This document shows positions 1 through 64,000 of a stretch of DNA of 64,000 nucleotides, piece after piece. Every line of letters starts with the position of its first letter. Position 1 is the first letter of the stretch. The notes beneath the pieces were generated by a model. That model was not told the DNA's origin. It saw only the letters and a list, made by a program, of their open reading frames with translations, and searched no databases. The position numbers and the translations under genes were made by a program. The DNA is from Limnohabitans sp. Rim8 (GTDB lineage: Bacteria; Pseudomonadota; Gammaproteobacteria; Burkholderiales; Burkholderiaceae_C). The stretch covers positions 1 through 64,000 of the forward strand of contig CAMDFK010000003.1 of assembly GCA_945897465.1 (NCBI GenBank), in the 5' to 3' direction.

Positions 1-663
1 GCGCAAGCTTGCAACAACCGTTTGAGCCTGAACGAGAATTTCAGCCACCTCTTTTGCGTGTAAATCAACCTTGGATGCAGTGGTGGAAACAACCGCCGCC
101 TGATCTTGAGCTTGTTTTCGCAGTAATTTGGCTTCACGATTAGCATCACCAAATGCGGATACTCGATCCAACAAATCAGCAACCCTATTGGCTTTACAAA
201 GTGGAAGGAATACTCCGATCGCTCCGACCAAATAATTAAGAGCCGGATGCATCTGCTGAAAATTTTGTGATGCATCAACAGATGTAACTGTTGTCGTTCC
301 GTCCATTAACCGCCAAAGAAAATTGTCATTCCCGTCTTGAATACTTAGACCGTCACGCCAATGGGGCTTCAACTGGCTGATAGTCGCATCCACATGACGT
401 TTAAAGTTTTGGAGCTGCCCTCGTAGTTCAACAAGCTTCGAGCCAATAACAAGTGAAGTCACATCGTTTTCTTCTTGCGGACGTAAAGAAAAAAAGACCT
501 CAAATACCATATCAACTCTGCGGCGAAAGACATCCATTGACTGATGGTCAAGAACTGGTCTTTCCTTTGAAAAGATATACCCCGCACTAACCAGCATATC
601 GTTCAAGTCTTGCCAAGAAAGGCGCGAAGCCTCCAATTCGTCGTAAAACACGTTGATGGTCAC
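1..663 (-). CDS. Unknown protein, third gene of the restriction operon (partial, C-terminus off the left edge)
   Basis: An open frame of 221 codons starts at a GTG (663-661) that overlaps the hsdS stop in a GTGA arrangement and stays open to base 1, so the gene continues beyond the window. The visible protein begins VTINVFYDELEASRLSWQDL. From about residue 175 it turns into an Ala/Gln/Lys/Val-rich stretch that looks helical, possibly coiled coil. There is no signal peptide and no nuclease, ATPase or methylase motif. The DNA is clearly richer in A/T than hsdR next door. Four-base overlap with hsdS means translational coupling is likely, so it probably serves the same restriction locus. I do not recognise the family. 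It is not the start of HsdM, since no N-6 methylase motif is present so far. Confidence 0.75.
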   Translation of the reverse strand, partial: MTINVFYDELEASRLSWQDLNDMLVSAGYIFSKERPVLDHQSMDVFRRRVDMVFEVFFSLRPQEENDVTSLVIGSKLVELRGQLQNFKRHVDATISQLKPHWRDGLSIQDGNDNFLWRLMDGTTTVTSVDASQNFQQMHPALNYLVGAIGVFLPLCKANRVADLLDRVSAFGDANREAKLLRKQAQDQAAVVSTTASKVDLHAKEVAEILVQAQTVVASLR

Positions 664-2030
664 GTTACTGTTCCCTGCAATTGATTAGTTAAAAACGCCT
701 TTGACAGCGTCGACTGCCTTAATGTCTGAGCACGGATCAGGTTGTTTTCAACCTCTGTCTCGATCCCTCGAAGAATGGACAGCTGACGGTCCAACTCTTC
801 CAAAATTCGCAACTGCTCAGCCATTGGAGGAACTGGCACAACAAATTGCCGGATATGTGCCAAGCCCAAGTCGGGTTGAGCTGTAGCCCGAACATCTCGC
901 TTGATCTGACGTTGAACAACATCCGATCGCAAGGCTGCAATCAAGAACCGGATGGGAACAAAACCACGAACAGGCTTGAGAATGGCTACGCTGTATGAGG
1001 CCTGAAAAGGTTCATCAACACACACCTCTCGAACCTCACCCACTGTGCCGTAGCGAGACAAAAGCAAATCACCGCGCTCGGGCTTGACCTTGCGGCACAG
1101 TCCTTCGTAGTCCTCTGCACTGATCAGTTTGGCTTTGGAAAAGTCGATACCTTCGTCACCAAAAAAGTCTTTGGTGCTGATGTAGGGAATGCCTGATTCC
1201 TGAGCCTTCGGCATCTTGTGATCGACATCGGCAATTTGCAAATGCAGTTGTTCCAAAGTAGCCCAAGCCCAGCCCTCAGGCAAAGACGCATCCGACACCT
1301 GCGGAGGTTCTGGCGGCTTGTACTTGCCTCGTCCAACCCATTGCGCCTTTCTTGCCTCTAAAGTGCTTTGCAAAAGCTGTTCGCCTGTTTCGTAGGTGCG
1401 GCCTTCGCGTTGGGCGATGCTGGCTTCGGTTTCGACGAGGCGGCCTTCGACGGCGGCTTTGAGGACGGAGGCTTTGTAGCGTTTGAGGTTGGCTTTGACG
1501 CGCTGGAGGTTGGCGACGGCTTCGTCGAGGCGAGAGAACTGCTTTTCAAGTTCGGCTACAACTTGCTGCTGTTCATCCAAGCCAACGATTGGAATCTCAA
1601 GGTCTTTGATTTTTTTGAGAGTCAATCGAGTAATTGCAACACCAGACATCTTTGCAAACATCGCATCTTGAACAGCAGGTGTCTGCAATGCATAGGCCAA
1701 ATACTTTGATTCAAGGCTTGGCCCTGGACGAAGTACGCCAACGCTGGATAACAATGAAAAAGGTTCACGCAATGTATTCACTGCAACACGGCCCGTTGTC
1801 GCGCCGTCTTTAATCAGCAATACGTCATTGGGCTGAACATCACATCGGGCAAAAATCTCTCGATGCGTCTTCTCGTCAACATAGGTAATGTCAGACAAGT
1901 CAAGGCCCCACGGCTTGATGTTTTTTGCGGTGACATATTTGTAAGCTCCCGCAGAGCCACTTACTGGCGAATGGTGAGTTCCATCTGTGATCTTTTGGCA
2001 AACGTCACCAAGCCGAACCATCTTTCTCAC
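660..2030 (-). CDS. hsdS: Type I restriction-modification specificity subunit HsdS
   Basis: The DNA-recognition subunit of a type I restriction enzyme, which directs the methylase and the translocase/nuclease to a bipartite target. The 456 residues show the usual layout of two target-recognition domains (about 5-150 and 250-410), each followed by a helical spacer: residues about 155-195, containing EQQQVVAELEKQFSRLDEAV, and about 405-445, containing EQLRILEELDRQLSIL. The first domain opens with the typical VRLGDVCQKITDGTHHSP. The listed start is a GTG at 2030 that overlaps the hsdR stop (GTGA); an ATG nine bases further in (2021) is an equally good start. Base composition is more A/T-rich than hsdR, as expected for a gene that is often exchanged. 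The family assignment is firm; the target sequence cannot be read from the sequence. Confidence 0.95.
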   Translation of the reverse strand: MRKMVRLGDVCQKITDGTHHSPVSGSAGAYKYVTAKNIKPWGLDLSDITYVDEKTHREIFARCDVQPNDVLLIKDGATTGRVAVNTLREPFSLLSSVGVLRPGPSLESKYLAYALQTPAVQDAMFAKMSGVAITRLTLKKIKDLEIPIVGLDEQQQVVAELEKQFSRLDEAVANLQRVKANLKRYKASVLKAAVEGRLVETEASIAQREGRTYETGEQLLQSTLEARKAQWVGRGKYKPPEPPQVSDASLPEGWAWATLEQLHLQIADVDHKMPKAQESGIPYISTKDFFGDEGIDFSKAKLISAEDYEGLCRKVKPERGDLLLSRYGTVGEVREVCVDEPFQASYSVAILKPVRGFVPIRFLIAALRSDVVQRQIKRDVRATAQPDLGLAHIRQFVVPVPPMAEQLRILEELDRQLSILRGIETEVENNLIRAQTLRQSTLSKAFLTNQLQGTVT

Positions 2031-4840
2031 GCCACCAACTCCCGATTCATCGCTTCAATCACCTGCGTCAGCTCCGCACCAAACAGCTGGTGCACTTTGC
2101 CCAGGCCGCCTTCGCTGTTGAAGGGGGCGTATTCAAAGTCGTCGGGCTCTATGCCCAGGTTCGCGGCGATGTGGTCTCGGATCATTTCTAGCCAGTGCAG
2201 TTGTTCGGGGGTGAATGGATTTTCGCCTGCACGGGCTTGGGTGGCTTGGGCCAGCCACGCGTTGTAGTTGCTTTGCACGCGCTCGGGGTAGGGCACCAGT
2301 TCGTTGTCTTGCTGCATGGCAAAGCGGACCAGGCTGACCAGGTCGGTCAGCAAGCGGCGTTGGCTGGTGCCTTTCACCTTGGTTTTGTTGAGCGCGGCAT
2401 AGGCTTGCCACAGTTGGGCCTCATGCATCAGGTGCGGCGGGGCGTGCAGCGCGTCGGCCAGGGCTTTGATGTCGCGGTAGGTCAGCGGGGCGCGGCTGGG
2501 GCGGTTGTACAAAATTTGCAGCGCGGTAATTTCGTCTTTGTGCTGGGCAATGAATTGCTCAAAGCTTTGCACCAGGCCTTTGGCGCGTTCACTGGCGGCT
2601 TCGCTAAAGCCCGCGTGCAGCAGCGTGTCTTGCGTGACGATGTCCACCACTTGGTCGGCCTTTTGGCGCAGCTGCAAGATCAAGGCACGCAGCGCGGGGT
2701 TGGCAAAGGGTTTGGCGGCTTCCACCTTTTTGGCTTCAGCCTCAAAGGGCGATGTGTATTCATGAACGTTCAGCGCTTGCACAATGCCGCTGGCCATGTC
2801 GCGCAGGCTTTTGCCGCCGCTGGCCTCTAGCACTTTGGCGTGGTCGGCGGGGCTCAGGTCTTTGTCCAGCCGGGCCAGGCGGGCGGCCACGCTGCTCAGC
2901 ACTTCGTCTTCCACATTGCCCAGGCTCACGGCTTGCAGCAATTTGTCCAGGGGCACCGTCTTCTTGGTGTCCATGGGGCGGCTGTCGGTTTTGTCGCGCT
3001 CACACACGCCCACGGCGTCCACGATCACAAAGTGGTCCTTCACCTTGGCATCGGGCGTCACGGCTTGCAGGTCGGCCGGGTTGCACACGCGCACGCCACG
3101 GCCTTTCATCTGCTCAAAGAAGCTGCGGCTTTTGACCGAGCGCATGAACACCACAATCTCCACCGGCTTGATGTCGGTGCCGGTGGCGATCATGTCCACC
3201 GTCACGGCTACACGCGGCCAATAGGTGGTGCGAAAGTCTTTGATGAGTTGCTCAGGCTTGGTGCCTGTGGTGCGGTAGGTGATCTTTTGCGCAAACTCGT
3301 TGCCCTTGCCAAATTCCTCGCGCAGGATTTCCACGATCTTCTCGGCGTGGTTGTCGTCTTTGGCAAAGACCAGCGTCTTGGGCACCTCGGTGCGGCCGGG
3401 GAAAATTTCGGTGTGCAGCCGGTCGCGAAAGGTGGTGATGACTTTGCGGATCTGGTCGGGCGTTTGTACGCTGCGGTCCAGCTCGTTGGGGTCGTATTCA
3501 AAGTCTTCGTCGAGCTGCCAAGCGCTTTTACGTCGGGTGGCTTTGTCCACGGTTTCCAGCCAAAAGCCTTTTTCGACCTTGGCACCTTTTTCGGTCACTT
3601 CGGTCTGGATACGGTACACGTCGTAATTGACGTTCACCCCATCGGCTACGGCTTGGGTATGGCCGTATTCCATGACCAAGTTTTGGTTGAAGAAGCCAAA
3701 GGTTTGTTTGTTGGGCGTGGCGGTCAGGCCTACCAGATACGAGTCGTAATACTCCAGCACTTGCCGCCACAGGTTGTAGATGCTGCGGTGCGCTTCGTCG
3801 GTCACCACAATGTCAAACAGCTCAATGGGGAAAGCCGGGTTGTAGCCAATGGGCTCGGGGTCTTTGAACAGGCTCTCAGCACCCTCGGTGCTTTCTTCGT
3901 CGGCCTCGGGGGGCAGCTCTTTGCCTTTGAGCAAACTGAACATGCGCTGGATGGTGCAGATGACCACGCGGGCGCTGGTGTCCACCTGGTTGCCTTGCAG
4001 GTGCTGCACGATGAACTCTTCGCCAAACTTGTAGCTGTTGTAGGGGCTGGCGTATTGGTCGAATTCTTTTTTGGTCTGGCGGCCCAGGTTGCCTCGGTCC
4101 ACCAAAAACAGCACGCGCCGCGCCCCACCAAACTTGATGAGGCGGTAAATGAAGCTGATGGCGGTGAAGGTTTTGCCGCTGCCCGTGGCCATTTGGATGA
4201 GGGCTTTGGGTTTGTTGGCAGCCAAACTCTTTTCAAGGTTTTGCACCGCTTTGATTTGCGCGGGCCACAGCTGGTAGTTGGCCCCGCCCTGCCCCCATTG
4301 GGTGACGAGTTCGGGCATGTGCTGCATGCGGGCCAAAAAGGTGCCCGTGGGCAGGTAGCCCGCGGCGGGCTCGTGGCTGGGCAGTGTACCCACGGCCACC
4401 AGATTGGGCGAAACCGGCACAGCGGTTTGCAGCCACTTATCCAGCATCTCGGGCTTGAAGAACGCAAACACCCGGCGCGAGCGCGGGTGCGGGTCCAGCC
4501 CGTTGGTGAATTGGGTCTCCACCCCGGTGGACTCGAACAAAAACGGTAATGGCCTGCGCCATGCGGGCAAGGCAGCGGGCAGGCCCTGGGCGTAGCGCTC
4601 GGACTGAACCTCCACGCCTTTGAGGGTGACACCTTCTTTCTTGGCCTCGATCACGCCGCAAGCTTTGCCGTTCACATACAGCAGGTAGTCGGCAAAGCCG
4701 TGACCGGGGTTGAGTGGGAATTCACGGATGGCCACGGCCTGAGCCGCATGCAAATTGACTTGGTCGATGTTGCAAACATGCCAGCCAGCGGCTTGCAAGA
4801 GTTGGTCAATCTGAACGCGGGCTTTGGCTTCTGGAGTCAT
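2027..4840 (-). CDS. hsdR: Type I restriction enzyme subunit HsdR (EcoEI-like)
   Basis: The motor and nuclease subunit of a type I restriction enzyme. It pumps DNA using ATP and cuts at a distance. In order along its 937 residues: an N-terminal PD-(D/E)xK nuclease (D51 in GFADYLLY, then E65-A-K67), a superfamily 2 helicase core with Walker A ATGSGKT at 218-224, DEAH at 348-351 and TAT at 373-375, a second RecA fold with the MKGRGVR motif, and a C-terminal helical region like that of EcoEI R proteins. It is the first gene of a minus-strand operon and overlaps hsdS by four bases. No hsdM lies upstream, where a terminator and an unrelated binding-protein gene are found, so the methylase must lie downstream beyond base 1, or elsewhere, or be missing. 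Confidence 0.95.
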   Translation of the reverse strand: MTPEAKARVQIDQLLQAAGWHVCNIDQVNLHAAQAVAIREFPLNPGHGFADYLLYVNGKACGVIEAKKEGVTLKGVEVQSERYAQGLPAALPAWRRPLPFLFESTGVETQFTNGLDPHPRSRRVFAFFKPEMLDKWLQTAVPVSPNLVAVGTLPSHEPAAGYLPTGTFLARMQHMPELVTQWGQGGANYQLWPAQIKAVQNLEKSLAANKPKALIQMATGSGKTFTAISFIYRLIKFGGARRVLFLVDRGNLGRQTKKEFDQYASPYNSYKFGEEFIVQHLQGNQVDTSARVVICTIQRMFSLLKGKELPPEADEESTEGAESLFKDPEPIGYNPAFPIELFDIVVTDEAHRSIYNLWRQVLEYYDSYLVGLTATPNKQTFGFFNQNLVMEYGHTQAVADGVNVNYDVYRIQTEVTEKGAKVEKGFWLETVDKATRRKSAWQLDEDFEYDPNELDRSVQTPDQIRKVITTFRDRLHTEIFPGRTEVPKTLVFAKDDNHAEKIVEILREEFGKGNEFAQKITYRTTGTKPEQLIKDFRTTYWPRVAVTVDMIATGTDIKPVEIVVFMRSVKSRSFFEQMKGRGVRVCNPADLQAVTPDAKVKDHFVIVDAVGVCERDKTDSRPMDTKKTVPLDKLLQAVSLGNVEDEVLSSVAARLARLDKDLSPADHAKVLEASGGKSLRDMASGIVQALNVHEYTSPFEAEAKKVEAAKPFANPALRALILQLRQKADQVVDIVTQDTLLHAGFSEAASERAKGLVQSFEQFIAQHKDEITALQILYNRPSRAPLTYRDIKALADALHAPPHLMHEAQLWQAYAALNKTKVKGTSQRRLLTDLVSLVRFAMQQDNELVPYPERVQSNYNAWLAQATQARAGENPFTPEQLHWLEMIRDHIAANLGIEPDDFEYAPFNSEGGLGKVHQLFGAELTQVIEAMNRELVA

Positions 4841-4896
4841 TCAGCGGGCGGCTATTTTTAATTCGAAGGTGTCCATTCTAGGGGTGCAAACAGACA

Positions 4897-4930
4897 AAAG
4901 CCCCGGCACTTTAGAAAATGCCGGGGCTTT
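4897..4930. terminator. Strong intrinsic terminator between the binding-protein gene and hsdR
   Basis: A perfect 12-bp inverted repeat, AAAGCCCCGGCA and TGCCGGGGCTTT, with a 10-base loop. It is T-rich on the 3' side of both strands. It lies downstream of the minus-strand Bug-family gene and upstream of hsdR, so it separates the restriction operon from its neighbour. Confidence 0.85.
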
Positions 4931-5033
4931 GTGCAGCAGTGGCTGGGGCGCAGGTCATCGGCCTGCGAGTCTTCGCGCACGGGGGTGCGCTCCCACAAGG
5001 GAGGGCACTCCTAAACTGGGCAAAGCCACTACA

Positions 5034-6038
5034 TCAGTCGAGCTTGATGCCCAAGTCCACCGCCAGCTTGATCCACACGGGTACTTCAGCTTCCCAGTCT
5101 TTGCGTGTGCCGGCCAGGTTTTTGGGTTTGTTGGGGATGGCGAAGGTCTCGCGCAGCTTGGCGGCCTTGTCGGTGTTGGACCAGGCCACGGCTTCATCGG
5201 CCAGGAGTCTGAGCACGGCTTCGGGTGTGCCGGCCGGAGCCACCAAGGGCAGGCCGCCTTCCAAAGTGACCAACTTGGCGGTATCACCTTGCTCCATGAG
5301 GGTGGGCACGTTGGGCAGTTTGGGGGAGCGGTAGCTGCCGGTCACACCGATGGCACGCACGCCACGGCTGGCCACGGCATTGAAGGCCAGGTAGCTGCCA
5401 ATGGCAATTTGCGACTGGCCGGAAGCCACGTCCAGCCACATGGGTGCTTCGCCCCGGTAATGCACCGACTGGATTTGGGTGCCGTGTACGCGGTTGGTCT
5501 GGTCGGCCACCATGTGGGGGTACGAGCCCGGTGCGTAAGTGCCCATGGACACCGGGTTTTTCTTGGCCCAAGCCACAAATTCGGCCATGTTGGTGGCCGG
5601 AATTTTGTCGTTGATGCCCACCACCAGAGGCCCCGAGGGGAACACGGTGACCGGGGTCAGGTCCTTGTCGAGGTTGTAAGGCAGTTTGGAATACAAAATG
5701 CGGTTCTGCCAAAAGGTGCCCGAGGTGCTCATGACCAAGGTGTAACCATCGGCAGGCGATTTGGCCGCTGCATCAATGCCAATGATGGCACCCGCACCTG
5801 GTTTGTTGTCGATGACCACCGGTACGCCCAGCTTGGTAGACAAGTGTTCGCCATAACTGCGTGCCAAGGCGTCGGTCAGGCCGCCGGGCGGGAAAGCCAC
5901 GATGATCCGAATGGGTTTGGCAGGCCATTTGGTCTGCGCCCAAGCATGGACCCAAGGCGTGCTGGCAGCCACGGTGCTCGCAGCCACTGCGGCAGTTTGA
6001 AGAAAGGAACGGCGGTCAGAAATGCGTTTCATGGTCAT
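5034..6038 (-). CDS. Tripartite tricarboxylate transporter substrate-binding protein (Bug/TctC family), Tat-exported
   Basis: A periplasmic solute-binding protein of the Bug (TctC) family, which binds small carboxylates and is found in very many copies in Burkholderiales. Start chosen at ATG 6038 (or 6032); the longer GTG reading from 6083 adds residues ahead of the signal. The N-terminus carries a twin-arginine motif (DRRSFLQ) followed by a hydrophobic Ala-rich stretch ending in HAWA, so export is probably by Tat. The mature part opens with WPAKPIRIIVAFPPGG, the family's usual first strand and ligand loop, and has the usual length of about 300 residues. No TctA or TctB membrane genes are adjacent, so it is an orphan, as is common for Bug proteins. 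The ligand is unknown. Confidence 0.9.
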   Translation of the reverse strand: MTMKRISDRRSFLQTAAVAASTVAASTPWVHAWAQTKWPAKPIRIIVAFPPGGLTDALARSYGEHLSTKLGVPVVIDNKPGAGAIIGIDAAAKSPADGYTLVMSTSGTFWQNRILYSKLPYNLDKDLTPVTVFPSGPLVVGINDKIPATNMAEFVAWAKKNPVSMGTYAPGSYPHMVADQTNRVHGTQIQSVHYRGEAPMWLDVASGQSQIAIGSYLAFNAVASRGVRAIGVTGSYRSPKLPNVPTLMEQGDTAKLVTLEGGLPLVAPAGTPEAVLRLLADEAVAWSNTDKAAKLRETFAIPNKPKNLAGTRKDWEAEVPVWIKLAVDLGIKLD

Positions 6039-6344
6039 GCGCGTGAGCGGTTTGTTGATGCCACTCAGTCTAGGTGAACACACCCTGATGTTGAATTGGG
6101 GTTTGAACCCATAGCCTGTTCACAAAGCGACATCCAAGTACCGTTCTGGCTTTGTGCGACAATCAACCCGTTGCAGCCTCCAGTTGCCGCAACATCAGCA
6201 CTTCTGCTGGGGCCTGACCTAGGCAACGCTCAAAACAAGCGCCTGCGGTTTCCATGCCCACCCTAAGACCTATCGGCCAACACTGGTAACTGCCAACAGC
6301 AGTTGAATGAGCCGATACCCGCGCCGGACATGGCGCTCTGAAAA
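6039..6344. other. Divergent intergenic region between the Bug-family gene and rhlE
   Basis: About 300 bases containing the promoters of both flanking genes. No convincing Shine-Dalgarno lies before the rhlE ATG (6345), and I see no long inverted repeat or open frame. The length leaves room for a long 5' leader on rhlE, as is common for cold-regulated DEAD-box helicases, but nothing in the sequence proves it. Confidence 0.4.
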
Positions 6345-8156
6345 ATGAACTTTGAAGAATTGAACTTGGCTCCGGCCCTCATGCAAGCTGTGCGCGAGCT
6401 CGGCTACGAAACCCCCACGCCCATTCAGGCACAAGCCATACCCGCTGTCCTGGCTGGGCAAGATTTGTTGGCTGGTGCACAAACCGGCACCGGCAAAACC
6501 GCCGCCTTCACCTTACCGTTGCTGCACAAGCTGAGCCTGAGCGAAGCGGGCCAAAACCGCTTTGGCGGCAAAGCCATTCGCGCTTTGGTGCTGACCCCCA
6601 CCCGCGAATTGGCCGCTCAGGTCGAAGAGTCGGTGCGCGACTACGGCAAATACCTCCAACTCGACTCCACCGTGATCTTCGGTGGCGTGGGCATGAACCC
6701 GCAAATCAGCAAGATCAAAAAAGGCGTGGACATTTTGGTGGCCACCCCCGGCCGTTTGCTCGACCTGCAAGGCCAGGGTTTTCTGGACTTGTCCAGCATC
6801 GAGATTTTGGTGCTCGACGAAGCCGACCGCATGCTGGACATGGGCTTCATCCACGATGTGAAAAAAGTGCTGGCCCTGGTGCCCAAAGACAAGCAAAGCC
6901 TGCTTTTCTCGGCCACCTTCAGCGACGAGATCCGCGAATTGGCGGGCAACCTGCTCAAGAACCCGCAAAGCATCCAAGTCACGCCTAGCAACACCACCGT
7001 GCAGCGCATCACGCAAGTGATCCACCCTGTGGGACGCAGCAAGAAAAAAGACGTGTTGTTGCACATCATCCAGAAACACGACTGGAGCCAGGTGTTGGTG
7101 TTCACCCGCACCAAGTTCGGCGCCAACAACGTGGCCGACTTCCTGACCAAAAATGGCGTCAAAGCCATGGCCCTGCACGGCAACAAGAGTCAGACCGCCC
7201 GCACACAAGCGCTGGCCGGTTTCAAGAGCGGCGAGATCCGTGCTTTGGTGGCCACCGACATTGCGGCACGCGGCATCGACATCGAAGACTTGCCACACGT
7301 CGTGAACTTTGAAATCCCGAACGTGTCCGAAGACTATGTGCACCGCATTGGCCGCACCGGCCGCGCGGGCGCCAGCGGCGAGGCGGTGAGCTTGGTCTGT
7401 CTGGACGAAGAAGGCTTCATGATGGACATCGAGCGCTTCACCCGGCAAGAGATTCCCGTGCAGTTGCTCGAAGGGTTTGGCCCTGAGCCAGGCGAAGTGG
7501 CCGAGCCCATCGCCATGGGTCGCCAGACTTTGTGGGGCGGCGCAGGCAAGCCCCCCAGCCGTGATGTCATGGCCGCAGCCGCCAAAGCCGCACGCCAGGA
7601 CATGATGCAACGCATCCGCGACAACAAAGTCGCCGTGGGCGGCGGTGGTGGTGGTCAACGCCAACCCCGCGCCGAAGGTCAGGGCCAGCCCCGTCCCTCG
7701 CGCAACGCACCGCCTCCATCCCGCCGCAATGGGCCGCAAGGCGCACCCCGCTTTGAGGGACAAGGTGATGGCCGCCGTGAAGGTGGACGTGGTCAAGAGC
7801 AACGCGGCGAGCCACGTTTTGACAGCCGGGGTGACGGCCAAGGCCGCCCAGCACCGCGCGGACCACGACCAGAAGGCCGCGGACCAACCCGTGGCGGCCA
7901 AGGTGGTCCAGGTGGTGGTCAAGACCGTCGCGTAGATGATGGCGACGAATTGCCACGCCACATAGATCCGCTCAAAACCACGCAGTTTGCACGCCTGGAC
8001 TTGCCCAATCGTAAGCCCGTGCGCACCAGTGGCCAGCCTGACCCGACCCGCACCAGCATCGACAGTTTGGCCAGCAGCGGCCGCCGGCACGGCGGTGGTG
8101 GCTACGGCGGCGGCAACCGTGGCGGTAATGGCGGAGGCCGTGGTTTCGGTCGTTGA
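6345..8156 (+). CDS. rhlE: DEAD-box ATP-dependent RNA helicase RhlE with long Arg/Gly-rich tail
   Basis: An ATP-driven RNA helicase of the RhlE group, which remodels RNA in ribosome assembly, RNA decay and cold growth. The core has all the expected motifs: a Q motif in the first 30 residues, AQTGTGKT (45-52), PTRELA (85-90), DEAD (158-161), SAT (189-191), ARGIDIED and [10 protein letters not shown] in the second RecA domain. From about residue 425 to the end (603) the protein is a low-complexity tail rich in Gly, Arg, Pro and Gln with many RGG/RGP-like units, and a final Gly-rich block. This is much longer than the tail of E. coli RhlE. Such tails bind RNA and may drive condensate formation; that role is inferred. 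A terminator follows. Confidence 0.95.
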
Positions 8157-8176
8157 TCAGCAACCTGACCCGTTTC

Positions 8177-8206
8177 AAGAGCCCGCCGACTGTGGGCTCT
8201 TTTTTG
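8177..8206 (+). terminator. Intrinsic terminator of rhlE
   Basis: Stem AAGAGCCC (8177-8184) with GGGCTCTT (8194-8201), 9-base loop, followed by a run of T. It lies 20 bases after the rhlE stop. Confidence 0.85.
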
Positions 8207-8225
8207 CCCTAAGGGCTGTCGAAAA

Positions 8226-8609
8226 TCAGTCGCGAACAAACAGGGTTACCAAAGGGTCAGGGCCGACCTGGCGGCTCCAGTGGCCATGCACTGTGGCATC
8301 GAATGTCGCCCCATCGGGCAAGGTGTCGGCCGAATAAAAGAATTCACCCGGGCCAAAGGTGCGCGAGCTGCCGTCTTGCAAAAAAATCTCCATCTGCCCG
8401 CCCAACACAAACAGCCATTGCGGATGGCCCGTGCAATGGAAGCTGCTTCGAAAACCCACAGGGCTTTGGCGCAATTGGCAGGCGCTGGCCGCCATCAAGG
8501 CCGACAAACGGCTTTGCGGGGTGCCCTCGGTCAGGGGCACTTCTTCGTCCCGAAAACGGGCGCGGCCGTCGGTATCGGTAAAGAGTATGACTTTGTTCAA
8601 GGTATCCAT
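8226..8609 (-). CDS. Small cupin-fold protein
   Basis: A 127-residue single-domain protein beginning MDTLNKVILFTDTDGRARFR. The middle reads FHCTGHPQWLFVLGGQMEIF and then GSSRTFGPGEFFYSADTLPDG, the two-part cupin barrel pattern with the G(X)5HXH-like and G(X)5PXG-like sections. Metal-binding His are incomplete compared with classical cupins. Its role is unknown. It is convergent with rhlE, and the 59 bases between its start and the next gene's leader hold its promoter. Confidence 0.75.
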   Translation of the reverse strand: MDTLNKVILFTDTDGRARFRDEEVPLTEGTPQSRLSALMAASACQLRQSPVGFRSSFHCTGHPQWLFVLGGQMEIFLQDGSSRTFGPGEFFYSADTLPDGATFDATVHGHWSRQVGPDPLVTLFVRD

Positions 8610-8752
8610 GGCACCAGGCTCCGTTCAAACCAAACCTGGATTGTCAACGAGGCCAAGGGTCGCAATGGATGTGCAGGGGTTTCTCCGTAGATGGGGCCTC
8701 GCTGGGGCCCTATACGATAGACGCATTTGCCCACAGAGGCTCAGGAGACCCC

Positions 8753-9712
8753 TTGTCCAAACCCGATGTTCTGGCCGTCGCCAAATTGCACCCTTTTTAC
8801 CTCCAGGCGCTGGAAACCCTCTACACCGTGCATGACCGAACCCATGTCACCGACCCGGTGGCTTTTACAACCCTCGCCCCACGCATCTTGGGTGTCGCAG
8901 GAACGGGCGAGGCCAGCGTGCCGCGCAGCCTGATGGCACAACTGCCCAATGCCAAAGTGGTGGCGGTGTTCGGTGTGGGCTACGACGGTGTGGATGTGCC
9001 CGCCGCCATCGAGCACGGCATTCCCGTGACCCACACCCCCGATGTGCTGACCGATGATGTGGCCGATCTGGCCATGGGCTTGGTGTTGTCGGTGGGCCGC
9101 GCCATCCCGCAAGCGGACCAGTTTGTGCGTGCAGGCCAGTGGGCCAACGGCCCCATGGCCTTGGGCCGCAAGGTATCGGGTGCCCGTTTGGGCATCGCAG
9201 GTCTGGGCCGCATTGGCAAGGCCATAGCTCATCGTGCCAGAGCTTTTGGCATGTCGATCGCCTACACCGCCCGCAGTGAAAAGTCCGATTCGGGTTTCCA
9301 GTTTTACCCCTCGGCAGCCGTGTTGGCGGCGAACGTAGATTTTCTGGTGGCCATCACGCCCGGTGGGGCTGGCACCAAACACCTGATCAACGCCGAGGTG
9401 CTCAAGGCCCTGGGCCCGAGCGGCTTTTTGATCAATGTGGCGCGTGGCAGCGTGGTCGATGAAGAGGCCCTGATCACCGCCTTGAAAAACGGCACCATTG
9501 CGGGCGCGGGTCTGGATGTGTTTGCCAATGAACCCCATGTGCCTCAGGCGCTGTGGAACCTGCGCAACGTGGTACTGACACCGCACGTGGCCAGCGCCAC
9601 CACCGAAACGCGCCAAGCCATGGCTGATTTGGCATTTGCCAACATGCGGGCCGGTATTGCGGGCCAGCCCTTGCGCACGCCTGTGCCCGAGTGCATGGGT
9701 ATGCTCAAGTGA
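8753..9712 (+). CDS. D-isomer-specific 2-hydroxyacid dehydrogenase (glyoxylate/hydroxypyruvate reductase type)
   Basis: An NAD(P)H-dependent reductase of 2-keto acids to D-2-hydroxy acids. The dinucleotide site is LGIAGLGRIGKAIA. Catalytic residues are the Arg in NVARGSVVDEEAL, the Glu in GLDVFANEP and the His in LTPHVASATTET. I place the start at a TTG (8753) because AGGAGA (8743-8748) sits just upstream and the frame then begins at the usual family N-terminus, giving 319 residues; an ATG at 8669 would add 28 unlikely residues. Spacing to the next gene is 16 bases. With gluconokinase and idonate/gluconate dehydrogenases downstream, a role in 2-ketogluconate or 2-keto-sugar-acid reduction is plausible, but a general glyoxylate reductase cannot be excluded. 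Confidence 0.85.
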   Translation: MSKPDVLAVAKLHPFYLQALETLYTVHDRTHVTDPVAFTTLAPRILGVAGTGEASVPRSLMAQLPNAKVVAVFGVGYDGVDVPAAIEHGIPVTHTPDVLTDDVADLAMGLVLSVGRAIPQADQFVRAGQWANGPMALGRKVSGARLGIAGLGRIGKAIAHRARAFGMSIAYTARSEKSDSGFQFYPSAAVLAANVDFLVAITPGGAGTKHLINAEVLKALGPSGFLINVARGSVVDEEALITALKNGTIAGAGLDVFANEPHVPQALWNLRNVVLTPHVASATTETRQAMADLAFANMRAGIAGQPLRTPVPECMGMLK

Positions 9713-9728
9713 ACAAAGATCTGACACG

Positions 9729-10253
9729 ATGAGTCCTTCGCCTTTGCGGCTGATCGTCATGGGGGTGTCCGGCTGTGGCAAGTCAACCCTTGCAGCTGCC
9801 TTGAGCGAACGCTTGGGTTTGGACATGGTCGACGGTGACGACCTGCACTTGCCCGAGAGCGTGGCCAAGATGCGCTCGGGCATTGCCTTGCAAGACGCTG
9901 ACCGATGGCCCTGGCTGGACCGGATTGGTCACTTCCTCGCGCAAGCCCCCGTACCCGGACGCGTGGTGGCCTGCTCGGCCCTCAAGCGGGTTTACCGGGA
10001 GCGCATCCGCGAACAAGCAGGTGAGGTGTGTTTTGTGTTTCTGGACGGCGACTTCGATTTGATCGAACAACGCATGCGCCAGCGTGTAGGCCACTACATG
10101 CAGCCAGGCTTGCTTGACAGCCAGTTCCGCACCCTCGAAAAACCCGAAGCCGACGAAACCGATGTCATCTGTCTACCCATCACTGAAGCTGTGCATGTCA
10201 TGATCACACAAGCGCTTGAGGCTTTACACCGCCGCCTGCACCCTGCCCTCTGA
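9729..10253 (+). CDS. gntK: Gluconokinase
   Basis: Phosphorylates D-gluconate to 6-phosphogluconate with ATP. The 174 residues match the usual length of the GntK family. The P-loop GVSGCGKST lies near the N-terminus, followed by VDGDDLHLPESVAKM, the family's typical substrate-binding region, and by ACSALKRVYRERIR. ATG 9729 was chosen because an upstream extension in the same frame overlaps the previous gene and lacks similarity. It lies between a hydroxyacid dehydrogenase and idonate-type dehydrogenases, all on the plus strand, which suggests that gluconate is formed inside the cell by the neighbours and then phosphorylated. No 6-phosphogluconate dehydratase is in the window. Confidence 0.93.
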   Translation: MSPSPLRLIVMGVSGCGKSTLAAALSERLGLDMVDGDDLHLPESVAKMRSGIALQDADRWPWLDRIGHFLAQAPVPGRVVACSALKRVYRERIREQAGEVCFVFLDGDFDLIEQRMRQRVGHYMQPGLLDSQFRTLEKPEADETDVICLPITEAVHVMITQALEALHRRLHPAL

Positions 10254-10270
10254 TTTTTGAAAGTTCCCAC

Positions 10271-10636
10271 ATGTTCATCCGCTGTGCCTTTTTCCAAGGT
10301 CAGGTCAAACCCGGCATGGAAGAGGCGTTCAAACGCTATATCCGTGAAAAACTCGTTCCCTTATGGACTCGTTTTCCAGGCGCTCGGGAAGTGCGCGTAC
10401 TGCGACAGGTCGAAAGCGATGTGAGCGAGCCTCACTTTGGCATGGTGCTGTCGGTGCGCTACCCCAGCCGTGAGTCAATTGAGATCGCCTTGGCCTCGGC
10501 CGTGCGTTTGGAAAGTCGCGAAGTGTCCAAGGATTTGATCGCCATGTTCGATGGCACTGTGTTCCACACCGTCTTCAGTGCAGATGAGTACCCACTGCCC
10601 ACCGATGGTGTCACGGCCACAACCGACATCCGGTGA
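10271..10636 (+). CDS. Small unknown protein, possibly dimeric alpha-beta barrel
   Basis: A 121-residue protein starting MFIRCAFFQGQVKPGMEEAF. The pattern of a strand, a helix with EEAFKRYIREKLVPLW, then strands around REVRVLRQ and HFGMVLSVRYPS, resembles ferredoxin-like dimeric barrel proteins such as ABM, EthD or the L-rhamnose mutarotase family. It sits 17 bases after gntK and 51 bases before an SDR in the same direction. A mutarotase-like or small-molecule-binding role in the sugar-acid pathway is possible but not shown by any motif. I do not recognise the gene. Confidence 0.7.
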   Translation: MFIRCAFFQGQVKPGMEEAFKRYIREKLVPLWTRFPGAREVRVLRQVESDVSEPHFGMVLSVRYPSRESIEIALASAVRLESREVSKDLIAMFDGTVFHTVFSADEYPLPTDGVTATTDIR

Positions 10637-10687
10637 TCAAGTCGTTCGCCGGTTGCCATTCCCCTCCTTTGGAACACAGGTTCATGC

Positions 10688-11455
10688 ATGACCATTCTTG
10701 ACGCTTTCCAACTCCATGGCCGACGCGCTTTGATCACCGGCTCGTCTGCTGGCATTGGCTTGGCGTTGGCCGAGGCGCTGGCGCAAGCCGGGGCGCACGT
10801 CGTTCTGAATGGCCGCACGGCCAGCAAAGTCGATGCCGCTGCGCAGACCTTCAAAGCCCAAGGCTTGTCGGTCAGCATCGCGGTGTTTGACGTGACCGAT
10901 GCGGACAGCGCGCGTGCTGCGGTGGACCACATCGAAGCCGAGGGGCCGATCGACATCCTGGTCAACAACGCGGGCATGCAAATTCGTGGGCCGCTGCACG
11001 AATACCAGGACGCCGATTGGCACACCATCATGAAGACCAACTTGGACAGCGTGTACTTCGTGGGCCAAGCGGTGGCCAAAAAAATGATTCAGCGTGGACG
11101 CGGCAAAATCATCAACATCTGCTCGGTGCAAAGCGAGCTGGGTCGCCCCGGCATTGCGCCCTACACCGCGACAAAAGGTGCGGTGAAAATGCTCACCAAG
11201 GGCATGGCGATTGACTGGGGCCCATTCGGCATCAACGTCAACGGCATTGGCCCGGGCTATTTCAAAACCGAGCTTAACCAGAAGCTGGTCGATGACCCGG
11301 CCTTCAGCAGTTGGCTCGTGGGCCGCACGCCCAGCCGCCGCTGGGGCGATGTGCAAGACCTGGGCGGCGCAGCCGTCTTTCTGGCCTCGGACGCCTCGCG
11401 TTTTGTGAATGGCCATATCCTTTATGTCGACGGCGGCGTGACCGCCACCCTTTGA
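10688..11455 (+). CDS. SDR oxidoreductase, gluconate 5-dehydrogenase-like
   Basis: A classical short-chain dehydrogenase of 255 residues. The cofactor motif is TGSSAGIG, with NNAG at about residue 97, the catalytic Ser in ICSVQSELG and YTATK as Tyr-x-x-x-Lys. It resembles gluconate 5-dehydrogenases (IdnO type), which interconvert 5-keto-D-gluconate and D-gluconate. This fits its place directly before an L-idonate 5-dehydrogenase gene and shortly after gluconokinase: together they would convert L-idonate via 5-ketogluconate and gluconate to 6-phosphogluconate. Substrate specificity within the SDR family cannot be settled from sequence alone, so I leave the symbol blank. Confidence 0.88.
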   Translation: MTILDAFQLHGRRALITGSSAGIGLALAEALAQAGAHVVLNGRTASKVDAAAQTFKAQGLSVSIAVFDVTDADSARAAVDHIEAEGPIDILVNNAGMQIRGPLHEYQDADWHTIMKTNLDSVYFVGQAVAKKMIQRGRGKIINICSVQSELGRPGIAPYTATKGAVKMLTKGMAIDWGPFGINVNGIGPGYFKTELNQKLVDDPAFSSWLVGRTPSRRWGDVQDLGGAAVFLASDASRFVNGHILYVDGGVTATL

Positions 11456-11475
11456 AGCTTTTGCAAGGACATTCC

Positions 11476-12516
11476 ATGAAATCCGTTGTTTGCCATTCGG
11501 CCAAAGACCTGCGCATCGAAAACACCGAGCTGCCCGCCTTGGGCGAGAACCAACTGCGTGTGAATGTGGCCTATGGCGGCATTTGCGGCTCGGACCTGCA
11601 CTACTACCAACACGGCGGATTTGGCACCGTGCGCATCAAGCAGCCCATCGCCTTGGGCCACGAAATTTCGGGCGTGGTCGATGGTGTAGGCTCGGGTCTG
11701 AACGGCGTGCCCAAGGGCCAGCGAATCGCCATCTCCCCTTCTCGACCCTGCGGCCACTGCCGCTTTTGCCAAGCGGGCCAACACAATCACTGCCTCCACA
11801 TGCGTTTTTACGGCAGCGCCATGCCCTTCCCGCACATCCAGGGCGGGTTCAGTGAGCAACTCATCATCGAATGCTACCAAGCCCACCCGATTGCCGACCA
11901 CCTGAGTCTGTCCGAAGCCGCGCTGGCCGAGCCTTTGTCCGTGGGCCTGCACGCCATCCAACGGGCTGGCAGCGTACTGGGCAAGCAGGTGCTGGTGACC
12001 GGTTGCGGCCCCATTGGCTCGCTCCTGATTGGTGCTTTGCGCCGAGCCGGTGCGGCCCGCATCGTGGCGGCCGACATCGCCGACTTGCCCCTGAAGTGCG
12101 CCAAGGAGATGGGCGCGGACGAGACCATCAACCTCAAGACCCAGCCCCAAGCGCTGGATGCCTACAAGGTGGACAAAGGCCAGTTTGACGTGGTGTTTGA
12201 AGCCTCTGGCAGCGAAGCCGCTTTGCGCGTAGGCCTGGACACCATCGTGCCACGCGGCGTTCTGATCACCGTGGGCATGGGCGGCGACATCAGCCTGCCC
12301 ATGACACAAATCGTGGCCAAAGAGGTTGACCTGCGCGGCACCTTCCGCTTCCATGCCGAATTCGCCACCGCGGTGCGCTTCTTGAACGAAGGCCTGGTCA
12401 ATGGAAAGCCTGTGATCACCAGCGTCTTGCCGCTAGACCGCGCCATCGAAGCGTTTGACTTAGCGGCCGACAAAAGCCAGTCACTCAAGGTACAGATTTC
12501 TTTCCAAAACGCCTGA
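11476..12516 (+). CDS. idnD: L-idonate 5-dehydrogenase (zinc-dependent, medium-chain)
   Basis: A medium-chain zinc alcohol dehydrogenase of 346 residues, like L-idonate 5-dehydrogenase or sorbitol dehydrogenase. Catalytic zinc ligands are Cys in GGICGSDLHY and His-Glu in ALGHEISG. The structural zinc loop is CGHCRFCQAGQHNHC, with the four Cys in the usual spacing. The Rossmann motif is GCGPIGSL. The start is ATG 11476, with a GCAAGGACA ribosome site; a longer frame upstream overlaps the preceding SDR. Together with the SDR upstream this makes the IdnD/IdnO pair. The product would be 5-keto-D-gluconate if the assignment is right; other polyols or sugar acids are possible. Confidence 0.88.
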   Translation: MKSVVCHSAKDLRIENTELPALGENQLRVNVAYGGICGSDLHYYQHGGFGTVRIKQPIALGHEISGVVDGVGSGLNGVPKGQRIAISPSRPCGHCRFCQAGQHNHCLHMRFYGSAMPFPHIQGGFSEQLIIECYQAHPIADHLSLSEAALAEPLSVGLHAIQRAGSVLGKQVLVTGCGPIGSLLIGALRRAGAARIVAADIADLPLKCAKEMGADETINLKTQPQALDAYKVDKGQFDVVFEASGSEAALRVGLDTIVPRGVLITVGMGGDISLPMTQIVAKEVDLRGTFRFHAEFATAVRFLNEGLVNGKPVITSVLPLDRAIEAFDLAADKSQSLKVQISFQNA

Positions 12517-12555
12517 AAATCAGGGGTTTCAAGGTCTCTCTAGAAAGTTCACACC

Positions 12556-13305
12556 ATGTCGAAAATCGCCCTCGTCACCGGTGCCAGCTCTGGCATTGGC
12601 AAAGCCTGCGCCCTGGCCTTGCTCAAAGAAGGCTGGCAAGTCGTTCTGGTCGGCCGACGCGCCGACGCGCTGGCCTCTGCCGTGGCCGAAGGGGGTGCCA
12701 ACGCTGGCAACGCCCACGCCATCCCCACCGACCTGTCCAAAGAGCCCGAAGTCAAAGCGCTGTTCGATCAGATTCGCTCGCGCTTTGGCCGCCTCGATTT
12801 GGTCTTCAACAACGCGGGCATTTCCCTGCCTTACACCTTGCCCGGTGACCTGTCGGGTGACGAATGGCGCCGTGCGGTGGACATCAACCTGAACGGCGCG
12901 TTCTACACCTTGTCGTATGCTTTCAAGCTGATGCAAGAGCAAAGCCCGCAGGGCGGCCGCATCATCAACAACGGTTCAATTTCGGCGCATGTGCCGCGCC
13001 CCGGCTCGATCGCCTACACCGCCACCAAACACGCCATCTCGGGCCTGACCCGCGCCGCGTCTTTGGACGGCCGCCCCTACAGCATCGCCGTGGGCCAGAT
13101 CGACATCGGCAACGTGGCCTCCGACATGACGCTCAAAATGGCCTCGGGCGTGCACCAGGCTGACCTGACCATCAAGGCCGAACCGCGCATGGACATGTCA
13201 GCCGTGGTCGAAACTTTCATGACCATGGCCCGCCTGCCTTTGTCAGCGAATATTTTGTTCACCACAGTGATGGCGACCAACATGCCGTTTGTGGGGCGTG
13301 GTTGA
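12556..13305 (+). CDS. SDR family oxidoreductase
   Basis: A classical SDR of 249 residues with TGASSGIG near the N-terminus, NNAG at about 90 and YTATK as the catalytic pair. The usual Ser sits in NNGSISAHVP. The C-terminal part (QIDIGNVASDM, then ILFTTVMATNMPFVGRG) lacks the YVDGG ending common in gluconate dehydrogenases, so it differs from the SDR two genes earlier. It is the last gene of the plus-strand set and is followed by a bidirectional terminator. The substrate is probably another sugar acid or aldehyde in the same pathway; this is inferred from position only. Confidence 0.85.
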   Translation: MSKIALVTGASSGIGKACALALLKEGWQVVLVGRRADALASAVAEGGANAGNAHAIPTDLSKEPEVKALFDQIRSRFGRLDLVFNNAGISLPYTLPGDLSGDEWRRAVDINLNGAFYTLSYAFKLMQEQSPQGGRIINNGSISAHVPRPGSIAYTATKHAISGLTRAASLDGRPYSIAVGQIDIGNVASDMTLKMASGVHQADLTIKAEPRMDMSAVVETFMTMARLPLSANILFTTVMATNMPFVGRG

Positions 13306-13337
13306 CTGGCCGGGCTTGATCGCTCAATCACTGTGAC

Positions 13338-13363
13338 AAAGGGGGCCTTCGAGGCCCCTTTTT
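13338..13363. terminator. Bidirectional terminator between convergent sugar-acid operons
   Basis: Inverted repeat AAAGGGGGCC, loop TTCGA, GGCCCCTTTTT (one G.T pair). It lies between the plus-strand SDR gene and the minus-strand enolase-superfamily gene and has T or A tracts on both sides. Confidence 0.8.
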
Positions 13364-13367
13364 CTCA

Positions 13368-14558
13368 TCAACTCAAGCGCACCACCGCATCGGCCCGCTT
13401 GTGCAGGTCGGGCAGCAACTCCAAGCCCAAACCCGGCTTGTCGTTCAGGCTGATCATGCCGTTCTTCACCTGCGGCAACTCGGTGACCAACTCTTTGTAC
13501 CAGCCGCTGTAAAAAGCCCGCACACTTTCTTGAATCAAGGCATTGGGCGCGTGCAGAGACAAGTGGGTGGACGCGGCCCACACCACCGGCCCTGTGCAGT
13601 CGTGCGGGGCCACTGGCAATTGCCAGGCGTCGGCCATGGCGGCGATTTTGCGGGCTTCGGTCAGGCCCCCACACCAGCTGAGGTCCAACATGGCCACACC
13701 GGCCACGCCCGTTTGTAAATAGTCTTTGAAGCCCCATTTGTAGCTGAGCGTTTCGCTCGCGCAAATCAGCGCCTTGCAGTCCACCGCGTACTGCTTGAGC
13801 AAATCGAGGCTGTCCATGCGGATCGCGTCTTCGTGCCAGAAGGTGTCGAACTCTTGCAGCGCACGCGAGATTTTTTGCGCCATGGGCAATCGCCACAGGC
13901 TGTGGAACTCCACCATGATGTCCATCTTGTCGCCCACTGCCTTGCGGATTTTGCGAAAAGGCTCCAGCGCCGTGTTGAGATCTTGGGGGCTGATGTACTG
14001 GCCATGCGACTTTTCTGCGGCCACATCAAAAGGCCAAATTTTCATACCGGTGATGCCTTCAGACAGCAGCGACTCGGCCACTTCGTCGGCGCGGTGTAAA
14101 AAGCCTTGCAGGTCTTCGTAAGGCCCGGCGTTGTTGCCCAGACCCCAATTGCTGCTGGTCTGGTTCACGTTGCTGCGGATGTACTGGTAACCCGCGCAAG
14201 TGTTGTACACACGGATTTCGTCACGGCTTTTGCCGCCCAGAGCGGTATAGACTGGCATTCCTGCGGCTTTGCCAAAAATGTCCCACAGCGCAATGTCCAC
14301 TGCCGAGTTGCCACGCGTCTCGACCCCGGACCCACGCCAGCCCAAATAGCCGGTGATGTCGCGCTGGCGGGACTCGATGGCCAGAGGATCTTGGCCCACC
14401 AGTTTGGGCGCCACCCATTCATGCAAATACGCCTCGACCGCTTGCGCCCCCATAAAGGTTTCGCCCAGGCCCACCAGGCCTTCGTCGGTGTGCAAACGCA
14501 CCCAGATGATGTTGGGAAACTCACCCAAGCGGATGGTTTCGAGTTGCGTGATTTTCAT
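13368..14558 (-). CDS. Mandelate racemase/muconate lactonizing enzyme family protein (probable acid-sugar dehydratase)
   Basis: An enolase-superfamily enzyme of 396 residues. It has the capping domain (1-125) and a barrel with probable catalytic K173 (MKIWPFD), metal ligands E217 (MVEFHS), E243 (WHEDAI) and E269 (ASET), and H319 in PHDCTGP. The pattern is that of the mandelate racemase subgroup, which removes a proton next to a carboxylate; most relatives dehydrate sugar acids to 2-keto-3-deoxy acids. It follows the TRAP genes on the same strand, but a terminator (14581-14612) lies between, so it may have lower or separate expression. Candidate substrates are galactonate, gluconate, fuconate, galactarate and similar acids; the sequence does not decide between them. 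Confidence 0.88.
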   Translation of the reverse strand: MKITQLETIRLGEFPNIIWVRLHTDEGLVGLGETFMGAQAVEAYLHEWVAPKLVGQDPLAIESRQRDITGYLGWRGSGVETRGNSAVDIALWDIFGKAAGMPVYTALGGKSRDEIRVYNTCAGYQYIRSNVNQTSSNWGLGNNAGPYEDLQGFLHRADEVAESLLSEGITGMKIWPFDVAAEKSHGQYISPQDLNTALEPFRKIRKAVGDKMDIMVEFHSLWRLPMAQKISRALQEFDTFWHEDAIRMDSLDLLKQYAVDCKALICASETLSYKWGFKDYLQTGVAGVAMLDLSWCGGLTEARKIAAMADAWQLPVAPHDCTGPVVWAASTHLSLHAPNALIQESVRAFYSGWYKELVTELPQVKNGMISLNDKPGLGLELLPDLHKRADAVVRLS

Positions 14559-14580
14559 GGCAGCATCCTGATCGGTCGTT

Positions 14581-14612
14581 AAAAAAGCCCCACAGCGGGC
14601 GGCTGTGGAGCT
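14581..14612 (-). terminator. Intrinsic terminator (or attenuator) after the TRAP binding-protein gene
   Basis: Read on the minus strand: AGCTCCACAGC, loop CGCCC, GCTGTGGGGCT, then six T. The stem is 11 bp with one mismatch. It lies between dctP and the downstream enolase-superfamily gene and could reduce transcription into it. Confidence 0.8.
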
Positions 14613-14645
14613 TGTAGGTTCAGCACAAAAGCTGAGCGCGAAGAA

Positions 14646-15653
14646 TCAACCGCCGCGTGACTTCTTCAACTCGTCTTGTACCACCTTGATGGCGTCGGCA
14701 CCGATCGAGTCCTTGTGCTTGTCGTACACCGAAGCGACTTTGGCACGAATGCGGTTTTGTTCGGCTGCACTCACCTCATTGACCTGCATGCCCTTGGTTT
14801 TCAGGCTGGCCAAAGATTTTTCATTCAAAGTGCGGTTGGCAGCGCGTTGGACTTTCTGACCTTCCATGGCGGCTTCACGCAACACGGCCTGCTCTTGCGG
14901 GTTCAGTTGGTCCCACAGTTTTTTGCTGTAAAGCACCAGGAAAGGCGTGTAGGCGTGGCGGGTCACGCTCAGGTACTTTTGCACTTCATTGAACTTGGAG
15001 GTTTCAATGGTCACAAAGGGGTTTTCCTGGCCGTCGATGGTCTTGGTTTCCAAGGCGGTGAACACCTCGCCAAAGGCCATGGGCACGGCGTTGGTACCCA
15101 GGGTCTTGAAAGTATCCAAGAAAATATTGTTCTGCATCACACGTACTTTGACGCCGGTGAAATCTTCCAGCTTGGTGACCGGACGCTTGCTGTTGGTCAG
15201 GTTACGGAAACCGTTTTCCCAATAGGCCAGGTTCACCAAACCAGCCGCTTCGAGCTTGGCATTGAAAAACTTGCCAGCAGGGCCATCCAGCACAGCATCG
15301 GCCTCTTTCTCGTTGGCAAACAGGAAAGGCAGGTCAAACACACCCAACTCTTTCACGATGCCCACCAGCGGCGAGCTGGAGGTGCAGACCATCTCTTGTG
15401 TGCCTGCACGCAAAGCTTGGGTCGCTGGCAAATCGCCGCCCGCTGCACCGCCCCAGAAGGCCGTGATTTTCATCTTGCCGCCGGTTTTAGCCGCCAGCAC
15501 TTCTTGCATTTTCTTGACGCCCACGCCCACCGGGTGGTCTTCGTTCACACCGTTGGTGAACTTGATGTTGCGGTCGGCAAACTGCGCCATGGCGCTTGAT
15601 GCGACCAGGAATGTGCCCGCGATCAGGGTCACCAGATTTCTGCGTTTCAACAT
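14646..15653 (-). CDS. dctP: TRAP transporter periplasmic binding protein (DctP family)
   Basis: The periplasmic receptor of a tripartite ATP-independent transporter. The 335 residues begin with a Sec signal peptide ending ASSAMA before QFADRNIKF. The conserved ligand Arg lies in FTGVKVRVMQNN, and TIDGQENP is the usual dimer/ligand motif. The protein captures an organic acid and passes it to DctQM. It is the third gene of gntR-dctQ-dctM-dctP and is followed by a terminator. The surroundings, with sugar-acid dehydratases and dehydrogenases on both sides, suggest that the ligand is a hexonate, hexuronate or pentonate. The exact ligand is unknown. Confidence 0.94.
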   Translation of the reverse strand: MLKRRNLVTLIAGTFLVASSAMAQFADRNIKFTNGVNEDHPVGVGVKKMQEVLAAKTGGKMKITAFWGGAAGGDLPATQALRAGTQEMVCTSSSPLVGIVKELGVFDLPFLFANEKEADAVLDGPAGKFFNAKLEAAGLVNLAYWENGFRNLTNSKRPVTKLEDFTGVKVRVMQNNIFLDTFKTLGTNAVPMAFGEVFTALETKTIDGQENPFVTIETSKFNEVQKYLSVTRHAYTPFLVLYSKKLWDQLNPQEQAVLREAAMEGQKVQRAANRTLNEKSLASLKTKGMQVNEVSAAEQNRIRAKVASVYDKHKDSIGADAIKVVQDELKKSRGG

Positions 15654-15688
15654 GAATGTCTCCTTTAAAAAAACACAGGGTTACGAAA

Positions 15689-16987
15689 TCAACTCAGCAT
15701 CCACTTCATCGGCACGATAACGATGGACGGAAAAGCAATCAACAAGGCCAGCACCCCCAACTGCGCCAGCAAGAAAGGCATGACGCCCTTGAAGGCCGTG
15801 TCCATGTTGATCTTGGCCACTCCACAGACCACATTGAGCACGGTGCCCACGGGCGGGGTGATCAAGCCGATCGCGTTGTTCATGATGAACAGCACGCCAA
15901 AGTAGACCGGATCAATGCCTGCCTTGATGACCAAGGGCATGAGTACCGGCGTCAAAATCAACACGGTGGGCGTGAAGTCGAGTGCCGTGCCGACCACCAC
16001 CACCAAAATCATGAGAACAACCATCAGCAATGTCTTGTTGCCCATGAGCGGCTCCATCATGCGGGCGACTTCGGCTGGGATGTTGGCCACCGTGATCAAC
16101 CATGCACTGACCATGGCCGCTGCCACCAAAAACATGATGACCGAGGTCGTTTTACCGGCTGCCAAGGTAAGGCTGTACAACTTGGACCACTGCAGTTCGC
16201 GATAGATAAAAGCACCCACCACAAAACTGTAAACCGCCGCCACCACCGCTGCTTCAGTGGGCGTGAACACGCCGAACTTCATGCCGCCGATGATGAAGAC
16301 CGGCAAGCCCAGCGCCAAGATGCCTTCACGCGTGGCCTTGACCTTTTCGGACCATGGCATGCGCGGTGCGGGCTGCACGTTCTCGCGCTTGGCCAACCAC
16401 CACCAAGTCAGTCCCACAGCCGCACCCATCAAAATGCCCGGCACGATACCGGCCAGGAATAATTTGGTGATGGACACATTGGCCGCCACACCAAAGATGA
16501 TGAAACCGATCGACGGCGGAATCACCGGCGCGATGATGCCGCCCGAGGCGATCAAACCCGCCGATCGTCCCACGTTGTAACCGGCCCGCTTCATCATCGG
16601 GATCAGCAAGGCCGCCAGCGCCGCCGTGTCGGCCACGGCCGAGCCGGACAAGGAGGCCATGATGACGGCGGCCATGACGGCCACATAGCCCAGTCCCCCC
16701 CTGAAATGCCCGACCCAGGCCATGGCCAAGTTCACGATGCGGCGGCTCAAACCGCCCGCGTTCATGAACTCTCCCGCCAACAAGAAGAACGGTACGGCAA
16801 GCAAGGGAAAGTTGTCAGCACCGTCCACAAAACGCTGCGCCAGAATCTGGCTGTCAAATGCGTTGATCATGCCGTTGCTGGCCATGTAGGCCATCAAACT
16901 CAGGCCACACACCAACAAGGCGTAGGCAATGGGCATGCCCAGGGCCATCGCCCCAATCAAGCTGAACACAAAAACAGCGATGGTCAT
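15689..16987 (-). CDS. dctM: TRAP transporter large permease (DctM family)
   Basis: The large membrane subunit of a TRAP transporter, 432 residues with about twelve predicted membrane segments. It carries the typical PFFLLAGEFMNAGG, SGSAVADTAALA and GGIIAPVIPPS motifs. It uses the sodium or proton gradient to drive uptake of the acid bound by DctP. Its start overlaps the dctQ stop (ATGA), which indicates translational coupling. Confidence 0.95.
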   Translation of the reverse strand: MTIAVFVFSLIGAMALGMPIAYALLVCGLSLMAYMASNGMINAFDSQILAQRFVDGADNFPLLAVPFFLLAGEFMNAGGLSRRIVNLAMAWVGHFRGGLGYVAVMAAVIMASLSGSAVADTAALAALLIPMMKRAGYNVGRSAGLIASGGIIAPVIPPSIGFIIFGVAANVSITKLFLAGIVPGILMGAAVGLTWWWLAKRENVQPAPRMPWSEKVKATREGILALGLPVFIIGGMKFGVFTPTEAAVVAAVYSFVVGAFIYRELQWSKLYSLTLAAGKTTSVIMFLVAAAMVSAWLITVANIPAEVARMMEPLMGNKTLLMVVLMILVVVVGTALDFTPTVLILTPVLMPLVIKAGIDPVYFGVLFIMNNAIGLITPPVGTVLNVVCGVAKINMDTAFKGVMPFLLAQLGVLALLIAFPSIVIVPMKWMLS

Positions 16988-17535
16988 GCGCGGCCTCGCA
17001 CTTCAGGCTCAATTTCAGCCAGCACCACTTTGTCTTCGGACTCCACCACCATCACCAGATCTGACTCGGCCAATCGGCCGGTCAGTAAAAGGACCAGCTT
17101 ATGGAGGTTCATGATGCCCATGACGGCAGCCGTGACGTAACCAATGCCATAAATCCAGATCATGGAAATACCCACCACCACAGAGATGTTGGTGACCTGC
17201 AGATCGTGCATTTGCCAAGTGCCCCAAAAGAACAGCACATTGCAGCCGAGCATCAAGACTTCACTCAGGAAAAAGCACAACTTTTTGCCGCCCAATGACA
17301 GGCGGCGCACCAGCGTGTCCACGCCCAAGTGGCCTTTTTCGCGCATGGCCACCATGGCCCCGAGGTAGGTCAGCCAAATAAAGCAGTAACGCGACATTTC
17401 GTCCGAGATGGAAATGCCCGAGTTAAAACCGTAGCGCAGCACCACGTTGCCAAAGACCATGATGACCATGGCCACCAGGCAGGCCACAACCAGAAACTCC
17501 AGCAGTTTGAAAAAAGCGTTGATGGTGGTTTGCAT
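16984..17535 (-). CDS. dctQ: TRAP transporter small permease (DctQ family)
   Basis: The small membrane subunit of the TRAP transporter, with four predicted membrane helices over its first 150 residues and a hydrophilic, acidic tail. ATG 17535 (MQTTINAFFKLLEF) is preferred; a TTG six codons upstream (17553) would overlap the end of the regulator gene. The motif DEMSRYCFIWLTYLGA is typical of the family. It overlaps dctM by four bases. Confidence 0.92.
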   Translation of the reverse strand: MQTTINAFFKLLEFLVVACLVAMVIMVFGNVVLRYGFNSGISISDEMSRYCFIWLTYLGAMVAMREKGHLGVDTLVRRLSLGGKKLCFFLSEVLMLGCNVLFFWGTWQMHDLQVTNISVVVGISMIWIYGIGYVTAAVMGIMNLHKLVLLLTGRLAESDLVMVVESEDKVVLAEIEPEVRGRA

Positions 17536-17549
17536 GGGTGTCTTGCGGC

Positions 17550-18341
17550 TCAAGCCACTTCCTTGATGGCTTTCTGTACGGCCCGTTTGACAAGCCGAAT
17601 TTTCGATTTGATGGGTGTGGCCTCGCCCGAGACCACGGGCAATTTGCGGCGCGAAGCCAGCACCTGATCGATGTCCTGCCTTGCACCTTCGATCAAGACC
17701 ATGACGGCCCGTTCGGCTTTGGTCGGGTTGCGGGCAATGACGGCATTGAGCACCGCCCGGTGCAAGGGCAAGGAGGTCTTGGTGCCATCCTGGATGCGGG
17801 TGGAAATCTCGAAACTGGTGCGCAGCAAGGCGTTGAGCGCCTTGCTCATTTGCACCAACATGCGGTTGTGCGAAGCCTGCAGCAAACCTTCGTGAAAACG
17901 CAGATCGTGCGTGACGTAATCACCGCCCTCTTCTACTGCTTGCTTCATCCCAGCATAAGCGGCTTCGATGTGGGCAATGTCTTCGGGTGTGGCCCGCTCA
18001 GCAGCCAAGCGCACGGCAGCGGGCTCCACCACACGGCGCAGTTCTTGCAAGTCCTTCAAAAACTCGGGCGTCAGACCGCAGCGGGCCTGCCAGGCGACCA
18101 CATCGGGGTCAAACCAGTTCCAGTGCGCATCGGGCATGACGCGGGTGCCCACCTTGGGGCCGGTAGACAGCAGGCCCTTGGCCACCAAAGACTTGATGGC
18201 CTCGCGCACCACGGTACGGCTTACACCCAGCTCTTCACACAAAATCGGCTCGGGCGGCAAACTCGCGCCCACGGCATAGCGACCAGACAAAATGGCCTGA
18301 CCCAATAAATCAAGGGAATTTTTGTGGAAATTATTCGTCAT
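17550..18341 (-). CDS. GntR-family regulator, FadR subfamily (FCD domain)
   Basis: A transcription regulator of 263 residues. An N-terminal winged helix (about 1-75, with LPPEPILCEELGVSRTVVREAIKSL) is followed by the all-helical FCD ligand domain (about 95-225). It contains the Asp/His metal and carboxylate positions seen in such sensors (HDLRFHEGLL, HRAVLNAV). Members of this group sense acids such as gluconate or galactonate and usually repress until the acid is bound. It is the first gene of the minus-strand TRAP operon and divergent from the IlvD/Edd-family dehydratase. The gap between them carries palindromes that may be its operators. Confidence 0.92.
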   Translation of the reverse strand: MTNNFHKNSLDLLGQAILSGRYAVGASLPPEPILCEELGVSRTVVREAIKSLVAKGLLSTGPKVGTRVMPDAHWNWFDPDVVAWQARCGLTPEFLKDLQELRRVVEPAAVRLAAERATPEDIAHIEAAYAGMKQAVEEGGDYVTHDLRFHEGLLQASHNRMLVQMSKALNALLRTSFEISTRIQDGTKTSLPLHRAVLNAVIARNPTKAERAVMVLIEGARQDIDQVLASRRKLPVVSGEATPIKSKIRLVKRAVQKAIKEVA

Positions 18342-18537
18342 GGGGGTACAGCAATCGTGCGGTCTATCATATGATGATTGGATACCTGATCAAGACTCTG
18401 GTAAACCCTAGTCCCAGTCGTCTTGGTGTCTAGGGTTTGCCCCATGTCGCTGGTTTTACAAAGTTCGCTTGTTTTTCTATCATCACACGATAGGATTTTC
18501 AAGACTCACGATTCACTCCCAACTTGGACACGCACCA
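18342..18537. promoter_or_regulatory. Divergent control region with probable GntR operators
   Basis: The 196 bases between the regulator gene and the dehydratase gene hold three symmetrical elements: ATCATATGAT (18366-18375, perfect palindrome inside CTATCATATGATGATTGG), CTATC(N7)GATAG (18477-18493), and a long inverted repeat, GGTAAACCCTAG (18400-18411) with CTAGGGTTTGCC (18430-18441), one mismatch. The first two share CTATCAT and sit where promoters of the two divergent units should be. Binding by the adjacent GntR protein is inferred. Confidence 0.6.
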
Positions 18538-20285
18538 TGAGCAACAACAACGACAGCCCACCCCGCAAGAAACCAGAAGAACTGCGCAGCCAACAATGGT
18601 TTGGCCGCCAAGACCGCGACGGCTTTGCCTACCGCAGCTGGGTCAAGGGCAAGGGCGTGCCGCACGACCAGTTTGACGGCCGCCCCGTCATTGGCATCTG
18701 CAACACTTTCAGTGAACTCACGCCCTGCAACTCGCACTTCCGCACCTTGGCCGAGCAGGTCAAGATCGGCGTTTACGAGGCGGGGGGCTTTCCGCTCGAA
18801 TTCCCCGTCATGTCGCTGGGCGAAACCTTGCTCCGCCCCACAGCCATGCTCTACCGTAACCTGGCCAGCATGGACGTGGAAGAAAGCATTCGGGGCAACC
18901 CGATCGACGGTGTGGTGCTGCTCATGGGTTGCGACAAAACCACGCCCTCCTTGCTGATGGGTGCGTCCAGCGTGGGCCTGCCCACCATCGGCGTGTCGGG
19001 CGGCCCCATGCTGAACGGCAAATGGCGCGGCCAAGAGCTGGGCTCGGGCACGGGGGTATGGAGCATGAGCGAGCAAGTGCGTGCTGGCACTCTGAAGCTG
19101 CAAGACTTCTTTGAAGCCGAGAGCTGCATGCACCGCAGCCACGGCCACTGCATGACCATGGGCACCGCCAGCACCATGGCCAGCATGGTCGAAGCCCTGG
19201 GCATCGGCCTGCCCGGCAACGCGGCCTATCCAGCAGTGGACGGCCGCCGCAATGTGCTGGCCCGCGACGCAGGACGGCGGATTGTCGAGATGGTGCACAC
19301 CGACCAAACCATCAGCAAGGTGCTGACCCGCGAAGCCTTTGAAAACGCCATCCGCACGCTGGCCGCCATTGGCGGATCGACCAACGCGGTGATCCACCTG
19401 ATCGCGATTGCCGGTCGCCTAGGTCTGAAACTCACCGTGGACGATTTCGAGCGCCTGGGCAGCGAGCTCCCTTGTCTACTGAATTTGCAGCCTTCTGGTG
19501 AGCACCTGATGGAAGACTTCTGCTACGCCGGTGGCTTGCCGGTGGTGATGAAAGAGATCGAGCACCTGCTGCACAAGGGCATCGTCACCGTGAGCGGCAA
19601 GACGGTGAGCGAGAACATCGCTAGCGCTGTGAATTACGACCCACGGGTCATCAAAAGATTTGAGGCACCTTTCAAGGAAAAAGCAGGCATCGCCATCTTG
19701 CGTGGCAACCTGGCGCCTCGCGGTGCAGTCATCAAGCCCAGCGCCGCCACGCCAGCGCTCATGGTGCACACCGGCCGCGCCGTGGTCTTTGAAGACAGCC
19801 ACGACTTCCACAAGCGCATCGACGACGAGAACCTGGATGTCGATGAAAACTGCATCCTGGTGCTCAAAAACTGCGGCCCCAAGGGCTACCCCGGCATGGC
19901 CGAAGTGGGCAACATGCCACTGCCACCCAAAGTGCTGCGCAAAGGCATCACCGACATGGTGCGCATCAGCGACGCCCGCATGAGCGGCACGGCCTACGGC
20001 ACCGTGGTGCTGCACACCACGCCCGAAGCAGCCGCAGGCGGCCCCTTGGCCGTGGTGCAAAACGGCGACATGATTGAACTCAACGTGCCCGAGCGCAAAC
20101 TGCAGCTGCTCATCAGCGACGAAGAACTGGCCCGTCGCTTGGCCCTGTGGGAAAAGCCTGCACCCGCCATGAACTCGGGCTACTGGAAGCTCTACATCGA
20201 CCATGTGCTGCAAGCCGACGAAGGCGCGGACATGGACTTCTTGGTCGGCCAGCGCGGCGCGGCCGTGCCCAAAGACAACCACTGA
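18538..20285 (+). CDS. IlvD/Edd-family sugar-acid dehydratase (pentonate/hexonate dehydratase type)
   Basis: A [2Fe-2S] dehydratase turning a sugar acid into its 2-keto-3-deoxy acid. The start is ATG 18538, giving 582 residues, the length of L-arabinonate and D-xylonate dehydratases rather than of IlvD or Edd. Probable cluster ligands are C64 (TPCNSH), C132 (GCDKT) and C205 (HGHCMTMG). Their spacing (68 and 73 residues) equals that of the characterised Rhizobium L-arabinonate dehydratase as I recall it. Also visible is the family's GGSTNAVIHL. It is the first gene of a plus-strand unit with a DenD-like dehydrogenase and is divergent from the TRAP/GntR unit. The exact substrate is open; galactonate, arabinonate, xylonate or gluconate are all possible. 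Confidence 0.93.
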
Positions 20286-20301
20286 TTTCCAAGGAAAAAC
20301 C

Positions 20302-21306
20302 ATGCGTATTTTGATCACCGGCGGCGCCGGATTTTTGGGCGCTCGACTGGCCCGCGAGATTTTGAAAAAAGGCCAACTCAGCGGCCAGACCGTCACCGAA
20401 TTGGTGATTGCCGACCTCTTCCCCGCCCCCGCAGATTTGCTGGCCGACCCTCGCGTCAAAGGCCATGCAGGCCCGATGCTGGAGCAAGGCGACTTGTTCA
20501 AGAGCGGCTTTGATGGTGTGTTCCACTTGGCGTCTGCCGTGTCGGGCGAGTGCGAATTGGACTTTGATTTGGGCCTGCGCTCCAACGTAGACAGCTCGCG
20601 ATTGCTTCTCGACAGCATCCGTGCCTCGGGCAAAGTGTCTCGCCTGGTGTTTGCCAGCTCGGTCGCGGTGTTCGGCCCCGACGCGGCCAACCCCATGCCT
20701 GCGCTGGTGGCCGACACCACCTTGCCCACGCCCCAAACCTCTTACGGCACACACAAGCTGATGATCGAGTACATGGTGGCCGACTACACCCGCAAGGGCT
20801 ACATCGACGGCCGCGCCGCCCGCTTGATGACGGTGGCTGTGCGCCCCGGCAAGCCCAATGGCGCTGCGTCTTCGTTTTTCAGCGGCATCATCCGCGAGCC
20901 TTTGGCGGGCACCGCCACCACCTGCCCGGTGGACGCCCATGTGTCACACCCCATTTCTTCGCCCGGCAACACCGTGCATGGTTTGATCACCGTGTTCGAG
21001 GCCAGCCGCGAAGCCTTTGGTGGCCGCATGGCGCTGAACCTGCCGGGCCTGAACGTGAAGGTCAGCGACATGCTGGCGGCCCTTGAAAAAGTGGCAGGTC
21101 CTGCCGTGCGTGCACGGGTGACCTTTGAGAAGGACGAACGCATCGCCGCCATTGTGGACAACTGGGCCAAGGGCTGCACCTTCGAGCGGGCGCACGCACT
21201 GGGCCTGCGGGCCGATGCCAGCTACGAAGCGATCATTGCGCAGTACATCGAAGACTGTAAAACCCGCCCCGGCTACCCGGCCGAGGCCTTGAACGGTTTG
21301 AAGTGA
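20302..21306 (+). CDS. NAD-dependent epimerase/dehydrogenase, D-erythronate dehydrogenase (DenD)-like
   Basis: An extended SDR of 334 residues that starts MRILITGGAGFLGARL, the NAD-binding glycine motif. Catalytic Tyr-x-x-x-Lys is in TSYGTHKLMIEY. The region VAVRPGKPNGAASSFFSGIIREPL is characteristic of D-erythronate 2-dehydrogenases. ATG 20302 has AAGGA upstream and is 16 bases after the dehydratase stop, so the two are co-transcribed. No otnK, otnC or otnI partner genes are nearby, so the usual four-carbon acid route is not encoded here; it may act on a longer acid or feed another pathway. A very strong terminator follows. Confidence 0.85.
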   Translation: MRILITGGAGFLGARLAREILKKGQLSGQTVTELVIADLFPAPADLLADPRVKGHAGPMLEQGDLFKSGFDGVFHLASAVSGECELDFDLGLRSNVDSSRLLLDSIRASGKVSRLVFASSVAVFGPDAANPMPALVADTTLPTPQTSYGTHKLMIEYMVADYTRKGYIDGRAARLMTVAVRPGKPNGAASSFFSGIIREPLAGTATTCPVDAHVSHPISSPGNTVHGLITVFEASREAFGGRMALNLPGLNVKVSDMLAALEKVAGPAVRARVTFEKDERIAAIVDNWAKGCTFERAHALGLRADASYEAIIAQYIEDCKTRPGYPAEALNGLK

Positions 21307-21312
21307 AGTTTT

Positions 21313-21352
21313 AAAAAGGCCGCCACGCGAATGCTGCGTGGCGGCCTTTTTT
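21313..21352. terminator. Very strong terminator between convergent genes
   Basis: A 16-bp perfect stem, AAAAAGGCCGCCACGC (21313-21328) and GCGTGGCGGCCTTTTT (21336-21351), with a 7-base loop and T/A tracts on both sides. It can serve both the DenD-like gene (plus) and the PLP-enzyme gene (minus). Confidence 0.92.
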
Positions 21353-21374
21353 CGTTGGATCCAGGGTTGAAGAT

Positions 21375-22688
21375 TTAAAAATGCGTGCTGATCGCCCCGC
21401 TGATGCGCCCATCGTCTTCGATGATCGCCATCCAGCGCCATTTGTCAAAAGTGGTGCAGGGGTGAGAAATCCCCAGAGCCACGCGGTCGCCCACTTGCGG
21501 CCAGACGCCCTGAGTGTCAAACACCATGTGCGCATGCTGGTCGCTGAGCGCTTTGACTTTCCAAGACTCGGGCGTGGCCTGCATGGCCCCTGCTCCACTT
21601 TGCCCACGGGCTGCCCAGCGCACCGGCATGGGCATGCACTGGTCAAACGACAAATCGCGCCGACCCGCACTCAAAATCGCCAGCCCCGGCTCAGGCACCG
21701 ACTGCACCTTGGCCCACACCTCCAGCGCAGGCAACAGCGACGCACTCAAGCCCTCAGGCGCTTCCACCAGCTTGAGGTAACGGGCGTAGTTCCAGTGGTC
21801 GTGCGTGACATAACAACCGGAACGCAACATGCCTTGCACCGGGCGGCTCTTGACCTGCGTTTTGAGCATCGGGATCACCAAATCGAACACCGCCGAGCCG
21901 CCTGCCGAGAGCAAGACTTCATCACCGCCCCACAGGTGTTGTTCATCGATTTGTTGCACCAGGGCCTGCACGCTGCGCACCAGAGCGCTCACAGCCTCGA
22001 TGTCATGGGCACTGTCACATTGGCCCAGTCCACCCTCGTAGCACTCCACCCCACCCAAGCGAACCGCGCCCGACTCGGCCATGGCTTGCGCCAAAGCCAG
22101 CGCCTGCTCATGCGTTCGGCAGCCGGTGCGGTAACCGGCAATGCCCAGCTCCAACAGCACATCCCAGCATCGCGGCTGACCGCGCCGTGCGCCCCAGTCG
22201 GCCAAGGTCCGCAACTGCGCCAGAGAATCGACCAAAAACCAGACACGCGTTTGCGGGTACTGGTTGAGCAACAAGTCCAACCCGTCCAGGTCGGCGTCCG
22301 ACACCAACTGGTTGGCGATGATGGCGCGTTGCGCGCCTGCGGCCAGGCCCACACGCAACTGGTGCACGTTGGCAAAAGTCAGGCCCCAGGCCCCGGCTTG
22401 CAGCTGCATGCGAAACAACTCGGGCGACATCGTGGTCTTGCCGTGCGGAGCCAAGGCCACCCCTTTGCGCTGCACAAAGGCCTGCATCCAAGCCAGGTTG
22501 TGCGCAAGCGCCGGGCGGCGCAACACCGCCACCGGGTATGCCAATGCGTCCTCCAGCAAGTGCCAGCCACGCTGGCCCAGCGCAGACACGGCGCAGGGCT
22601 CAGCGGTCAGGGGGTAGCCTTTGCAGCTCGCGTTCAGTACAAAATCACTGCTGATGCTGTTGTTGTTCATCATCTGGTTTGTCTCCAA
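21375..22688 (-). CDS. PLP enzyme of the D-threonine aldolase/D-serine dehydratase family; candidate D-glucosaminate dehydratase
   Basis: A fold-type III (alanine-racemase barrel) PLP enzyme of 437 residues. The cofactor Lys is K84 in LAPHGKTTMSPEL. The C-terminal domain has the metal-binding H409-P-C411 (HxC) of D-serine dehydratases and an upstream SDQHAHM. It is often annotated as an amino acid deaminase. It is divergent from the kdgK-dgoK-dgoA operon across 86 bases. Since D-glucosaminate dehydratase of Pseudomonas is, as I recall, a PLP- and metal-dependent protein of this size and family that makes 2-keto-3-deoxygluconate and ammonia, the position beside a KDG kinase suggests that activity. 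D-serine or D-threonine remain alternatives. Confidence 0.85.
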   Translation of the reverse strand: METNQMMNNNSISSDFVLNASCKGYPLTAEPCAVSALGQRGWHLLEDALAYPVAVLRRPALAHNLAWMQAFVQRKGVALAPHGKTTMSPELFRMQLQAGAWGLTFANVHQLRVGLAAGAQRAIIANQLVSDADLDGLDLLLNQYPQTRVWFLVDSLAQLRTLADWGARRGQPRCWDVLLELGIAGYRTGCRTHEQALALAQAMAESGAVRLGGVECYEGGLGQCDSAHDIEAVSALVRSVQALVQQIDEQHLWGGDEVLLSAGGSAVFDLVIPMLKTQVKSRPVQGMLRSGCYVTHDHWNYARYLKLVEAPEGLSASLLPALEVWAKVQSVPEPGLAILSAGRRDLSFDQCMPMPVRWAARGQSGAGAMQATPESWKVKALSDQHAHMVFDTQGVWPQVGDRVALGISHPCTTFDKWRWMAIIEDDGRISGAISTHF

Positions 22689-22774
22689 CAGGTCGCCGAT
22701 GCCGGTTCACCCTTGGCGATGATTCTCCCACCTCCGCCCCAAAATTTTCGAGTGCCCCGCCACCCTTTTTTGAC

Positions 22775-23746
22775 ATGACCCACCTCCACAAAACCCTGGA
22801 CATCGTGGCGCTTGGCGAAGCCATGCTCGAGTTCAACCAAAGACCCAGCTCACACGCAGGTGAAGCCCCGCTTTACCAGCAAGGCTTTGGCGGCGACACC
22901 AGCAATGCCGCCATTGCTGCCGCCCGCGCCGGAGCGCGTGTGGCCTACCTCACGCGCTTGGGCACCGACCGCTGGGGCGACCACTTGATGGACCTGTGGC
23001 AACGCGAAAACGTGGCCACCGCCGCCGTGCAGCGCGAGCCACAAGCGCCCACGGGTCTTTACTTTGTGAGCCACGATGCTCAGGGTCATCACTTCAGCTA
23101 TGCGCGTGCAGGATCAGCTGCCAGCCGCATGCAGCCGCAAGACCTGGTGCATTGGACCGATGCCATCACCCATAGCCAATGGCTGCACCTGTCGGGCATC
23201 TCGCTGGCCATTTCCGCCTCGGCCTGCGACACGGCTTTGGCGGCCATGGCGCTTGCCCGCAGTCACGGCACACGGGTGGCCCTCGACTCGAATTTGCGCT
23301 TGTCCCTGTGGCCACTGGCCCGGGCGCAGGCCTGCATTCGCCACGCCGTCAGTTTGTGCGATCTGTTTTTGCCAAGCTTGGAAGACATGACGGCGCTCAC
23401 GGGTCTCACGCAAGCGCAAGACATCATTGACTGGAGTCATGCCCAAGGTGCGACACAAGTGGTGCTCAAATTGGGGGCCGATGGGGCGCTGGCCAGTGAC
23501 GGCAAAAACCAGCAACGCCTGCCAGGCCACGCAGCCACGGCCGTCGATGCCACGGGTGCGGGCGACTGTTTTGCCGGCAACCTGTTGGCGCGTTTGTCGG
23601 CGGGTGACGACCTGTGGGCCGCCACCACTTACGCCAACGCAGCCGCCTCGCTGTCGGTGCAGGGCTTCGGCGCGGTCGACCCCTTGCCCACACGCGAAGC
23701 TGTGCTGAAGGTGTTGAACACTTCATCGAAAGGCGCTACAGCATGA
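22775..23746 (+). CDS. kdgK: 2-keto-3-deoxygluconate kinase (PfkB family)
   Basis: Phosphorylates 2-keto-3-deoxy-D-gluconate (KDG) to KDPG. The 323 residues begin after a short leader with DIVALGEAMLEFNQ, the PfkB N-terminal signature, followed by GGDTSNAAIAAARAGA, the substrate glycines. The catalytic Asp is in VDATGAGDCFAGNLLARL. The start at ATG 22775 is chosen over an upstream in-frame ATG inside the divergent promoter. Its stop overlaps the next gene's start (ATGA). The next two genes are a 2-keto-3-deoxygalactonate kinase and an aldolase, so the operon handles two epimeric keto-deoxy acids. Specificity for KDG over other keto sugars is likely but not proven. Confidence 0.9.
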   Translation: MTHLHKTLDIVALGEAMLEFNQRPSSHAGEAPLYQQGFGGDTSNAAIAAARAGARVAYLTRLGTDRWGDHLMDLWQRENVATAAVQREPQAPTGLYFVSHDAQGHHFSYARAGSAASRMQPQDLVHWTDAITHSQWLHLSGISLAISASACDTALAAMALARSHGTRVALDSNLRLSLWPLARAQACIRHAVSLCDLFLPSLEDMTALTGLTQAQDIIDWSHAQGATQVVLKLGADGALASDGKNQQRLPGHAATAVDATGAGDCFAGNLLARLSAGDDLWAATTYANAAASLSVQGFGAVDPLPTREAVLKVLNTSSKGATA

Positions 23747-24660
23747 GCAGCACAAGACCTTTGATCGCGATCGACTGGGGCACCTCTTCGCTGCGCGGTG
23801 CGCGGCTCGGTGCAAGCGGCCAGGTGCTCGAATCCCGCGAATTTCCACGCGGCATCCTCACCGTGCCACCCGGCCAATTTGAAGCAGTGTTTGATGAACT
23901 TTTTGGCGACTGGATGCAAGCACCGGGAGCCCTCTGCCTGATCTCGGGCATGGCGGGCAGCCGACAAGGCTGGCAAGAAGCGCCCTACTGCCCCTGCCCC
24001 GCAGGCTTTGCCGAACTGGGCCAGCACCTTCTGTGGCTGCAGCCCAGGCGCATCGCCTTGGTGCCAGGCCTGAGCTGTCTGCGTACAGACACGCTCAACA
24101 CACCCGATGTGATGCGCGGCGAAGAGGTGCAAGTATTTGGTGCCTTGCAGATGGCGGGCCGCGACTGCGCCACGCTGGTGCTGCCCGGCACACACAGCAA
24201 GTGGGTGCAGGTGCAAAGCGGCCGGGTCACGCAGTTCCAGACCTTCATGACCGGCGAGGTGTTTGCGCTGATGAGCCAGCACTCGATTTTGGGCAAGACG
24301 ATGGACCTTCAGGGCGCTTTTGACGAAGCGGTCTTTTTGCAAGGCGTGAACACAATCCAGCAAACCCAGCAAAGCGGCAGTGTGCTGCACCAGCTGTTTG
24401 CGGTGCGCACACTGGGCTTGTTTGAGCGCCTGAGTGCGGCCCAATTGCCCAGTTACTTGTCGGGCCTGTTGATCGGCGAAGAGCTGCGCCACCAGGCCGT
24501 CTTGCCCCATCCAGACCCGGTCCTGGTGATCGGCAGCCCGGTCCTTTGCCTGCGCTACACCCTGGCCCTGCAACACCTGCACATCCCCTGCCAAAGCCAT
24601 GGGGCCGAAGCCACTTGGGCTGGCTTGTGGGCACTCGCATCTTCTTGTGACCCTTCATGA
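23743..24660 (+). CDS. dgoK: 2-dehydro-3-deoxygalactonokinase
   Basis: Phosphorylates 2-keto-3-deoxy-D-galactonate. The 305 residues begin LIAIDWGTSSLRGARL, the phosphate-1 motif of this kinase family, and contain GMAGSRQGWQEAPYCPCP, LVPGLSC, RGEEVQVFGAL and LPGTHSKWVQV, all characteristic of DgoK. It overlaps kdgK by four bases at the front and dgoA by four bases at the end, so the three are translationally coupled. The coexistence of kinases for both epimers in one operon is unusual and is discussed under findings. Confidence 0.94.
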   Translation: MSSTRPLIAIDWGTSSLRGARLGASGQVLESREFPRGILTVPPGQFEAVFDELFGDWMQAPGALCLISGMAGSRQGWQEAPYCPCPAGFAELGQHLLWLQPRRIALVPGLSCLRTDTLNTPDVMRGEEVQVFGALQMAGRDCATLVLPGTHSKWVQVQSGRVTQFQTFMTGEVFALMSQHSILGKTMDLQGAFDEAVFLQGVNTIQQTQQSGSVLHQLFAVRTLGLFERLSAAQLPSYLSGLLIGEELRHQAVLPHPDPVLVIGSPVLCLRYTLALQHLHIPCQSHGAEATWAGLWALASSCDPS

Positions 24661-25310
24661 ACACCACCGCCATGACCGCTTTACCCTCCCCCGCCCACAC
24701 CCTGGCGCAAGCCATGGCCCAACTGCCCTTGATCGCCATCCTGCGCGGCCTCACCCCTGCCGAAGCACCCGCCATCGGCGAGGCCTTGGTCAGCAGCGGC
24801 TTTGCCATCATCGAGGTGCCGCTCAACTCGCCTGAGCCCTTGAACAGCATCGCCACTCTGACAAAGCTTTTTCCGCAAAGCCTCATCGGCGCAGGCACCG
24901 TGCTGAATGTGCAGCAGGTCAAAGAGGTGCACGCTGCGGGCGGCCGTTTGGTCGTGGCTCCCAACTTCAACCCCGCCGTGGTGGCGCAGGCCTTGGCGCT
25001 GAACATGGTGGTGCTGCCCGGTGTGGCCACGCCCACCGAAGCCTTTGCCGCACTCGATGCGGGCGCACATGGCCTCAAACTGTTCCCAGCCGAGATGATC
25101 ACACCCGCCACGGTGAAAGCGCTGCGGGCGGTGCTGCCCAAAACAGCGGCCTTGATGCCGGTGGGGGGCATCACGCCCGACAACATGGCCGCGTACCTGG
25201 CCGCCGGGGCCAGTGGCTTTGGTTTGGGTTCGGCTTTGTACGCGCCGGGTAAATCGGCGCCAGCGGTGCAGCAACAGGCAGAAGCTTTTGTGCGGGCCTT
25301 GAAGGGCTGA
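24657..25310 (+). CDS. dgoA: 2-dehydro-3-deoxy-6-phosphogalactonate aldolase (KDPG/KDPGal aldolase family)
   Basis: A class I aldolase of 217 residues that splits KDPGal (and perhaps KDPG) to pyruvate and glyceraldehyde-3-phosphate. The Schiff-base Lys is K141 in LKLFPAE, with E53 in EVPLNSP and the conserved PVGGI. The pattern AILRGLTP and PGVATPTEAFAAL is closer to DgoA than to Eda. It overlaps dgoK by four bases. As the only aldolase of the operon it would have to serve the products of both kinases, unless an eda gene is elsewhere. Confidence 0.93.
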   Translation: MNTTAMTALPSPAHTLAQAMAQLPLIAILRGLTPAEAPAIGEALVSSGFAIIEVPLNSPEPLNSIATLTKLFPQSLIGAGTVLNVQQVKEVHAAGGRLVVAPNFNPAVVAQALALNMVVLPGVATPTEAFAALDAGAHGLKLFPAEMITPATVKALRAVLPKTAALMPVGGITPDNMAAYLAAGASGFGLGSALYAPGKSAPAVQQQAEAFVRALKG

Positions 25311-25328
25311 AAAACGGGCTCTCGCCCG
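25310..25328 (-). terminator. Intrinsic terminator of the pirin gene
   Basis: Read on the minus strand: CGGGC, loop GAGA, GCCCG, followed by five T. It lies just beyond the pirin stop and just after the convergent dgoA stop. Confidence 0.65.
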
Positions 25329-25334
25329 CAGGCC

Positions 25335-26213
25335 TCAAGCCTTCTCGCCCAACCGTCCGTCCCGGAAATCCTGCAGGGCCTGGTAGATCTCTTCCTTGGT
25401 GTTCATCACAAAGGGCCCGTATTGCACGATGGGTTCTTTGAGCGGTTTACCCGCCACCAAAATCAGCTTGGCGTCGGCGCTGGCTTCGATCACCACACCA
25501 TCGGCCTGCGCTGTGTTGGCCAAGATGGCCATGCGCTGCAGCGGCACGGCCTGGCCTGCAATGCGCACCTCGCCCCGGTACACGTACACAAAAGCGTTGT
25601 GCCCAGCGGGCAGGGTTTGCTCAAAACGTGCGCCCTCTGGCATGTGCACATCCAGAAACACAGGCTGAGTGATGCTGCGGCTTACCGCGCCTTCCACGCC
25701 GTGGCTGGCCCCGGCAATGACCGTCACGGCCACGCCCGCTGGCGTCTGGAACTGAGGCAACTGCTCGTTTTGAAAATCACGGTACCAAGGCGCGTTCATC
25801 TTCTCGGAGCTGTGCAGGTTCAGCCAGAGCTGAAAACCCTCCATCACCCCATCGGCTTGCTGGGGGATTTCGGAGTGGATCACGCCCTGGCCAGCGGTCA
25901 TCCATTGCACACCGCCGTTTTGCAACAGGCCTTCGTTGCCCGCGCTGTCACGGTGCAGCATGCGCCCGGCGATCATGTAGGTCACGGTTTCAAAACCCCG
26001 GTGCGGGTGGTCCGGAAAACCCGCGATGTAGTCGTCGGGTTTGTCGCTGCCAAAAGCGTCCAGCATCAAAAACGGGTCGAGCCGGTGTTGCAGGTCTTGC
26101 GTGAGGATGCGGCTGAGCTTGACGCCCGCGCCGTCCGACGTGGCCTGGCCGGTGACCAGCCGTTCGATGGTGCGCGAGACATTCACGGCTTGTGGGTGAG
26201 CTGCTTGAGACAC
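25335..26213 (-). CDS. Pirin family protein
   Basis: A bicupin protein of 292 residues. The N-terminal barrel has the pirin signature HPHRGFETVTYMIAGRMLHRD and GVQWMTAGQGVIHSE, with His and Glu as iron ligands, and a second cupin follows (FVYVYRGEVRIAG). Pirins bind iron; some are quercetin dioxygenases, others regulators. No pathway is evident: the upstream neighbour is a VOC protein, 29 bases away and on the same strand. Identification is firm, function is not. Confidence 0.93.
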   Translation of the reverse strand: MSQAAHPQAVNVSRTIERLVTGQATSDGAGVKLSRILTQDLQHRLDPFLMLDAFGSDKPDDYIAGFPDHPHRGFETVTYMIAGRMLHRDSAGNEGLLQNGGVQWMTAGQGVIHSEIPQQADGVMEGFQLWLNLHSSEKMNAPWYRDFQNEQLPQFQTPAGVAVTVIAGASHGVEGAVSRSITQPVFLDVHMPEGARFEQTLPAGHNAFVYVYRGEVRIAGQAVPLQRMAILANTAQADGVVIEASADAKLILVAGKPLKEPIVQYGPFVMNTKEEIYQALQDFRDGRLGEKA

Positions 26214-26242
26214 AAGCGATCCTTTTCAAAAAAACCCAACGA

Positions 26243-26620
26243 TCAAGCAGGGCGGTGCAAGGCGCAGATTTTGTTGCCATCGGGGTCGCGCAGGTAGGCC
26301 AGGTAGAGCTTGCCTGCGGGGCCTTCGCGAAAGCCGGGTGGGTTTTCGCAGGTGACGCCGCCGTTGGCCACACCCGCCGCGTGAAAGGCTTCGCCCTGCT
26401 CAGGCGATTTGACGGCAAAGCCAATGGTGCTGCCGTTGCCGTGGCAAGCGGGCTCGCCGTTGATGGGCGTGGTGATGCCAAAAGTACCCGTGGGGCTGCG
26501 GTAGAAATAACGGTTGTTGTTGGCCACGCCTGGGCCATAACCCAAGGTGCCCAACACGGCGTCGTAAAACTTTTTAGACACTTCCAGATCTTTCACACCC
26601 ACCATCACATGACTGAACAT
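26243..26620 (-). CDS. VOC (glyoxalase/dioxygenase fold) family protein
   Basis: A 125-residue protein with two beta-alpha-beta-beta-beta units: MFSHVMVGVKDLEVSKKFYD at the front and YLRDPDGNKICALH at the end. The typical metal-binding His and Glu are partly present. Many such proteins bind small molecules or give resistance, and others are isomerases. It is probably co-transcribed with the pirin gene. No specific function can be assigned. Confidence 0.85.
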   Translation of the reverse strand: MFSHVMVGVKDLEVSKKFYDAVLGTLGYGPGVANNNRYFYRSPTGTFGITTPINGEPACHGNGSTIGFAVKSPEQGEAFHAAGVANGGVTCENPPGFREGPAGKLYLAYLRDPDGNKICALHRPA

Positions 26621-26698
26621 TGCGCTCTCCTCATAGACCCGTTGCCGGGCGAAATTATTGATTGTTCATCGTAGCGGATACCGAAGGGCCTGGCCGGG

Positions 26699-27445
26699 TC
26701 AAGACTTCTTCAAACCCTGCCAGCGCTCGTGCGCTGGCCCTTGCAAGTCGGGCGGCAGCTGGTGTTTGGCCTGCAGGTAGTGGTGGGTGTAGACGTCCAG
26801 ATAAGCCTGCAGGGTGTCGGCTGCTTGCACCTCGCCCGTCAGTTCGAGACACAGCGACGCCACTTCGCTGGTGCAAAAATGGTCATCGCGTTTGGAGCGG
26901 CGCAATTGGTAGCGCGAGACCTGTTCGGGGGCCAGGCAGAGCACGGGCAAGCGGTTCAGGTAAGGGCTTTTTCGGAACATCTTGCGGGCTTCGGGCCAGG
27001 TGGCGTCGAGCAAGATGAACAGCGGGCGCTGACCGGCGAGCAGGGGCTGTACCGCGTGCACCACCCTTTCAGGCTCCACAAATTCGCCCGGAAACACCAC
27101 ATACGGCTGCCACTGCGGATCGGCCAGCAGCGCCAGCAAGGCCGGGTCTACCTCGGTACGGGCCCAGCCAAAGGCGAAGGTGTCGGGCACCACATCGGCG
27201 ATCAACCAGCCGGTGTTGCTGGGTTTGAGGGGCTCGATGTCGGCCATCAGCAAACACATGCCCACTTTCGTGGGCACCTCTGGGAGCAAGGCGCAAATGC
27301 AGTGGCTGGGCACCAAGCGGCAGCCGGGGCAGCGATCGCCCTTGATGCCGCCACGGGCCAAAAAGGGTTTGGCGCTGCGGGCCAGGCGCTCGGTGCGCAG
27401 ACGCGAGACGGCGTGGGGCAGCTTCAGGGGCGGCTCAGACATCAA
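26699..27445 (-). CDS. DTW-domain protein, tRNA-uridine aminocarboxypropyltransferase type
   Basis: A 248-residue DTW-domain protein. An N-terminal zinc-like knuckle, CPGCRLVPSHCICA, is followed by the D-x-T-W motif in LLDATWPEARKMF and by a CTSEVASLCLEL segment. Members (TapT type) transfer a 3-amino-3-carboxypropyl group from S-adenosylmethionine to uridine in tRNA. Its ATG overlaps the end of the RIO-like kinase gene (ATGA), so the two are translated together. The family is clear; which tRNA position it modifies is not. Confidence 0.88.
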   Translation of the reverse strand: MMSEPPLKLPHAVSRLRTERLARSAKPFLARGGIKGDRCPGCRLVPSHCICALLPEVPTKVGMCLLMADIEPLKPSNTGWLIADVVPDTFAFGWARTEVDPALLALLADPQWQPYVVFPGEFVEPERVVHAVQPLLAGQRPLFILLDATWPEARKMFRKSPYLNRLPVLCLAPEQVSRYQLRRSKRDDHFCTSEVASLCLELTGEVQAADTLQAYLDVYTHHYLQAKHQLPPDLQGPAHERWQGLKKS

Positions 27446-28323
27446 ACTGTGGGCGTGGCCATGCGCAGTTGGCGGGCCGCTTCCTCGTCGCGGGCATCAT
27501 CGATCTCGCGCAGCACCGCCTGCATGTCCACATCGGCCGTCGAGCGCTCAAAGCGACCCGTGAGCGGTGTCTCGTTGCTCAACAGTCCCGCTTGGTACAG
27601 GCTCCAGATTTCAGGTCCGAACTCGGTCTGGCGCAGCGCGGGGGCAAATTGGCCAAAGAAGTCGCGCAAATTGCCCACATCGCGCAGAAGCATGCGCTGG
27701 GCGTGGTGGTTGCCGGCCGCGTCCACCGCTTGGGGCAAGTCGATGATGACCGGCTCGTCCACACCGGTCAGGTCACCCTCGCCGGGAATGTGCGCCAACA
27801 AAATGTTGAACTCCGACAAGTCGCCGTGCACCACACCCGCGCACAACATGCGCACCACTTCGCCGATCAGGGTGGCGTGGTGCTGCAGCGCTTGTGCGGG
27901 GGTAAAGGCCACATCGTTCAGGCGCGGGGCGGCGTCGCCATGGGCGTCGGTGACCAGCTCCATGAGCAGCACGCCGTCAAAAAAGTTGAAGGGCCGGGGC
28001 ACACGCACCCCCGCTGCGGCCAGGCGGTACAGCGCATCCACCTCGGCGCTTTGCCAGGCGGCTTCTTGCTCTTGGCGGCCAAACTTGCTGCCCTTGGCCA
28101 TGGCGCGGGCCGAGCGCGAGTTCTTGACCTTGCGGTTTTCGGTGTAGTCCACCGCTTGCCGAAAGCTGCGGTGCGTGGCCTCTTTGTAGATCTTGGCGCA
28201 GCGGGTCTCGTCGCCACAACGGACCACGAACACCATGGCCTCTTTGCCGCTCATGAGCTGACGCACCACGGTGTCGATCAGGCCCTCTTCGACCAGGGTC
28301 TGCAGCCTCGATGGTGCTTTCAT
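27442..28323 (-). CDS. RIO-type atypical protein kinase
   Basis: A 293-residue protein of the RIO kinase family. Visible are the ATP Lys K44 (CAKIYKEAT), the RIO1-type YTENRKVKNSRSARA segment, the catalytic loop VVHGDLSEFN (H166, D168, N173) and the metal Asp D195 in IIDLPQAVD, the RIO form of DFG. RIO kinases act in late small-subunit ribosome maturation in archaea and eukaryotes; in bacteria their role is largely unclear. It lies in a minus-strand group: a small zinc-ribbon gene 9 bases upstream and the DTW tRNA-modification gene overlapping downstream. That suggests a translation-related role. Confidence 0.9.
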   Translation of the reverse strand: MKAPSRLQTLVEEGLIDTVVRQLMSGKEAMVFVVRCGDETRCAKIYKEATHRSFRQAVDYTENRKVKNSRSARAMAKGSKFGRQEQEAAWQSAEVDALYRLAAAGVRVPRPFNFFDGVLLMELVTDAHGDAAPRLNDVAFTPAQALQHHATLIGEVVRMLCAGVVHGDLSEFNILLAHIPGEGDLTGVDEPVIIDLPQAVDAAGNHHAQRMLLRDVGNLRDFFGQFAPALRQTEFGPEIWSLYQAGLLSNETPLTGRFERSTADVDMQAVLREIDDARDEEAARQLRMATPTV

Positions 28324-28332
28324 GCGGCGGCT

Positions 28333-28584
28333 TCAGTGCGCAAGCAAGGCCCAGCCTGCGTGCTGGTTGGCCTTGTTGTTTTCGTACTCCCAGGCTGCGC
28401 CGCAGCGGTCGCAGCGGTAACGGGTGAAGCTGGCTTGGCCGTTGTCACGGTCTTCGCGGTGGTGGGTGCCTTGCACCAGTTCGGCGTGGCCGGGGGCTTT
28501 GCGCCAGTGCTGCTGGATGCCAGCACAGGGTTCACACCAATTGGGGGCAGCACGCTGGGCAGCGCCGGTGGACGAAGGGGTCAT
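28333..28584 (-). CDS. Small probable zinc-ribbon protein upstream of the RIO kinase gene
   Basis: An 83-residue frame from ATG 28584. Two Cys pairs, WCEPCAG near residue 16 and YRCDRCGAAWEYENN near residue 57, would form a zinc ribbon of about 40 residues. Its stop lies nine bases before the RIO kinase start, so co-translation is likely. A frame extending to 28683 exists but the extra residues look non-coding. I do not recognise the gene. Paired Cys, length and position support a real protein rather than chance. Confidence 0.65.
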   Translation of the reverse strand: MTPSSTGAAQRAAPNWCEPCAGIQQHWRKAPGHAELVQGTHHREDRDNGQASFTRYRCDRCGAAWEYENNKANQHAGWALLAH

Positions 28585-28719
28585 GAAGGGGGAATTCCTG
28601 GACAATGCCTGAGGGGGCGATGCCTGCATTGTCGCCGCTCCCGCTTGCAGGTGACAGACCGCCGCGCCGGACTGTGGCAGCATGCCCCCAATTTGATCCC
28701 ACTGCCAGGAGTCTTGAAC

Positions 28720-29532
28720 ATGCCCACAACCCTCTCCAACGCACTGTCCAATGGCCTCTCATTTGGCCTTCAAGGCCGCGTGGTCATCGTCACCGGCGCG
28801 GCCAATGGCATTGGCGAGGCCTGTGCCCGCCGATTTGCAGCCGAAGCCGCCCATGTGGTGCTGGCCGATGTGAACAGCGAACGCGGTGCGGCCGTGGCGG
28901 CCGAATTGCGCAGCGCAGGCCACAGCGCCGGTTTCATGGCCTGCGACGTCTCGCGCAAGGCCGATGTCGACGCTTTAGTGGACCATGTGCTGCAGGCCTT
29001 TGGCCGCTTGGATGTGCTGGTGAACAACGCCGGAATTTTCAAGGCAGCGGATTTTCTGGACGTGACCGAAGAAGACTTTGACGCCGTGATCAACGTCAAC
29101 ATCAAAGGCTCCTTCCTGATGGGCCAGGCCGCAGCCCGTGCCATGAAAAGCACCGGAGGAGGCGCGATTGTCAACATGAGCTCGGTCAACGCGGTGCTGG
29201 CCATCCCCAACATCGCCAGCTACAACGTGAGCAAGGGCGGCATCAACCAGCTCACACGTGCCATGTCGCTGGCACTGGCCGACTTTGGCATCCGCGTGAA
29301 CGCGGTGGCCCCCGGGACGATTGCCACCGAACTGGCCCGCCAAGCGGTGCTGACCAGTGAAGCCGCCGAAAAGAAAATCATGATGCGCACGCCCATGAAA
29401 CGCCTGGGCGAACCCGACGAGGTGGCCAAGGTGGTGGCTTTTTTGGCCAGCGACGCGGCCAGCTACATCACCGGTGAAATCGTCACGGTGGATGGTGGGC
29501 GCATGGCACTCAACTACACCGTACCCGTGTGA
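28720..29532 (+). CDS. SDR family oxidoreductase (3-oxoacyl-reductase-like)
   Basis: A classical SDR of 270 residues with VTGAANGIGEACARRFA, NNAGIF, the catalytic Ser in NMSSVN and YNVSKGG, and the ending YITGEIVTVDGG. ATG 28720 has CCAGGAG upstream (28704-28710). A very long frame extends further upstream, but only as an antisense shadow of the minus-strand kinase gene. It is followed by an overlapping thioesterase gene and then glyoxalase I. Substrate unknown; an acyl or hydroxyacid derivative is plausible. Confidence 0.9.
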   Translation: MPTTLSNALSNGLSFGLQGRVVIVTGAANGIGEACARRFAAEAAHVVLADVNSERGAAVAAELRSAGHSAGFMACDVSRKADVDALVDHVLQAFGRLDVLVNNAGIFKAADFLDVTEEDFDAVINVNIKGSFLMGQAAARAMKSTGGGAIVNMSSVNAVLAIPNIASYNVSKGGINQLTRAMSLALADFGIRVNAVAPGTIATELARQAVLTSEAAEKKIMMRTPMKRLGEPDEVAKVVAFLASDAASYITGEIVTVDGGRMALNYTVPV

Positions 29533-29567
29533 AAAGGTTTGAGCAGAGTTTGAGAGAAACCATTTTG

Positions 29568-30140
29568 ATGAGCACCACGACCGACACACGCCCCAACGAT
29601 TTGGAGGCCTGGCTGGCCCTTGAGCGCGACGTGCGCACATGCCTAGATGCCGGGGTCGGCCCCGGTGTGGCCCGCCCCGAGCAAGTGGCTGGCAAGACCG
29701 GCCTGCAGGTCATGCAGGGCCTGCTGGCGGGCGAACTGCCTTATGCGCACATGGCCAAAACGCTGGACTTCATGCTGATCGAGGTCGGTCCGGGCTTGGC
29801 CATTTTTCAGGGCACGCCCGGCGTGAAGCACCTGAACCCGCTGGGCACGGTGCATGGCGGTTGGTTTGCCAGCCTGCTCGACTCGGCCCTGGGCTGCGCG
29901 GTACACACCATGATGCCGCCAGGGCGCGGCTACACCACGGCCGACTTGAGCGTGAAACTCGTCAAAGCCCTGACCCCAAAAGTGCAGCGCGTGCGGGCCA
30001 TTGGCCAAGTGGTGCACTGCGGCCGCCAACTGGCCACCGCCGAAGCGCGGATGGTCGGGCCTGACGGCACCCTGTACGCCCATGCCAGCACGGCTTGCCT
30101 TGTTTTTGAACCCCCCCCAACCCACGGAAATAAACCATGA
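29568..30140 (+). CDS. PaaI-type hotdog-fold thioesterase
   Basis: A hotdog-fold protein of 190 residues. The active region reads [31 protein letters not shown], with the HGG and the Asp typical of acyl-CoA thioesterases of the PaaI/4HBT-II group, then [12 protein letters not shown]. The start is taken as ATG 29568; a GTG overlapping the SDR stop (29529) is possible. It overlaps the next gene by four bases (ATGA), so SDR, thioesterase and glyoxalase form one unit. It probably releases an acyl group from CoA; the acyl group is unknown. Confidence 0.88.
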
Positions 30141-30523
30141 GACTCCTTCACACCATGCTGCGCGTGGGCGACCTGCAACGCTCCATCGACTTCTACACCC
30201 AGGTGATGGGCATGAAGCTGCTGCGCACCTCGGAAAACCCCGAATACAAATACTCCCTGGCCTTTGTGGGCTTCGGCAACAACCCCGACCACGCCGAGCT
30301 GGAGCTGACCTACAACTGGGGCACGGAAAGCTACGACATGGGCACGGCCTACGGCCACATCGCTCTGGGCGTGCCCGATGCCTATGCCGCCTGCGAAAAG
30401 ATCAAAGCCGCTGGCGGCAAGGTCACACGCGAGGCCGGCCCCGTCAAAGGCGGCACCACGGTGATTGCCTTTGTGACCGACCCGGACGGCTACAAGGTCG
30501 AGCTGATCCAGCGGGCTGAATAG
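30137..30523 (+). CDS. gloA: Lactoylglutathione lyase (glyoxalase I)
   Basis: Converts the methylglyoxal-glutathione hemithioacetal to S-lactoylglutathione. The 128 residues start [20 protein letters not shown], with the first metal His at residue 5, and contain LELTYNWG (metal Glu), [10 protein letters not shown] (second His) and [14 protein letters not shown] (second Glu). Length and motifs equal those of bacterial nickel-type GloA. It overlaps the thioesterase gene by four bases and ends the plus-strand unit. Confidence 0.95.
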
Positions 30524-30692
30524 GCAAGGGGACAGGGCTTGCGCAAAGCCTGGTGAGCAAGGCCTGGGTGAGCTGGTCAATCGTCCAGCGTACAAAAAAA
30601 TCTGATTCGACCAACGAGCTTCCGTCTTGTTCGATCGGTCTCACCTAACGGGTCGTTCCAAGCATGTTGGTGCGACCACCCACGCCCAAACA

Positions 30693-31463
30693 TCAAAGCA
30701 AAGGCCGCAGCTCCCGCGCTGCCTCCTGCAACAGCGGCAGCCAATGGCGCTGCACGGCGGCGTCGCCCAACTGCTCCGCGGTGCCCACCACATTCAACGC
30801 GGCCAGGGTCTGGCCCTGCATATTGCGCAGCGGTACCGCCAGCGCATGGATGCCCAGCTCGTGGCCGTCCCGGGCCAAGCAATGGTCAGCCTGCCGAACC
30901 TGCTCAATCAAGGCCTTGAACCGGGTGGCATTGACCTCGGTTTGAGGCGTGATCCGGGCCAGCTCGCGGCCCCGTAGCCAAGCGGCGAATTCGGCCTTGG
31001 GCAAGCCCGCCAACAACACCCGCCCGGTGGAGGTGGCGTGTGCGGGCAAGCGGGCACCCAGATGCAGGCCATAAGCCAAGTGCCGAACAGGCTCGGCCAC
31101 ACCTGCGCTGCGGGCCACGATGACACATTCGTCCCCATCCCGCACCACCGCACTGAAAGCCGCTTGGGTTTGCGCGGCCAAACGGTTGAGGGTGGGCTGC
31201 AAAGTGCGTGGCAGGCGCGAAGTGGCCATGTAGCTGCCCGCCAGACGCAGCACCCGCGCCGACAGCCAGTAACGCGAGCCATCGGTGTCCAGATAGCCCA
31301 GATCCGCCAGCGTGAGCAAATGCCGCCGCGCCGCCGCCCGCGTGATGCCCGTGCGCTGCGCGGCCAGCGTCGCGTTCAGGCGTTGGCGCTCGGTGTCAAA
31401 AGCCTCCAGCACCGCCAGCCCTTTGGCCAGACCTTCGATGTAATCTGCTTTGGCGATCGCCAT
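30693..31463 (-). CDS. pobR: IclR-family regulator of 4-hydroxybenzoate degradation (PobR/PcaR type)
   Basis: A 256-residue IclR-family regulator. The N-terminal winged helix (about 10-70) includes RTGITRAAARRHLLTLADLGYL, and the C-terminal effector domain contains GARLPAHATSTGRVLLAGL and GIHALAVPLRNMQGQTLAALNV. It is divergent from pobA, and the three-motif site between them is of the type bound by PobR and PcaU of Acinetobacter. It is therefore most likely an activator of pobA that responds to 4-hydroxybenzoate. The N-terminal residues KADYIEGLAKGLAVLEAF match PcaR/PobR-type members. Confidence 0.9.
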   Translation of the reverse strand: MAIAKADYIEGLAKGLAVLEAFDTERQRLNATLAAQRTGITRAAARRHLLTLADLGYLDTDGSRYWLSARVLRLAGSYMATSRLPRTLQPTLNRLAAQTQAAFSAVVRDGDECVIVARSAGVAEPVRHLAYGLHLGARLPAHATSTGRVLLAGLPKAEFAAWLRGRELARITPQTEVNATRFKALIEQVRQADHCLARDGHELGIHALAVPLRNMQGQTLAALNVVGTAEQLGDAAVQRHWLPLLQEAARELRPLL

Positions 31464-31527
31464 GGGGCTGCTTTCTGAGTTGGACTCTTGAAGAATTGAC
31501 CTGATTGCTCAGGCTTGATCTGGGTCA

Positions 31528-31569
31528 TTTTGCGCGATCATCGCACAAATTCATCGCTCATCGCACAAA
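31528..31569. promoter_or_regulatory. Probable PobR operator with three repeat motifs
   Basis: A motif of about 11 bases occurs three times: TTTTGCGCGAT (31528-31538) facing CATCGCACAAA (31539-31549) as a palindrome, and CATCGCACAAA again (31559-31569) as an exact direct repeat 20 bases along. It lies about 80 bases before the pobA start in the gap to the divergent regulator. The palindrome-plus-direct-repeat layout is that described for IclR-type activators PcaU and PobR. Confidence 0.7.
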
Positions 31570-31625
31570 CTTCATCACCGCAGTCGGGCACCCACACGCC
31601 CGCCTCTTAAGCTTCAAGGCAATGA

Positions 31626-32843
<1,218 letters not shown>

Positions 32844-32854
32844 GTTACCGGGCC

Positions 32855-33493
32855 TCAGGCCGCTTGACGGGCCTTCCACGCGCCAAACAGGGCGATCAGG
32901 CCCGGCACGATGATCAAGGCCCAGATGATCTTGGACAGGTGTTGCTGCACGATGGGCAGGTTGCCAAACAGGTAGCCCACCAGCGTCAGGCCCACCACCC
33001 AGATGAAACCACCCACCACGTTGAACAAGGTGAACTTGCTGCGTGTCATCTCGGCCACACCTGCCACAAAGGGCACAAAGGTCCGAACAAAGGGCATGAA
33101 CCGCGCCAAGATGATGGTGATACCACCGTATTTTTCGTAAAACGCATGGGCTTGGTCAAAGCCCCTTCGGCTGAAAAATCGGGACTCTTCCCACTGGAAC
33201 ACCCGGGAACCAAAGTAACGCCCGATCGTGTAGTTGGTCTGGTCGCCCAATATGGCCGCGGCCAGCAACAAACCCATGACCAATGGCAAATTCATCCAAC
33301 CCGCGCCGCACAGGGCCCCCACGACGAAGAGCAGCGAGTCGCCGGGCAAAAACGGCATGACCACCACGCCGGTTTCCACAAAGATGATGAGGAACAGCAG
33401 GGCGTAAACCCAGGCGCCATATTGAGCGACAAAGGCCTCCAAATATCGATCGACGTGGAGGATGAAATCGACGAGTTGCAAAAGAATATCCAT
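32855..33493 (-). CDS. DedA family membrane protein
   Basis: A 212-residue integral membrane protein of the DedA family, proposed lipid flippases/scramblases needed for proton motive force and undecaprenyl-phosphate recycling. ATG 33493 is preferred over an upstream TTG. Features are the FVETGVVVMPFLPGDSLLF and GDQTNYTIGRYFG motifs, ARFMPFVRTFVPFVAGVAEM with the conserved Arg/Pro pair, and about five hydrophobic segments. It converges with pobA with only a few bases between stops, and its promoter is shared with the divergent mutL. Confidence 0.94.
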   Translation of the reverse strand: MDILLQLVDFILHVDRYLEAFVAQYGAWVYALLFLIIFVETGVVVMPFLPGDSLLFVVGALCGAGWMNLPLVMGLLLAAAILGDQTNYTIGRYFGSRVFQWEESRFFSRRGFDQAHAFYEKYGGITIILARFMPFVRTFVPFVAGVAEMTRSKFTLFNVVGGFIWVVGLTLVGYLFGNLPIVQQHLSKIIWALIIVPGLIALFGAWKARQAA

Positions 33494-33530
33494 GCGCCGA
33501 TTATCCTCGCCCAAGCCCTAAAATCAGGAA

Positions 33531-35534
33531 GTGAGCTCCCAACAAACCCAGGCCCCCGCGCGCCGTCCCATCCGCGAACTTCCCGATGAACTGATCAGCC
33601 AGATCGCCGCAGGCGAGGTGGTCGAGCGGCCAGCATCGGTTGTGCGCGAGCTGGTAGACAACGCCATGGACGCGGGCGCACGCAGCATCACGCTGCGCCT
33701 GATGGGCGGCGGCACGCGGCTGATTTCGGTGGAAGACGACGGCGGGGGCATTGCCCCAGACGAGCTGGCCACGGCCCTCAAGCGCCACGCCACCAGCAAG
33801 ATTGGTAACCTGGACGACCTGGAATCGGTCATGACCATGGGTTTCCGGGGTGAGGCGCTCGCCGCCATCAATTCGGTGTCTGAACTCACCCTGCTCTCGC
33901 GCATGGACAGCCAGCCCACCGCCTTTGCCCTGGACGGCCGCACGGGCGAGATTCGCCCCGCTGCCCGCGCCGTGGGCACCACGGTAGAAGTGAAGGAACT
34001 GTTTTTTTCGACCCCCGCCCGCCGTAAGTTTTTGAAAAGCGACAGCACCGAGCTGGCGCATTGCATCGAAGCTGTGCGCCGCCACGCCCTGGCCCGCCCC
34101 GATGTGGGTTTTGCCATCTGGCACGAAGGCAAGCTGGTCGAGCAGTGGCGTGTGCACCCCGGCGCCGCGGGCCTGGAACAACGCCTGGCCGATGTGCTGG
34201 GCGAAGAGTTTGTGGCGCAATCCATCCCGGTCGAGTACCACGCTGGACCGCTCAAAGTGATGGGCCGTGCCGGTCTGCCCGACGCCGCCCGCTCTCGGCC
34301 CGACCACCAATTTGCTTATGTGAACGGCCGATTTGTGCGCGACAAAGTGGTCATGCACGGCGCCCGCAGCGCTTACGAAGACGTGCTGCACGGCCACAAA
34401 CAACCGGCCTATGCCCTGTTCATGCAGATCGACCCCACGCTGGTCGATGTGAACGTGCACCCCACCAAAATCGAGGTGCGCTTCAGGGACAGCCGCGCGG
34501 TGCACCAAGCGGTGCGGCACGCACTGGAAAACGCCTTGGCCGCGCCCCGTTCGCAAAACATGTCAGATGCGCCCACCGACGCGGCCAACGAATTGACGCT
34601 GAAAAACAGCCCTGCCCCCAAAGCCCTGCCCGAATCGGCCGCATGGACCCAGGGCGGCATGACTTTTGAGCGCACGGGCCCGTCCAGCTTCAGCGCCCCT
34701 GCCTACAAACCCGCCGATTTTGTGCGCCCCCGTGTTGATGGTGACCGCGCCATGGCAGACCTCAAGGCGCTGTGGAACCCACCCGAGCACAACGAAGGCC
34801 TGAGCGCACAAGAGCGCCCTGCACCGGCTTGGCCAAAAGCTGCCCACCAGCCTCCGGCATCCACCGTAGCACCCACCGAAACTAGAGACAGCCCCACCGC
34901 CGCATGGCCTGAGCCCGCCCGTTTGCCCGAAGGCGATTGGCCGCTGGGCCGCGCCATTGCGCAGCTGCATGGCGTCTACATCTTGTCTGAAAACAGACAA
35001 GGCCTGGTGGTGGTGGACATGCACGCTGCGCACGAGCGCATCGTGTACGAGCGCCTGAAAAACCAGCTGAACTCACCCGGCAGCGAAGGCCCCCACATCA
35101 CCAGTCAACCCCTGCTGATCCCCGCCACCTTTGCCGCCACCCCAAGCGAAGTGGCCACCGCAGAGACCTACGCCGAAGCCTTGGAACAGCTGGGCCTGGA
35201 AATCTCGCCCCTGTCGGCCAAGACCTTGGCCGTGCGTGCCGTGCCCACAAGCCTGGCCCAAGGCGATGCGGTGGAGCTGGCCCGCAGCGTCCTGGCCGAG
35301 TTGTCTCAGCACGACGCAAGCACCGTGGTGCAACGCGCCCAAAACGAGATCCTGGCGACCATGGCCTGTCACGGCGCAGTGCGCGCGAACCGCCGCTTGA
35401 CCCTGGACGAGATGAACGGTCTGCTGCGTCAAATGGAAGAGACCGAGCGCTCCGACCAGTGCAACCACGGTCGCCCCACTTGGCGTCAGATGTCCATGCG
35501 GGATCTGGATGCGCTGTTTTTGCGGGGTCGGTGA
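33531..35534 (+). CDS. mutL: DNA mismatch repair protein MutL with endonuclease motif
   Basis: The matchmaker of mismatch repair, 667 residues. The N-terminal GHL ATPase is complete: ISQIAAGEVVERPASVVREL, LVDNAMDAGA, EDDGGGI and MGFRGEALAAI. A low-complexity linker (about 340-470) leads to the C-terminal dimer domain. That domain contains DMHAAHERIVYE (from D496), which fits the nuclease motif DQHA(X)2E(X)4E apart from Met for Gln, and CNHGRPT at C644, so it is probably the nicking form used by species without MutH. The start is GTG 33531, close to an AGGAA, with no good downstream alternative. It is divergent from the DedA gene. Confidence 0.95.
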   Translation: MSSQQTQAPARRPIRELPDELISQIAAGEVVERPASVVRELVDNAMDAGARSITLRLMGGGTRLISVEDDGGGIAPDELATALKRHATSKIGNLDDLESVMTMGFRGEALAAINSVSELTLLSRMDSQPTAFALDGRTGEIRPAARAVGTTVEVKELFFSTPARRKFLKSDSTELAHCIEAVRRHALARPDVGFAIWHEGKLVEQWRVHPGAAGLEQRLADVLGEEFVAQSIPVEYHAGPLKVMGRAGLPDAARSRPDHQFAYVNGRFVRDKVVMHGARSAYEDVLHGHKQPAYALFMQIDPTLVDVNVHPTKIEVRFRDSRAVHQAVRHALENALAAPRSQNMSDAPTDAANELTLKNSPAPKALPESAAWTQGGMTFERTGPSSFSAPAYKPADFVRPRVDGDRAMADLKALWNPPEHNEGLSAQERPAPAWPKAAHQPPASTVAPTETRDSPTAAWPEPARLPEGDWPLGRAIAQLHGVYILSENRQGLVVVDMHAAHERIVYERLKNQLNSPGSEGPHITSQPLLIPATFAATPSEVATAETYAEALEQLGLEISPLSAKTLAVRAVPTSLAQGDAVELARSVLAELSQHDASTVVQRAQNEILATMACHGAVRANRRLTLDEMNGLLRQMEETERSDQCNHGRPTWRQMSMRDLDALFLRGR

Positions 35535-35977
35535 TGTCAGAGCAAACTGTCGCTCGAACTCTTTGGTGCCTTGAATCCGAGTCAGAGGAGCCCGCCGCGC
35601 GGACTCGCTCATACTCGCTTCGCTCGCCAAATCGCGATCTCCGCGCGGCGGGCTCCCCTGGCTCTGCGGCAGTGGTGTGGTGCTCAAAAACCCTCTCGGC
35701 TTTGATGGACCACCCAGCGCTGGGCGAGGCTGGTGTGCGGACTGCCCGATTTGGCGAGCGAAGCGAGTATGAGGGCAACCGTACTGCGGCAGTGGCATGG
35801 CGCTCAAAAACACTGACGGCTTTGAATAACCACTCAGCGCTGAGCGGGGCCGGAGTGCGGACTGCCCGATTTGGCGAGCGAAGCGAGTATGAGGGCAGCC
35901 GCACACCGGCCTCGCCCAGCGCGTTCCGCGAAGAACCCTGCATCCACGCAGGGCAAATCGGCGCATGCTCGGATTAA
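35534..35977 (+). CDS. Doubtful repeat-encoded ORF directly after mutL
   Basis: A 147-codon frame whose ATG overlaps the mutL stop (TGATG). It reads MSEQTVARTLWCLESESEEP and then consists mostly of translated DNA repeats, with RTARFGERSEYEG occurring twice. The same DNA is also open on the opposite strand. Because the conserved signal in this region is structural at the DNA level (see the repeats), I regard a functional protein as unlikely, although coupling to mutL makes translation of its start possible. Confidence 0.25.
   Translation: MSEQTVARTLWCLESESEEPAARTRSYSLRSPNRDLRAAGSPGSAAVVWCSKTLSALMDHPALGEAGVRTARFGERSEYEGNRTAAVAWRSKTLTALNNHSALSGAGVRTARFGERSEYEGSRTPASPSAFREEPCIHAGQIGACSD
35587..35656. 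repeat. Large perfect hairpin carrying the inverted core repeat
   Basis: A perfect 17-bp inverted repeat, GGAGCCCGCCGCGCGGA (35587-35603) and TCCGCGCGGCGGGCTCC (35640-35656), about 50 bases after the mutL stop. Its 36-base loop contains, in reverse orientation (35608-35634), the same core CGATTTGGCGAGCGAAGC.. that occurs twice downstream. It lacks a T tract, so it is not a simple terminator, though it could stop or protect the mutL transcript. Confidence 0.85.
35664..35903. repeat. Two tandem 120-bp structured repeats
   Basis: Unit 1 is 35664-35783 and unit 2 is 35784-35903; by eye they are about 85-90% identical. Each contains a 12-bp palindrome: CCCAGCGCTGGG at 35713-35724 and CTCAGCGCTGAG at 35833-35844, the latter with a compensatory pair of changes. 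Each also has a core of about 27 bases that is identical in both units (35747-35773 and 35867-35893). In unit 2 the core is flanked by GTGCGGACTGCCC and GGGCAGCCGCAC, which pair apart from one bulged A. The pattern points to a mobile or regulatory structured repeat (REP/BIME-like). Confidence 0.85.
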
Positions 35978-37206
35978 AGCGAAACAACAGCATGTCGCCC
36001 AAACTCATCGTCCTGCTCCTGGCCCTGCTGCTCGGACTGCAACCCGTCACCACCGACCTGTACCTGCCCGCCCTGCCCGCCATCACCGAAGGCTTCGGGG
36101 CGGGGATGGGCCAGGCCCAACTCACCCTCACGGGCCTGCTGCTCGCCTTTGGCCTGTCGCAGCTGGTTTGGGGCCCGCTGTCGGACCGCTTTGGCCGCAA
36201 AACTATCCTGCTTTGGGGCATGGCCGCTTACGTGATCGCCTCGGTGACCTGCGCCTTCGCGCCCAACATGGCCTGGCTGGTGGCGGGTCGCGCCCTGCAA
36301 GGCGTGGCCATGGGCGCTGGTGTCATGGCCGCACGCGCCGTGGTGCGCGACCTGTATGCCCCAGCCCAAGGGGCCACCGTCATGTCGCAAGCGCTCACGG
36401 GTCTCGGCATCATCGCCTGCGCCTGTGCACCCATTGGGGGCATCTTGACCGACGCTTTGGGCTGGCGGGTGGCCTTGTTGGTGCTGGCCCTATTTGGGGC
36501 CGTCACCTTCGGACTGCTGCTGTGGCGCTTTGAGGAAACCCTGGCTCGCCCCAACCCGCACGCCCTGCACATGCCCAGCCTGTTGCGGGCCAACTGGACC
36601 ATCTTGCGCCATCCCACCTTCCGCGCCTGGAGCGCCTTGTCCACAGGGTCCTATATGGGACTGTTCACCTTCTTGGCCTGTTCGGCCTTTGTTTTTACCC
36701 GCAGCATGGGGTACAGCAAAACCGCCTACGGGTTTTTCATGCTCAGCATGTCGCTGTCCTACATCGTGGGCACCTTCTGGTGCCGCTGGATGCTGCGCCG
36801 CACCAGCGTGCACCGGTCAGTCGCTGTGGCGGCTGTCCTCACCCTCACGGGTGGCATCAGCATGGCCGCGCTGGCCTATGCGGGCCAAGGCCAGGACTGG
36901 TACGGCGCGGCCTGCGTCATGGGGCCGATTTACCTCTTCATGTTGGGCCACGGCGTGCACCAGTCCTGCGGCCAAAGTGGTGCCGTCGCGCCCTTCCCCG
37001 AGAAAGCAGGCACCGCCTCGGCACTCAACGGCTTTTTGATGATGCTGGGGGCCTTTTTCATGGGCAGCTGGCTGGGCACACAAATGCACGAGCCCGTCTT
37101 TGCCTTGGCCCACGGCCTGCTGCTGTGGAGTGTTGTCATTGCCCTGGTGGCCTGGACCCTGGTGCAGCGCCACGGCCGCTCAGCCACGCTGCCCGCCCGC
37201 GCCTGA
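35965..37206 (+). CDS. Bcr/CflA-type multidrug efflux transporter (MFS)
   Basis: A major facilitator superfamily exporter of 413 residues with about twelve membrane helices. The N-terminal half has the drug/proton antiporter motifs [15 protein letters not shown] and [16 protein letters not shown], followed by [11 protein letters not shown], typical of the Bcr/CflA group. ATG 35965 is listed; ATG 35992 ([10 protein letters not shown]) is equally possible and gives a more usual N-terminus. It follows the repeat region behind mutL and precedes miaA by ten bases. Substrates are unknown. Confidence 0.92.
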
Positions 37207-37216
37207 GTTGCACACC

Positions 37217-38200
37217 ATGAACGCCCCAGTGCCCGCCCGCCACATTCCCCACTCGGACCGAGCAGTCGATGCCATCGCCCTGGTTGGCCCCACGGCCAGC
37301 GGCAAGACCGCTGCCGCCTTGGCTTTGGCGCATGCGCTGCAGCCTCAAGGTGGCGCAGAAATCATTAGCGTCGACTCGGCCCTGGTGTACCGGTGCATGG
37401 ACATTGGCACCGCCAAACCCAGCCGCGATGAACGGGCCGCCGTGCCCCACCACTTGATCGACACGCTGGACCCGCTGCTCAGCTACAGCGCAGCAGAATT
37501 CGCCAAAGACGCCACCCGGCTCATCCAGGGCATCCGAGCCCGCGGCAAAACACCGCTGCTGGTGGGCGGCACCATGCTGTACCTCAAGGCGCTGCTCGAA
37601 GGTCTGAACGACATCCCTGCCGCCAACCCCGAGATCCGCACCCACATCCAAGAAAAAGCCGAGCACATCGGCTGGCCCGCCTTGCACGCGCAACTGGCCC
37701 AAGTGGACCCGCAGACGGCCGCCCGCCTGGCCCCCGGCGACAGCCAGCGCATTGGCCGGGCCCTCGAAGTTTGGACCGCCACCGGCCAGACCCTCACATC
37801 CTTTCACCAAAGCGCCAAAGCCCAGGCCCCCGACTGGCACATCCCCATCATCAGCCTGGAGCCACAGGACCGCGCCTGGCTGCACCAACGCATCGCCCTG
37901 CGCTTTGAGCAAATGATGGCGGCTGGCTTCATGGACGAAGTCAAAGCCCTGCGTGCACGCGGCGACCTGCACCCCGACCTGCCGTCCATGCGCTGCGTGG
38001 GTTACCGCCAGGCCTGGGAAGGTTTGGATGGAGGCTGGAGCGAAGCCGAGATCCTGGAGCGTGGCATCTTCGCCACCCGCCAACTGGCCAAGCGGCAAAT
38101 CACCTGGCTGCGCAGCATGACCGATCGCGTGGTGGTGGCGGCCGACGCGCCTGATGCCCTGCAGCAAGTCCTACAGGCCGCCGCAGCCCATCTGCGCTAA
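37217..38200 (+). CDS. miaA: tRNA dimethylallyltransferase
   Basis: Adds the dimethylallyl group to A37 of tRNAs that read codons starting with U. The 327 residues start at ATG 37217 and contain the P-loop [35 protein letters not shown], the catalytic Asp/Thr region [16 protein letters not shown], and the C-terminal [13 protein letters not shown] and [15 protein letters not shown]. It sits in the mutL region, as is common in proteobacteria (mutL-miaA), here with a transporter gene and repeats inserted between the two. Its stop overlaps the convergent arfB stop. Confidence 0.96.
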
Positions 38201-38604
38201 TCCCCGGCGTCTTTGCGACGACCGCTTTTGATCTTGGATTGCATCGCCTTGCCCTCCAGCCGCCTTTGCACCGAGCCATAGGTAGGCTGGGTGGCCTTGC
38301 GGGGTTTGGGGGGCTTGGCGTACAGGTCCAAGGTTTCATAGAGCCTGGCCCAAGCGTCCACCCGATTGGCCTCTTGGGTTCGGTGTTTTTGGGCTTTCAG
38401 AATAAAGACACCCTCCAAGGTCAGGCGGCTGTCGCCCGACTGCAGCCAGCGCTGCTTCACGTCGTCGGGCAAGGACGAGCCCGCCACATCAAAGCGCAGT
38501 TGGATGGCGCTGGAGACCTTGTTGACGTTTTGCCCGCCCGGGCCTTGCGCCCGAATGGCACTGAGCTCGACTTCAGCGTCGTCGATGTGCAGGGCGTGTT
38601 TCAT
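38197..38604 (-). CDS. arfB: Alternative ribosome-rescue factor ArfB (peptidyl-tRNA hydrolase)
   Basis: Frees ribosomes stalled on non-stop mRNA by hydrolysing peptidyl-tRNA. The 135 residues (ATG 38604) contain the catalytic GGQ in [13 protein letters not shown] (residues 23-25) and end with a basic, Lys/Arg-rich tail ([11 protein letters not shown].., [13 protein letters not shown]) that enters the mRNA channel. Length and layout match ArfB/YaeJ. It follows the DUF1178 gene on the same strand at 44 bases. Confidence 0.95.
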
Positions 38605-38648
38605 GGTGGTGGCTGTTGGCGCCAGATCGCGGTAGAAGGCCACACAGC

Positions 38649-39188
38649 CTACTGCAACGGCCCCTTGAGGTGCTCTGGCAAGGGCAAGGCCGTGACATCG
38701 ATGCCTTCGTCGATCAAGGCCTCGGTTTCTTCGCGTGTGGCCTGGCCCCGGATGTTGCGCTCTTCGCGCTCACCGTAGTGGATTTTGCGGGCCTCTTCGG
38801 CGAATTGTGTGCCCACATCTTCGGTGTTGGCCATGACGTGTCGCACCATTTTCACCATGGCCGCTTGCAGCTGCTGCAAAGTTTCGGGCGACACGACGGG
38901 CAATGTGGGTGCCGAAGGGGACACTTCTACAGCACGAGCGGAAGGTGTAGCGGCAAGGCCACCAACACCCGCACCTGTGGCTGGAGCGCCCTGCGCCGGG
39001 GTCGGGTCTGGGGCAAGGCCGTGGCCCAAATTCAGGCGCGGCGCTGACAGCATTTTGGTGATGTCGCTGTCATTGCAGACCGGGCAAGTGACCATGCCCC
39101 GCTTGCGCTGGGTGTCGTAGTCGGCCTGAGAGCCAAACCAGCCTTCGAAGCTGTGGCCCAGGGCGCATTGCAGGTCCAGGACTTTCAT
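38649..39188 (-). CDS. DUF1178 family protein
   Basis: A 179-residue protein starting MKVLDLQCALGHSFEGWF with a zinc-binding pattern: Cys8, then CPVCNDSDITKML. These are characteristic of DUF1178, a family of unknown function in alpha- and betaproteobacteria. A Pro/Ala-rich linker (about 65-105) separates this from a helical C-terminus. It overlaps the NUDIX gene by four bases, so the two are translated together at the tail end of the complex I gene run. Confidence 0.9.
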   Translation of the reverse strand: MKVLDLQCALGHSFEGWFGSQADYDTQRKRGMVTCPVCNDSDITKMLSAPRLNLGHGLAPDPTPAQGAPATGAGVGGLAATPSARAVEVSPSAPTLPVVSPETLQQLQAAMVKMVRHVMANTEDVGTQFAEEARKIHYGEREERNIRGQATREETEALIDEGIDVTALPLPEHLKGPLQ

Positions 39189-39781
39189 GGGGCGGGTGTG
39201 GAGAGGGTTTGCCAGTGCAAGGGCCACTGGCCCAACAGAACATTTTGCAACCAAAACAGACCCGTCAAGGTCTTGGCATCGGTCAACAGCCCTTGCTGGC
39301 AAGCGGCCATCAATTCGGCAGGGGTGGCGGTGAACACGTCCAAAAACTCATCGATGTCCAGCTGACGCTCGCCCAACGACAGGTCTTTGGCAAACCAGAT
39401 CTCGATCACCTCGGTGGAGTACGCAATCACCGGGTGCAACACCCCCGCGCGTGCCCACTGGCGGGCCGTGTAGCCGGTTTCTTCGAGCAGCTCGCGCTGG
39501 GCGCACAGCCACGGGTCTTCGCCCGGGTCGAGCTTACCAGCCGGAAATTCGGTCATGACCTGCCCCACGGGGTAACGGAACTGCCGCTCCATCACCAGGC
39601 GCAAACCCTCGGGCGTGTCGAGCATGGGAATGACCATCACCGCCCCGGGATGCACCACATATTCTCGGGTCGCCAGGTTTTGGTTGGGCAAGCGCACGGT
39701 GTCGCGAAAAGCGAGCAGGAATCGCCCGCGCAAGAGCTCTTCTTGGTGGACCCGGTGTTCGATCAGGTGATCGTCAGACAT
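39185..39781 (-). CDS. NUDIX hydrolase, ADP-ribose pyrophosphatase type
   Basis: A 198-residue NUDIX hydrolase. The NUDIX box is FPAGKLDPGEDPWLCAQREL followed by LEETGYTA, with the REL-x-EE metal ligands. The N-terminal part, ending MVIPMLDTPEGLRLVMERQF, is typical of ADP-ribose diphosphatases (NudF/ADPRase), which split ADP-ribose to AMP and ribose-5-phosphate. It is 28 bases downstream of DUF2818 and overlaps DUF1178. Its position after the nuo operon is common in Burkholderiales. Confidence 0.9.
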   Translation of the reverse strand: MSDDHLIEHRVHQEELLRGRFLLAFRDTVRLPNQNLATREYVVHPGAVMVIPMLDTPEGLRLVMERQFRYPVGQVMTEFPAGKLDPGEDPWLCAQRELLEETGYTARQWARAGVLHPVIAYSTEVIEIWFAKDLSLGERQLDIDEFLDVFTATPAELMAACQQGLLTDAKTLTGLFWLQNVLLGQWPLHWQTLSTPAP

Positions 39782-39809
39782 GCAAACCCGTGTGAGTGCG
39801 GCACTGCGC

Positions 39810-40112
39810 TCAGTGTTTGCGGTGCATCAGGTAGCGGTAAACAAAACCCGGAAAGGCCAGCGTGACAAACATGGTACCCGTGACCGCATAAAACTCCCAG
39901 CCCTGTGGTGCGACTTGGCCGCCATGGTTTTCCAAAGCCAGGCCCACACCGCCCACCACAAAGTAAAGCACAAACAGCTCCATCAAGCGCCAAAACAAAG
40001 GCTTGGACACACGCTGAGGCCCCAGCAGCATGATGCGCTGGTTGAAAAACGGCATGTTCGCGGCCACCAAGGCCAGCAAGATCAACAAACCGATTTGGGT
40101 GGAGGTGCTCAT
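39810..40112 (-). CDS. DUF2818 family membrane protein
   Basis: A 100-residue protein with three hydrophobic segments (about 5-22, 45-62, 75-92), starting MSTSTQIGLLILLALVAANM. It matches DUF2818, a small membrane family found directly after nuoN in Burkholderiales, and lies 18 bases after the nuoN stop. An accessory role in complex I is possible from position only. Confidence 0.85.
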   Translation of the reverse strand: MSTSTQIGLLILLALVAANMPFFNQRIMLLGPQRVSKPLFWRLMELFVLYFVVGGVGLALENHGGQVAPQGWEFYAVTGTMFVTLAFPGFVYRYLMHRKH

Positions 40113-40130
40113 GGTGTTGTGTTCAAAGAA

Positions 40131-41618
40131 TCAGACCGCGAGCATACTGACAATCGAGTTAGCGCACAAAGCCATGAGAGCGCCGGGGAAAATGCCCAGC
40201 AACAAAACCAGCAAGCCGTTGGTGGACAAGACCAAGCGCACATCGAGCGAGGCCGACACGGTGGTGGCGGTGACCGGCTCGTCAAAGTAAATGACCTTGA
40301 CCACGCGCAGGTAATAGAACGCACCGATCAAGGACATGATGACCGCAAAAATCGCCAGGCCCAGGTAGAAGCCCTGGCCCGAAGCCACCAAAGACTGCAG
40401 CACTGACAGCTTGGCATAAAAGCCCACCATGGGGGGAATACCGGCCATCGAGAACAGGCAAATGGCCATCACGCCCGCGTACAGGGGGCTGCGCTGGTTC
40501 AGACCGGCCAAGTCGGTGATCTCTTCGCTCTCAAAGCCCTGGCGGGCCAACAGCATGATCACGCCGAAAGCGGCCAAGGTGGTCAACACATACGACACCA
40601 TGTAGAACATGGCCGAGCTGTAGGCGTTGGCGGCCAAGGTGGTCTCGCCATTGATCACGCCCGCCACAAAACCCAGCAGCACAAAACCCATTTGTGAGAT
40701 GGTCGAATAAGCCAGCATGCGCTTGAGGTTGGTCTGGGCAATGGCCGCCAGGTTACCGATGAGCAAGGAGCCGATGGCCAGCAAAGCCAGCATTTGCTGC
40801 CAGTCAAAAGCCAGAGGCAACAGGCCCTCGACCAGCAAACGCACCAGGATGGCAAAAGCGGCCAACTTGGGAGCGCCACCGATCATCAAGGTGGCCGCAG
40901 TGGGCGCGCCTTGGTAGACGTCTGGAATCCACATGTGGAAAGGCACAGCGCCGATCTTGAAGGCCAGACCGGCCACGATAAAGACCAAACCGAACACCAG
41001 CACCTGGTGGTTCACCTGCCCTGATGCAATGGCTTTGAGCACCGCCGACAACTCCAGGCTGCCGGTAGCGCCGTACATCATGGACATGCCGTACAGCAAG
41101 AAGCCCGAGGCCATGGCGCCCAGCACAAAGTACTTCATGGCCGCTTCACTGGCTTGGGTATGGTCGCGGCGCAGGGCCACGAGCGCATAGCTCGACAGGG
41201 TCAACAGCTCCAAGCCCAAATAGATCACGATGAAGTTCTGGCCCGAGATCATCATGCTCATGCCCAGCAAGGCAAACAGGCTGAGGCTGAAAATCTCGCC
41301 GCCACGCAACATCTCGCGGTCAGCGGCATAGGGGCGGGAATAGACCAGGGTCACCATCACGGCGATGGTGGCAAAGCACTTGAGCCAGTGGCCCATCGGA
41401 TCGCTGACCACCATGCGGCCAAAGCCGTACAGGGTCTGACCCGCATCGGCAAACACCGCGTGCAACAATGCCACACCGCCCAGAGACACCAAGGTCAGCA
41501 CATAAGTGGCCGTGCGCTTGGGGCTTTTCACGAAGAGGTCGGCCAGGGTCACCACGCAGGCCATGACCAGCAACACGATCTCCGGATACATCGTCATCCA
41601 GCTGGAGTTGTCCATCAT
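40131..41618 (-). CDS. nuoN: NADH-quinone oxidoreductase subunit N
   Basis: One of the three antiporter-like proton-pumping subunits of complex I, 495 residues with about fourteen membrane helices. The conserved Lys/Glu segments are visible, e.g. VPFHMWIPDVYQGAPT and LKRMLAYSTISQMGFVLLG. It is the last of the fourteen nuo genes. Confidence 0.97.
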   Translation of the reverse strand: MMDNSSWMTMYPEIVLLVMACVVTLADLFVKSPKRTATYVLTLVSLGGVALLHAVFADAGQTLYGFGRMVVSDPMGHWLKCFATIAVMVTLVYSRPYAADREMLRGGEIFSLSLFALLGMSMMISGQNFIVIYLGLELLTLSSYALVALRRDHTQASEAAMKYFVLGAMASGFLLYGMSMMYGATGSLELSAVLKAIASGQVNHQVLVFGLVFIVAGLAFKIGAVPFHMWIPDVYQGAPTAATLMIGGAPKLAAFAILVRLLVEGLLPLAFDWQQMLALLAIGSLLIGNLAAIAQTNLKRMLAYSTISQMGFVLLGFVAGVINGETTLAANAYSSAMFYMVSYVLTTLAAFGVIMLLARQGFESEEITDLAGLNQRSPLYAGVMAICLFSMAGIPPMVGFYAKLSVLQSLVASGQGFYLGLAIFAVIMSLIGAFYYLRVVKVIYFDEPVTATTVSASLDVRLVLSTNGLLVLLLGIFPGALMALCANSIVSMLAV

Positions 41619-41669
41619 CTGTGTTCTCTCAATTGTTCTGTTCAGGCAAACGGTTCAGGCCCTGGCCGC

Positions 41670-43145
41670 TCAAGGCAGCTTAGACACGGCCACGTGCTTG
41701 AGCAAGTCCATCACCGAGGCATCCATCACATCGGTGAAAGGTTTGGGGTAAATGCCCATGTAGAGCACGGCCACGGCCAGTAGGGCCAGCATCAGGAATT
41801 CACGCGCGTTGATGTCGGTGAGGGCCTTGACGTCCTCGTTGGTGACCGGACCCAAGTACACGCGCTTGAACATCCACAAGGTGTAGGCCGCGCCAAAGAT
41901 CAGGGCCGAAGCGGCCAGCAAGCCGATCCAGAAGTTGGCCTTCACAGCGCCCAAAATCACCATCCACTCGCCCACAAAGCCCGCTGTGCCCGGCAAGCCT
42001 GCATTGGCCATGGCAAAGAGCAAGGCGAACGCGGCGAACTTGGGCATGGTGTTGACGACACCACCGTAACTGGCGATTTCACGCGAGTGCACCCGGTCGT
42101 ACAAAACGCCGATGCACAAGAACATGGCGGCCGAGACAAAGCCGTGCGCAATCATCTGCACAATGCCGCCGGACACGCCAAGCGGGTTGAAGATGAAAAA
42201 GCCTAAAGTCACAAAGCCCATGTGCGCCACCGACGAATAAGCCACCAGCTTCTTCATGTCCTGCTGGACCATGGCGACCAAGCCCACATAAATCACGGCC
42301 ACCAAGGACAACACAATGATCAACATGCCCCACTCACGGGCCGCATCGGGGGCGATGGGCATCGAAAAACGCAGGAAACCATAAGCTCCCAGCTTGAGCA
42401 TGATGGCTGCCAGCACAGCCGAGCCGCCTGTAGGCGCTTCGACGTGCACATCGGGCAACCAGGTGTGCACCGGCCACATGGGCACCTTCACCGCAAAAGC
42501 CGCAAAGAAGGCAAAGAACAACAAGGTCTGCACCGAGCCCGACAGCGGCAGCTTGTGCCAGGTCAGGATGTCAAAGCTGCCGCCCGAAGTCACATACAAA
42601 TAGATCAGCGCGATCAGCATCAGCAAAGAGCCGAGCAAGGTGTACAGGAAAAACTTGAAGGCGGCGTAAATCTTGTTCGGGCCGCCCCAGATGCCGATGA
42701 TCAGGTACATCGGGATCAGGGTCGCTTCAAAGAAGACGTAGAACAAGATGCCGTCGAGCGCACAGAACACACCGATCATCAAGCCCGACAAAATCAGGAA
42801 CGCGGCCATGTACTGGTTGACTTTGCGGGTGATGACTTCCCAGCCCGCAATCACCACCACCACGTTGATGAAGGCCGTCAGCGGCACCAGCCACAACGAG
42901 ATGCCGTCCACACCCAGGTGGTAGTGCACATTAAAGCGCTCGAACCACATGGCTTTTTCGACAAACTGCATGGCCGAAGACCCGAGCTGAAAGCCCGCGA
43001 TCAATGGCAGCGTGACGAAAAAACTGGCGATCGCACCCACAAGGGCCAACCAGCGCACAGCGCCCGCTTGGCTGTCGCGACCAAAGGCCAGCAGGGTGAC
43101 ACCGAACGCAATCGGCATCCAGATGGCAAGGCTTAACAATCCCAT
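41670..43145 (-). CDS. nuoM: NADH-quinone oxidoreductase subunit M
   Basis: A proton-pumping antiporter-like subunit of complex I, 491 residues. It shows FFEATLIPMYLIIGIWGG, the VPMWPVHTWLPDVHVEAP motif with its pumping Lys/Glu neighbours, and KKLVAYSSVAHMGFVTLG. About fourteen membrane helices. It lies between nuoL (22 bases) and nuoN (51 bases). Confidence 0.97.
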   Translation of the reverse strand: MGLLSLAIWMPIAFGVTLLAFGRDSQAGAVRWLALVGAIASFFVTLPLIAGFQLGSSAMQFVEKAMWFERFNVHYHLGVDGISLWLVPLTAFINVVVVIAGWEVITRKVNQYMAAFLILSGLMIGVFCALDGILFYVFFEATLIPMYLIIGIWGGPNKIYAAFKFFLYTLLGSLLMLIALIYLYVTSGGSFDILTWHKLPLSGSVQTLLFFAFFAAFAVKVPMWPVHTWLPDVHVEAPTGGSAVLAAIMLKLGAYGFLRFSMPIAPDAAREWGMLIIVLSLVAVIYVGLVAMVQQDMKKLVAYSSVAHMGFVTLGFFIFNPLGVSGGIVQMIAHGFVSAAMFLCIGVLYDRVHSREIASYGGVVNTMPKFAAFALLFAMANAGLPGTAGFVGEWMVILGAVKANFWIGLLAASALIFGAAYTLWMFKRVYLGPVTNEDVKALTDINAREFLMLALLAVAVLYMGIYPKPFTDVMDASVMDLLKHVAVSKLP

Positions 43146-43167
43146 TTTTATCTCGTCCTCAAAACCG

Positions 43168-45213
43168 TTAAGCGAGCCAGACGAAATACGTCATCAGCAC
43201 GAACACACCCAAAATCATCACCAGCGCGTAGTGGTACAGGAAACCCGACTGGAACCAGCGAACCAGGCCAGAGACCAGCCCCACCATTTTCCAGGAGCCG
43301 TTCACGAAGAAGCCGTCGATGATGGCGCCGTCGCCCACTTTCCATAGGCCTCGGCCCAGACCACGCGCACCCTTGGCCAGGATGTTCTCGTTGATCCAGT
43401 CCATGAAGTACTTCTGCTCCAGCACCACGATAAGGGGGCGCAGGGCGCGGGCAAAGAAAGCCGGGACCTTGGGGTTGACCAGGTACATGTACCAAGCCGC
43501 CACCACACCGGCCAAAGCCAGCCAGAACGGTGCCATGGTCATGCCGTGCAAAGCCATGGCCACGGGGCCGTGGAACAACTGACCCAACTGCTGCATCGCA
43601 GGGTGTTTGACCGCATCGATGAAGATCACGTTCTTGAAGAACTCGCCATACAGCATGGGCTGGATGGTCATGAAACCGATCACCACCGAAGGAATCGCCA
43701 GCAGGACCAGCGGCACTGTCACTACCCAAGGAGACTCGTGCGGTTTGTCGTGCCCGTGGCCGTCTGCGTGATCGTTGTGCCCATGGTGGTCCTCGTGTCC
43801 GTGGTGCGCGTCCGGGTTCTGGTCGTAACGCTCCGGGCCGTGGAAGACCAAGAAGTACATGCGGAACGAATAGAAGGCCGTCACAAACACACCCGCCAGC
43901 ACCGCGAAGTTGGCAAAGCCAGCGGCGGGCAAGGTGCTCAAGTGCACCGCTTCGATGATGCTGTCCTTGGAGTAAAAACCCGAGAACAAAGGCGTACCAA
44001 TCAAAGCCAGTGAGCCCAGCAGCGACGTGATCCAGGTGATGGGCATGTACTTGCGCACACCGCCCATGTAGCGGATGTCTTGGTTGTGGTGCATGCCCAT
44101 GATGACCGAGCCCGCACCCAAGAACAGCAGCGCTTTGAAGAAGGCGTGTGTCATCAGGTGGAAGACCGCCACCGAGTAGGCCGAGGCGCCCAGTGCCACC
44201 GTCATGTAACCGAGCTGCGACAAAGTGGAGTAAGCCACCACACGCTTGATGTCGTTTTGGATGATGCCCAAAAAGCCCATGAACAAGGCCGTGATCGAGC
44301 CAATCACCATCATGAAGTTGAGCGCCGAGTCGGACAACTCGAACAGCGGTGACATGCGGGCCACCATGAAGATACCGGCCGTCACCATGGTCGCGGCGTG
44401 GATCAGGGCCGAGATGGGCGTGGGGCCTTCCATGGAGTCGGGCAGCCACACGTGCAAGGGGAATTGCGCCGACTTGCCCATGGCACCGATAAAGAGGCAA
44501 ATACAGATCACGGTGATCAGCATGGCGTCCATGCCAAAGATGTACCAAGGGAAGTCTATCTGGGCCAACTCGCCCGCTTTGGCAAACAGCTCGGTGTAAT
44601 TGAGTGTGCCGGTGTAGGCTGCGATCAGACCAATGCCGATGATGAAGCCAAAGTCACCCACACGGTTGACCATGAAGGCCTTCATGTTGGCAAAAATCGC
44701 GGTTGGTTTGTTGTACCAAAAACCGATCAACAGGTACGAGACCAAGCCCACCGCTTCCCAGCCAAAGAACAGCTGCAGCAAGTTGTTGCTCATGACCAGC
44801 ATCAGCATGGAGAAAGTGAACAGCGAGATGTAGGCGAAAAAGCGGTTGTAGCCTTCGTCCTCCTCCATGTAGCCGATAGTGTAGATGTGCACCATCAGCG
44901 ATACGAAGGTCACCACACACATCATCATGGCCGTGAGGCTGTCGATCATGAAACCGACTTCCATCTTCAGGCCACCCACCACCATCCAGGTGTAGAGGCT
45001 CTCGTTGAAGCTGGCGCCACCCATGACCTTGCTGAGCGTCATGGCCGACAGGATGAAGGCCACGAGCACGCCGAGGATGGTGAAACTGTGCGAGAGTCGG
45101 CGGCCAATCCAGTTGCCTCCGAATTGGGTGCCCCAAATACCGGCCAGCAAAGAACCCACCAGCGGGGCCAGAGGGATGGCCAGCATTGTGCTGGCATTGA
45201 GGGTCTGACTCAT
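43168..45213 (-). CDS. nuoL: NADH-quinone oxidoreductase subunit L with His-rich loop
   Basis: The largest antiporter-like subunit of complex I, 681 residues from ATG 45213. Core motifs include WEAVGLVSYLLIGFW, SAQFPLHVWLPDSMEGPTP and DIKRVVAYSTLSQLGYM, and the C-terminus carries the long lateral helix region. At residues 468-492 there is a loop with ten His in 25 residues (AHHGHEDHHGHNDHADGHGH), just before a membrane helix. Such a loop could bind metal or simply be a flexible linker; its function is unknown. Confidence 0.97.
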   Translation of the reverse strand: MSQTLNASTMLAIPLAPLVGSLLAGIWGTQFGGNWIGRRLSHSFTILGVLVAFILSAMTLSKVMGGASFNESLYTWMVVGGLKMEVGFMIDSLTAMMMCVVTFVSLMVHIYTIGYMEEDEGYNRFFAYISLFTFSMLMLVMSNNLLQLFFGWEAVGLVSYLLIGFWYNKPTAIFANMKAFMVNRVGDFGFIIGIGLIAAYTGTLNYTELFAKAGELAQIDFPWYIFGMDAMLITVICICLFIGAMGKSAQFPLHVWLPDSMEGPTPISALIHAATMVTAGIFMVARMSPLFELSDSALNFMMVIGSITALFMGFLGIIQNDIKRVVAYSTLSQLGYMTVALGASAYSVAVFHLMTHAFFKALLFLGAGSVIMGMHHNQDIRYMGGVRKYMPITWITSLLGSLALIGTPLFSGFYSKDSIIEAVHLSTLPAAGFANFAVLAGVFVTAFYSFRMYFLVFHGPERYDQNPDAHHGHEDHHGHNDHADGHGHDKPHESPWVVTVPLVLLAIPSVVIGFMTIQPMLYGEFFKNVIFIDAVKHPAMQQLGQLFHGPVAMALHGMTMAPFWLALAGVVAAWYMYLVNPKVPAFFARALRPLIVVLEQKYFMDWINENILAKGARGLGRGLWKVGDGAIIDGFFVNGSWKMVGLVSGLVRWFQSGFLYHYALVMILGVFVLMTYFVWLA

Positions 45214-45220
45214 ATTCTTG

Positions 45221-45532
45221 TTAACCCTTGAGCGAATTGAGTTCGTCCACGTTGATGTTGTTCTGGTTGCGGAACAACAGCACCAAGATGGCCAAGCCAA
45301 TGGCCGATTCGGCCGCGGCCACCGTGAGGATGAAGAAGACGAAAACTTGCCCGTGCATGTCGCCCAGGTAGTGCGAGAAGGCCACAAAGTTCATGTTCAC
45401 GGCCAGCAGCATCAACTCGATGGCCATGAGCAACACGATCAGGTTCTTGCGGTTCAGGAAGATGCCGATCACGGCCAATGCAAACAGCATCGCGCCGAGC
45501 GACAAAAAATGTCCCAGGGTCAGTGTCATCAT
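45221..45532 (-). CDS. nuoK: NADH-quinone oxidoreductase subunit K
   Basis: A small membrane subunit of complex I, 103 residues with three helices and the two buried Glu in [12 protein letters not shown] and [16 protein letters not shown] 45532 overlaps the nuoJ stop (ATGA). Confidence 0.97.
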
Positions 45533-46179
45533 TTCTTCACCTCTTCAGCGGCTGCTTCAGTGGGCGCAACAGGGGCAGGCGCTGCTTGGGTCGGGTCCAT
45601 CTTGACCACTTGCATGCGGTCGGCGGCACGCACACGGACCTGGATGGACGGGTCAATTGCCTTGCTGTCCTTGCGCTCACGCAGGGTCAGGGCAATCGCC
45701 GCAATCATGGCCACCAACAAAATGGCCGCCGCGATCTGGATGGGCATCAGGTATTCGGTGTAGAGCAAAATGCCCAGAGCCTTGGCGTTGTCCAACTGAG
45801 CGGCGCCCGTGCCCATGGCAGGCGCTTCGGACAAGCGAAAACCCGACATCAGCACAGCGGCCATTTCCAGGGCCACGATGGCCCCCAAGGTGGCCGCCAG
45901 CGGGAAGTTTTTCCAGAAGCCTTTGCGCACGGTATCGATGCCAATGTCCAGCATCATCACCACAAACAAGAACAGCACCATCACCGCGCCCAGGTACACC
46001 AGCACCAGCAAGATGGCCAGGAACTCGGCATTTAGCAAGAACCACACGGCTGAGGCCTGAGAAAAAGCCAGCATGAGGTACAGCACTGCGTGCACAGGGT
46101 TGCGTGCGGTGACCACCCGGAAGGCTGCAAACAGCAGCACCACCGAGAAAAGGTAGAAGAAACCGGTCTTGACGTCCAT
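45529..46179 (-). CDS. nuoJ: NADH-quinone oxidoreductase subunit J
   Basis: A membrane subunit of complex I, 216 residues with five helices, including [16 protein letters not shown] and [16 protein letters not shown] with the conserved pi-bulge region. It has an Ala/Pro-rich C-terminal tail of about 40 residues after the last helix (from about 175), longer than in E. coli. Confidence 0.96.
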
Positions 46180-46217
46180 AGGTCTGTCTTTATCAAGTGT
46201 TCAGGACTGGGCGGCGT

Positions 46218-46733
46218 TCAACGGTAAGGCGCATCAGCAGCCTTGGCGGCAGCGATCTCTTTTTCGTAACGGTCGCCCACGGCCAGCAACATGTCCTTGG
46301 TGAAGTACAGGTCACCGCGTTTTTCGCCGTGGTATTCAAAAATGTGGGTCTCGACGATCGAATCCACCGGGCAGCTCTCTTCGCAAAAGCCGCAGAAGAT
46401 GCACTTGGTCAGGTCGATGTCGTAACGCGTGGTGCGGCGCGAGCCGTCATCGCGCTGACCCGCTTCGATGGTGATGGCCATCGCGGGGCACACGGCTTCG
46501 CAGAGTTTGCAGGCGATGCAACGCTCTTCACCGTTGTCGTAACGGCGCAGGGCATGCAAGCCACGAAAACGCGGCGACAGCGGAGTTTTTTCTTCCGGGA
46601 ACTGCACCGTCACCTTGCGGGCAAATGCATAACGTCCGGTCAGGGCCATGCCCTTGAACAACTCCACGAGCATGAAGCTCTTGAGGAAGTCCTTGATCGA
46701 AAAAGAGGAGGCAGTCATTGTTGTCATGGTCAT
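46218..46733 (-). CDS. nuoI: NADH-quinone oxidoreductase subunit I
   Basis: The peripheral ferredoxin-like subunit of complex I, 171 residues. Two [4Fe-4S] motifs are present: [16 protein letters not shown] and [16 protein letters not shown] (clusters N6a and N6b). It passes electrons from NuoG to NuoB. Confidence 0.97.
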
Positions 46734-46740
46734 TCACCGA

Positions 46741-47823
46741 TCAAAGCCAGATGTTCCACGGCGAGTGCAGCCACACGCCCACCACCAACAACCACACCAG
46801 GGTGACGGGAATGAAAATCTTCCAGCCCAAACGCATGATCTGGTCATAACGGAAACGCGGGAAGGTGGCGCGAATCCAGATGAACATGGACACGACCAGG
46901 AAAGTCTTGAGACCCAGCCAGATCCAGCCCGGAATGGCGTTGAACAAAGCGTGGTCGATGGGCGACAACCAGCCGCCCAGGAACATGATCACGGCCAAGA
47001 TGGACACCAACCACATGCTGGCATATTCGGCCAAGAAGAAGATGGCAAAGCCCATGCCCGAGTACTCGACCATGTGACCAGCCACGATTTCGGCTTCACC
47101 TTCGACCACGTCAAAGGGGTGGCGGTTGGTTTCGGCCACGCCAGAGATCAGGTAGACCAAGAAAATCGGCAACAGCGGCAGCCAATTCCAGGACAGGAAA
47201 CTCAGGCCCATGTCAGCCGCAGCGCCCTTGCCTTGCGCCAGCACGATTTCGGTCAGGTTCATGCTGCCCGAGACCATCAAGACCACCAAGAAACAAAAGC
47301 CCATGGCGATTTCATAGCTGACCATCTGGGCCGATGCACGCAGCGCTCCCAAGAAGGCGTATTTGGAGTTGGAGGCCCAACCCGCAATGATCACGCCATA
47401 GACTTCGATCGAGGTGATCGCCATCACCAGCATCAAACCGGCGTTGATGTTGGTCAGCGCCACTTCGGGCCCAAAAGGAATCACCACCCAGGCGGCCAAC
47501 GCAGGCATGATGGCCATGATCGGTCCAAGGCGGAACAGACCCATGCTGGCCGCCGTCGGGTTGATCAATTCCTTGGTCAGCAGCTTGAGCGCATCGGCAA
47601 TCGGCTGCAACAAGCCCATGGGGCCCACGCGGTTGGGGCCATGGCGCACTTGCATGAAGCCGAGCAGCTTGCGCTCCCACAGCGTCAGGTAAGCCACTGC
47701 AGCCATCAACGGCGCGAGGATGGCCACGATCTTGAGCAAAATCCAAAGCACTGGCCACACCAAAGTGGCCCACCAGCTGGCAGCGACCAGGTTCAGGCCG
47801 CCGTTGTACAGAGCGTCGATCAT
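46741..47823 (-). CDS. nuoH: NADH-quinone oxidoreductase subunit H
   Basis: The membrane subunit that forms most of the quinone channel, 360 residues with eight or more helices. Conserved acidic segments are visible, such as [21 protein letters not shown] and [19 protein letters not shown]. It overlaps nuoG by four bases. Confidence 0.97.
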
Positions 47824-49931
47824 GGGGTCACCTCCTGACGGGCGTCAGCGGTCAGCTGCAGTGACGGCGCACGGCGAACCATGCCATCGAGCTGGTAAAT
47901 CGATGCAACCGACGGCGCGGGTGTGGTGGTCCCGCTCAAGTTGATCGCAGACTGTGTGGCGTTCGATGCCGCCAGGGGCTGAGCCGTGGCGCGGGCCAAG
48001 ACGTCTTGCGAAGTCTCGAAAGACACAGCCGGGATGTCGAGCAAATTGGCGAGCACGCGCAGCACTTTCCAGGCGGGACGGGTTTCAGCCAAAGGCTTGA
48101 CCACGGCATGGAAGCTTTGCAAGCGGCCTTCAGCGTTGACAAAACTGCCCGAGGTTTCGGTGAACGGCGCAATCGGCAGCAGCACGTCGCTGAAAGCCAT
48201 GTTGGCCTTGAACGGGCTGAGCGTGACCACCATCTCGGCCTGGCCCAGGGCTTCGGCCGCAGCAGCACCTGCTGCGCTGTCGAACTCGGGTTCGGTGTTG
48301 AGCAAAACAGCGGCTTTGAGGTCACCGGCCAGCATCTGGCCTGCGTGCTTGCCACCCGTTTGGGGTTGTGCACCCACCCACTGAGCGCCCACGGTGTTGG
48401 CCGCTTCGGTGAGGTAGCCGACGCTGGCACCGGTTTGCTCACCAATCCAGTTGGCCAAGGCCAACAGGGTCGAGGCATTGCCATGGTGCGCAGCGGCATT
48501 GCCCAACAACAGGGCTTTGCGCTCGCCACCCAACAGCGACTGGGCCATGGCTTGGACGGCGGCAGAGGCCGTACCCGGGCAAGGGGCTGGCACGCCTTTT
48601 TCAGTGGCAACGGCCACGGCCAGATCGGCCAGGGTTTGCGCCCAGGCAAAGGCATCGGTCACCACCGCGTTAGCCACAGGCATGGCCCATGCATCGGCGT
48701 GGCTGAAAGCCGCGGGGGATGTGATGACGTTCAGCTGGGCCCCGTAACGCACGGCCTGGCGCACGCGAAGCGCAAACAACGGGTGGTCTTTGCGAAGGTT
48801 GGAGCCCACCACCAGCACACGCTGCAAAGTGGACAGCGATGCGATGGACGTGCCCAAGGTGCGCACACCTTCAGCGGTGCCGAATTCGGCGTGGCGAAGA
48901 CGGTGGTCGATGTTGTCAGAGCCCAAGCCACGCATCAAAGCACCAGCCAGGTACAACTCTTCGACGGTGCTGTGCGGGCTGACCAAAGCGCCGATGCTGC
49001 CCGCACCATGGTCGCGCTGGATGTTGCGCAGGCCATTGGCCACGTATTCGAGGGCGGTTTGCCAGTCGACGGTTTTCCACTCGCCGCCCTGCTTGAGCAT
49101 GGGCTGGGTCAAGCGCTCGGCGCTGTTCAAGGCTTCGTACGAAAAACGGTCGCGGTCAGCAATCCAGCACTCGTTCACGTCTTCGTTCTCAAGTGGAACA
49201 ACGCGCATGACTTGGTTGTTCTTGACCTGCACAATCAGGTTGGCACCCGACGAATCGTGCGCCGCCACCGACTTGCGGCGCGACAACTCCCAAGTGCGGG
49301 CGTGGTAGCGGAAAGGCTTGCTGGTCAAGGCGCCCACGGGGCAGATGTCGATCATGTTGCCCGAGAGTTCGGAGTCGATCGTCTGGCCCAAGAAGGTTTC
49401 GATCTCGGCGTGCTCGCCACGGTGCGACATGCCCAACTCCATGGCACCGGCGACTTCTTGGCCAAAGCGCACGCAGCGGGTGCAGTGAATGCAGCGGCTC
49501 ATCTCTTCCATGGATATCAACGGGCCGACTTCCTTGTGGAAGACCACGCGCTTTTCCTCTTCGTAGCGCGAAGTGGTGCCACCGTAACCCACAGCCAAGT
49601 CTTGCAACTGGCACTCACCGCCTTGGTCGCAGATGGGGCAATCGAGTGGGTGGTTGATCAGCAAAAACTCCATCACCGACTTTTGCGCGGCGATGGCGCG
49701 GTCGCTCTTGGTGCGCACAATCATGCCTTGTGTCACGGGCGTGGCGCAGGCGGGCATGGGCTTGGGGGCCTTCTCGACCTCCACCAGGCACATGCGGCAG
49801 TTGGCTGCGATCGAGAGTTTCTTGTGGTAGCAGAAATGAGGAATGTAGGTCCCTGCTTTTTCAGCGGCATGCATGACCATGCTGCCCTCGGCAACTTCCA
49901 CTTTCTGACCGTCGAGTTCTATTTCAACCAT
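47820..49931 (-). CDS. nuoG: NADH-quinone oxidoreductase subunit G
   Basis: The largest peripheral subunit of complex I, 703 residues. An N-terminal [2Fe-2S] domain ([20 protein letters not shown] and CATP) is followed by the His/Cys-ligated cluster [14 protein letters not shown], the motif [11 protein letters not shown] and a third Cys set, and then by a molybdopterin-fold domain without cofactor. The C-terminal half is divergent in composition and rich in Ala. It overlaps nuoF and nuoH by a few bases. Confidence 0.96.
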
Positions 49932-51300
49932 GGGTCTTCACCGCTGTTGCATCGGCGTTGACCAGGGGGGTCTTGTGCTCGATGAGGTGTACAAATTCGT
50001 GACGGAAATGTTTGAGCATGCCGCGCACCGGCATGGCCGCGGCGTCGCCCAAGGCGCAAATCGTGCGGCCCATGATGTTGCCCGCCACGCTGTCGAGCAT
50101 GTCGATGTCGCTGGCACGGCCTTGGCCGTGTTCAATGCGGTCCACCATACGCCAGAGCCAGCCCGTGCCTTCGCGGCAAGGGGTGCATTGGCCACAAGAC
50201 TCATGCGAGTAGAAGTAAGACAAACGCGCCAAGGCCTTGACCATGCAACGTGTCTCGTCCATGACGATCACCGCGCCGGAACCCAACATCGAACCGCCCT
50301 CTTTGGCGATGCTGTCGTAGTCCATGGTGAGCTTCATCATCAAATCGGCCGGAATCACGGGCGATGAAGAACCGCCGGGAATCACGGCTTTGAGCTTGCG
50401 ACCGCCGCGCACACCACCGGCGAGTTCGAGCAGCTTGGCAAACGGCGTGCCCATGGGCACTTCGTAGTTGCCGGGGCGCTCCACGTCACCGCTGACCGAG
50501 AAGATCTTGGTGCCACCGTTGTTGGGCTTGCCGCATTCAAGGTAAGCCTGACCACCGTTGCGGATGATCCAAGGCACCGCCGCGAAGGTCTCCGTGTTGT
50601 TGATGGTCGTGGGCTTGCCGTACAAGCCAAAGCTGGCTGGGAACGGTGGCTTGAAGCGGGGCTGGCCTTTTTTGCCTTCGAGGGATTCGAGCAAAGCGGT
50701 TTCTTCGCCGCAGATGTAAGCGCCAAAACCGTGCGACGCGTGCAATTGGAAGCTGAACGAACTGCCCAGGATGTTATCGCCCAAATAGCCTGCTGCGCGG
50801 GCTTCTTCGAGGGCCGCTTCAAAGCGCTCGTAGGCGTGGAAAATTTCGCCGTGGATGTAGTTGTAACCCACGCTGATGCCCATGGCATACGCCGCGATGA
50901 TCATGCCTTCGATCACCGTGTGGGGGTTGTACTCCATGATGTCGCGGTCTTTGCAGGTGCCCGGCTCGCCTTCGTCCGAGTTGCACACCAAGTACTTTTG
51001 GCCGGGGAACTGGCGGGGCATGAAGCTCCACTTCAGGCCCGTGGGGAAACCCGCACCGCCGCGGCCACGCAGGCCAGACTCTTTGACAGTGGCGATCACC
51101 TGGTCTTGCGTCAGGCCTTCGCCGCCGTCTTTGCCCAAGATCTTGCGCAATGCTGCATAGCCGCCACGCGCTTCGTAATCTTGGATGCCCCAGTTGCGGC
51201 CATTCAAGCCCGCATAAATTTGCGGGTTGATGTGGCGGTCATGAAAGCAGCTTTCCACGCCGGTGGCCTGGAATTGGCTCAGAATTTGTTCGACGTTCAT
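49924..51300 (-). CDS. nuoF: NADH-quinone oxidoreductase subunit F
   Basis: The NADH- and FMN-binding subunit, 458 residues. The FMN/NADH site shows [16 protein letters not shown] and [17 protein letters not shown]; the [4Fe-4S] N3 motif is [12 protein letters not shown] with the last Cys in RTICALGD. It ends a few bases inside nuoG and begins exactly at the nuoE stop. Confidence 0.97.
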
Positions 51301-51788
51301 CAGGCGGCCTCGGCTTTCTTCAGGCTGTCAATCAGTTGGTCGAGCTTTTCGTGGCTCATGAAACTGCACATGTGTCGGTCATTGACCAACATCACCGGTG
51401 CGTCAGCGCAGGCGCCTTGGCACTCGCTGGGCTGAAGGGTAAACATGCCGTCAGCAGTCGTCCCACCGACATTCACGCCCAACTTGTGCTCCAGATGCGC
51501 CAGCGCATCGGCACCGCCACGCAACTGACAAGGCAGGTTGGTGCAAACGTTCAACTTGAACTTGCCCACCGGCTTTTGGTTGTACATGTTGTAGAAGGTG
51601 GTCACTTCGTGCACGGCCATCACGGGCATGCCCAAGACCTCGGCCACGACCTGCTCACTCTCGGGGCTGACCCAGCCTTGTTCTTGCTGCACGATGGCCA
51701 GGCAGGCCATGACGGCCGACTGCTTTTGGTCTGCCGGGAACTTGGCGACTTCACGCGCAAAGCGTGCTTTGGTTGACTCGGAGATCAT
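51300..51788 (-). CDS. nuoE: NADH-quinone oxidoreductase subunit E
   Basis: The [2Fe-2S] (N1a) subunit, 162 residues with a thioredoxin-like fold. The four ligands are C82 and C87 (VCTNLPCQL) and C123 and C127 ([11 protein letters not shown]). Its start overlaps the nuoD stop by four bases. Confidence 0.97.
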
Positions 51789-53038
51789 CGGTCAATCTCT
51801 CCAAAAACGATGTCCATGGTCCCGATGATCGCGACCGCGTCGGCCAACATGTGGCCTTTGGCCATTTCATCGAGGGTGGCCAAATGGGCAAAGCCCGGGG
51901 CGCGGATTTTGAGGCGATAAGGCTTGTTGGCCCCATCACTCACCATGTAAATGCCGAACTCACCTTTGGGGTGTTCGACCGCAGCGTAAGCCTCGCCCTC
52001 GGGCACACGGAAACCTTCTGTGAAGAGCTTGAAATGGTGAATCAAGTCTTCCATATTGGACTTCATGCCTTCACGCGAAGGCGGCGCGATCTTGTGGTTG
52101 TCGGTGATGACCGGGCCGGGGTTGGCACGCAACCACTTGACGCATTGCTGGATGATGCGATTCGATTCGCGCATCTCCTGCACACGCACCAAATAGCGGT
52201 CGTAACTGTCACCGGTCTTGCCCACAGGCACGTCAAACTCGACTTGGTCGTAAGCGTCGTAAGGCTGCTTTTTACGCAAGTCCCAGGCAAAGCCGGAGCC
52301 ACGCAGCATGGGGCCGGTCATGCCCAGATTCAGGGCACGCTCAGGAGCCACCACGCCGATGCCCACGGTGCGCTGCTTCCAGATGCGGTTATCAGTCAGC
52401 AGGGTTTCGTACTCGTCCACACACTTGGGAAAGCGCTGAGTGAAGTCATCAATAAAGTCCAGCAAAGAACCCTGGCGGTTGATGTTGAGCTGCTCAATCG
52501 CCTTGGCGTTCTTGACCTTGCTGACCTTGTACTGCGGCATGCTGCCCGGCAAATCACGGTACACACCTCCGGGGCGGAAGTAGGCCGCGTGCATGCGGGC
52601 ACCGGACACGGCCTCGTACATGTCAAACAGGTCTTCACGTTCGCGGAAGGTGTAGATCAGGATGGTGGAGCTGCCGCAATCGTTGCCGTGCGAGCCCAGC
52701 CACATGAGGTGGTTCAGGATGCGGGTAATTTCCGAGAACATCACGCGGATGAACTGGGCCCGCATCGGCACTTCCAGGCCCAGCATCTTCTCGATGGCCA
52801 AGCAGTAAGCGTGCTCGTTGCACATCATCGACACATAGTCCAGGCGGTCCATGTAGGGCAGCGACTGGATGTAGGTTTTGCTCTCGGCCAGTTTTTCGGT
52901 GGCGCGGTGCAGCAAGCCGATGTGCGGGTCGGCGCGTTGCACCACTTCGCCGTCGAGCTCCAGCACCAGGCGCAACACACCGTGCGCTGCCGGGTGCTGA
53001 GGGCCAAAGTTCAGGGTGTAATTCTTGATTTCGGCCAT
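51785..53038 (-). CDS. nuoD: NADH-quinone oxidoreductase subunit D
   Basis: The 49-kDa subunit, homologous to the large subunit of NiFe hydrogenases, 417 residues. It contains [33 protein letters not shown] and [15 protein letters not shown], the parts that face the quinone pocket. It is separate from NuoC, unlike in E. coli, where the two are fused. Confidence 0.97.
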
Positions 53039-53039
53039 A

Positions 53040-53654
53040 TCAGTTCAGGCCTCCGTAGTGTTCTTCACGGATGATGCGTGGCGTGATTTCACGCGGCTCG
53101 ATGCTCACCGGCTCGTAAATCACGCGCTGACGCTCGGCGTCGTAACGCATTTCAACGTGCCCCGACAGGGGGAAATCCTTGCGGAAGGGATGACCAATGA
53201 AACCGTAGTCGGTCAAGATGCGGCGCAGATCGTTGTGGCCTTCAAACACGATGCCGAAAAGGTCAAAGGCTTCACGCTCATACCAGTTGGCCGAGTTCCA
53301 GATCTCGTTGACCGAATCGACCAAAGGCAGGTCGTCATCGGGGCACAACACTTTCACGCGCACACGCTGGTTCAGGCTCACCGACAACAAATGCACAGTG
53401 ACTCCAAAACGTGGGCCATCGGTGCCCACTTCGCGGTAAGCCGAGTAATCGAGGCCCGCCAAGTCAACGAGTTGTTCAAATTGGCAGCCTGGCGCATCGC
53501 GCAAGGTGTGCATCACGCTCAGGTAATGCTGTGCATTGACCTGAACAGTCACCTCACCCAAAGCGATGGAGATGTTTTGGACCCGATCACCCAAGGCCGC
53601 AGCCAAGGTGTCTTGCAGGTCTTCGGGGCGAATGGCGAACTGGGTCATCGTCAT
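53040..53654 (-). CDS. nuoC: NADH-quinone oxidoreductase subunit C
   Basis: The 30-kDa subunit, 204 residues from ATG 53654 (or 202 from ATG 53648). The signature is [25 protein letters not shown] followed by GYIG-like [22 protein letters not shown]. It lies one base from nuoD and five bases from nuoB. Confidence 0.96.
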
Positions 53655-53659
53655 GTCCC

Positions 53660-54139
53660 TCAAGCACGCGCAATGGTGTGCGTGCGGCGGATTTTTTGCT
53701 GCAGCTGGATGATGCCGTAGATCAGCGCTTCGGCCGTGGGCGGGCAGCCGGGCACGTACACATCCACCGGCACGATGCGGTCGCAACCGCGCACCACCGA
53801 GTAGCTGTAGTGGTAGTAACCACCGCCATTGGCACAAGAGCCCATAGAGATCACCCAACGCGGCTCGGACATCTGGTCGTACACCTTGCGCAAGGCAGGC
53901 GCCATCTTGTTGCACAGCGTTCCGGCCACGATCATCAAATCGGCTTGGCGCGGGCTGGCGCGAAAAACCTCGGCACCAAAGCGACCCAAGTCATAACGGG
54001 CTGCAGCCGAGTGCATCATCTCGACCGCGCAACAGGCCAGACCAAAGGTCATGGGCCACAGAGAGCCGGTTTTGGCCCAGTTCACCACCGAGTCGTAACT
54101 CGTGGTGACAAAGCCTTCTTTCATCACGCCTTCAATCAT
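53660..54139 (-). CDS. nuoB: NADH-quinone oxidoreductase subunit B
   Basis: Carries the terminal [4Fe-4S] cluster N2 next to the quinone. The 159 residues show the ligands C36-C37 (LACCAVEMM), C102 ([12 protein letters not shown]) and C132 ([11 protein letters not shown]), the complete NuoB set. Confidence 0.97.
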
Positions 54140-54182
54140 TTTTAATCCTCAAGCAGGCTGAACGTTGTTGTCAATGCGAGGG

Positions 54183-54542
54183 TCACTCCCAGTCCAGGGC
54201 ACCCTTTTTCCACTCGTAAACAAAACCGACAACCAATATCGTCAGAAAGATCACCACACCCACGAAACCGGCTACACCCACTTCTTTGAGCGCCACGGCC
54301 CAGGGGAACAAGAAGGCGATTTCGAGGTCAAACAAAATGAACAGGATGGCCACCAGGTAGTAGCGCACATCGAACTTCATGCGGGCGTCTTCAAAAGCTT
54401 CGAAACCGCATTCGTAGGGGGAATTTTTCTCCGCGTCAGGCTTGTTGGGGCCGAGGATATAGCCTAAAACCTGGGGAATGATGCCGACAGCAACGCCGAC
54501 CAAAATGAACAAAAGAATCGGGAGGTACTGTTCGAGGTTCAT
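54183..54542 (-). CDS. nuoA: NADH-quinone oxidoreductase subunit A
   Basis: The first gene of the complex I operon. The 119 residues (ATG 54542) form three membrane helices with the family loop [20 protein letters not shown]. It lies 65 bases after tRNA-Leu. No obvious terminator separates it from the upstream tRNA and secG, so read-through into nuo is possible. Confidence 0.96.
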
Positions 54543-54607
54543 TGGGTGACTGCCGGTAAAGGACCGATGAAACACCCAAGCCTTGAGCCCGAGCGCTTCT
54601 GTTTGTC

Positions 54608-54692
54608 TGGTGCCGTCGGCGAGACTCGAACTCGCACAGCTTTCGCCACTACCCCCTCAAGATAGCGTGTCTACCAATTTCACCACGACGGC
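54608..54692 (-). tRNA. tRNA-Leu (anticodon GAG)
   Basis: An 85-base class II tRNA on the minus strand. The acceptor arm is GCCGTCG with CGACGGC, followed by A and an encoded CCA. The anticodon stem is CTATC/GGTAG with loop TTGAGGG, so the anticodon is GAG, which reads CUU/CUC. A long variable arm and the T arm with GTTCGAGTC are present. It lies between secG and nuoA. Confidence 0.95.
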
Positions 54693-54845
54693 GGGATGCA
54701 CAAAACCAGCTTGCATGAGGTACACCTGGAGTGCTTGTCGCTCGCTGGTCAGCTTCCAATTTTACTCTGGAAAAAGGCTCATTCCCTTATTTAATCCGGA
54801 AAATTGTGCACTGCAACCAAGCCGATTACTGTCAAACAGTCTGCA

Positions 54846-55229
54846 TCATTTGACGGGTACTGCAGGGGGTACGCTGTTGTCCGTCTTCGGCGCAGTTGCA
54901 TTGCCTGGAATCTGAGCAGCTGGACTGTTGTCCACAGGGGCTGGTGCTGTCACGGCCGCGCCTTCGAGCACGCTGCCCGACGAGGTGGGCGTGAGGTTGC
55001 CAAAATAAGCCAAGGCCAATGTGCACACAAAGAACACTGCCGCCAAAACCGCCGTGGTGCGCGACATGAAGTTCGCACTGCCCGTGGCACCAAACAAGCT
55101 GCCCGAACCACCGCTGCCAAAAGCGGCACCCATGTCCGCACCTTTGCCGTGCTGGATCAGGATCAAGCCAATCATGGCCAGCGCCGACAACATCTGCACC
55201 ACCAAAATCAAGGTCAACAACACGCTCAT
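54846..55229 (-). CDS. secG: Protein translocase subunit SecG
   Basis: A small subunit of the SecYEG channel, 127 residues. The first 75 residues match SecG: two membrane helices (about 1-23 and 55-75) around LILIQHGKGADMGAAFGSGGSGSLFGATGSANFM. The rest is an Ala/Pro-rich tail typical of betaproteobacteria. It lies 37 bases after tpiA and upstream of tRNA-Leu. Confidence 0.95.
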   Translation of the reverse strand: MSVLLTLILVVQMLSALAMIGLILIQHGKGADMGAAFGSGGSGSLFGATGSANFMSRTTAVLAAVFFVCTLALAYFGNLTPTSSGSVLEGAAVTAPAPVDNSPAAQIPGNATAPKTDNSVPPAVPVK

Positions 55230-55266
55230 CTGAATACTCCGAAAATTTAAAACAGGGTTTGAATGC

Positions 55267-56019
55267 TCAGCGCGAGGCGGCTTTCAACATCGATAAAAAA
55301 TCTGGCGCCTTGAGCGACGCTCCGCCGATCAGACCGCCGTCCACATCGGGTTGCGCCAGCAAAGAAGCGGCGTTTGCCGCATTCATGCTGCCGCCGTACA
55401 AAATCGACACTCGATCGGCCTGCGCTGTGGCGGCCTGCAACTGGGCTCGCAACACCGCGTGAACACTTTGGGCCTGCTCAGGGGAGGCCGTCAATCCGGT
55501 GCCGATGGCCCAAACAGGCTCATAAGCCACCACGATTTCGCTGATGCAATGGCCGTTGGCGTGGATCACCGCCGCCAACTGCCGCTTGACCACGGCTTCG
55601 GTTTGACCCGCCTCGCGCTCGGCCAAGCTCTCGCCCACACACACGATGGGGGTGATGCCTGCCGCCAAAGCACGCTGCGCCTTGGTGGCCACCACGTCAT
55701 CGGTCTCACCGTGGTACTGACGCCGCTCGGAGTGGCCGACAATGGCGTAACGCACCGCAAAATCACGCAGCATATTGGCCGATACCTCGCCGGTATAAGC
55801 CCCAGACTCGTGGGTTGACACATCTTGTGCACCCCAAGCAACAAGAGAGCCTGCCAAGAGGTTTTGTGCTTGCGCCAAGTACAGTGCAGGCACACACACC
55901 GCCACACGGCAAGAGGTTTCACGCAGGCCACTTGAAATTTCAGACAACAAAGACGCATTGGCCGCCAAGCTACCATTCATCTTCCAGTTGCCCACCATCA
56001 ATTTGCTGTTCATCGTCAT
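55267..56019 (-). CDS. tpiA: Triose-phosphate isomerase
   Basis: Interconverts dihydroxyacetone phosphate and glyceraldehyde-3-phosphate. The 250 residues (ATG 56019, overlapping the upstream stop as TGATG; ATG 56013 also possible) include the Lys in VGNWKMNGS, the catalytic His in IVGHSERRQ, the catalytic Glu in [11 protein letters not shown] and the phosphate loop [10 protein letters not shown] and GGASL. Placed between the quinone oxidoreductase gene and secG, the common Burkholderiales order. Confidence 0.97.
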
Positions 56020-57029
56020 CACCAGGTCACCACCAACTTGCCCACATGCTGGTTCGATTCCATCAAAGCATGAGCTTGCGCCGCACCCGAGGGCAAACCA
56101 CCACCCGCCTCTGCCGCTGCAAACACACTGTAGATGACCGGCTTGATGCGGCCCGACTCGATCCAGGGCCAAACAGTCTTGCGCAAGGACTGGGCAATCG
56201 CGGCTTTAAAAGCCACAGAACGTGGACGCAAGGTCGAACCCGTGATCGTCAAGCGGCGGCGTAAAACCAAGCCTGCGTTGAACTCACTTTGGATGCCACC
56301 TTGCACCGCGATGATGACCAAGCGGCCGTCTTCGGCCAAGGCCTCGACTTCACGCGCCACATAGTCACCCGCGACCATGTCCAAAATCACGTTCACACCC
56401 ACACCGCCGGTGAGGCGCTTGGCCTCGGCAACGAAGTCGGTGGTTTTGTAATTGATGGCGTGGTCCGCACCCAAGTCCAAACAAGCCTGGCATTTTTCGT
56501 CGGACCCGGCCGTGGCGATCACGATCGCACCGGCCGCCTTGGCCATTTGGATGGCGGTGACGCCGATGCCGCTGGTGCCGCCTTGAATCAACAAGGTCTC
56601 ACCCGCTTGCAAACGCCCGCGGTCAAACACATTGCTCCACACGGTGAAGAAGGTCTCGGGCAGCGAAGCGGCTTCGACGTCCGTCAAGCCCTTGGGCACC
56701 GGCAAACACTGGGCCACCGGGGCCACGCACAACTGCGCATAACCACCGCCTGCCACCAAGGCGCACACACGGTCGCCCAAAGCCAGGCCCGCTTCAGCCA
56801 TGGCCGCTGCATCGCCCGAAATGACCACACCCGCGACCTCCAGGCCCGGAATGTCCGAGGCACCGGGGGGTACGGGGTAATGGCCCAGACGTTGCAGCAC
56901 GTCGGGTCGGTTGATGCCGCTGGCCGAGACGCGAATGAGCAACTCCCCTGCCCCTGCCACAGGGTCAGGGCGGGTGCCGGGCACCAGCACCTCGGGGGCG
57001 CCGTGGCTTTGGATTTCGATGACGTTCAT
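56019..57029 (-). CDS. NAD(P)H quinone oxidoreductase, PIG3 type
   Basis: A zinc-free medium-chain reductase of 336 residues. It shows [20 protein letters not shown], the family start, [18 protein letters not shown] as the NADPH motif, and [17 protein letters not shown]. Similar proteins reduce quinones and are called NAD(P)H:quinone reductases of the TP53I3 type. Its stop overlaps the tpiA start, so the two are coupled. It follows pnp. Confidence 0.92.
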
Positions 57030-57070
57030 GGTTTGTCAGTTCAGCGTTTGGCGTTTGGCGTGGATCGTTG

Positions 57071-57105
57071 GTTGAGCGTTAGAGGTTAAAAACATCTCGC
57101 TCAAC
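57071..57105 (-). other. Hairpin between pnp and the quinone oxidoreductase gene
   Basis: An inverted repeat, GTTGAGCG (57071-57078) and CGCTCAAC (57098-57105), with a 19-base A/T-rich loop. It lies 28 bases after the pnp stop. There is no T tract at its end, so it is more likely a processing or stability element than a terminator. Confidence 0.45.
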
Positions 57106-57132
57106 ACTCAACCCTTAACGCAAAACCGCTCA

Positions 57133-59238
57133 TCAGCCTTGCGCAGGACGGTCCAACAAAGCCTTCATCGACAGTTTGATGCGGCCTTTTTCGTCGGTTT
57201 CCATGACCTTGACTTTGACGATTTGGCCTTCGCTCAGGTAGTCGGTCACTTTCTCAACGCGCTCGTGGGCGATCTGGCTGATGTGCAGAAGACCGTCTTT
57301 GCCGGGCAGCAGGTTGATCAAAGCACCGAAGTCCAAGATCTTGGTCACTGGGCCTTCGTAAACCTTGCCAATTTCAACTTCAGCGGTGATCTGCTCGATT
57401 CGCTGCTTGGCCAAGTCGGCCTTGGCGCCGTCGGTGGCCGCGATGGTGATCGTGCCGTCTTCTTCGATGTTGATCTGGCAGCCGGTCTCTTCGGTCAGGG
57501 CGCGGATGGTGGCGCCGCCTTTGCCGATCACATCACGGATCTTCTCGGGGTTGATCTTCATGGTGAAGAGCTTGGGCGCGAAGTCAGAGACTTCGGTGTT
57601 GGCCGTACTCATCGCCTCTTGCATCTTACCCAGAATGTGCATGCGGGCTTCTTTGGCCTGAGCCAGAGCGACTTGCATGATTTCTTTGGTGATGCCTTGG
57701 ATCTTGATGTCCATCTGCAGCGCCGTGATACCGAAGGTGGTACCGGCCACTTTGAAGTCCATGTCACCCAGGTGGTCTTCGTCACCCAAGATGTCGGTCA
57801 ACACCGCAAAGCGGTTGTCTTCCTTGATCAGGCCCATGGCGATACCGGCCACGTGGGCTTTCATCGGCACACCGGCGTCCATCATCGACAAGCAGCCGCC
57901 GCACACCGAAGCCATGGACGAAGAACCGTTCGATTCGGTGATCTCGGACACCACACGCACGGTGTAGGGGAACTCTTCTTTGCTCGGCAGCGCAGCGGCC
58001 AAAGCACGCTTGGCCAAACGGCCGTGGCCGATTTCGCGGCGCTTGGTGCTGCCCATACGGCCCACTTCGCCGGTGGCGAAGGGAGGCATGTTGTAGTGGA
58101 ACATGAAGCGGTCTTCAAACTCGCCAGCCAGCGCGTCGATGCGCTGAGCGTCGCGCTCGGTGCCCAAAGTGGTGATCACCAAAGCTTGGGTTTCACCACG
58201 TGTGAACAAAGCAGAGCCGTGGGTGCGGGGCAGCACGCTGTTGCGGATTTCGATGGGACGCACAGTGCGAGTGTCGCGGCCGTCGATACGGGGCTCACCG
58301 GCCAGAATCTGGCTGCGCACAATGCGGGCTTCGATTTCGAACAGCAGGTTGTCGAGCTTGACGGGGTCAAACGCCACGCCCTCTTCTGCCAAAGCGACTT
58401 TGACCGAAGCGTAGGCTTCGCGGCAAGCGTGTGTACGGGCTTGCTTGTTGCGGATTTGGTAGGCGGCACGCAGTTTTTCTTCAGCGAGTGACGCCAGCTT
58501 GGATTCAAAAGCGGTGTCACGGGCAGGCGCTTGCCAGTCCCACACGGGCTTGCCAGCTTCGCGCACCAGCTCGTGGATCGCGTTGATGGCGATCGCCGAC
58601 TGTTCGTGGCCGTACACCACACCACCCAACATGATTTCTTCGGACAGTTGCAGTGCTTCGGATTCGACCATCAGCACAGCAGCTTCGGTACCGGCCACGA
58701 CCAAGTCCATCACGCTGTCTTTGCGCTGGGTTTGGCCGGGGTTCAGCACGTATTCGCCATTGATGTAACCCACGCGAGCGGCACCGATGGGGCCGTTGAA
58801 TGGGATGCCCGAGATGGACAAAGCGGCAGACACGGCGATCATCGCGGCGATGTCGGCGTCAACTTCAGGGTTCAAAGACACGGTGTGGATGACCACATGC
58901 ACGTCGTTGTAGAAACCTTCGGGGAACAGGGGGCGGATCGGGCGGTCGATCAGGCGGCTGGTCAGGGTCTCAAATTCACTGGGCTTGGCTTCACGCTTGA
59001 AGAAGCTGCCGGGAATCTTGCCTGCGGCGTAAGTCTTCTCGATGTAATCGACCGTCAGCGGAAAGAAGTCTTGACCGGCTTTGGCGATCTTGGAACCCAC
59101 AACGGTGGCCAGCACCACGGTGCCTTCCATGTCGAGCAGCACAGCGCCGCCCGCTTGGCGAGCCACTTCGCCAGTTTCCATCTTGACCGTGTGCTGGCCC
59201 CACTGGAACGTTTTGGTCACTTTGTTAAAAATAGACAT
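57133..59238 (-). CDS. pnp: Polyribonucleotide nucleotidyltransferase (PNPase)
   Basis: The phosphorolytic 3'-5' exoribonuclease of the RNA degradosome. The 701 residues (ATG 59238, with AGGAGT upstream) hold two RNase PH domains ([14 protein letters not shown] and [22 protein letters not shown] in the second), a KH domain around [20 protein letters not shown] and an S1 domain at the C-terminus. A large leader hairpin precedes it, and rpsO lies 219 bases upstream, the classic rpsO-pnp arrangement. Confidence 0.97.
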
Positions 59239-59312
59239 GTTCAGAACTCCTGAAAACAAAAGCGCATGAGGCTGCACTGTGGGCCCGGAAGTTGACGCTC
59301 TGAACTCGATGC

Positions 59313-59359
59313 CATTCCACAAAACCTTGCAAAACTTTGCTGTAAAGCCTTGTGGAATG
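59313..59359 (-). promoter_or_regulatory. Leader hairpin of pnp, probable RNase III/PNPase autoregulation site
   Basis: On the minus strand CATTCCACAA (59359-59350) pairs with TTGTGGAATG (59322-59313), a perfect 10-bp stem, and the inner part carries a further GCAAAG/TTTTGC-like pairing. It ends about 75 bases before the pnp start. In E. coli a comparable stem is cut by RNase III and then lets PNPase limit its own mRNA. The same use here is inferred. Confidence 0.6.
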
Positions 59360-59405
59360 ACACAGCGCGAGATCGCCCTGACAAATTCCGACAGAAAAAA
59401 AGAAT

Positions 59406-59441
59406 AAAGCGCATGAGCTAGTGAACTAACTCAGGCGCTTT
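59406..59441 (-). terminator. rpsO terminator-like hairpin
   Basis: Minus-strand stem AAAGCGC..GAG and CTC..GCGCTTT, followed by ATTC and a T-rich stretch, lying 17 bases after the rpsO stop. It may be a partial terminator with read-through into pnp, as known for rpsO-pnp operons. Confidence 0.65.
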
Positions 59442-59457
59442 TCATCTGGAGAGACGA

Positions 59458-59724
59458 TTACTTACGCAGGCCAAGCTTGGCGATCAGCGCAACGTAACGG
59501 TCAGCATCACGGGACTTGAGGTAGTCGAGCAGTTTGCGGCGACGGCTCACCATGCGCAGCAGACCGCGGCGACCGTGATGGTCTTTGGCGTGTGTTTTGA
59601 AGTGAGGTGTCAGCTCGTTGATACGGGCTGTCAGCAAAGCCACTTGGACTTCTGGGGAGCCCGTGTCGTTGGCTGCACGTGCGTTGGCCTTGACGACCTC
59701 TGCCTTGATTGAAGATGCAATCAT
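59458..59724 (-). CDS. rpsO: 30S ribosomal protein S15
   Basis: Binds 16S rRNA in the central domain. The 88 residues (family usual 88-89) show [40 protein letters not shown] and [13 protein letters not shown] 59724 has AAGGAAA upstream. It is the first gene of the rpsO-pnp run. Confidence 0.98.
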
Positions 59725-60000
59725 GGTGTTTTCCTTGTTGTTTCGCTTGGTTCAAAACTGAACTTCAGCGGGTGATTGACTTGCGCCAGCGGCCGGAACA
59801 GCCAATGGCGTGCGTTTCGCAAATCGCAAAACCCGCAGATTATAGCCCGAAACAGGTCCCAGGGGACCAAGCTGTTCGCCGCAGGGACACGGCTCAAGCA
59901 CCACCCACGGGTGACACATCACGCTCTGCACCATCGCCATAATGCCGATTTCCGCACCCCACTGTTTCACCAAACCCGCCCAGACCCCACAAGGCTACGC

Positions 60001-60870
60001 ATGTCCTCCAACAAACCCCTGCGCGGTGTGCGCATCATCAGCCTGGCTCTGAATCTGCCCGGACCGGCCGCCCTGCTGCGCCTGGCGCGAATGGGTGCAC
60101 GCTGCACCAAAATCACCCCGCCTGCAGGCGACCCGCTGCAGCACTACACGCCCGATGGCTATGCCTTGCTACATCAAGGCGTGGCGCACAAAACCCTGGA
60201 CCTCAAATCGGCTGCCGGCCAAAACGTCCTGCACAAGCTGCTGCCCCAAACCGATGTGCTGCTGACCTCGTTTCGCCCCTCGGCTTTACACAAACTGGGG
60301 CTGGGCTGGAAAACACTGAATAAGCAATACCCCGCGCTCAGCCTCATACAAGTGGTGGGTGCCCCCGGCCCGCTGGCCGAAATACCTGGACACGATCTGA
60401 CCTACCAAGCCGAGGCCGGACTGGTCAACGGCATGGACCTGCCAGCCAGCCTGTTTGCCGACATGGGCGGCGCACTCATGGCCACCGAGGCCACGCTCAA
60501 AGCCGTGCTGTCGTTCAAAACCACCGGCAAAGGCTCACGCCACGAAGTGGCCTTGTCAGAAGCGGCCGCTTGGCTGGCCTTGCCCCGCCAATTGCGCATG
60601 ACCACGCCCGATGGGGCGGTGGGCGGCGCACACGCCGGCTACCGGGTTTACGCCTGCAAAAATGGGCGAGTGGCCGTGGCCGCTTTGGAGCCACACTTTG
60701 CACTCAGCCTGTGCAAGGCCGCTGGCCTGCCCCTGGCACACCCAGTCAAAGACCTGTTCAAGCCCGAGACCCAGCAAGCGATTGCCGCGTTTTTGGCCAG
60801 CAAGACGCGCCAGCAACTGGACAAAATGGCCGCGGCCCTCGACATACCGCTGCTGTCCTTGCCGGCCTGA
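60001..60870 (+). CDS. Compact CaiB/BaiF (class III) CoA-transferase family protein, racemase-like
   Basis: A 289-residue protein starting RGVRIISLALNLPGPAALLRL, the family N-terminus, with ITPPAGDP and DLKSAAGQ typical of alpha-methylacyl-CoA racemases. The catalytic Asp is kept: D132 in PGHDLTYQAEAGLV. Usual members have 360-420 residues; this one lacks roughly the last quarter. It is intact and ends in a proper stop, so it is a compact form rather than a broken gene. It lies alone on the plus strand after the divergent rpsO, 276 bases away. Acyl-CoA substrate unknown. Confidence 0.85.
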   Translation: MSSNKPLRGVRIISLALNLPGPAALLRLARMGARCTKITPPAGDPLQHYTPDGYALLHQGVAHKTLDLKSAAGQNVLHKLLPQTDVLLTSFRPSALHKLGLGWKTLNKQYPALSLIQVVGAPGPLAEIPGHDLTYQAEAGLVNGMDLPASLFADMGGALMATEATLKAVLSFKTTGKGSRHEVALSEAAAWLALPRQLRMTTPDGAVGGAHAGYRVYACKNGRVAVAALEPHFALSLCKAAGLPLAHPVKDLFKPETQQAIAAFLASKTRQQLDKMAAALDIPLLSLPA

Positions 60871-61044
60871 GCCCTTGGTCTGATGCCAGTCTTTTTGCAA
60901 GGCTGGCGTGGCCTCAGCTGACTCGGTCTTGGACTCGGCCGATCCGCAGAGCGGGGCTTTTGCTGTTCATTTTTTAAGCCATGTCGGCTTCGGATCACTG
61001 TGGTACGGTTGCCTTGCGACGCTTCTTGATTCAATCTCTTGCCC

Positions 61045-62298
61045 ATGAACACCATGAACGACCTGAGCCCATTTCCTGCAGCCACAGACTGCGACCCTTT
61101 GGCGCTGGGCTGGATGCAGGGCTCGCCGCCTGCAGCCGACAAGGTCATTCGGTTTGAAGATGGCAGTGGTTACCGGTTTCCTCAGCTGCGTTGGAGCTTT
61201 GCGCATTACCGGCAATTGGTGCCCACCGCCACCGTCGCCAAAGGCCTGAAGCACGCCGCTGCTTTGCCGATGGCCCAAGGCGCCCTGCCAAGCGTCAGCT
61301 ACACCCCGATGGGCGGCACAGGTGTTTGCAACTGGGCCGACATGATGGAGGTCACTTACACCGATGCGCTCTTGGTCATGCACAAGGGGCAGGTGCTTTG
61401 GGAGCACTTTGGCGGGGTGATGTCGCCCGGGCGTGAGCACATTGCCATGTCAGTGTCCAAGTCGTTCATGGGTTTGCTGGCCGCGTGTCTGGTGGCCGAG
61501 GGGGCGCTGGATGAAACGCAGCGCGTGGACCATTACGTGCCAGCGTTGACCGGCAGCGGCTTTGGCGATGCCACGGTGCGCCAGGTCCTGGACATGACCA
61601 CGGCCATGGATTACTCCGAAAACTACGCCGACCCTCAGGCCGAAATTTGGAAGCACATGCGCGCTGGCGGCGTAATGCCCCGCCCGCCCGGCTACAGCGG
61701 CCCTGGCAACTTTTACGACTATTTAAAAACCGTGCGCAAGCTGGGCGAGCATGGGGAAAAGTTCACCTACCGCACGGCCAACACCGATGTGCTGGGCTGG
61801 ATCGTGCGCCGCGTGAGTGGCCAAAACACCGAGCACATGCTGTCCGAGCGCATCTGGCAGCCCATGGGCGCCGAGCTGGACGCGTACTACACCGTGGACC
61901 CGATCGGCACCGCTTTTGCGGGCGGGGGCCTCAACACAGGTCTGCGCGATCTGGCGCGGTTTGGCGAACTGGTGCGCAACCATGGGCGCGTGGGCCAGAC
62001 CCAGGTCTTGCCTGCAGCGGCGGTGGCCGACACCTTTGCGGGCGCCGACCCGGCCCGCTTTGCGGCCAACGGCCCCGCCACGCTGGCAGGCTGGAGCTAC
62101 CGCAACATGTGGTGGGTGTCGCACAACGCCCACGGTGCCATCATGGCGCGGGGCGTGCACGGGCAAAACATCTACATCGACCCCCAAGCCGAGATGGTGA
62201 TCGCCCGCTACGCCTCGCACCCGGTGGCGGCCAACATCGCCAACGACCCGCACACCCTGCCCGCTTACCACGCCCTGGCGTTGGCTTTGCTGGACTGA
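61045..62298 (+). CDS. Beta-lactamase-fold serine hydrolase, 6-aminohexanoate-dimer hydrolase (NylB)-like
   Basis: A 417-residue serine hydrolase of the class C beta-lactamase/EstB fold. The SxxK pair is S136-V-S-K139 in AMSVSKSFMG, the Tyr is Y242 in TYRTANTDVLG, and the C-terminal GVHGQNIYIDP replaces the KTG box, as in NylB-like amidases/esterases. No signal peptide, so it acts in the cytoplasm. The start is ATG 61045 (a TTG two codons earlier is unlikely). No pathway neighbours, so the natural substrate is unknown. Confidence 0.88.
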   Translation: MNTMNDLSPFPAATDCDPLALGWMQGSPPAADKVIRFEDGSGYRFPQLRWSFAHYRQLVPTATVAKGLKHAAALPMAQGALPSVSYTPMGGTGVCNWADMMEVTYTDALLVMHKGQVLWEHFGGVMSPGREHIAMSVSKSFMGLLAACLVAEGALDETQRVDHYVPALTGSGFGDATVRQVLDMTTAMDYSENYADPQAEIWKHMRAGGVMPRPPGYSGPGNFYDYLKTVRKLGEHGEKFTYRTANTDVLGWIVRRVSGQNTEHMLSERIWQPMGAELDAYYTVDPIGTAFAGGGLNTGLRDLARFGELVRNHGRVGQTQVLPAAAVADTFAGADPARFAANGPATLAGWSYRNMWWVSHNAHGAIMARGVHGQNIYIDPQAEMVIARYASHPVAANIANDPHTLPAYHALALALLD

Positions 62299-62345
62299 GG
62301 GCCAGAAAGTTAAAACGAGTCGAAGCCCGATAAAATTGCGGGCTT

Positions 62346-63794
<1,449 letters not shown>

Positions 63795-63801
63795 AGACTG
63801 T

Positions 63802-64000
63802 TTACTTTTTCTGAACCGGATTGGCCAGCAGCAAGTTGGCTGGGTAGGCCCGCATGAACTCGCGGGCTTTGTCGAGGGGGGCGTTGAGCCACGCGCCGTA
63901 GGCCCCTTCGTTCAAGATGGCAGGCATGCGTTTTTCGTTGCCGTTTTGGCCGTAGCGGTTCATGAGCGCGTGGCTGTTGGCATTGACGGTGAGCAAGGTG
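63802..64000 (-). CDS. SOS-response-associated peptidase (SRAP/YedK-like), C-terminal part only
   Basis: The last 66 codons of a minus-strand gene whose 5' part lies beyond the right edge. The residues TVNANSHALMNRY, EKRMPAILN and GAWLNAP match the C-terminal end of SRAP proteins, which form a covalent bond with abasic sites in single-stranded DNA through an N-terminal Cys that is not visible here. The stop is seven bases from the convergent argH stop. Confidence 0.7.
   Translation of the reverse strand, partial: TLLTVNANSHALMNRYGQNGNEKRMPAILNEGAYGAWLNAPLDKAREFMRAYPANLLLANPVQKK

Follow-up and report, generated by a model that had tools for sequence, protein, structure and literature searches.

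The window, that is, the whole 64,000-nt stretch of Limnohabitans sp. Rim8 DNA analyzed here, carries mutL and, downstream on the same strand, a gene for a Bcr/CflA-like MFS transporter (Table 1). Between them lie three exact copies of a 26-nt core, GATTTGGCGAGCGAAGCGAGTATGAG, one inverted and two direct, as had been claimed in the initial annotation of this DNA. The whole genome (3.0 Mb) has four exact cores and no match to the reversed control pattern, so the number is above chance. The insertion stands directly 3' of the mutL stop codon, which in empty relatives overlaps the ATG of the transporter gene (..TGATG..).

Table 1. Genes, hairpin elements and tandem units behind mutL, in window coordinates.
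Feature	Position	Strand	Evidence
mutL	33531..35534	+	NCBIfam NF000949, 842 bits
Element 1 (inverted), complete hairpin	35575..35668	-	structure model 84.1 bits, E 1.1e-15
Element 1 arms	35579..35603/35640..35664		25 nt, 92%
Element 1 perfect 17-bp stretch	35587..35603/35640..35656		read from sequence
Element 1 core	35608..35633	-	exact match
Direct-repeat unit 1, 120 bp	35664..35783	+	repeat search
Element 2, broken	35713..35806	+	structure model 60.1 bits
Element 2 core	35748..35773	+	exact match
Direct-repeat unit 2, 120 bp	35784..35903	+	repeat search; 87% identical to unit 1
Element 3, complete hairpin with bulges	35833..35926	+	structure model 88.7 bits, E 9.7e-17
Element 3 core	35868..35893	+	exact match
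Bcr/CflA-like MFS transporter gene	35965..37206	+	TIGR00710, 196.8 bits, slightly below the cut-off of 200.9

The perfect 17-bp hairpin reported around the inverted core is present as part of a 25-nt stem, and the two direct cores do fall in 120-bp tandem units. Unit 1 had been described as only weakly paired, and indeed element 2 keeps its left arm while the place of its right arm is taken by the beginning of the following unit, which is reflected in its low model score; the right arm was lost to the tandem duplication. Unit 2 was said to be paired apart from one bulge. The pairing is there, and the full hairpin pairs through bulges. The letters of the change from CCCAGCGCTGGG in unit 1 to CTCAGCGCTGAG in unit 2, which was taken for a compensatory change, are also correct, but they are weak evidence of selection because in the full hairpin this short palindrome makes up the base of the left arm and pairs with the right arm. 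The compensatory evidence proper comes from other copies. In a folding test against dinucleotide shuffles, applied within the window to elements 1 and 3, both did far better than the shuffles, with z of −5.6 to −8.4 (both strands as DNA, the core strand as RNA).

The three repeats are members of a family of ~92-nt hairpins scattered in freshwater Limnohabitans and relatives, and the core is widespread, hence not unique to the mutL site. With up to three mismatches allowed, 52 of the 90 genus genomes have the 26-mer core and none of the 59 genomes from other families does (reversed pattern, 0). A 21-mer pattern, which excludes the −1 C, the ATGA and the +1 G (the 26-mer includes ATGAG), was found at ≤3 mismatches in 65 of the 90 genus genomes and at ≤2 mismatches in 24 of 399 family genomes, with the reversed control in two genomes each time; at least two of these genus genomes and at least four of the family genomes look like chance matches because no hairpin accompanies them. 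The weak-stem copies L220, L226, L230 and L232 are the sole copies collected from four of the 24 family genomes, and L200 and L203, likewise chance-like, are those from G006 and G025. Core-pattern searches partly fix the tip by construction, the 21-mer accepting either A or C as the loop base N. A covariance model lessens this bias, yet was itself built from core copies. It matched 64 of 90 genus genomes and, within the family, 65 of 399 genomes and (with the own genus counted) 37 of the 141 genera sampled. A sample of 399 genomes from the order added just two weak matches beyond the family (E 0.003 and 0.007); the family and order counts are lower bounds since 10 candidates were scored per genome. 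This genome alone has 23 structure-model matches, 21 of them with E < 1e-4. No model match at E 0.01 was found in 26 of the 90 genus genomes, 13 of which are among the 56 near-complete ones. Among the 21-mer matches listed (80 of at least 117), the named records are from Limnohabitans, Rhodoferax, Hydrogenophaga and Comamonadaceae or Burkholderiales MAGs without closer placement, and one has a Verrucomicrobia title. Carriage by viruses was rejected, as viral contigs gave no exact match.

Each copy is a ~92-nt hairpin with a CAGC base, a stem of ~29 bp, an internal loop CGATTT...ATGAG and a mini-hairpin tip GC-GNA-GC. Mean GC content is 68.7% (183 copies). The pair tallies cover the 183 copies with at least 18 of 29 pairs, a selection that favors paired copies. 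The geometry is nearly constant: pairing ends 29–32 nt past the tip in 134 of them, earlier in 12 and later in 37, and a one-base bulge stands seven bases before the tip in 159, being A in 44% by cluster weight. The base, CAGC/GCGG, is moderately conserved in a consensus weighted over 19 clusters, and arm identity between sites averages 43%. An intrinsic terminator was considered and rejected, as the cluster-weighted consensus of the core strand has no T-run behind the hairpin and is rich in A and C from +32 to +45.

The letters inside the conserved tip, C-GATTT-...-(N)ATGA-G, can form GGCGA-GC-GNA-GC-GAGT; when every position of the 26-mer was left free, 15 of 24 one-mismatch rows differed at N (C in 13, T in two). 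The oligonucleotide d(GCGNAGC) is an exceptionally stable DNA mini-hairpin, and CGAG/CGAG is a tandem sheared G.A motif. Folding of the tip as a mini-hairpin is supported by variants: in L225 and L025 both G.A pairs are replaced by Watson-Crick pairs (GGCGCGCGCAGCGCGT), and relatives found by the model have the tips GGCCCGC-GAG-GCGGGT (L422) and GAGCGC-GCA-GCGCTC (L425). Exceptions are L421 and L426, with A.C opposite, L432, which keeps the inner pairs only, and L433, which has no such hairpin; tips of structure-model matches were taken from the sequence letters.

In all, 200 distinct copies were collected, and removal of nine with fewer than 13 of 29 pairs left 191, which fall into 20 flank clusters. 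The copies are thus dispersed, and most clusters are intergenic. One cluster of 41 copies lies in valS, two (30 and 29 copies) lie in the murB-argG gap in opposite orientations, and two (18 and 8) lie behind mutL. Others are found after an Orn/Lys/Arg decarboxylase gene (18 copies), between coaBC and pyrG (15) and near pyrC (11), and 12 clusters are small (for example, argC-recX, MFS-ruvC and one beside rsmG). For each cluster the neighboring genes were read in one or two representatives; the decarboxylase, coaBC, recX, argC-type, rsmG and ruvC proteins at cluster sites are confirmed by Pfam, and murB, argG, pyrG, pyrC and the MFS gene next to ruvC were named by reading, without Pfam confirmation. 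Regulation specific to pyrG and pyrC was rejected because the copies sit at too diverse a set of sites. As the large clusters represent orthologous sites, most copies are old, and the retention of paired arms at old sites suggests either a local function or re-mobilization. In one copy (L138 6411) each arm resembles a different allele of the murB-argG element, and recombination within the core may have produced such a chimera.

In orthologous copies, changes in one arm are matched by changes in the other, the covariation that the initial annotation had put forward as a check. The valS alignment is gapless and has 41 copies in 40 distinct rows. In it 83.8% of cells are paired (65.7% when shuffled), double-sided changes occur in 23 of the 29 outer pairs, double-change cells number 224 against 63.6 shuffled, and the covariation score is 0.453 against 0.143; none of 500 shuffles reached the observed value on any measure. 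These shuffle tests are inflated by relatedness, and the structure was read from the same sequences; controls with slid partners, which keep relatedness, gave 28–36% paired cells and covariation of 0.036–0.083. Two or more Watson-Crick types were seen at 21 of 26 positions. The inner stem is not uniform, the four pairs by the tip (columns 29–32) being unpaired in 10 to 31 of 40 rows. Of all 200 copies, 171 form 22 or more of the 29 pairs, as compared with 105 of 2000 random left-right mixtures, some of which combine orthologues. Tip and stem length are near-fixed and the letters of the stem vary pair by pair, also inside protein genes.

The initial annotation had argued against a protein, which holds at mutL and fails elsewhere, as open-frame copies lie in valS, in a ygiQ-family gene and in others. 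All 41 copies of the flank-defined valS cluster are in frame without a stop, and from these reading frames we infer that they are translated. The insert lies in a linker preceding DYDLYLPSSVLVTG. Linkers with an element have 39–96 residues; of those without a core, 20 have 10–27 residues and one (L253) has 40. Three further copies (L095, L112 and L240) are antisense in valS and are partners of inverted pairs. Outside valS, an open-frame copy with a weak stem (13 of 29 ungapped pairs) was found in a YgiQ-family radical SAM protein (L085), and another in a DUF3025 gene, ahead of the domain and with a putative start codon (L172). A protein without a family match (L147) carries two elements in tandem, both in frame, that share their arms and differ in their tips, both tips keeping GATTT...ATGA. 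We dropped the idea that arms arise de novo from target DNA because the short element-free valS linkers have no recognizable native arm, and base motif and length are common across sites. One core-free valS gene (L255) retains a piece resembling the left arm, probably a relic. Our literature search returned nothing on palindromic valS insertions in betaproteobacteria, and the core letters led to unrelated subjects only.

Which strand folds can be read from the pairs that are not Watson-Crick. On the core strand, G.T/G.U pairs exceed A.C by 133 to 55 distinct events (p 1.2e-8), an excess whose sign a C-to-T bias on that strand would also yield; a further 152 distinct mismatch events of other types outnumber G.U. 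By cluster, G.U to A.C is 18:14 in valS, 14:8 and 16:7 in the two oppositely oriented murB-argG sets, 7:0 at pyrC, 8:0 (p 0.008) in the mutL-site set that is antisense to both neighbors, and 11:5 (p 0.21) in the copies antisense in valS. Because the bias holds in antisense and opposite-orientation copies, the folded strand follows the core rather than transcription: the core-bearing single strand is what folds.

This preference bears on the strongest alternative, namely, that the hairpin acts in transcripts as an mRNA stabilizer, a processing site or a small RNA, with a protein bound at its tip. RNA helices typically show compensatory changes and, as seen here on the core strand, tolerance of G.U; in valS all 41 copies have the core strand as sense, as do the representatives read upstream of pyrG and pyrC. 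In addition, the Beta-proteobacterial repeat element (BRE) is described, in the part of its report available to us, as overlapping the region of the Bordetella small RNA bprJ, with an observed length of ~70 nt (PMC3110155). However, copies occur in both orientations, the antisense mutL cluster keeps its G.U bias, inverted doublets place one core on each strand, and the genes hit (valS, the ygiQ family, DUF3025 and others) have no visible common regulatory logic. An Rfam search gave no match at gathering score in the window, and among the element loci it gave sub-threshold hairpin hits for six and none at gathering score. We regard an RNA element as possible, although rather unlikely.

At the mutL site the element has been gained or lost. 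The site was examined in 86 of the 90 genus genomes; 50 are in a tree made from a 450-nt mutL fragment, and 36 in which the mutL-end motif failed were excluded, at least one of them (G018) being filled. The site is filled in 17 of the 50 genomes, which requires 11 state changes on the tree, at least five of them forced by supported branches, and two supported sister pairs (G014/G054 and G033/G053) have opposite states. The filled state is clustered on the tree (14 of 500 shuffles were as low). Of 47 inner branches, 23 are weakly supported, and bootstrap values had yet to stabilize, which leaves the number of gains uncertain; transfer of mutL DNA from one species to another could also look like gains. 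A site was called empty when it had no core, and the longer spacers of G026, G030, G041, G055, G057, G060 and G078 may hold relics. In the mutL-MFS gap of G041 (L324), a base motif, CAACGCAGC, stands right before the ATG without an element, a possible excision footprint.

Other events are also seen at the DNA level. L306 (G084) has the same flanks as L313 (G018) and L089, with the tip and inner stem inverted in situ. Of 40 close pairs, a tally in which orthologous pairs are counted repeatedly, 32 are head-to-head (30 of them at 120–137 bp), seven same-way and one tail-to-tail; the 26-mer search found an additional tail-to-tail pair in G082. No recent jump was seen among clusters, the best between-cluster arm identity being 0.80–0.85, and the two copies at 0.85 (L114/L172) may be one site. 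No transposase was linked to the elements, and a target duplication was not defined; a gene lying between distant paired copies was rejected as the transposase, since the ORFs there differ among the three loci viewed and none is transposase-like by eye.

Alternatively, the copies could be resident DNA sites, extruded as a hairpin or cruciform for chromosome biology (a nucleoid protein, replication or recombination) without mobility. The in situ inversion implies extrusion or recombination at the DNA level, and the same sites were conserved for long (clusters of 41, 30, 29, 18, 18, 15, 11 and 8 copies), but the patchy distribution, with 26 of 90 genus genomes lacking a model match, and the repeated flips of presence at mutL make this improbable. 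That old palindromes are kept perfect without selection, by mutation alone through template switching between arms, a known mutational process, is highly improbable: the in situ inversion does show that arms interact, and there is a tandem duplication at mutL, but the near-constant stem length across sites and the conserved tip and base are left unexplained, as is the 133:55 excess of G.U over A.C unless the core strand has a C-to-T bias.

The family is real, structured and dispersed, and in all likelihood it moves or once moved; how it does so we infer as follows. The reading that we prefer, and towards which we lean slightly, is that of a Comamonadaceae family of non-autonomous, mobile or once-mobile palindromic elements whose tip and base are read in trans and whose arms serve as a ruler. 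The core-bearing single strand would fold into a hairpin of near-fixed length, and a trans-acting factor would read its tip (CGATTT, the mini-hairpin GC-GNA-GC and (N)ATGAG) together with the base (CAGC/GCGG); any arm sequence would be permitted if paired. Recognition of the folded strand, probably as ssDNA, would serve mobility, with the head-to-head doublet as the moving unit and the mobilizing enzyme encoded elsewhere. A narrower proposal, which we offer tentatively, is a "tip and ruler" single-strand transposon, whose enzyme would recognize the tandem G.A pairs and the GNA mini-hairpin of the tip and cut the base at a fixed helical distance, leaving the arms free in sequence provided that they pair. 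If this is true, such an element can insert into an essential gene and end up as a flexible linker in frame, as in valyl-tRNA synthetase. The initial annotation had suggested a REP/MITE-like mobile element or an RNA structure, which is the right class, whichever of the two it proves to be.

Among known repeats, the best reading is that the element works like REPIN and the Rickettsia palindromic elements (RPE) and that its closest published relative is BRE (Hot et al. 2011, PMC3110155). The available part of that text describes BRE as ~90 bp long (75–91), with a GC content of 69.0%, usually intergenic with some copies wholly inside coding sequences, tandem at some loci with varying copy number, and present in the Comamonadaceae Polaromonas, Delftia, Rhodoferax, Acidovorax and Verminephrobacter. 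Our element, compared by description only, agrees in being ~90 bp, GC-rich (68.7%) and both intergenic and within coding sequences, in its tandems and in its betaproteobacterial host family; hairpin architecture, covariation, tip and in-frame reading do not appear in that part of the BRE text. Bordetella, the type host of BRE, is outside Comamonadaceae, and our order sample, with its two weak outside matches, may lack Bordetella.

REP sequences, in the portion of the source at hand, are palindromes of 20–40 bp with a GTAG or CGTC tag, and untagged REP-like sequences in Bordetellae are mentioned (PMC3733652). With REP and REPIN our element shares the palindrome, the bulged stem, the frequent position between gene ends, the lack of an own gene and the inverted doublets, these last being the arrangement of 32 of the 40 close pairs. 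It differs in its length (~92 nt, with a ~29-bp stem and a 25–26-nt tip), its conserved tip and free arms and, in the consensus over 19 clusters, the lack of an invariant GTAG/CGTC tag at the base. A REP-associated transposase (RAYT), which the initial annotation named as a candidate mobilizer, is unlikely to be one. This genome has a RAYT match (NF047646, 79.6 bits, cut-off 80), but at the four of seven RAYT loci that were examined (L371–L374) the ~231-aa RAYT lies beside a different, AT-rich palindrome (TTTAATTGGGGTC/GATCCCAATTAAA), on both sides in L371 (G000:C17:73500-76200) and L372 of this genome and on one side in L373 and L374. Moreover, 85 of the 90 genus genomes have Y1_Tnp matches, element-free ones (e.g., G001 and G031) among them.

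The RPE are ~150 bp long, and many stand in frame in unrelated protein genes, according to the part of the source available (PMC10969869). Our in-frame copies in unrelated genes (valS, L085, L147 and L172) resemble them by description, with translation presumed on our side. The family as a whole differs from RPE in belonging to another bacterial class, in having free arms with only tip, base and length kept, and in forming mostly intergenic clusters. We also compared the element with the attC sites of integrons, which are recognized by structure as a folded single strand with an extrahelical base and a free stem sequence, and whose base is conserved whereas the tip varies. Folded strand, extrahelical base and free stem are alike, but in our element the tip is the most conserved part; no integron cassette array was seen.

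The family offers an unusually clean natural case in which hairpin geometry and tip are kept and the stem is rewritten by paired changes, and dozens of orthologous copies, some within open reading frames, show this rewriting. It makes testable how short palindromic repeats without genes move, perhaps by a RAYT-independent route, and how new protein segments outside Rickettsia are seeded by palindromes.

Hairpins with other tips were observed as well. Beyond the window, this genome has a second subfamily, with the tip CGATGTGGCAAAGCGAAGCGCCTCTGAG in eight rows (L455, L456, L459 and L461–L465), in one of which A replaces the first G after GAT; its rows include the head-to-head pairs C9:40649/40837 and C2:82516/82713. 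In a record titled Verrucomicrobia UBA6015 (L131), two inverted cores seem themselves to be the arms, and this is either misbinned DNA or an unrelated palindrome. Finally, a long hairpin from another family of the order (L435) has the tip GTCCGAGCGAAGCGAGTTTAG, with the same GCGAAGC mini-hairpin and a different internal loop, and may represent a sister repeat family.
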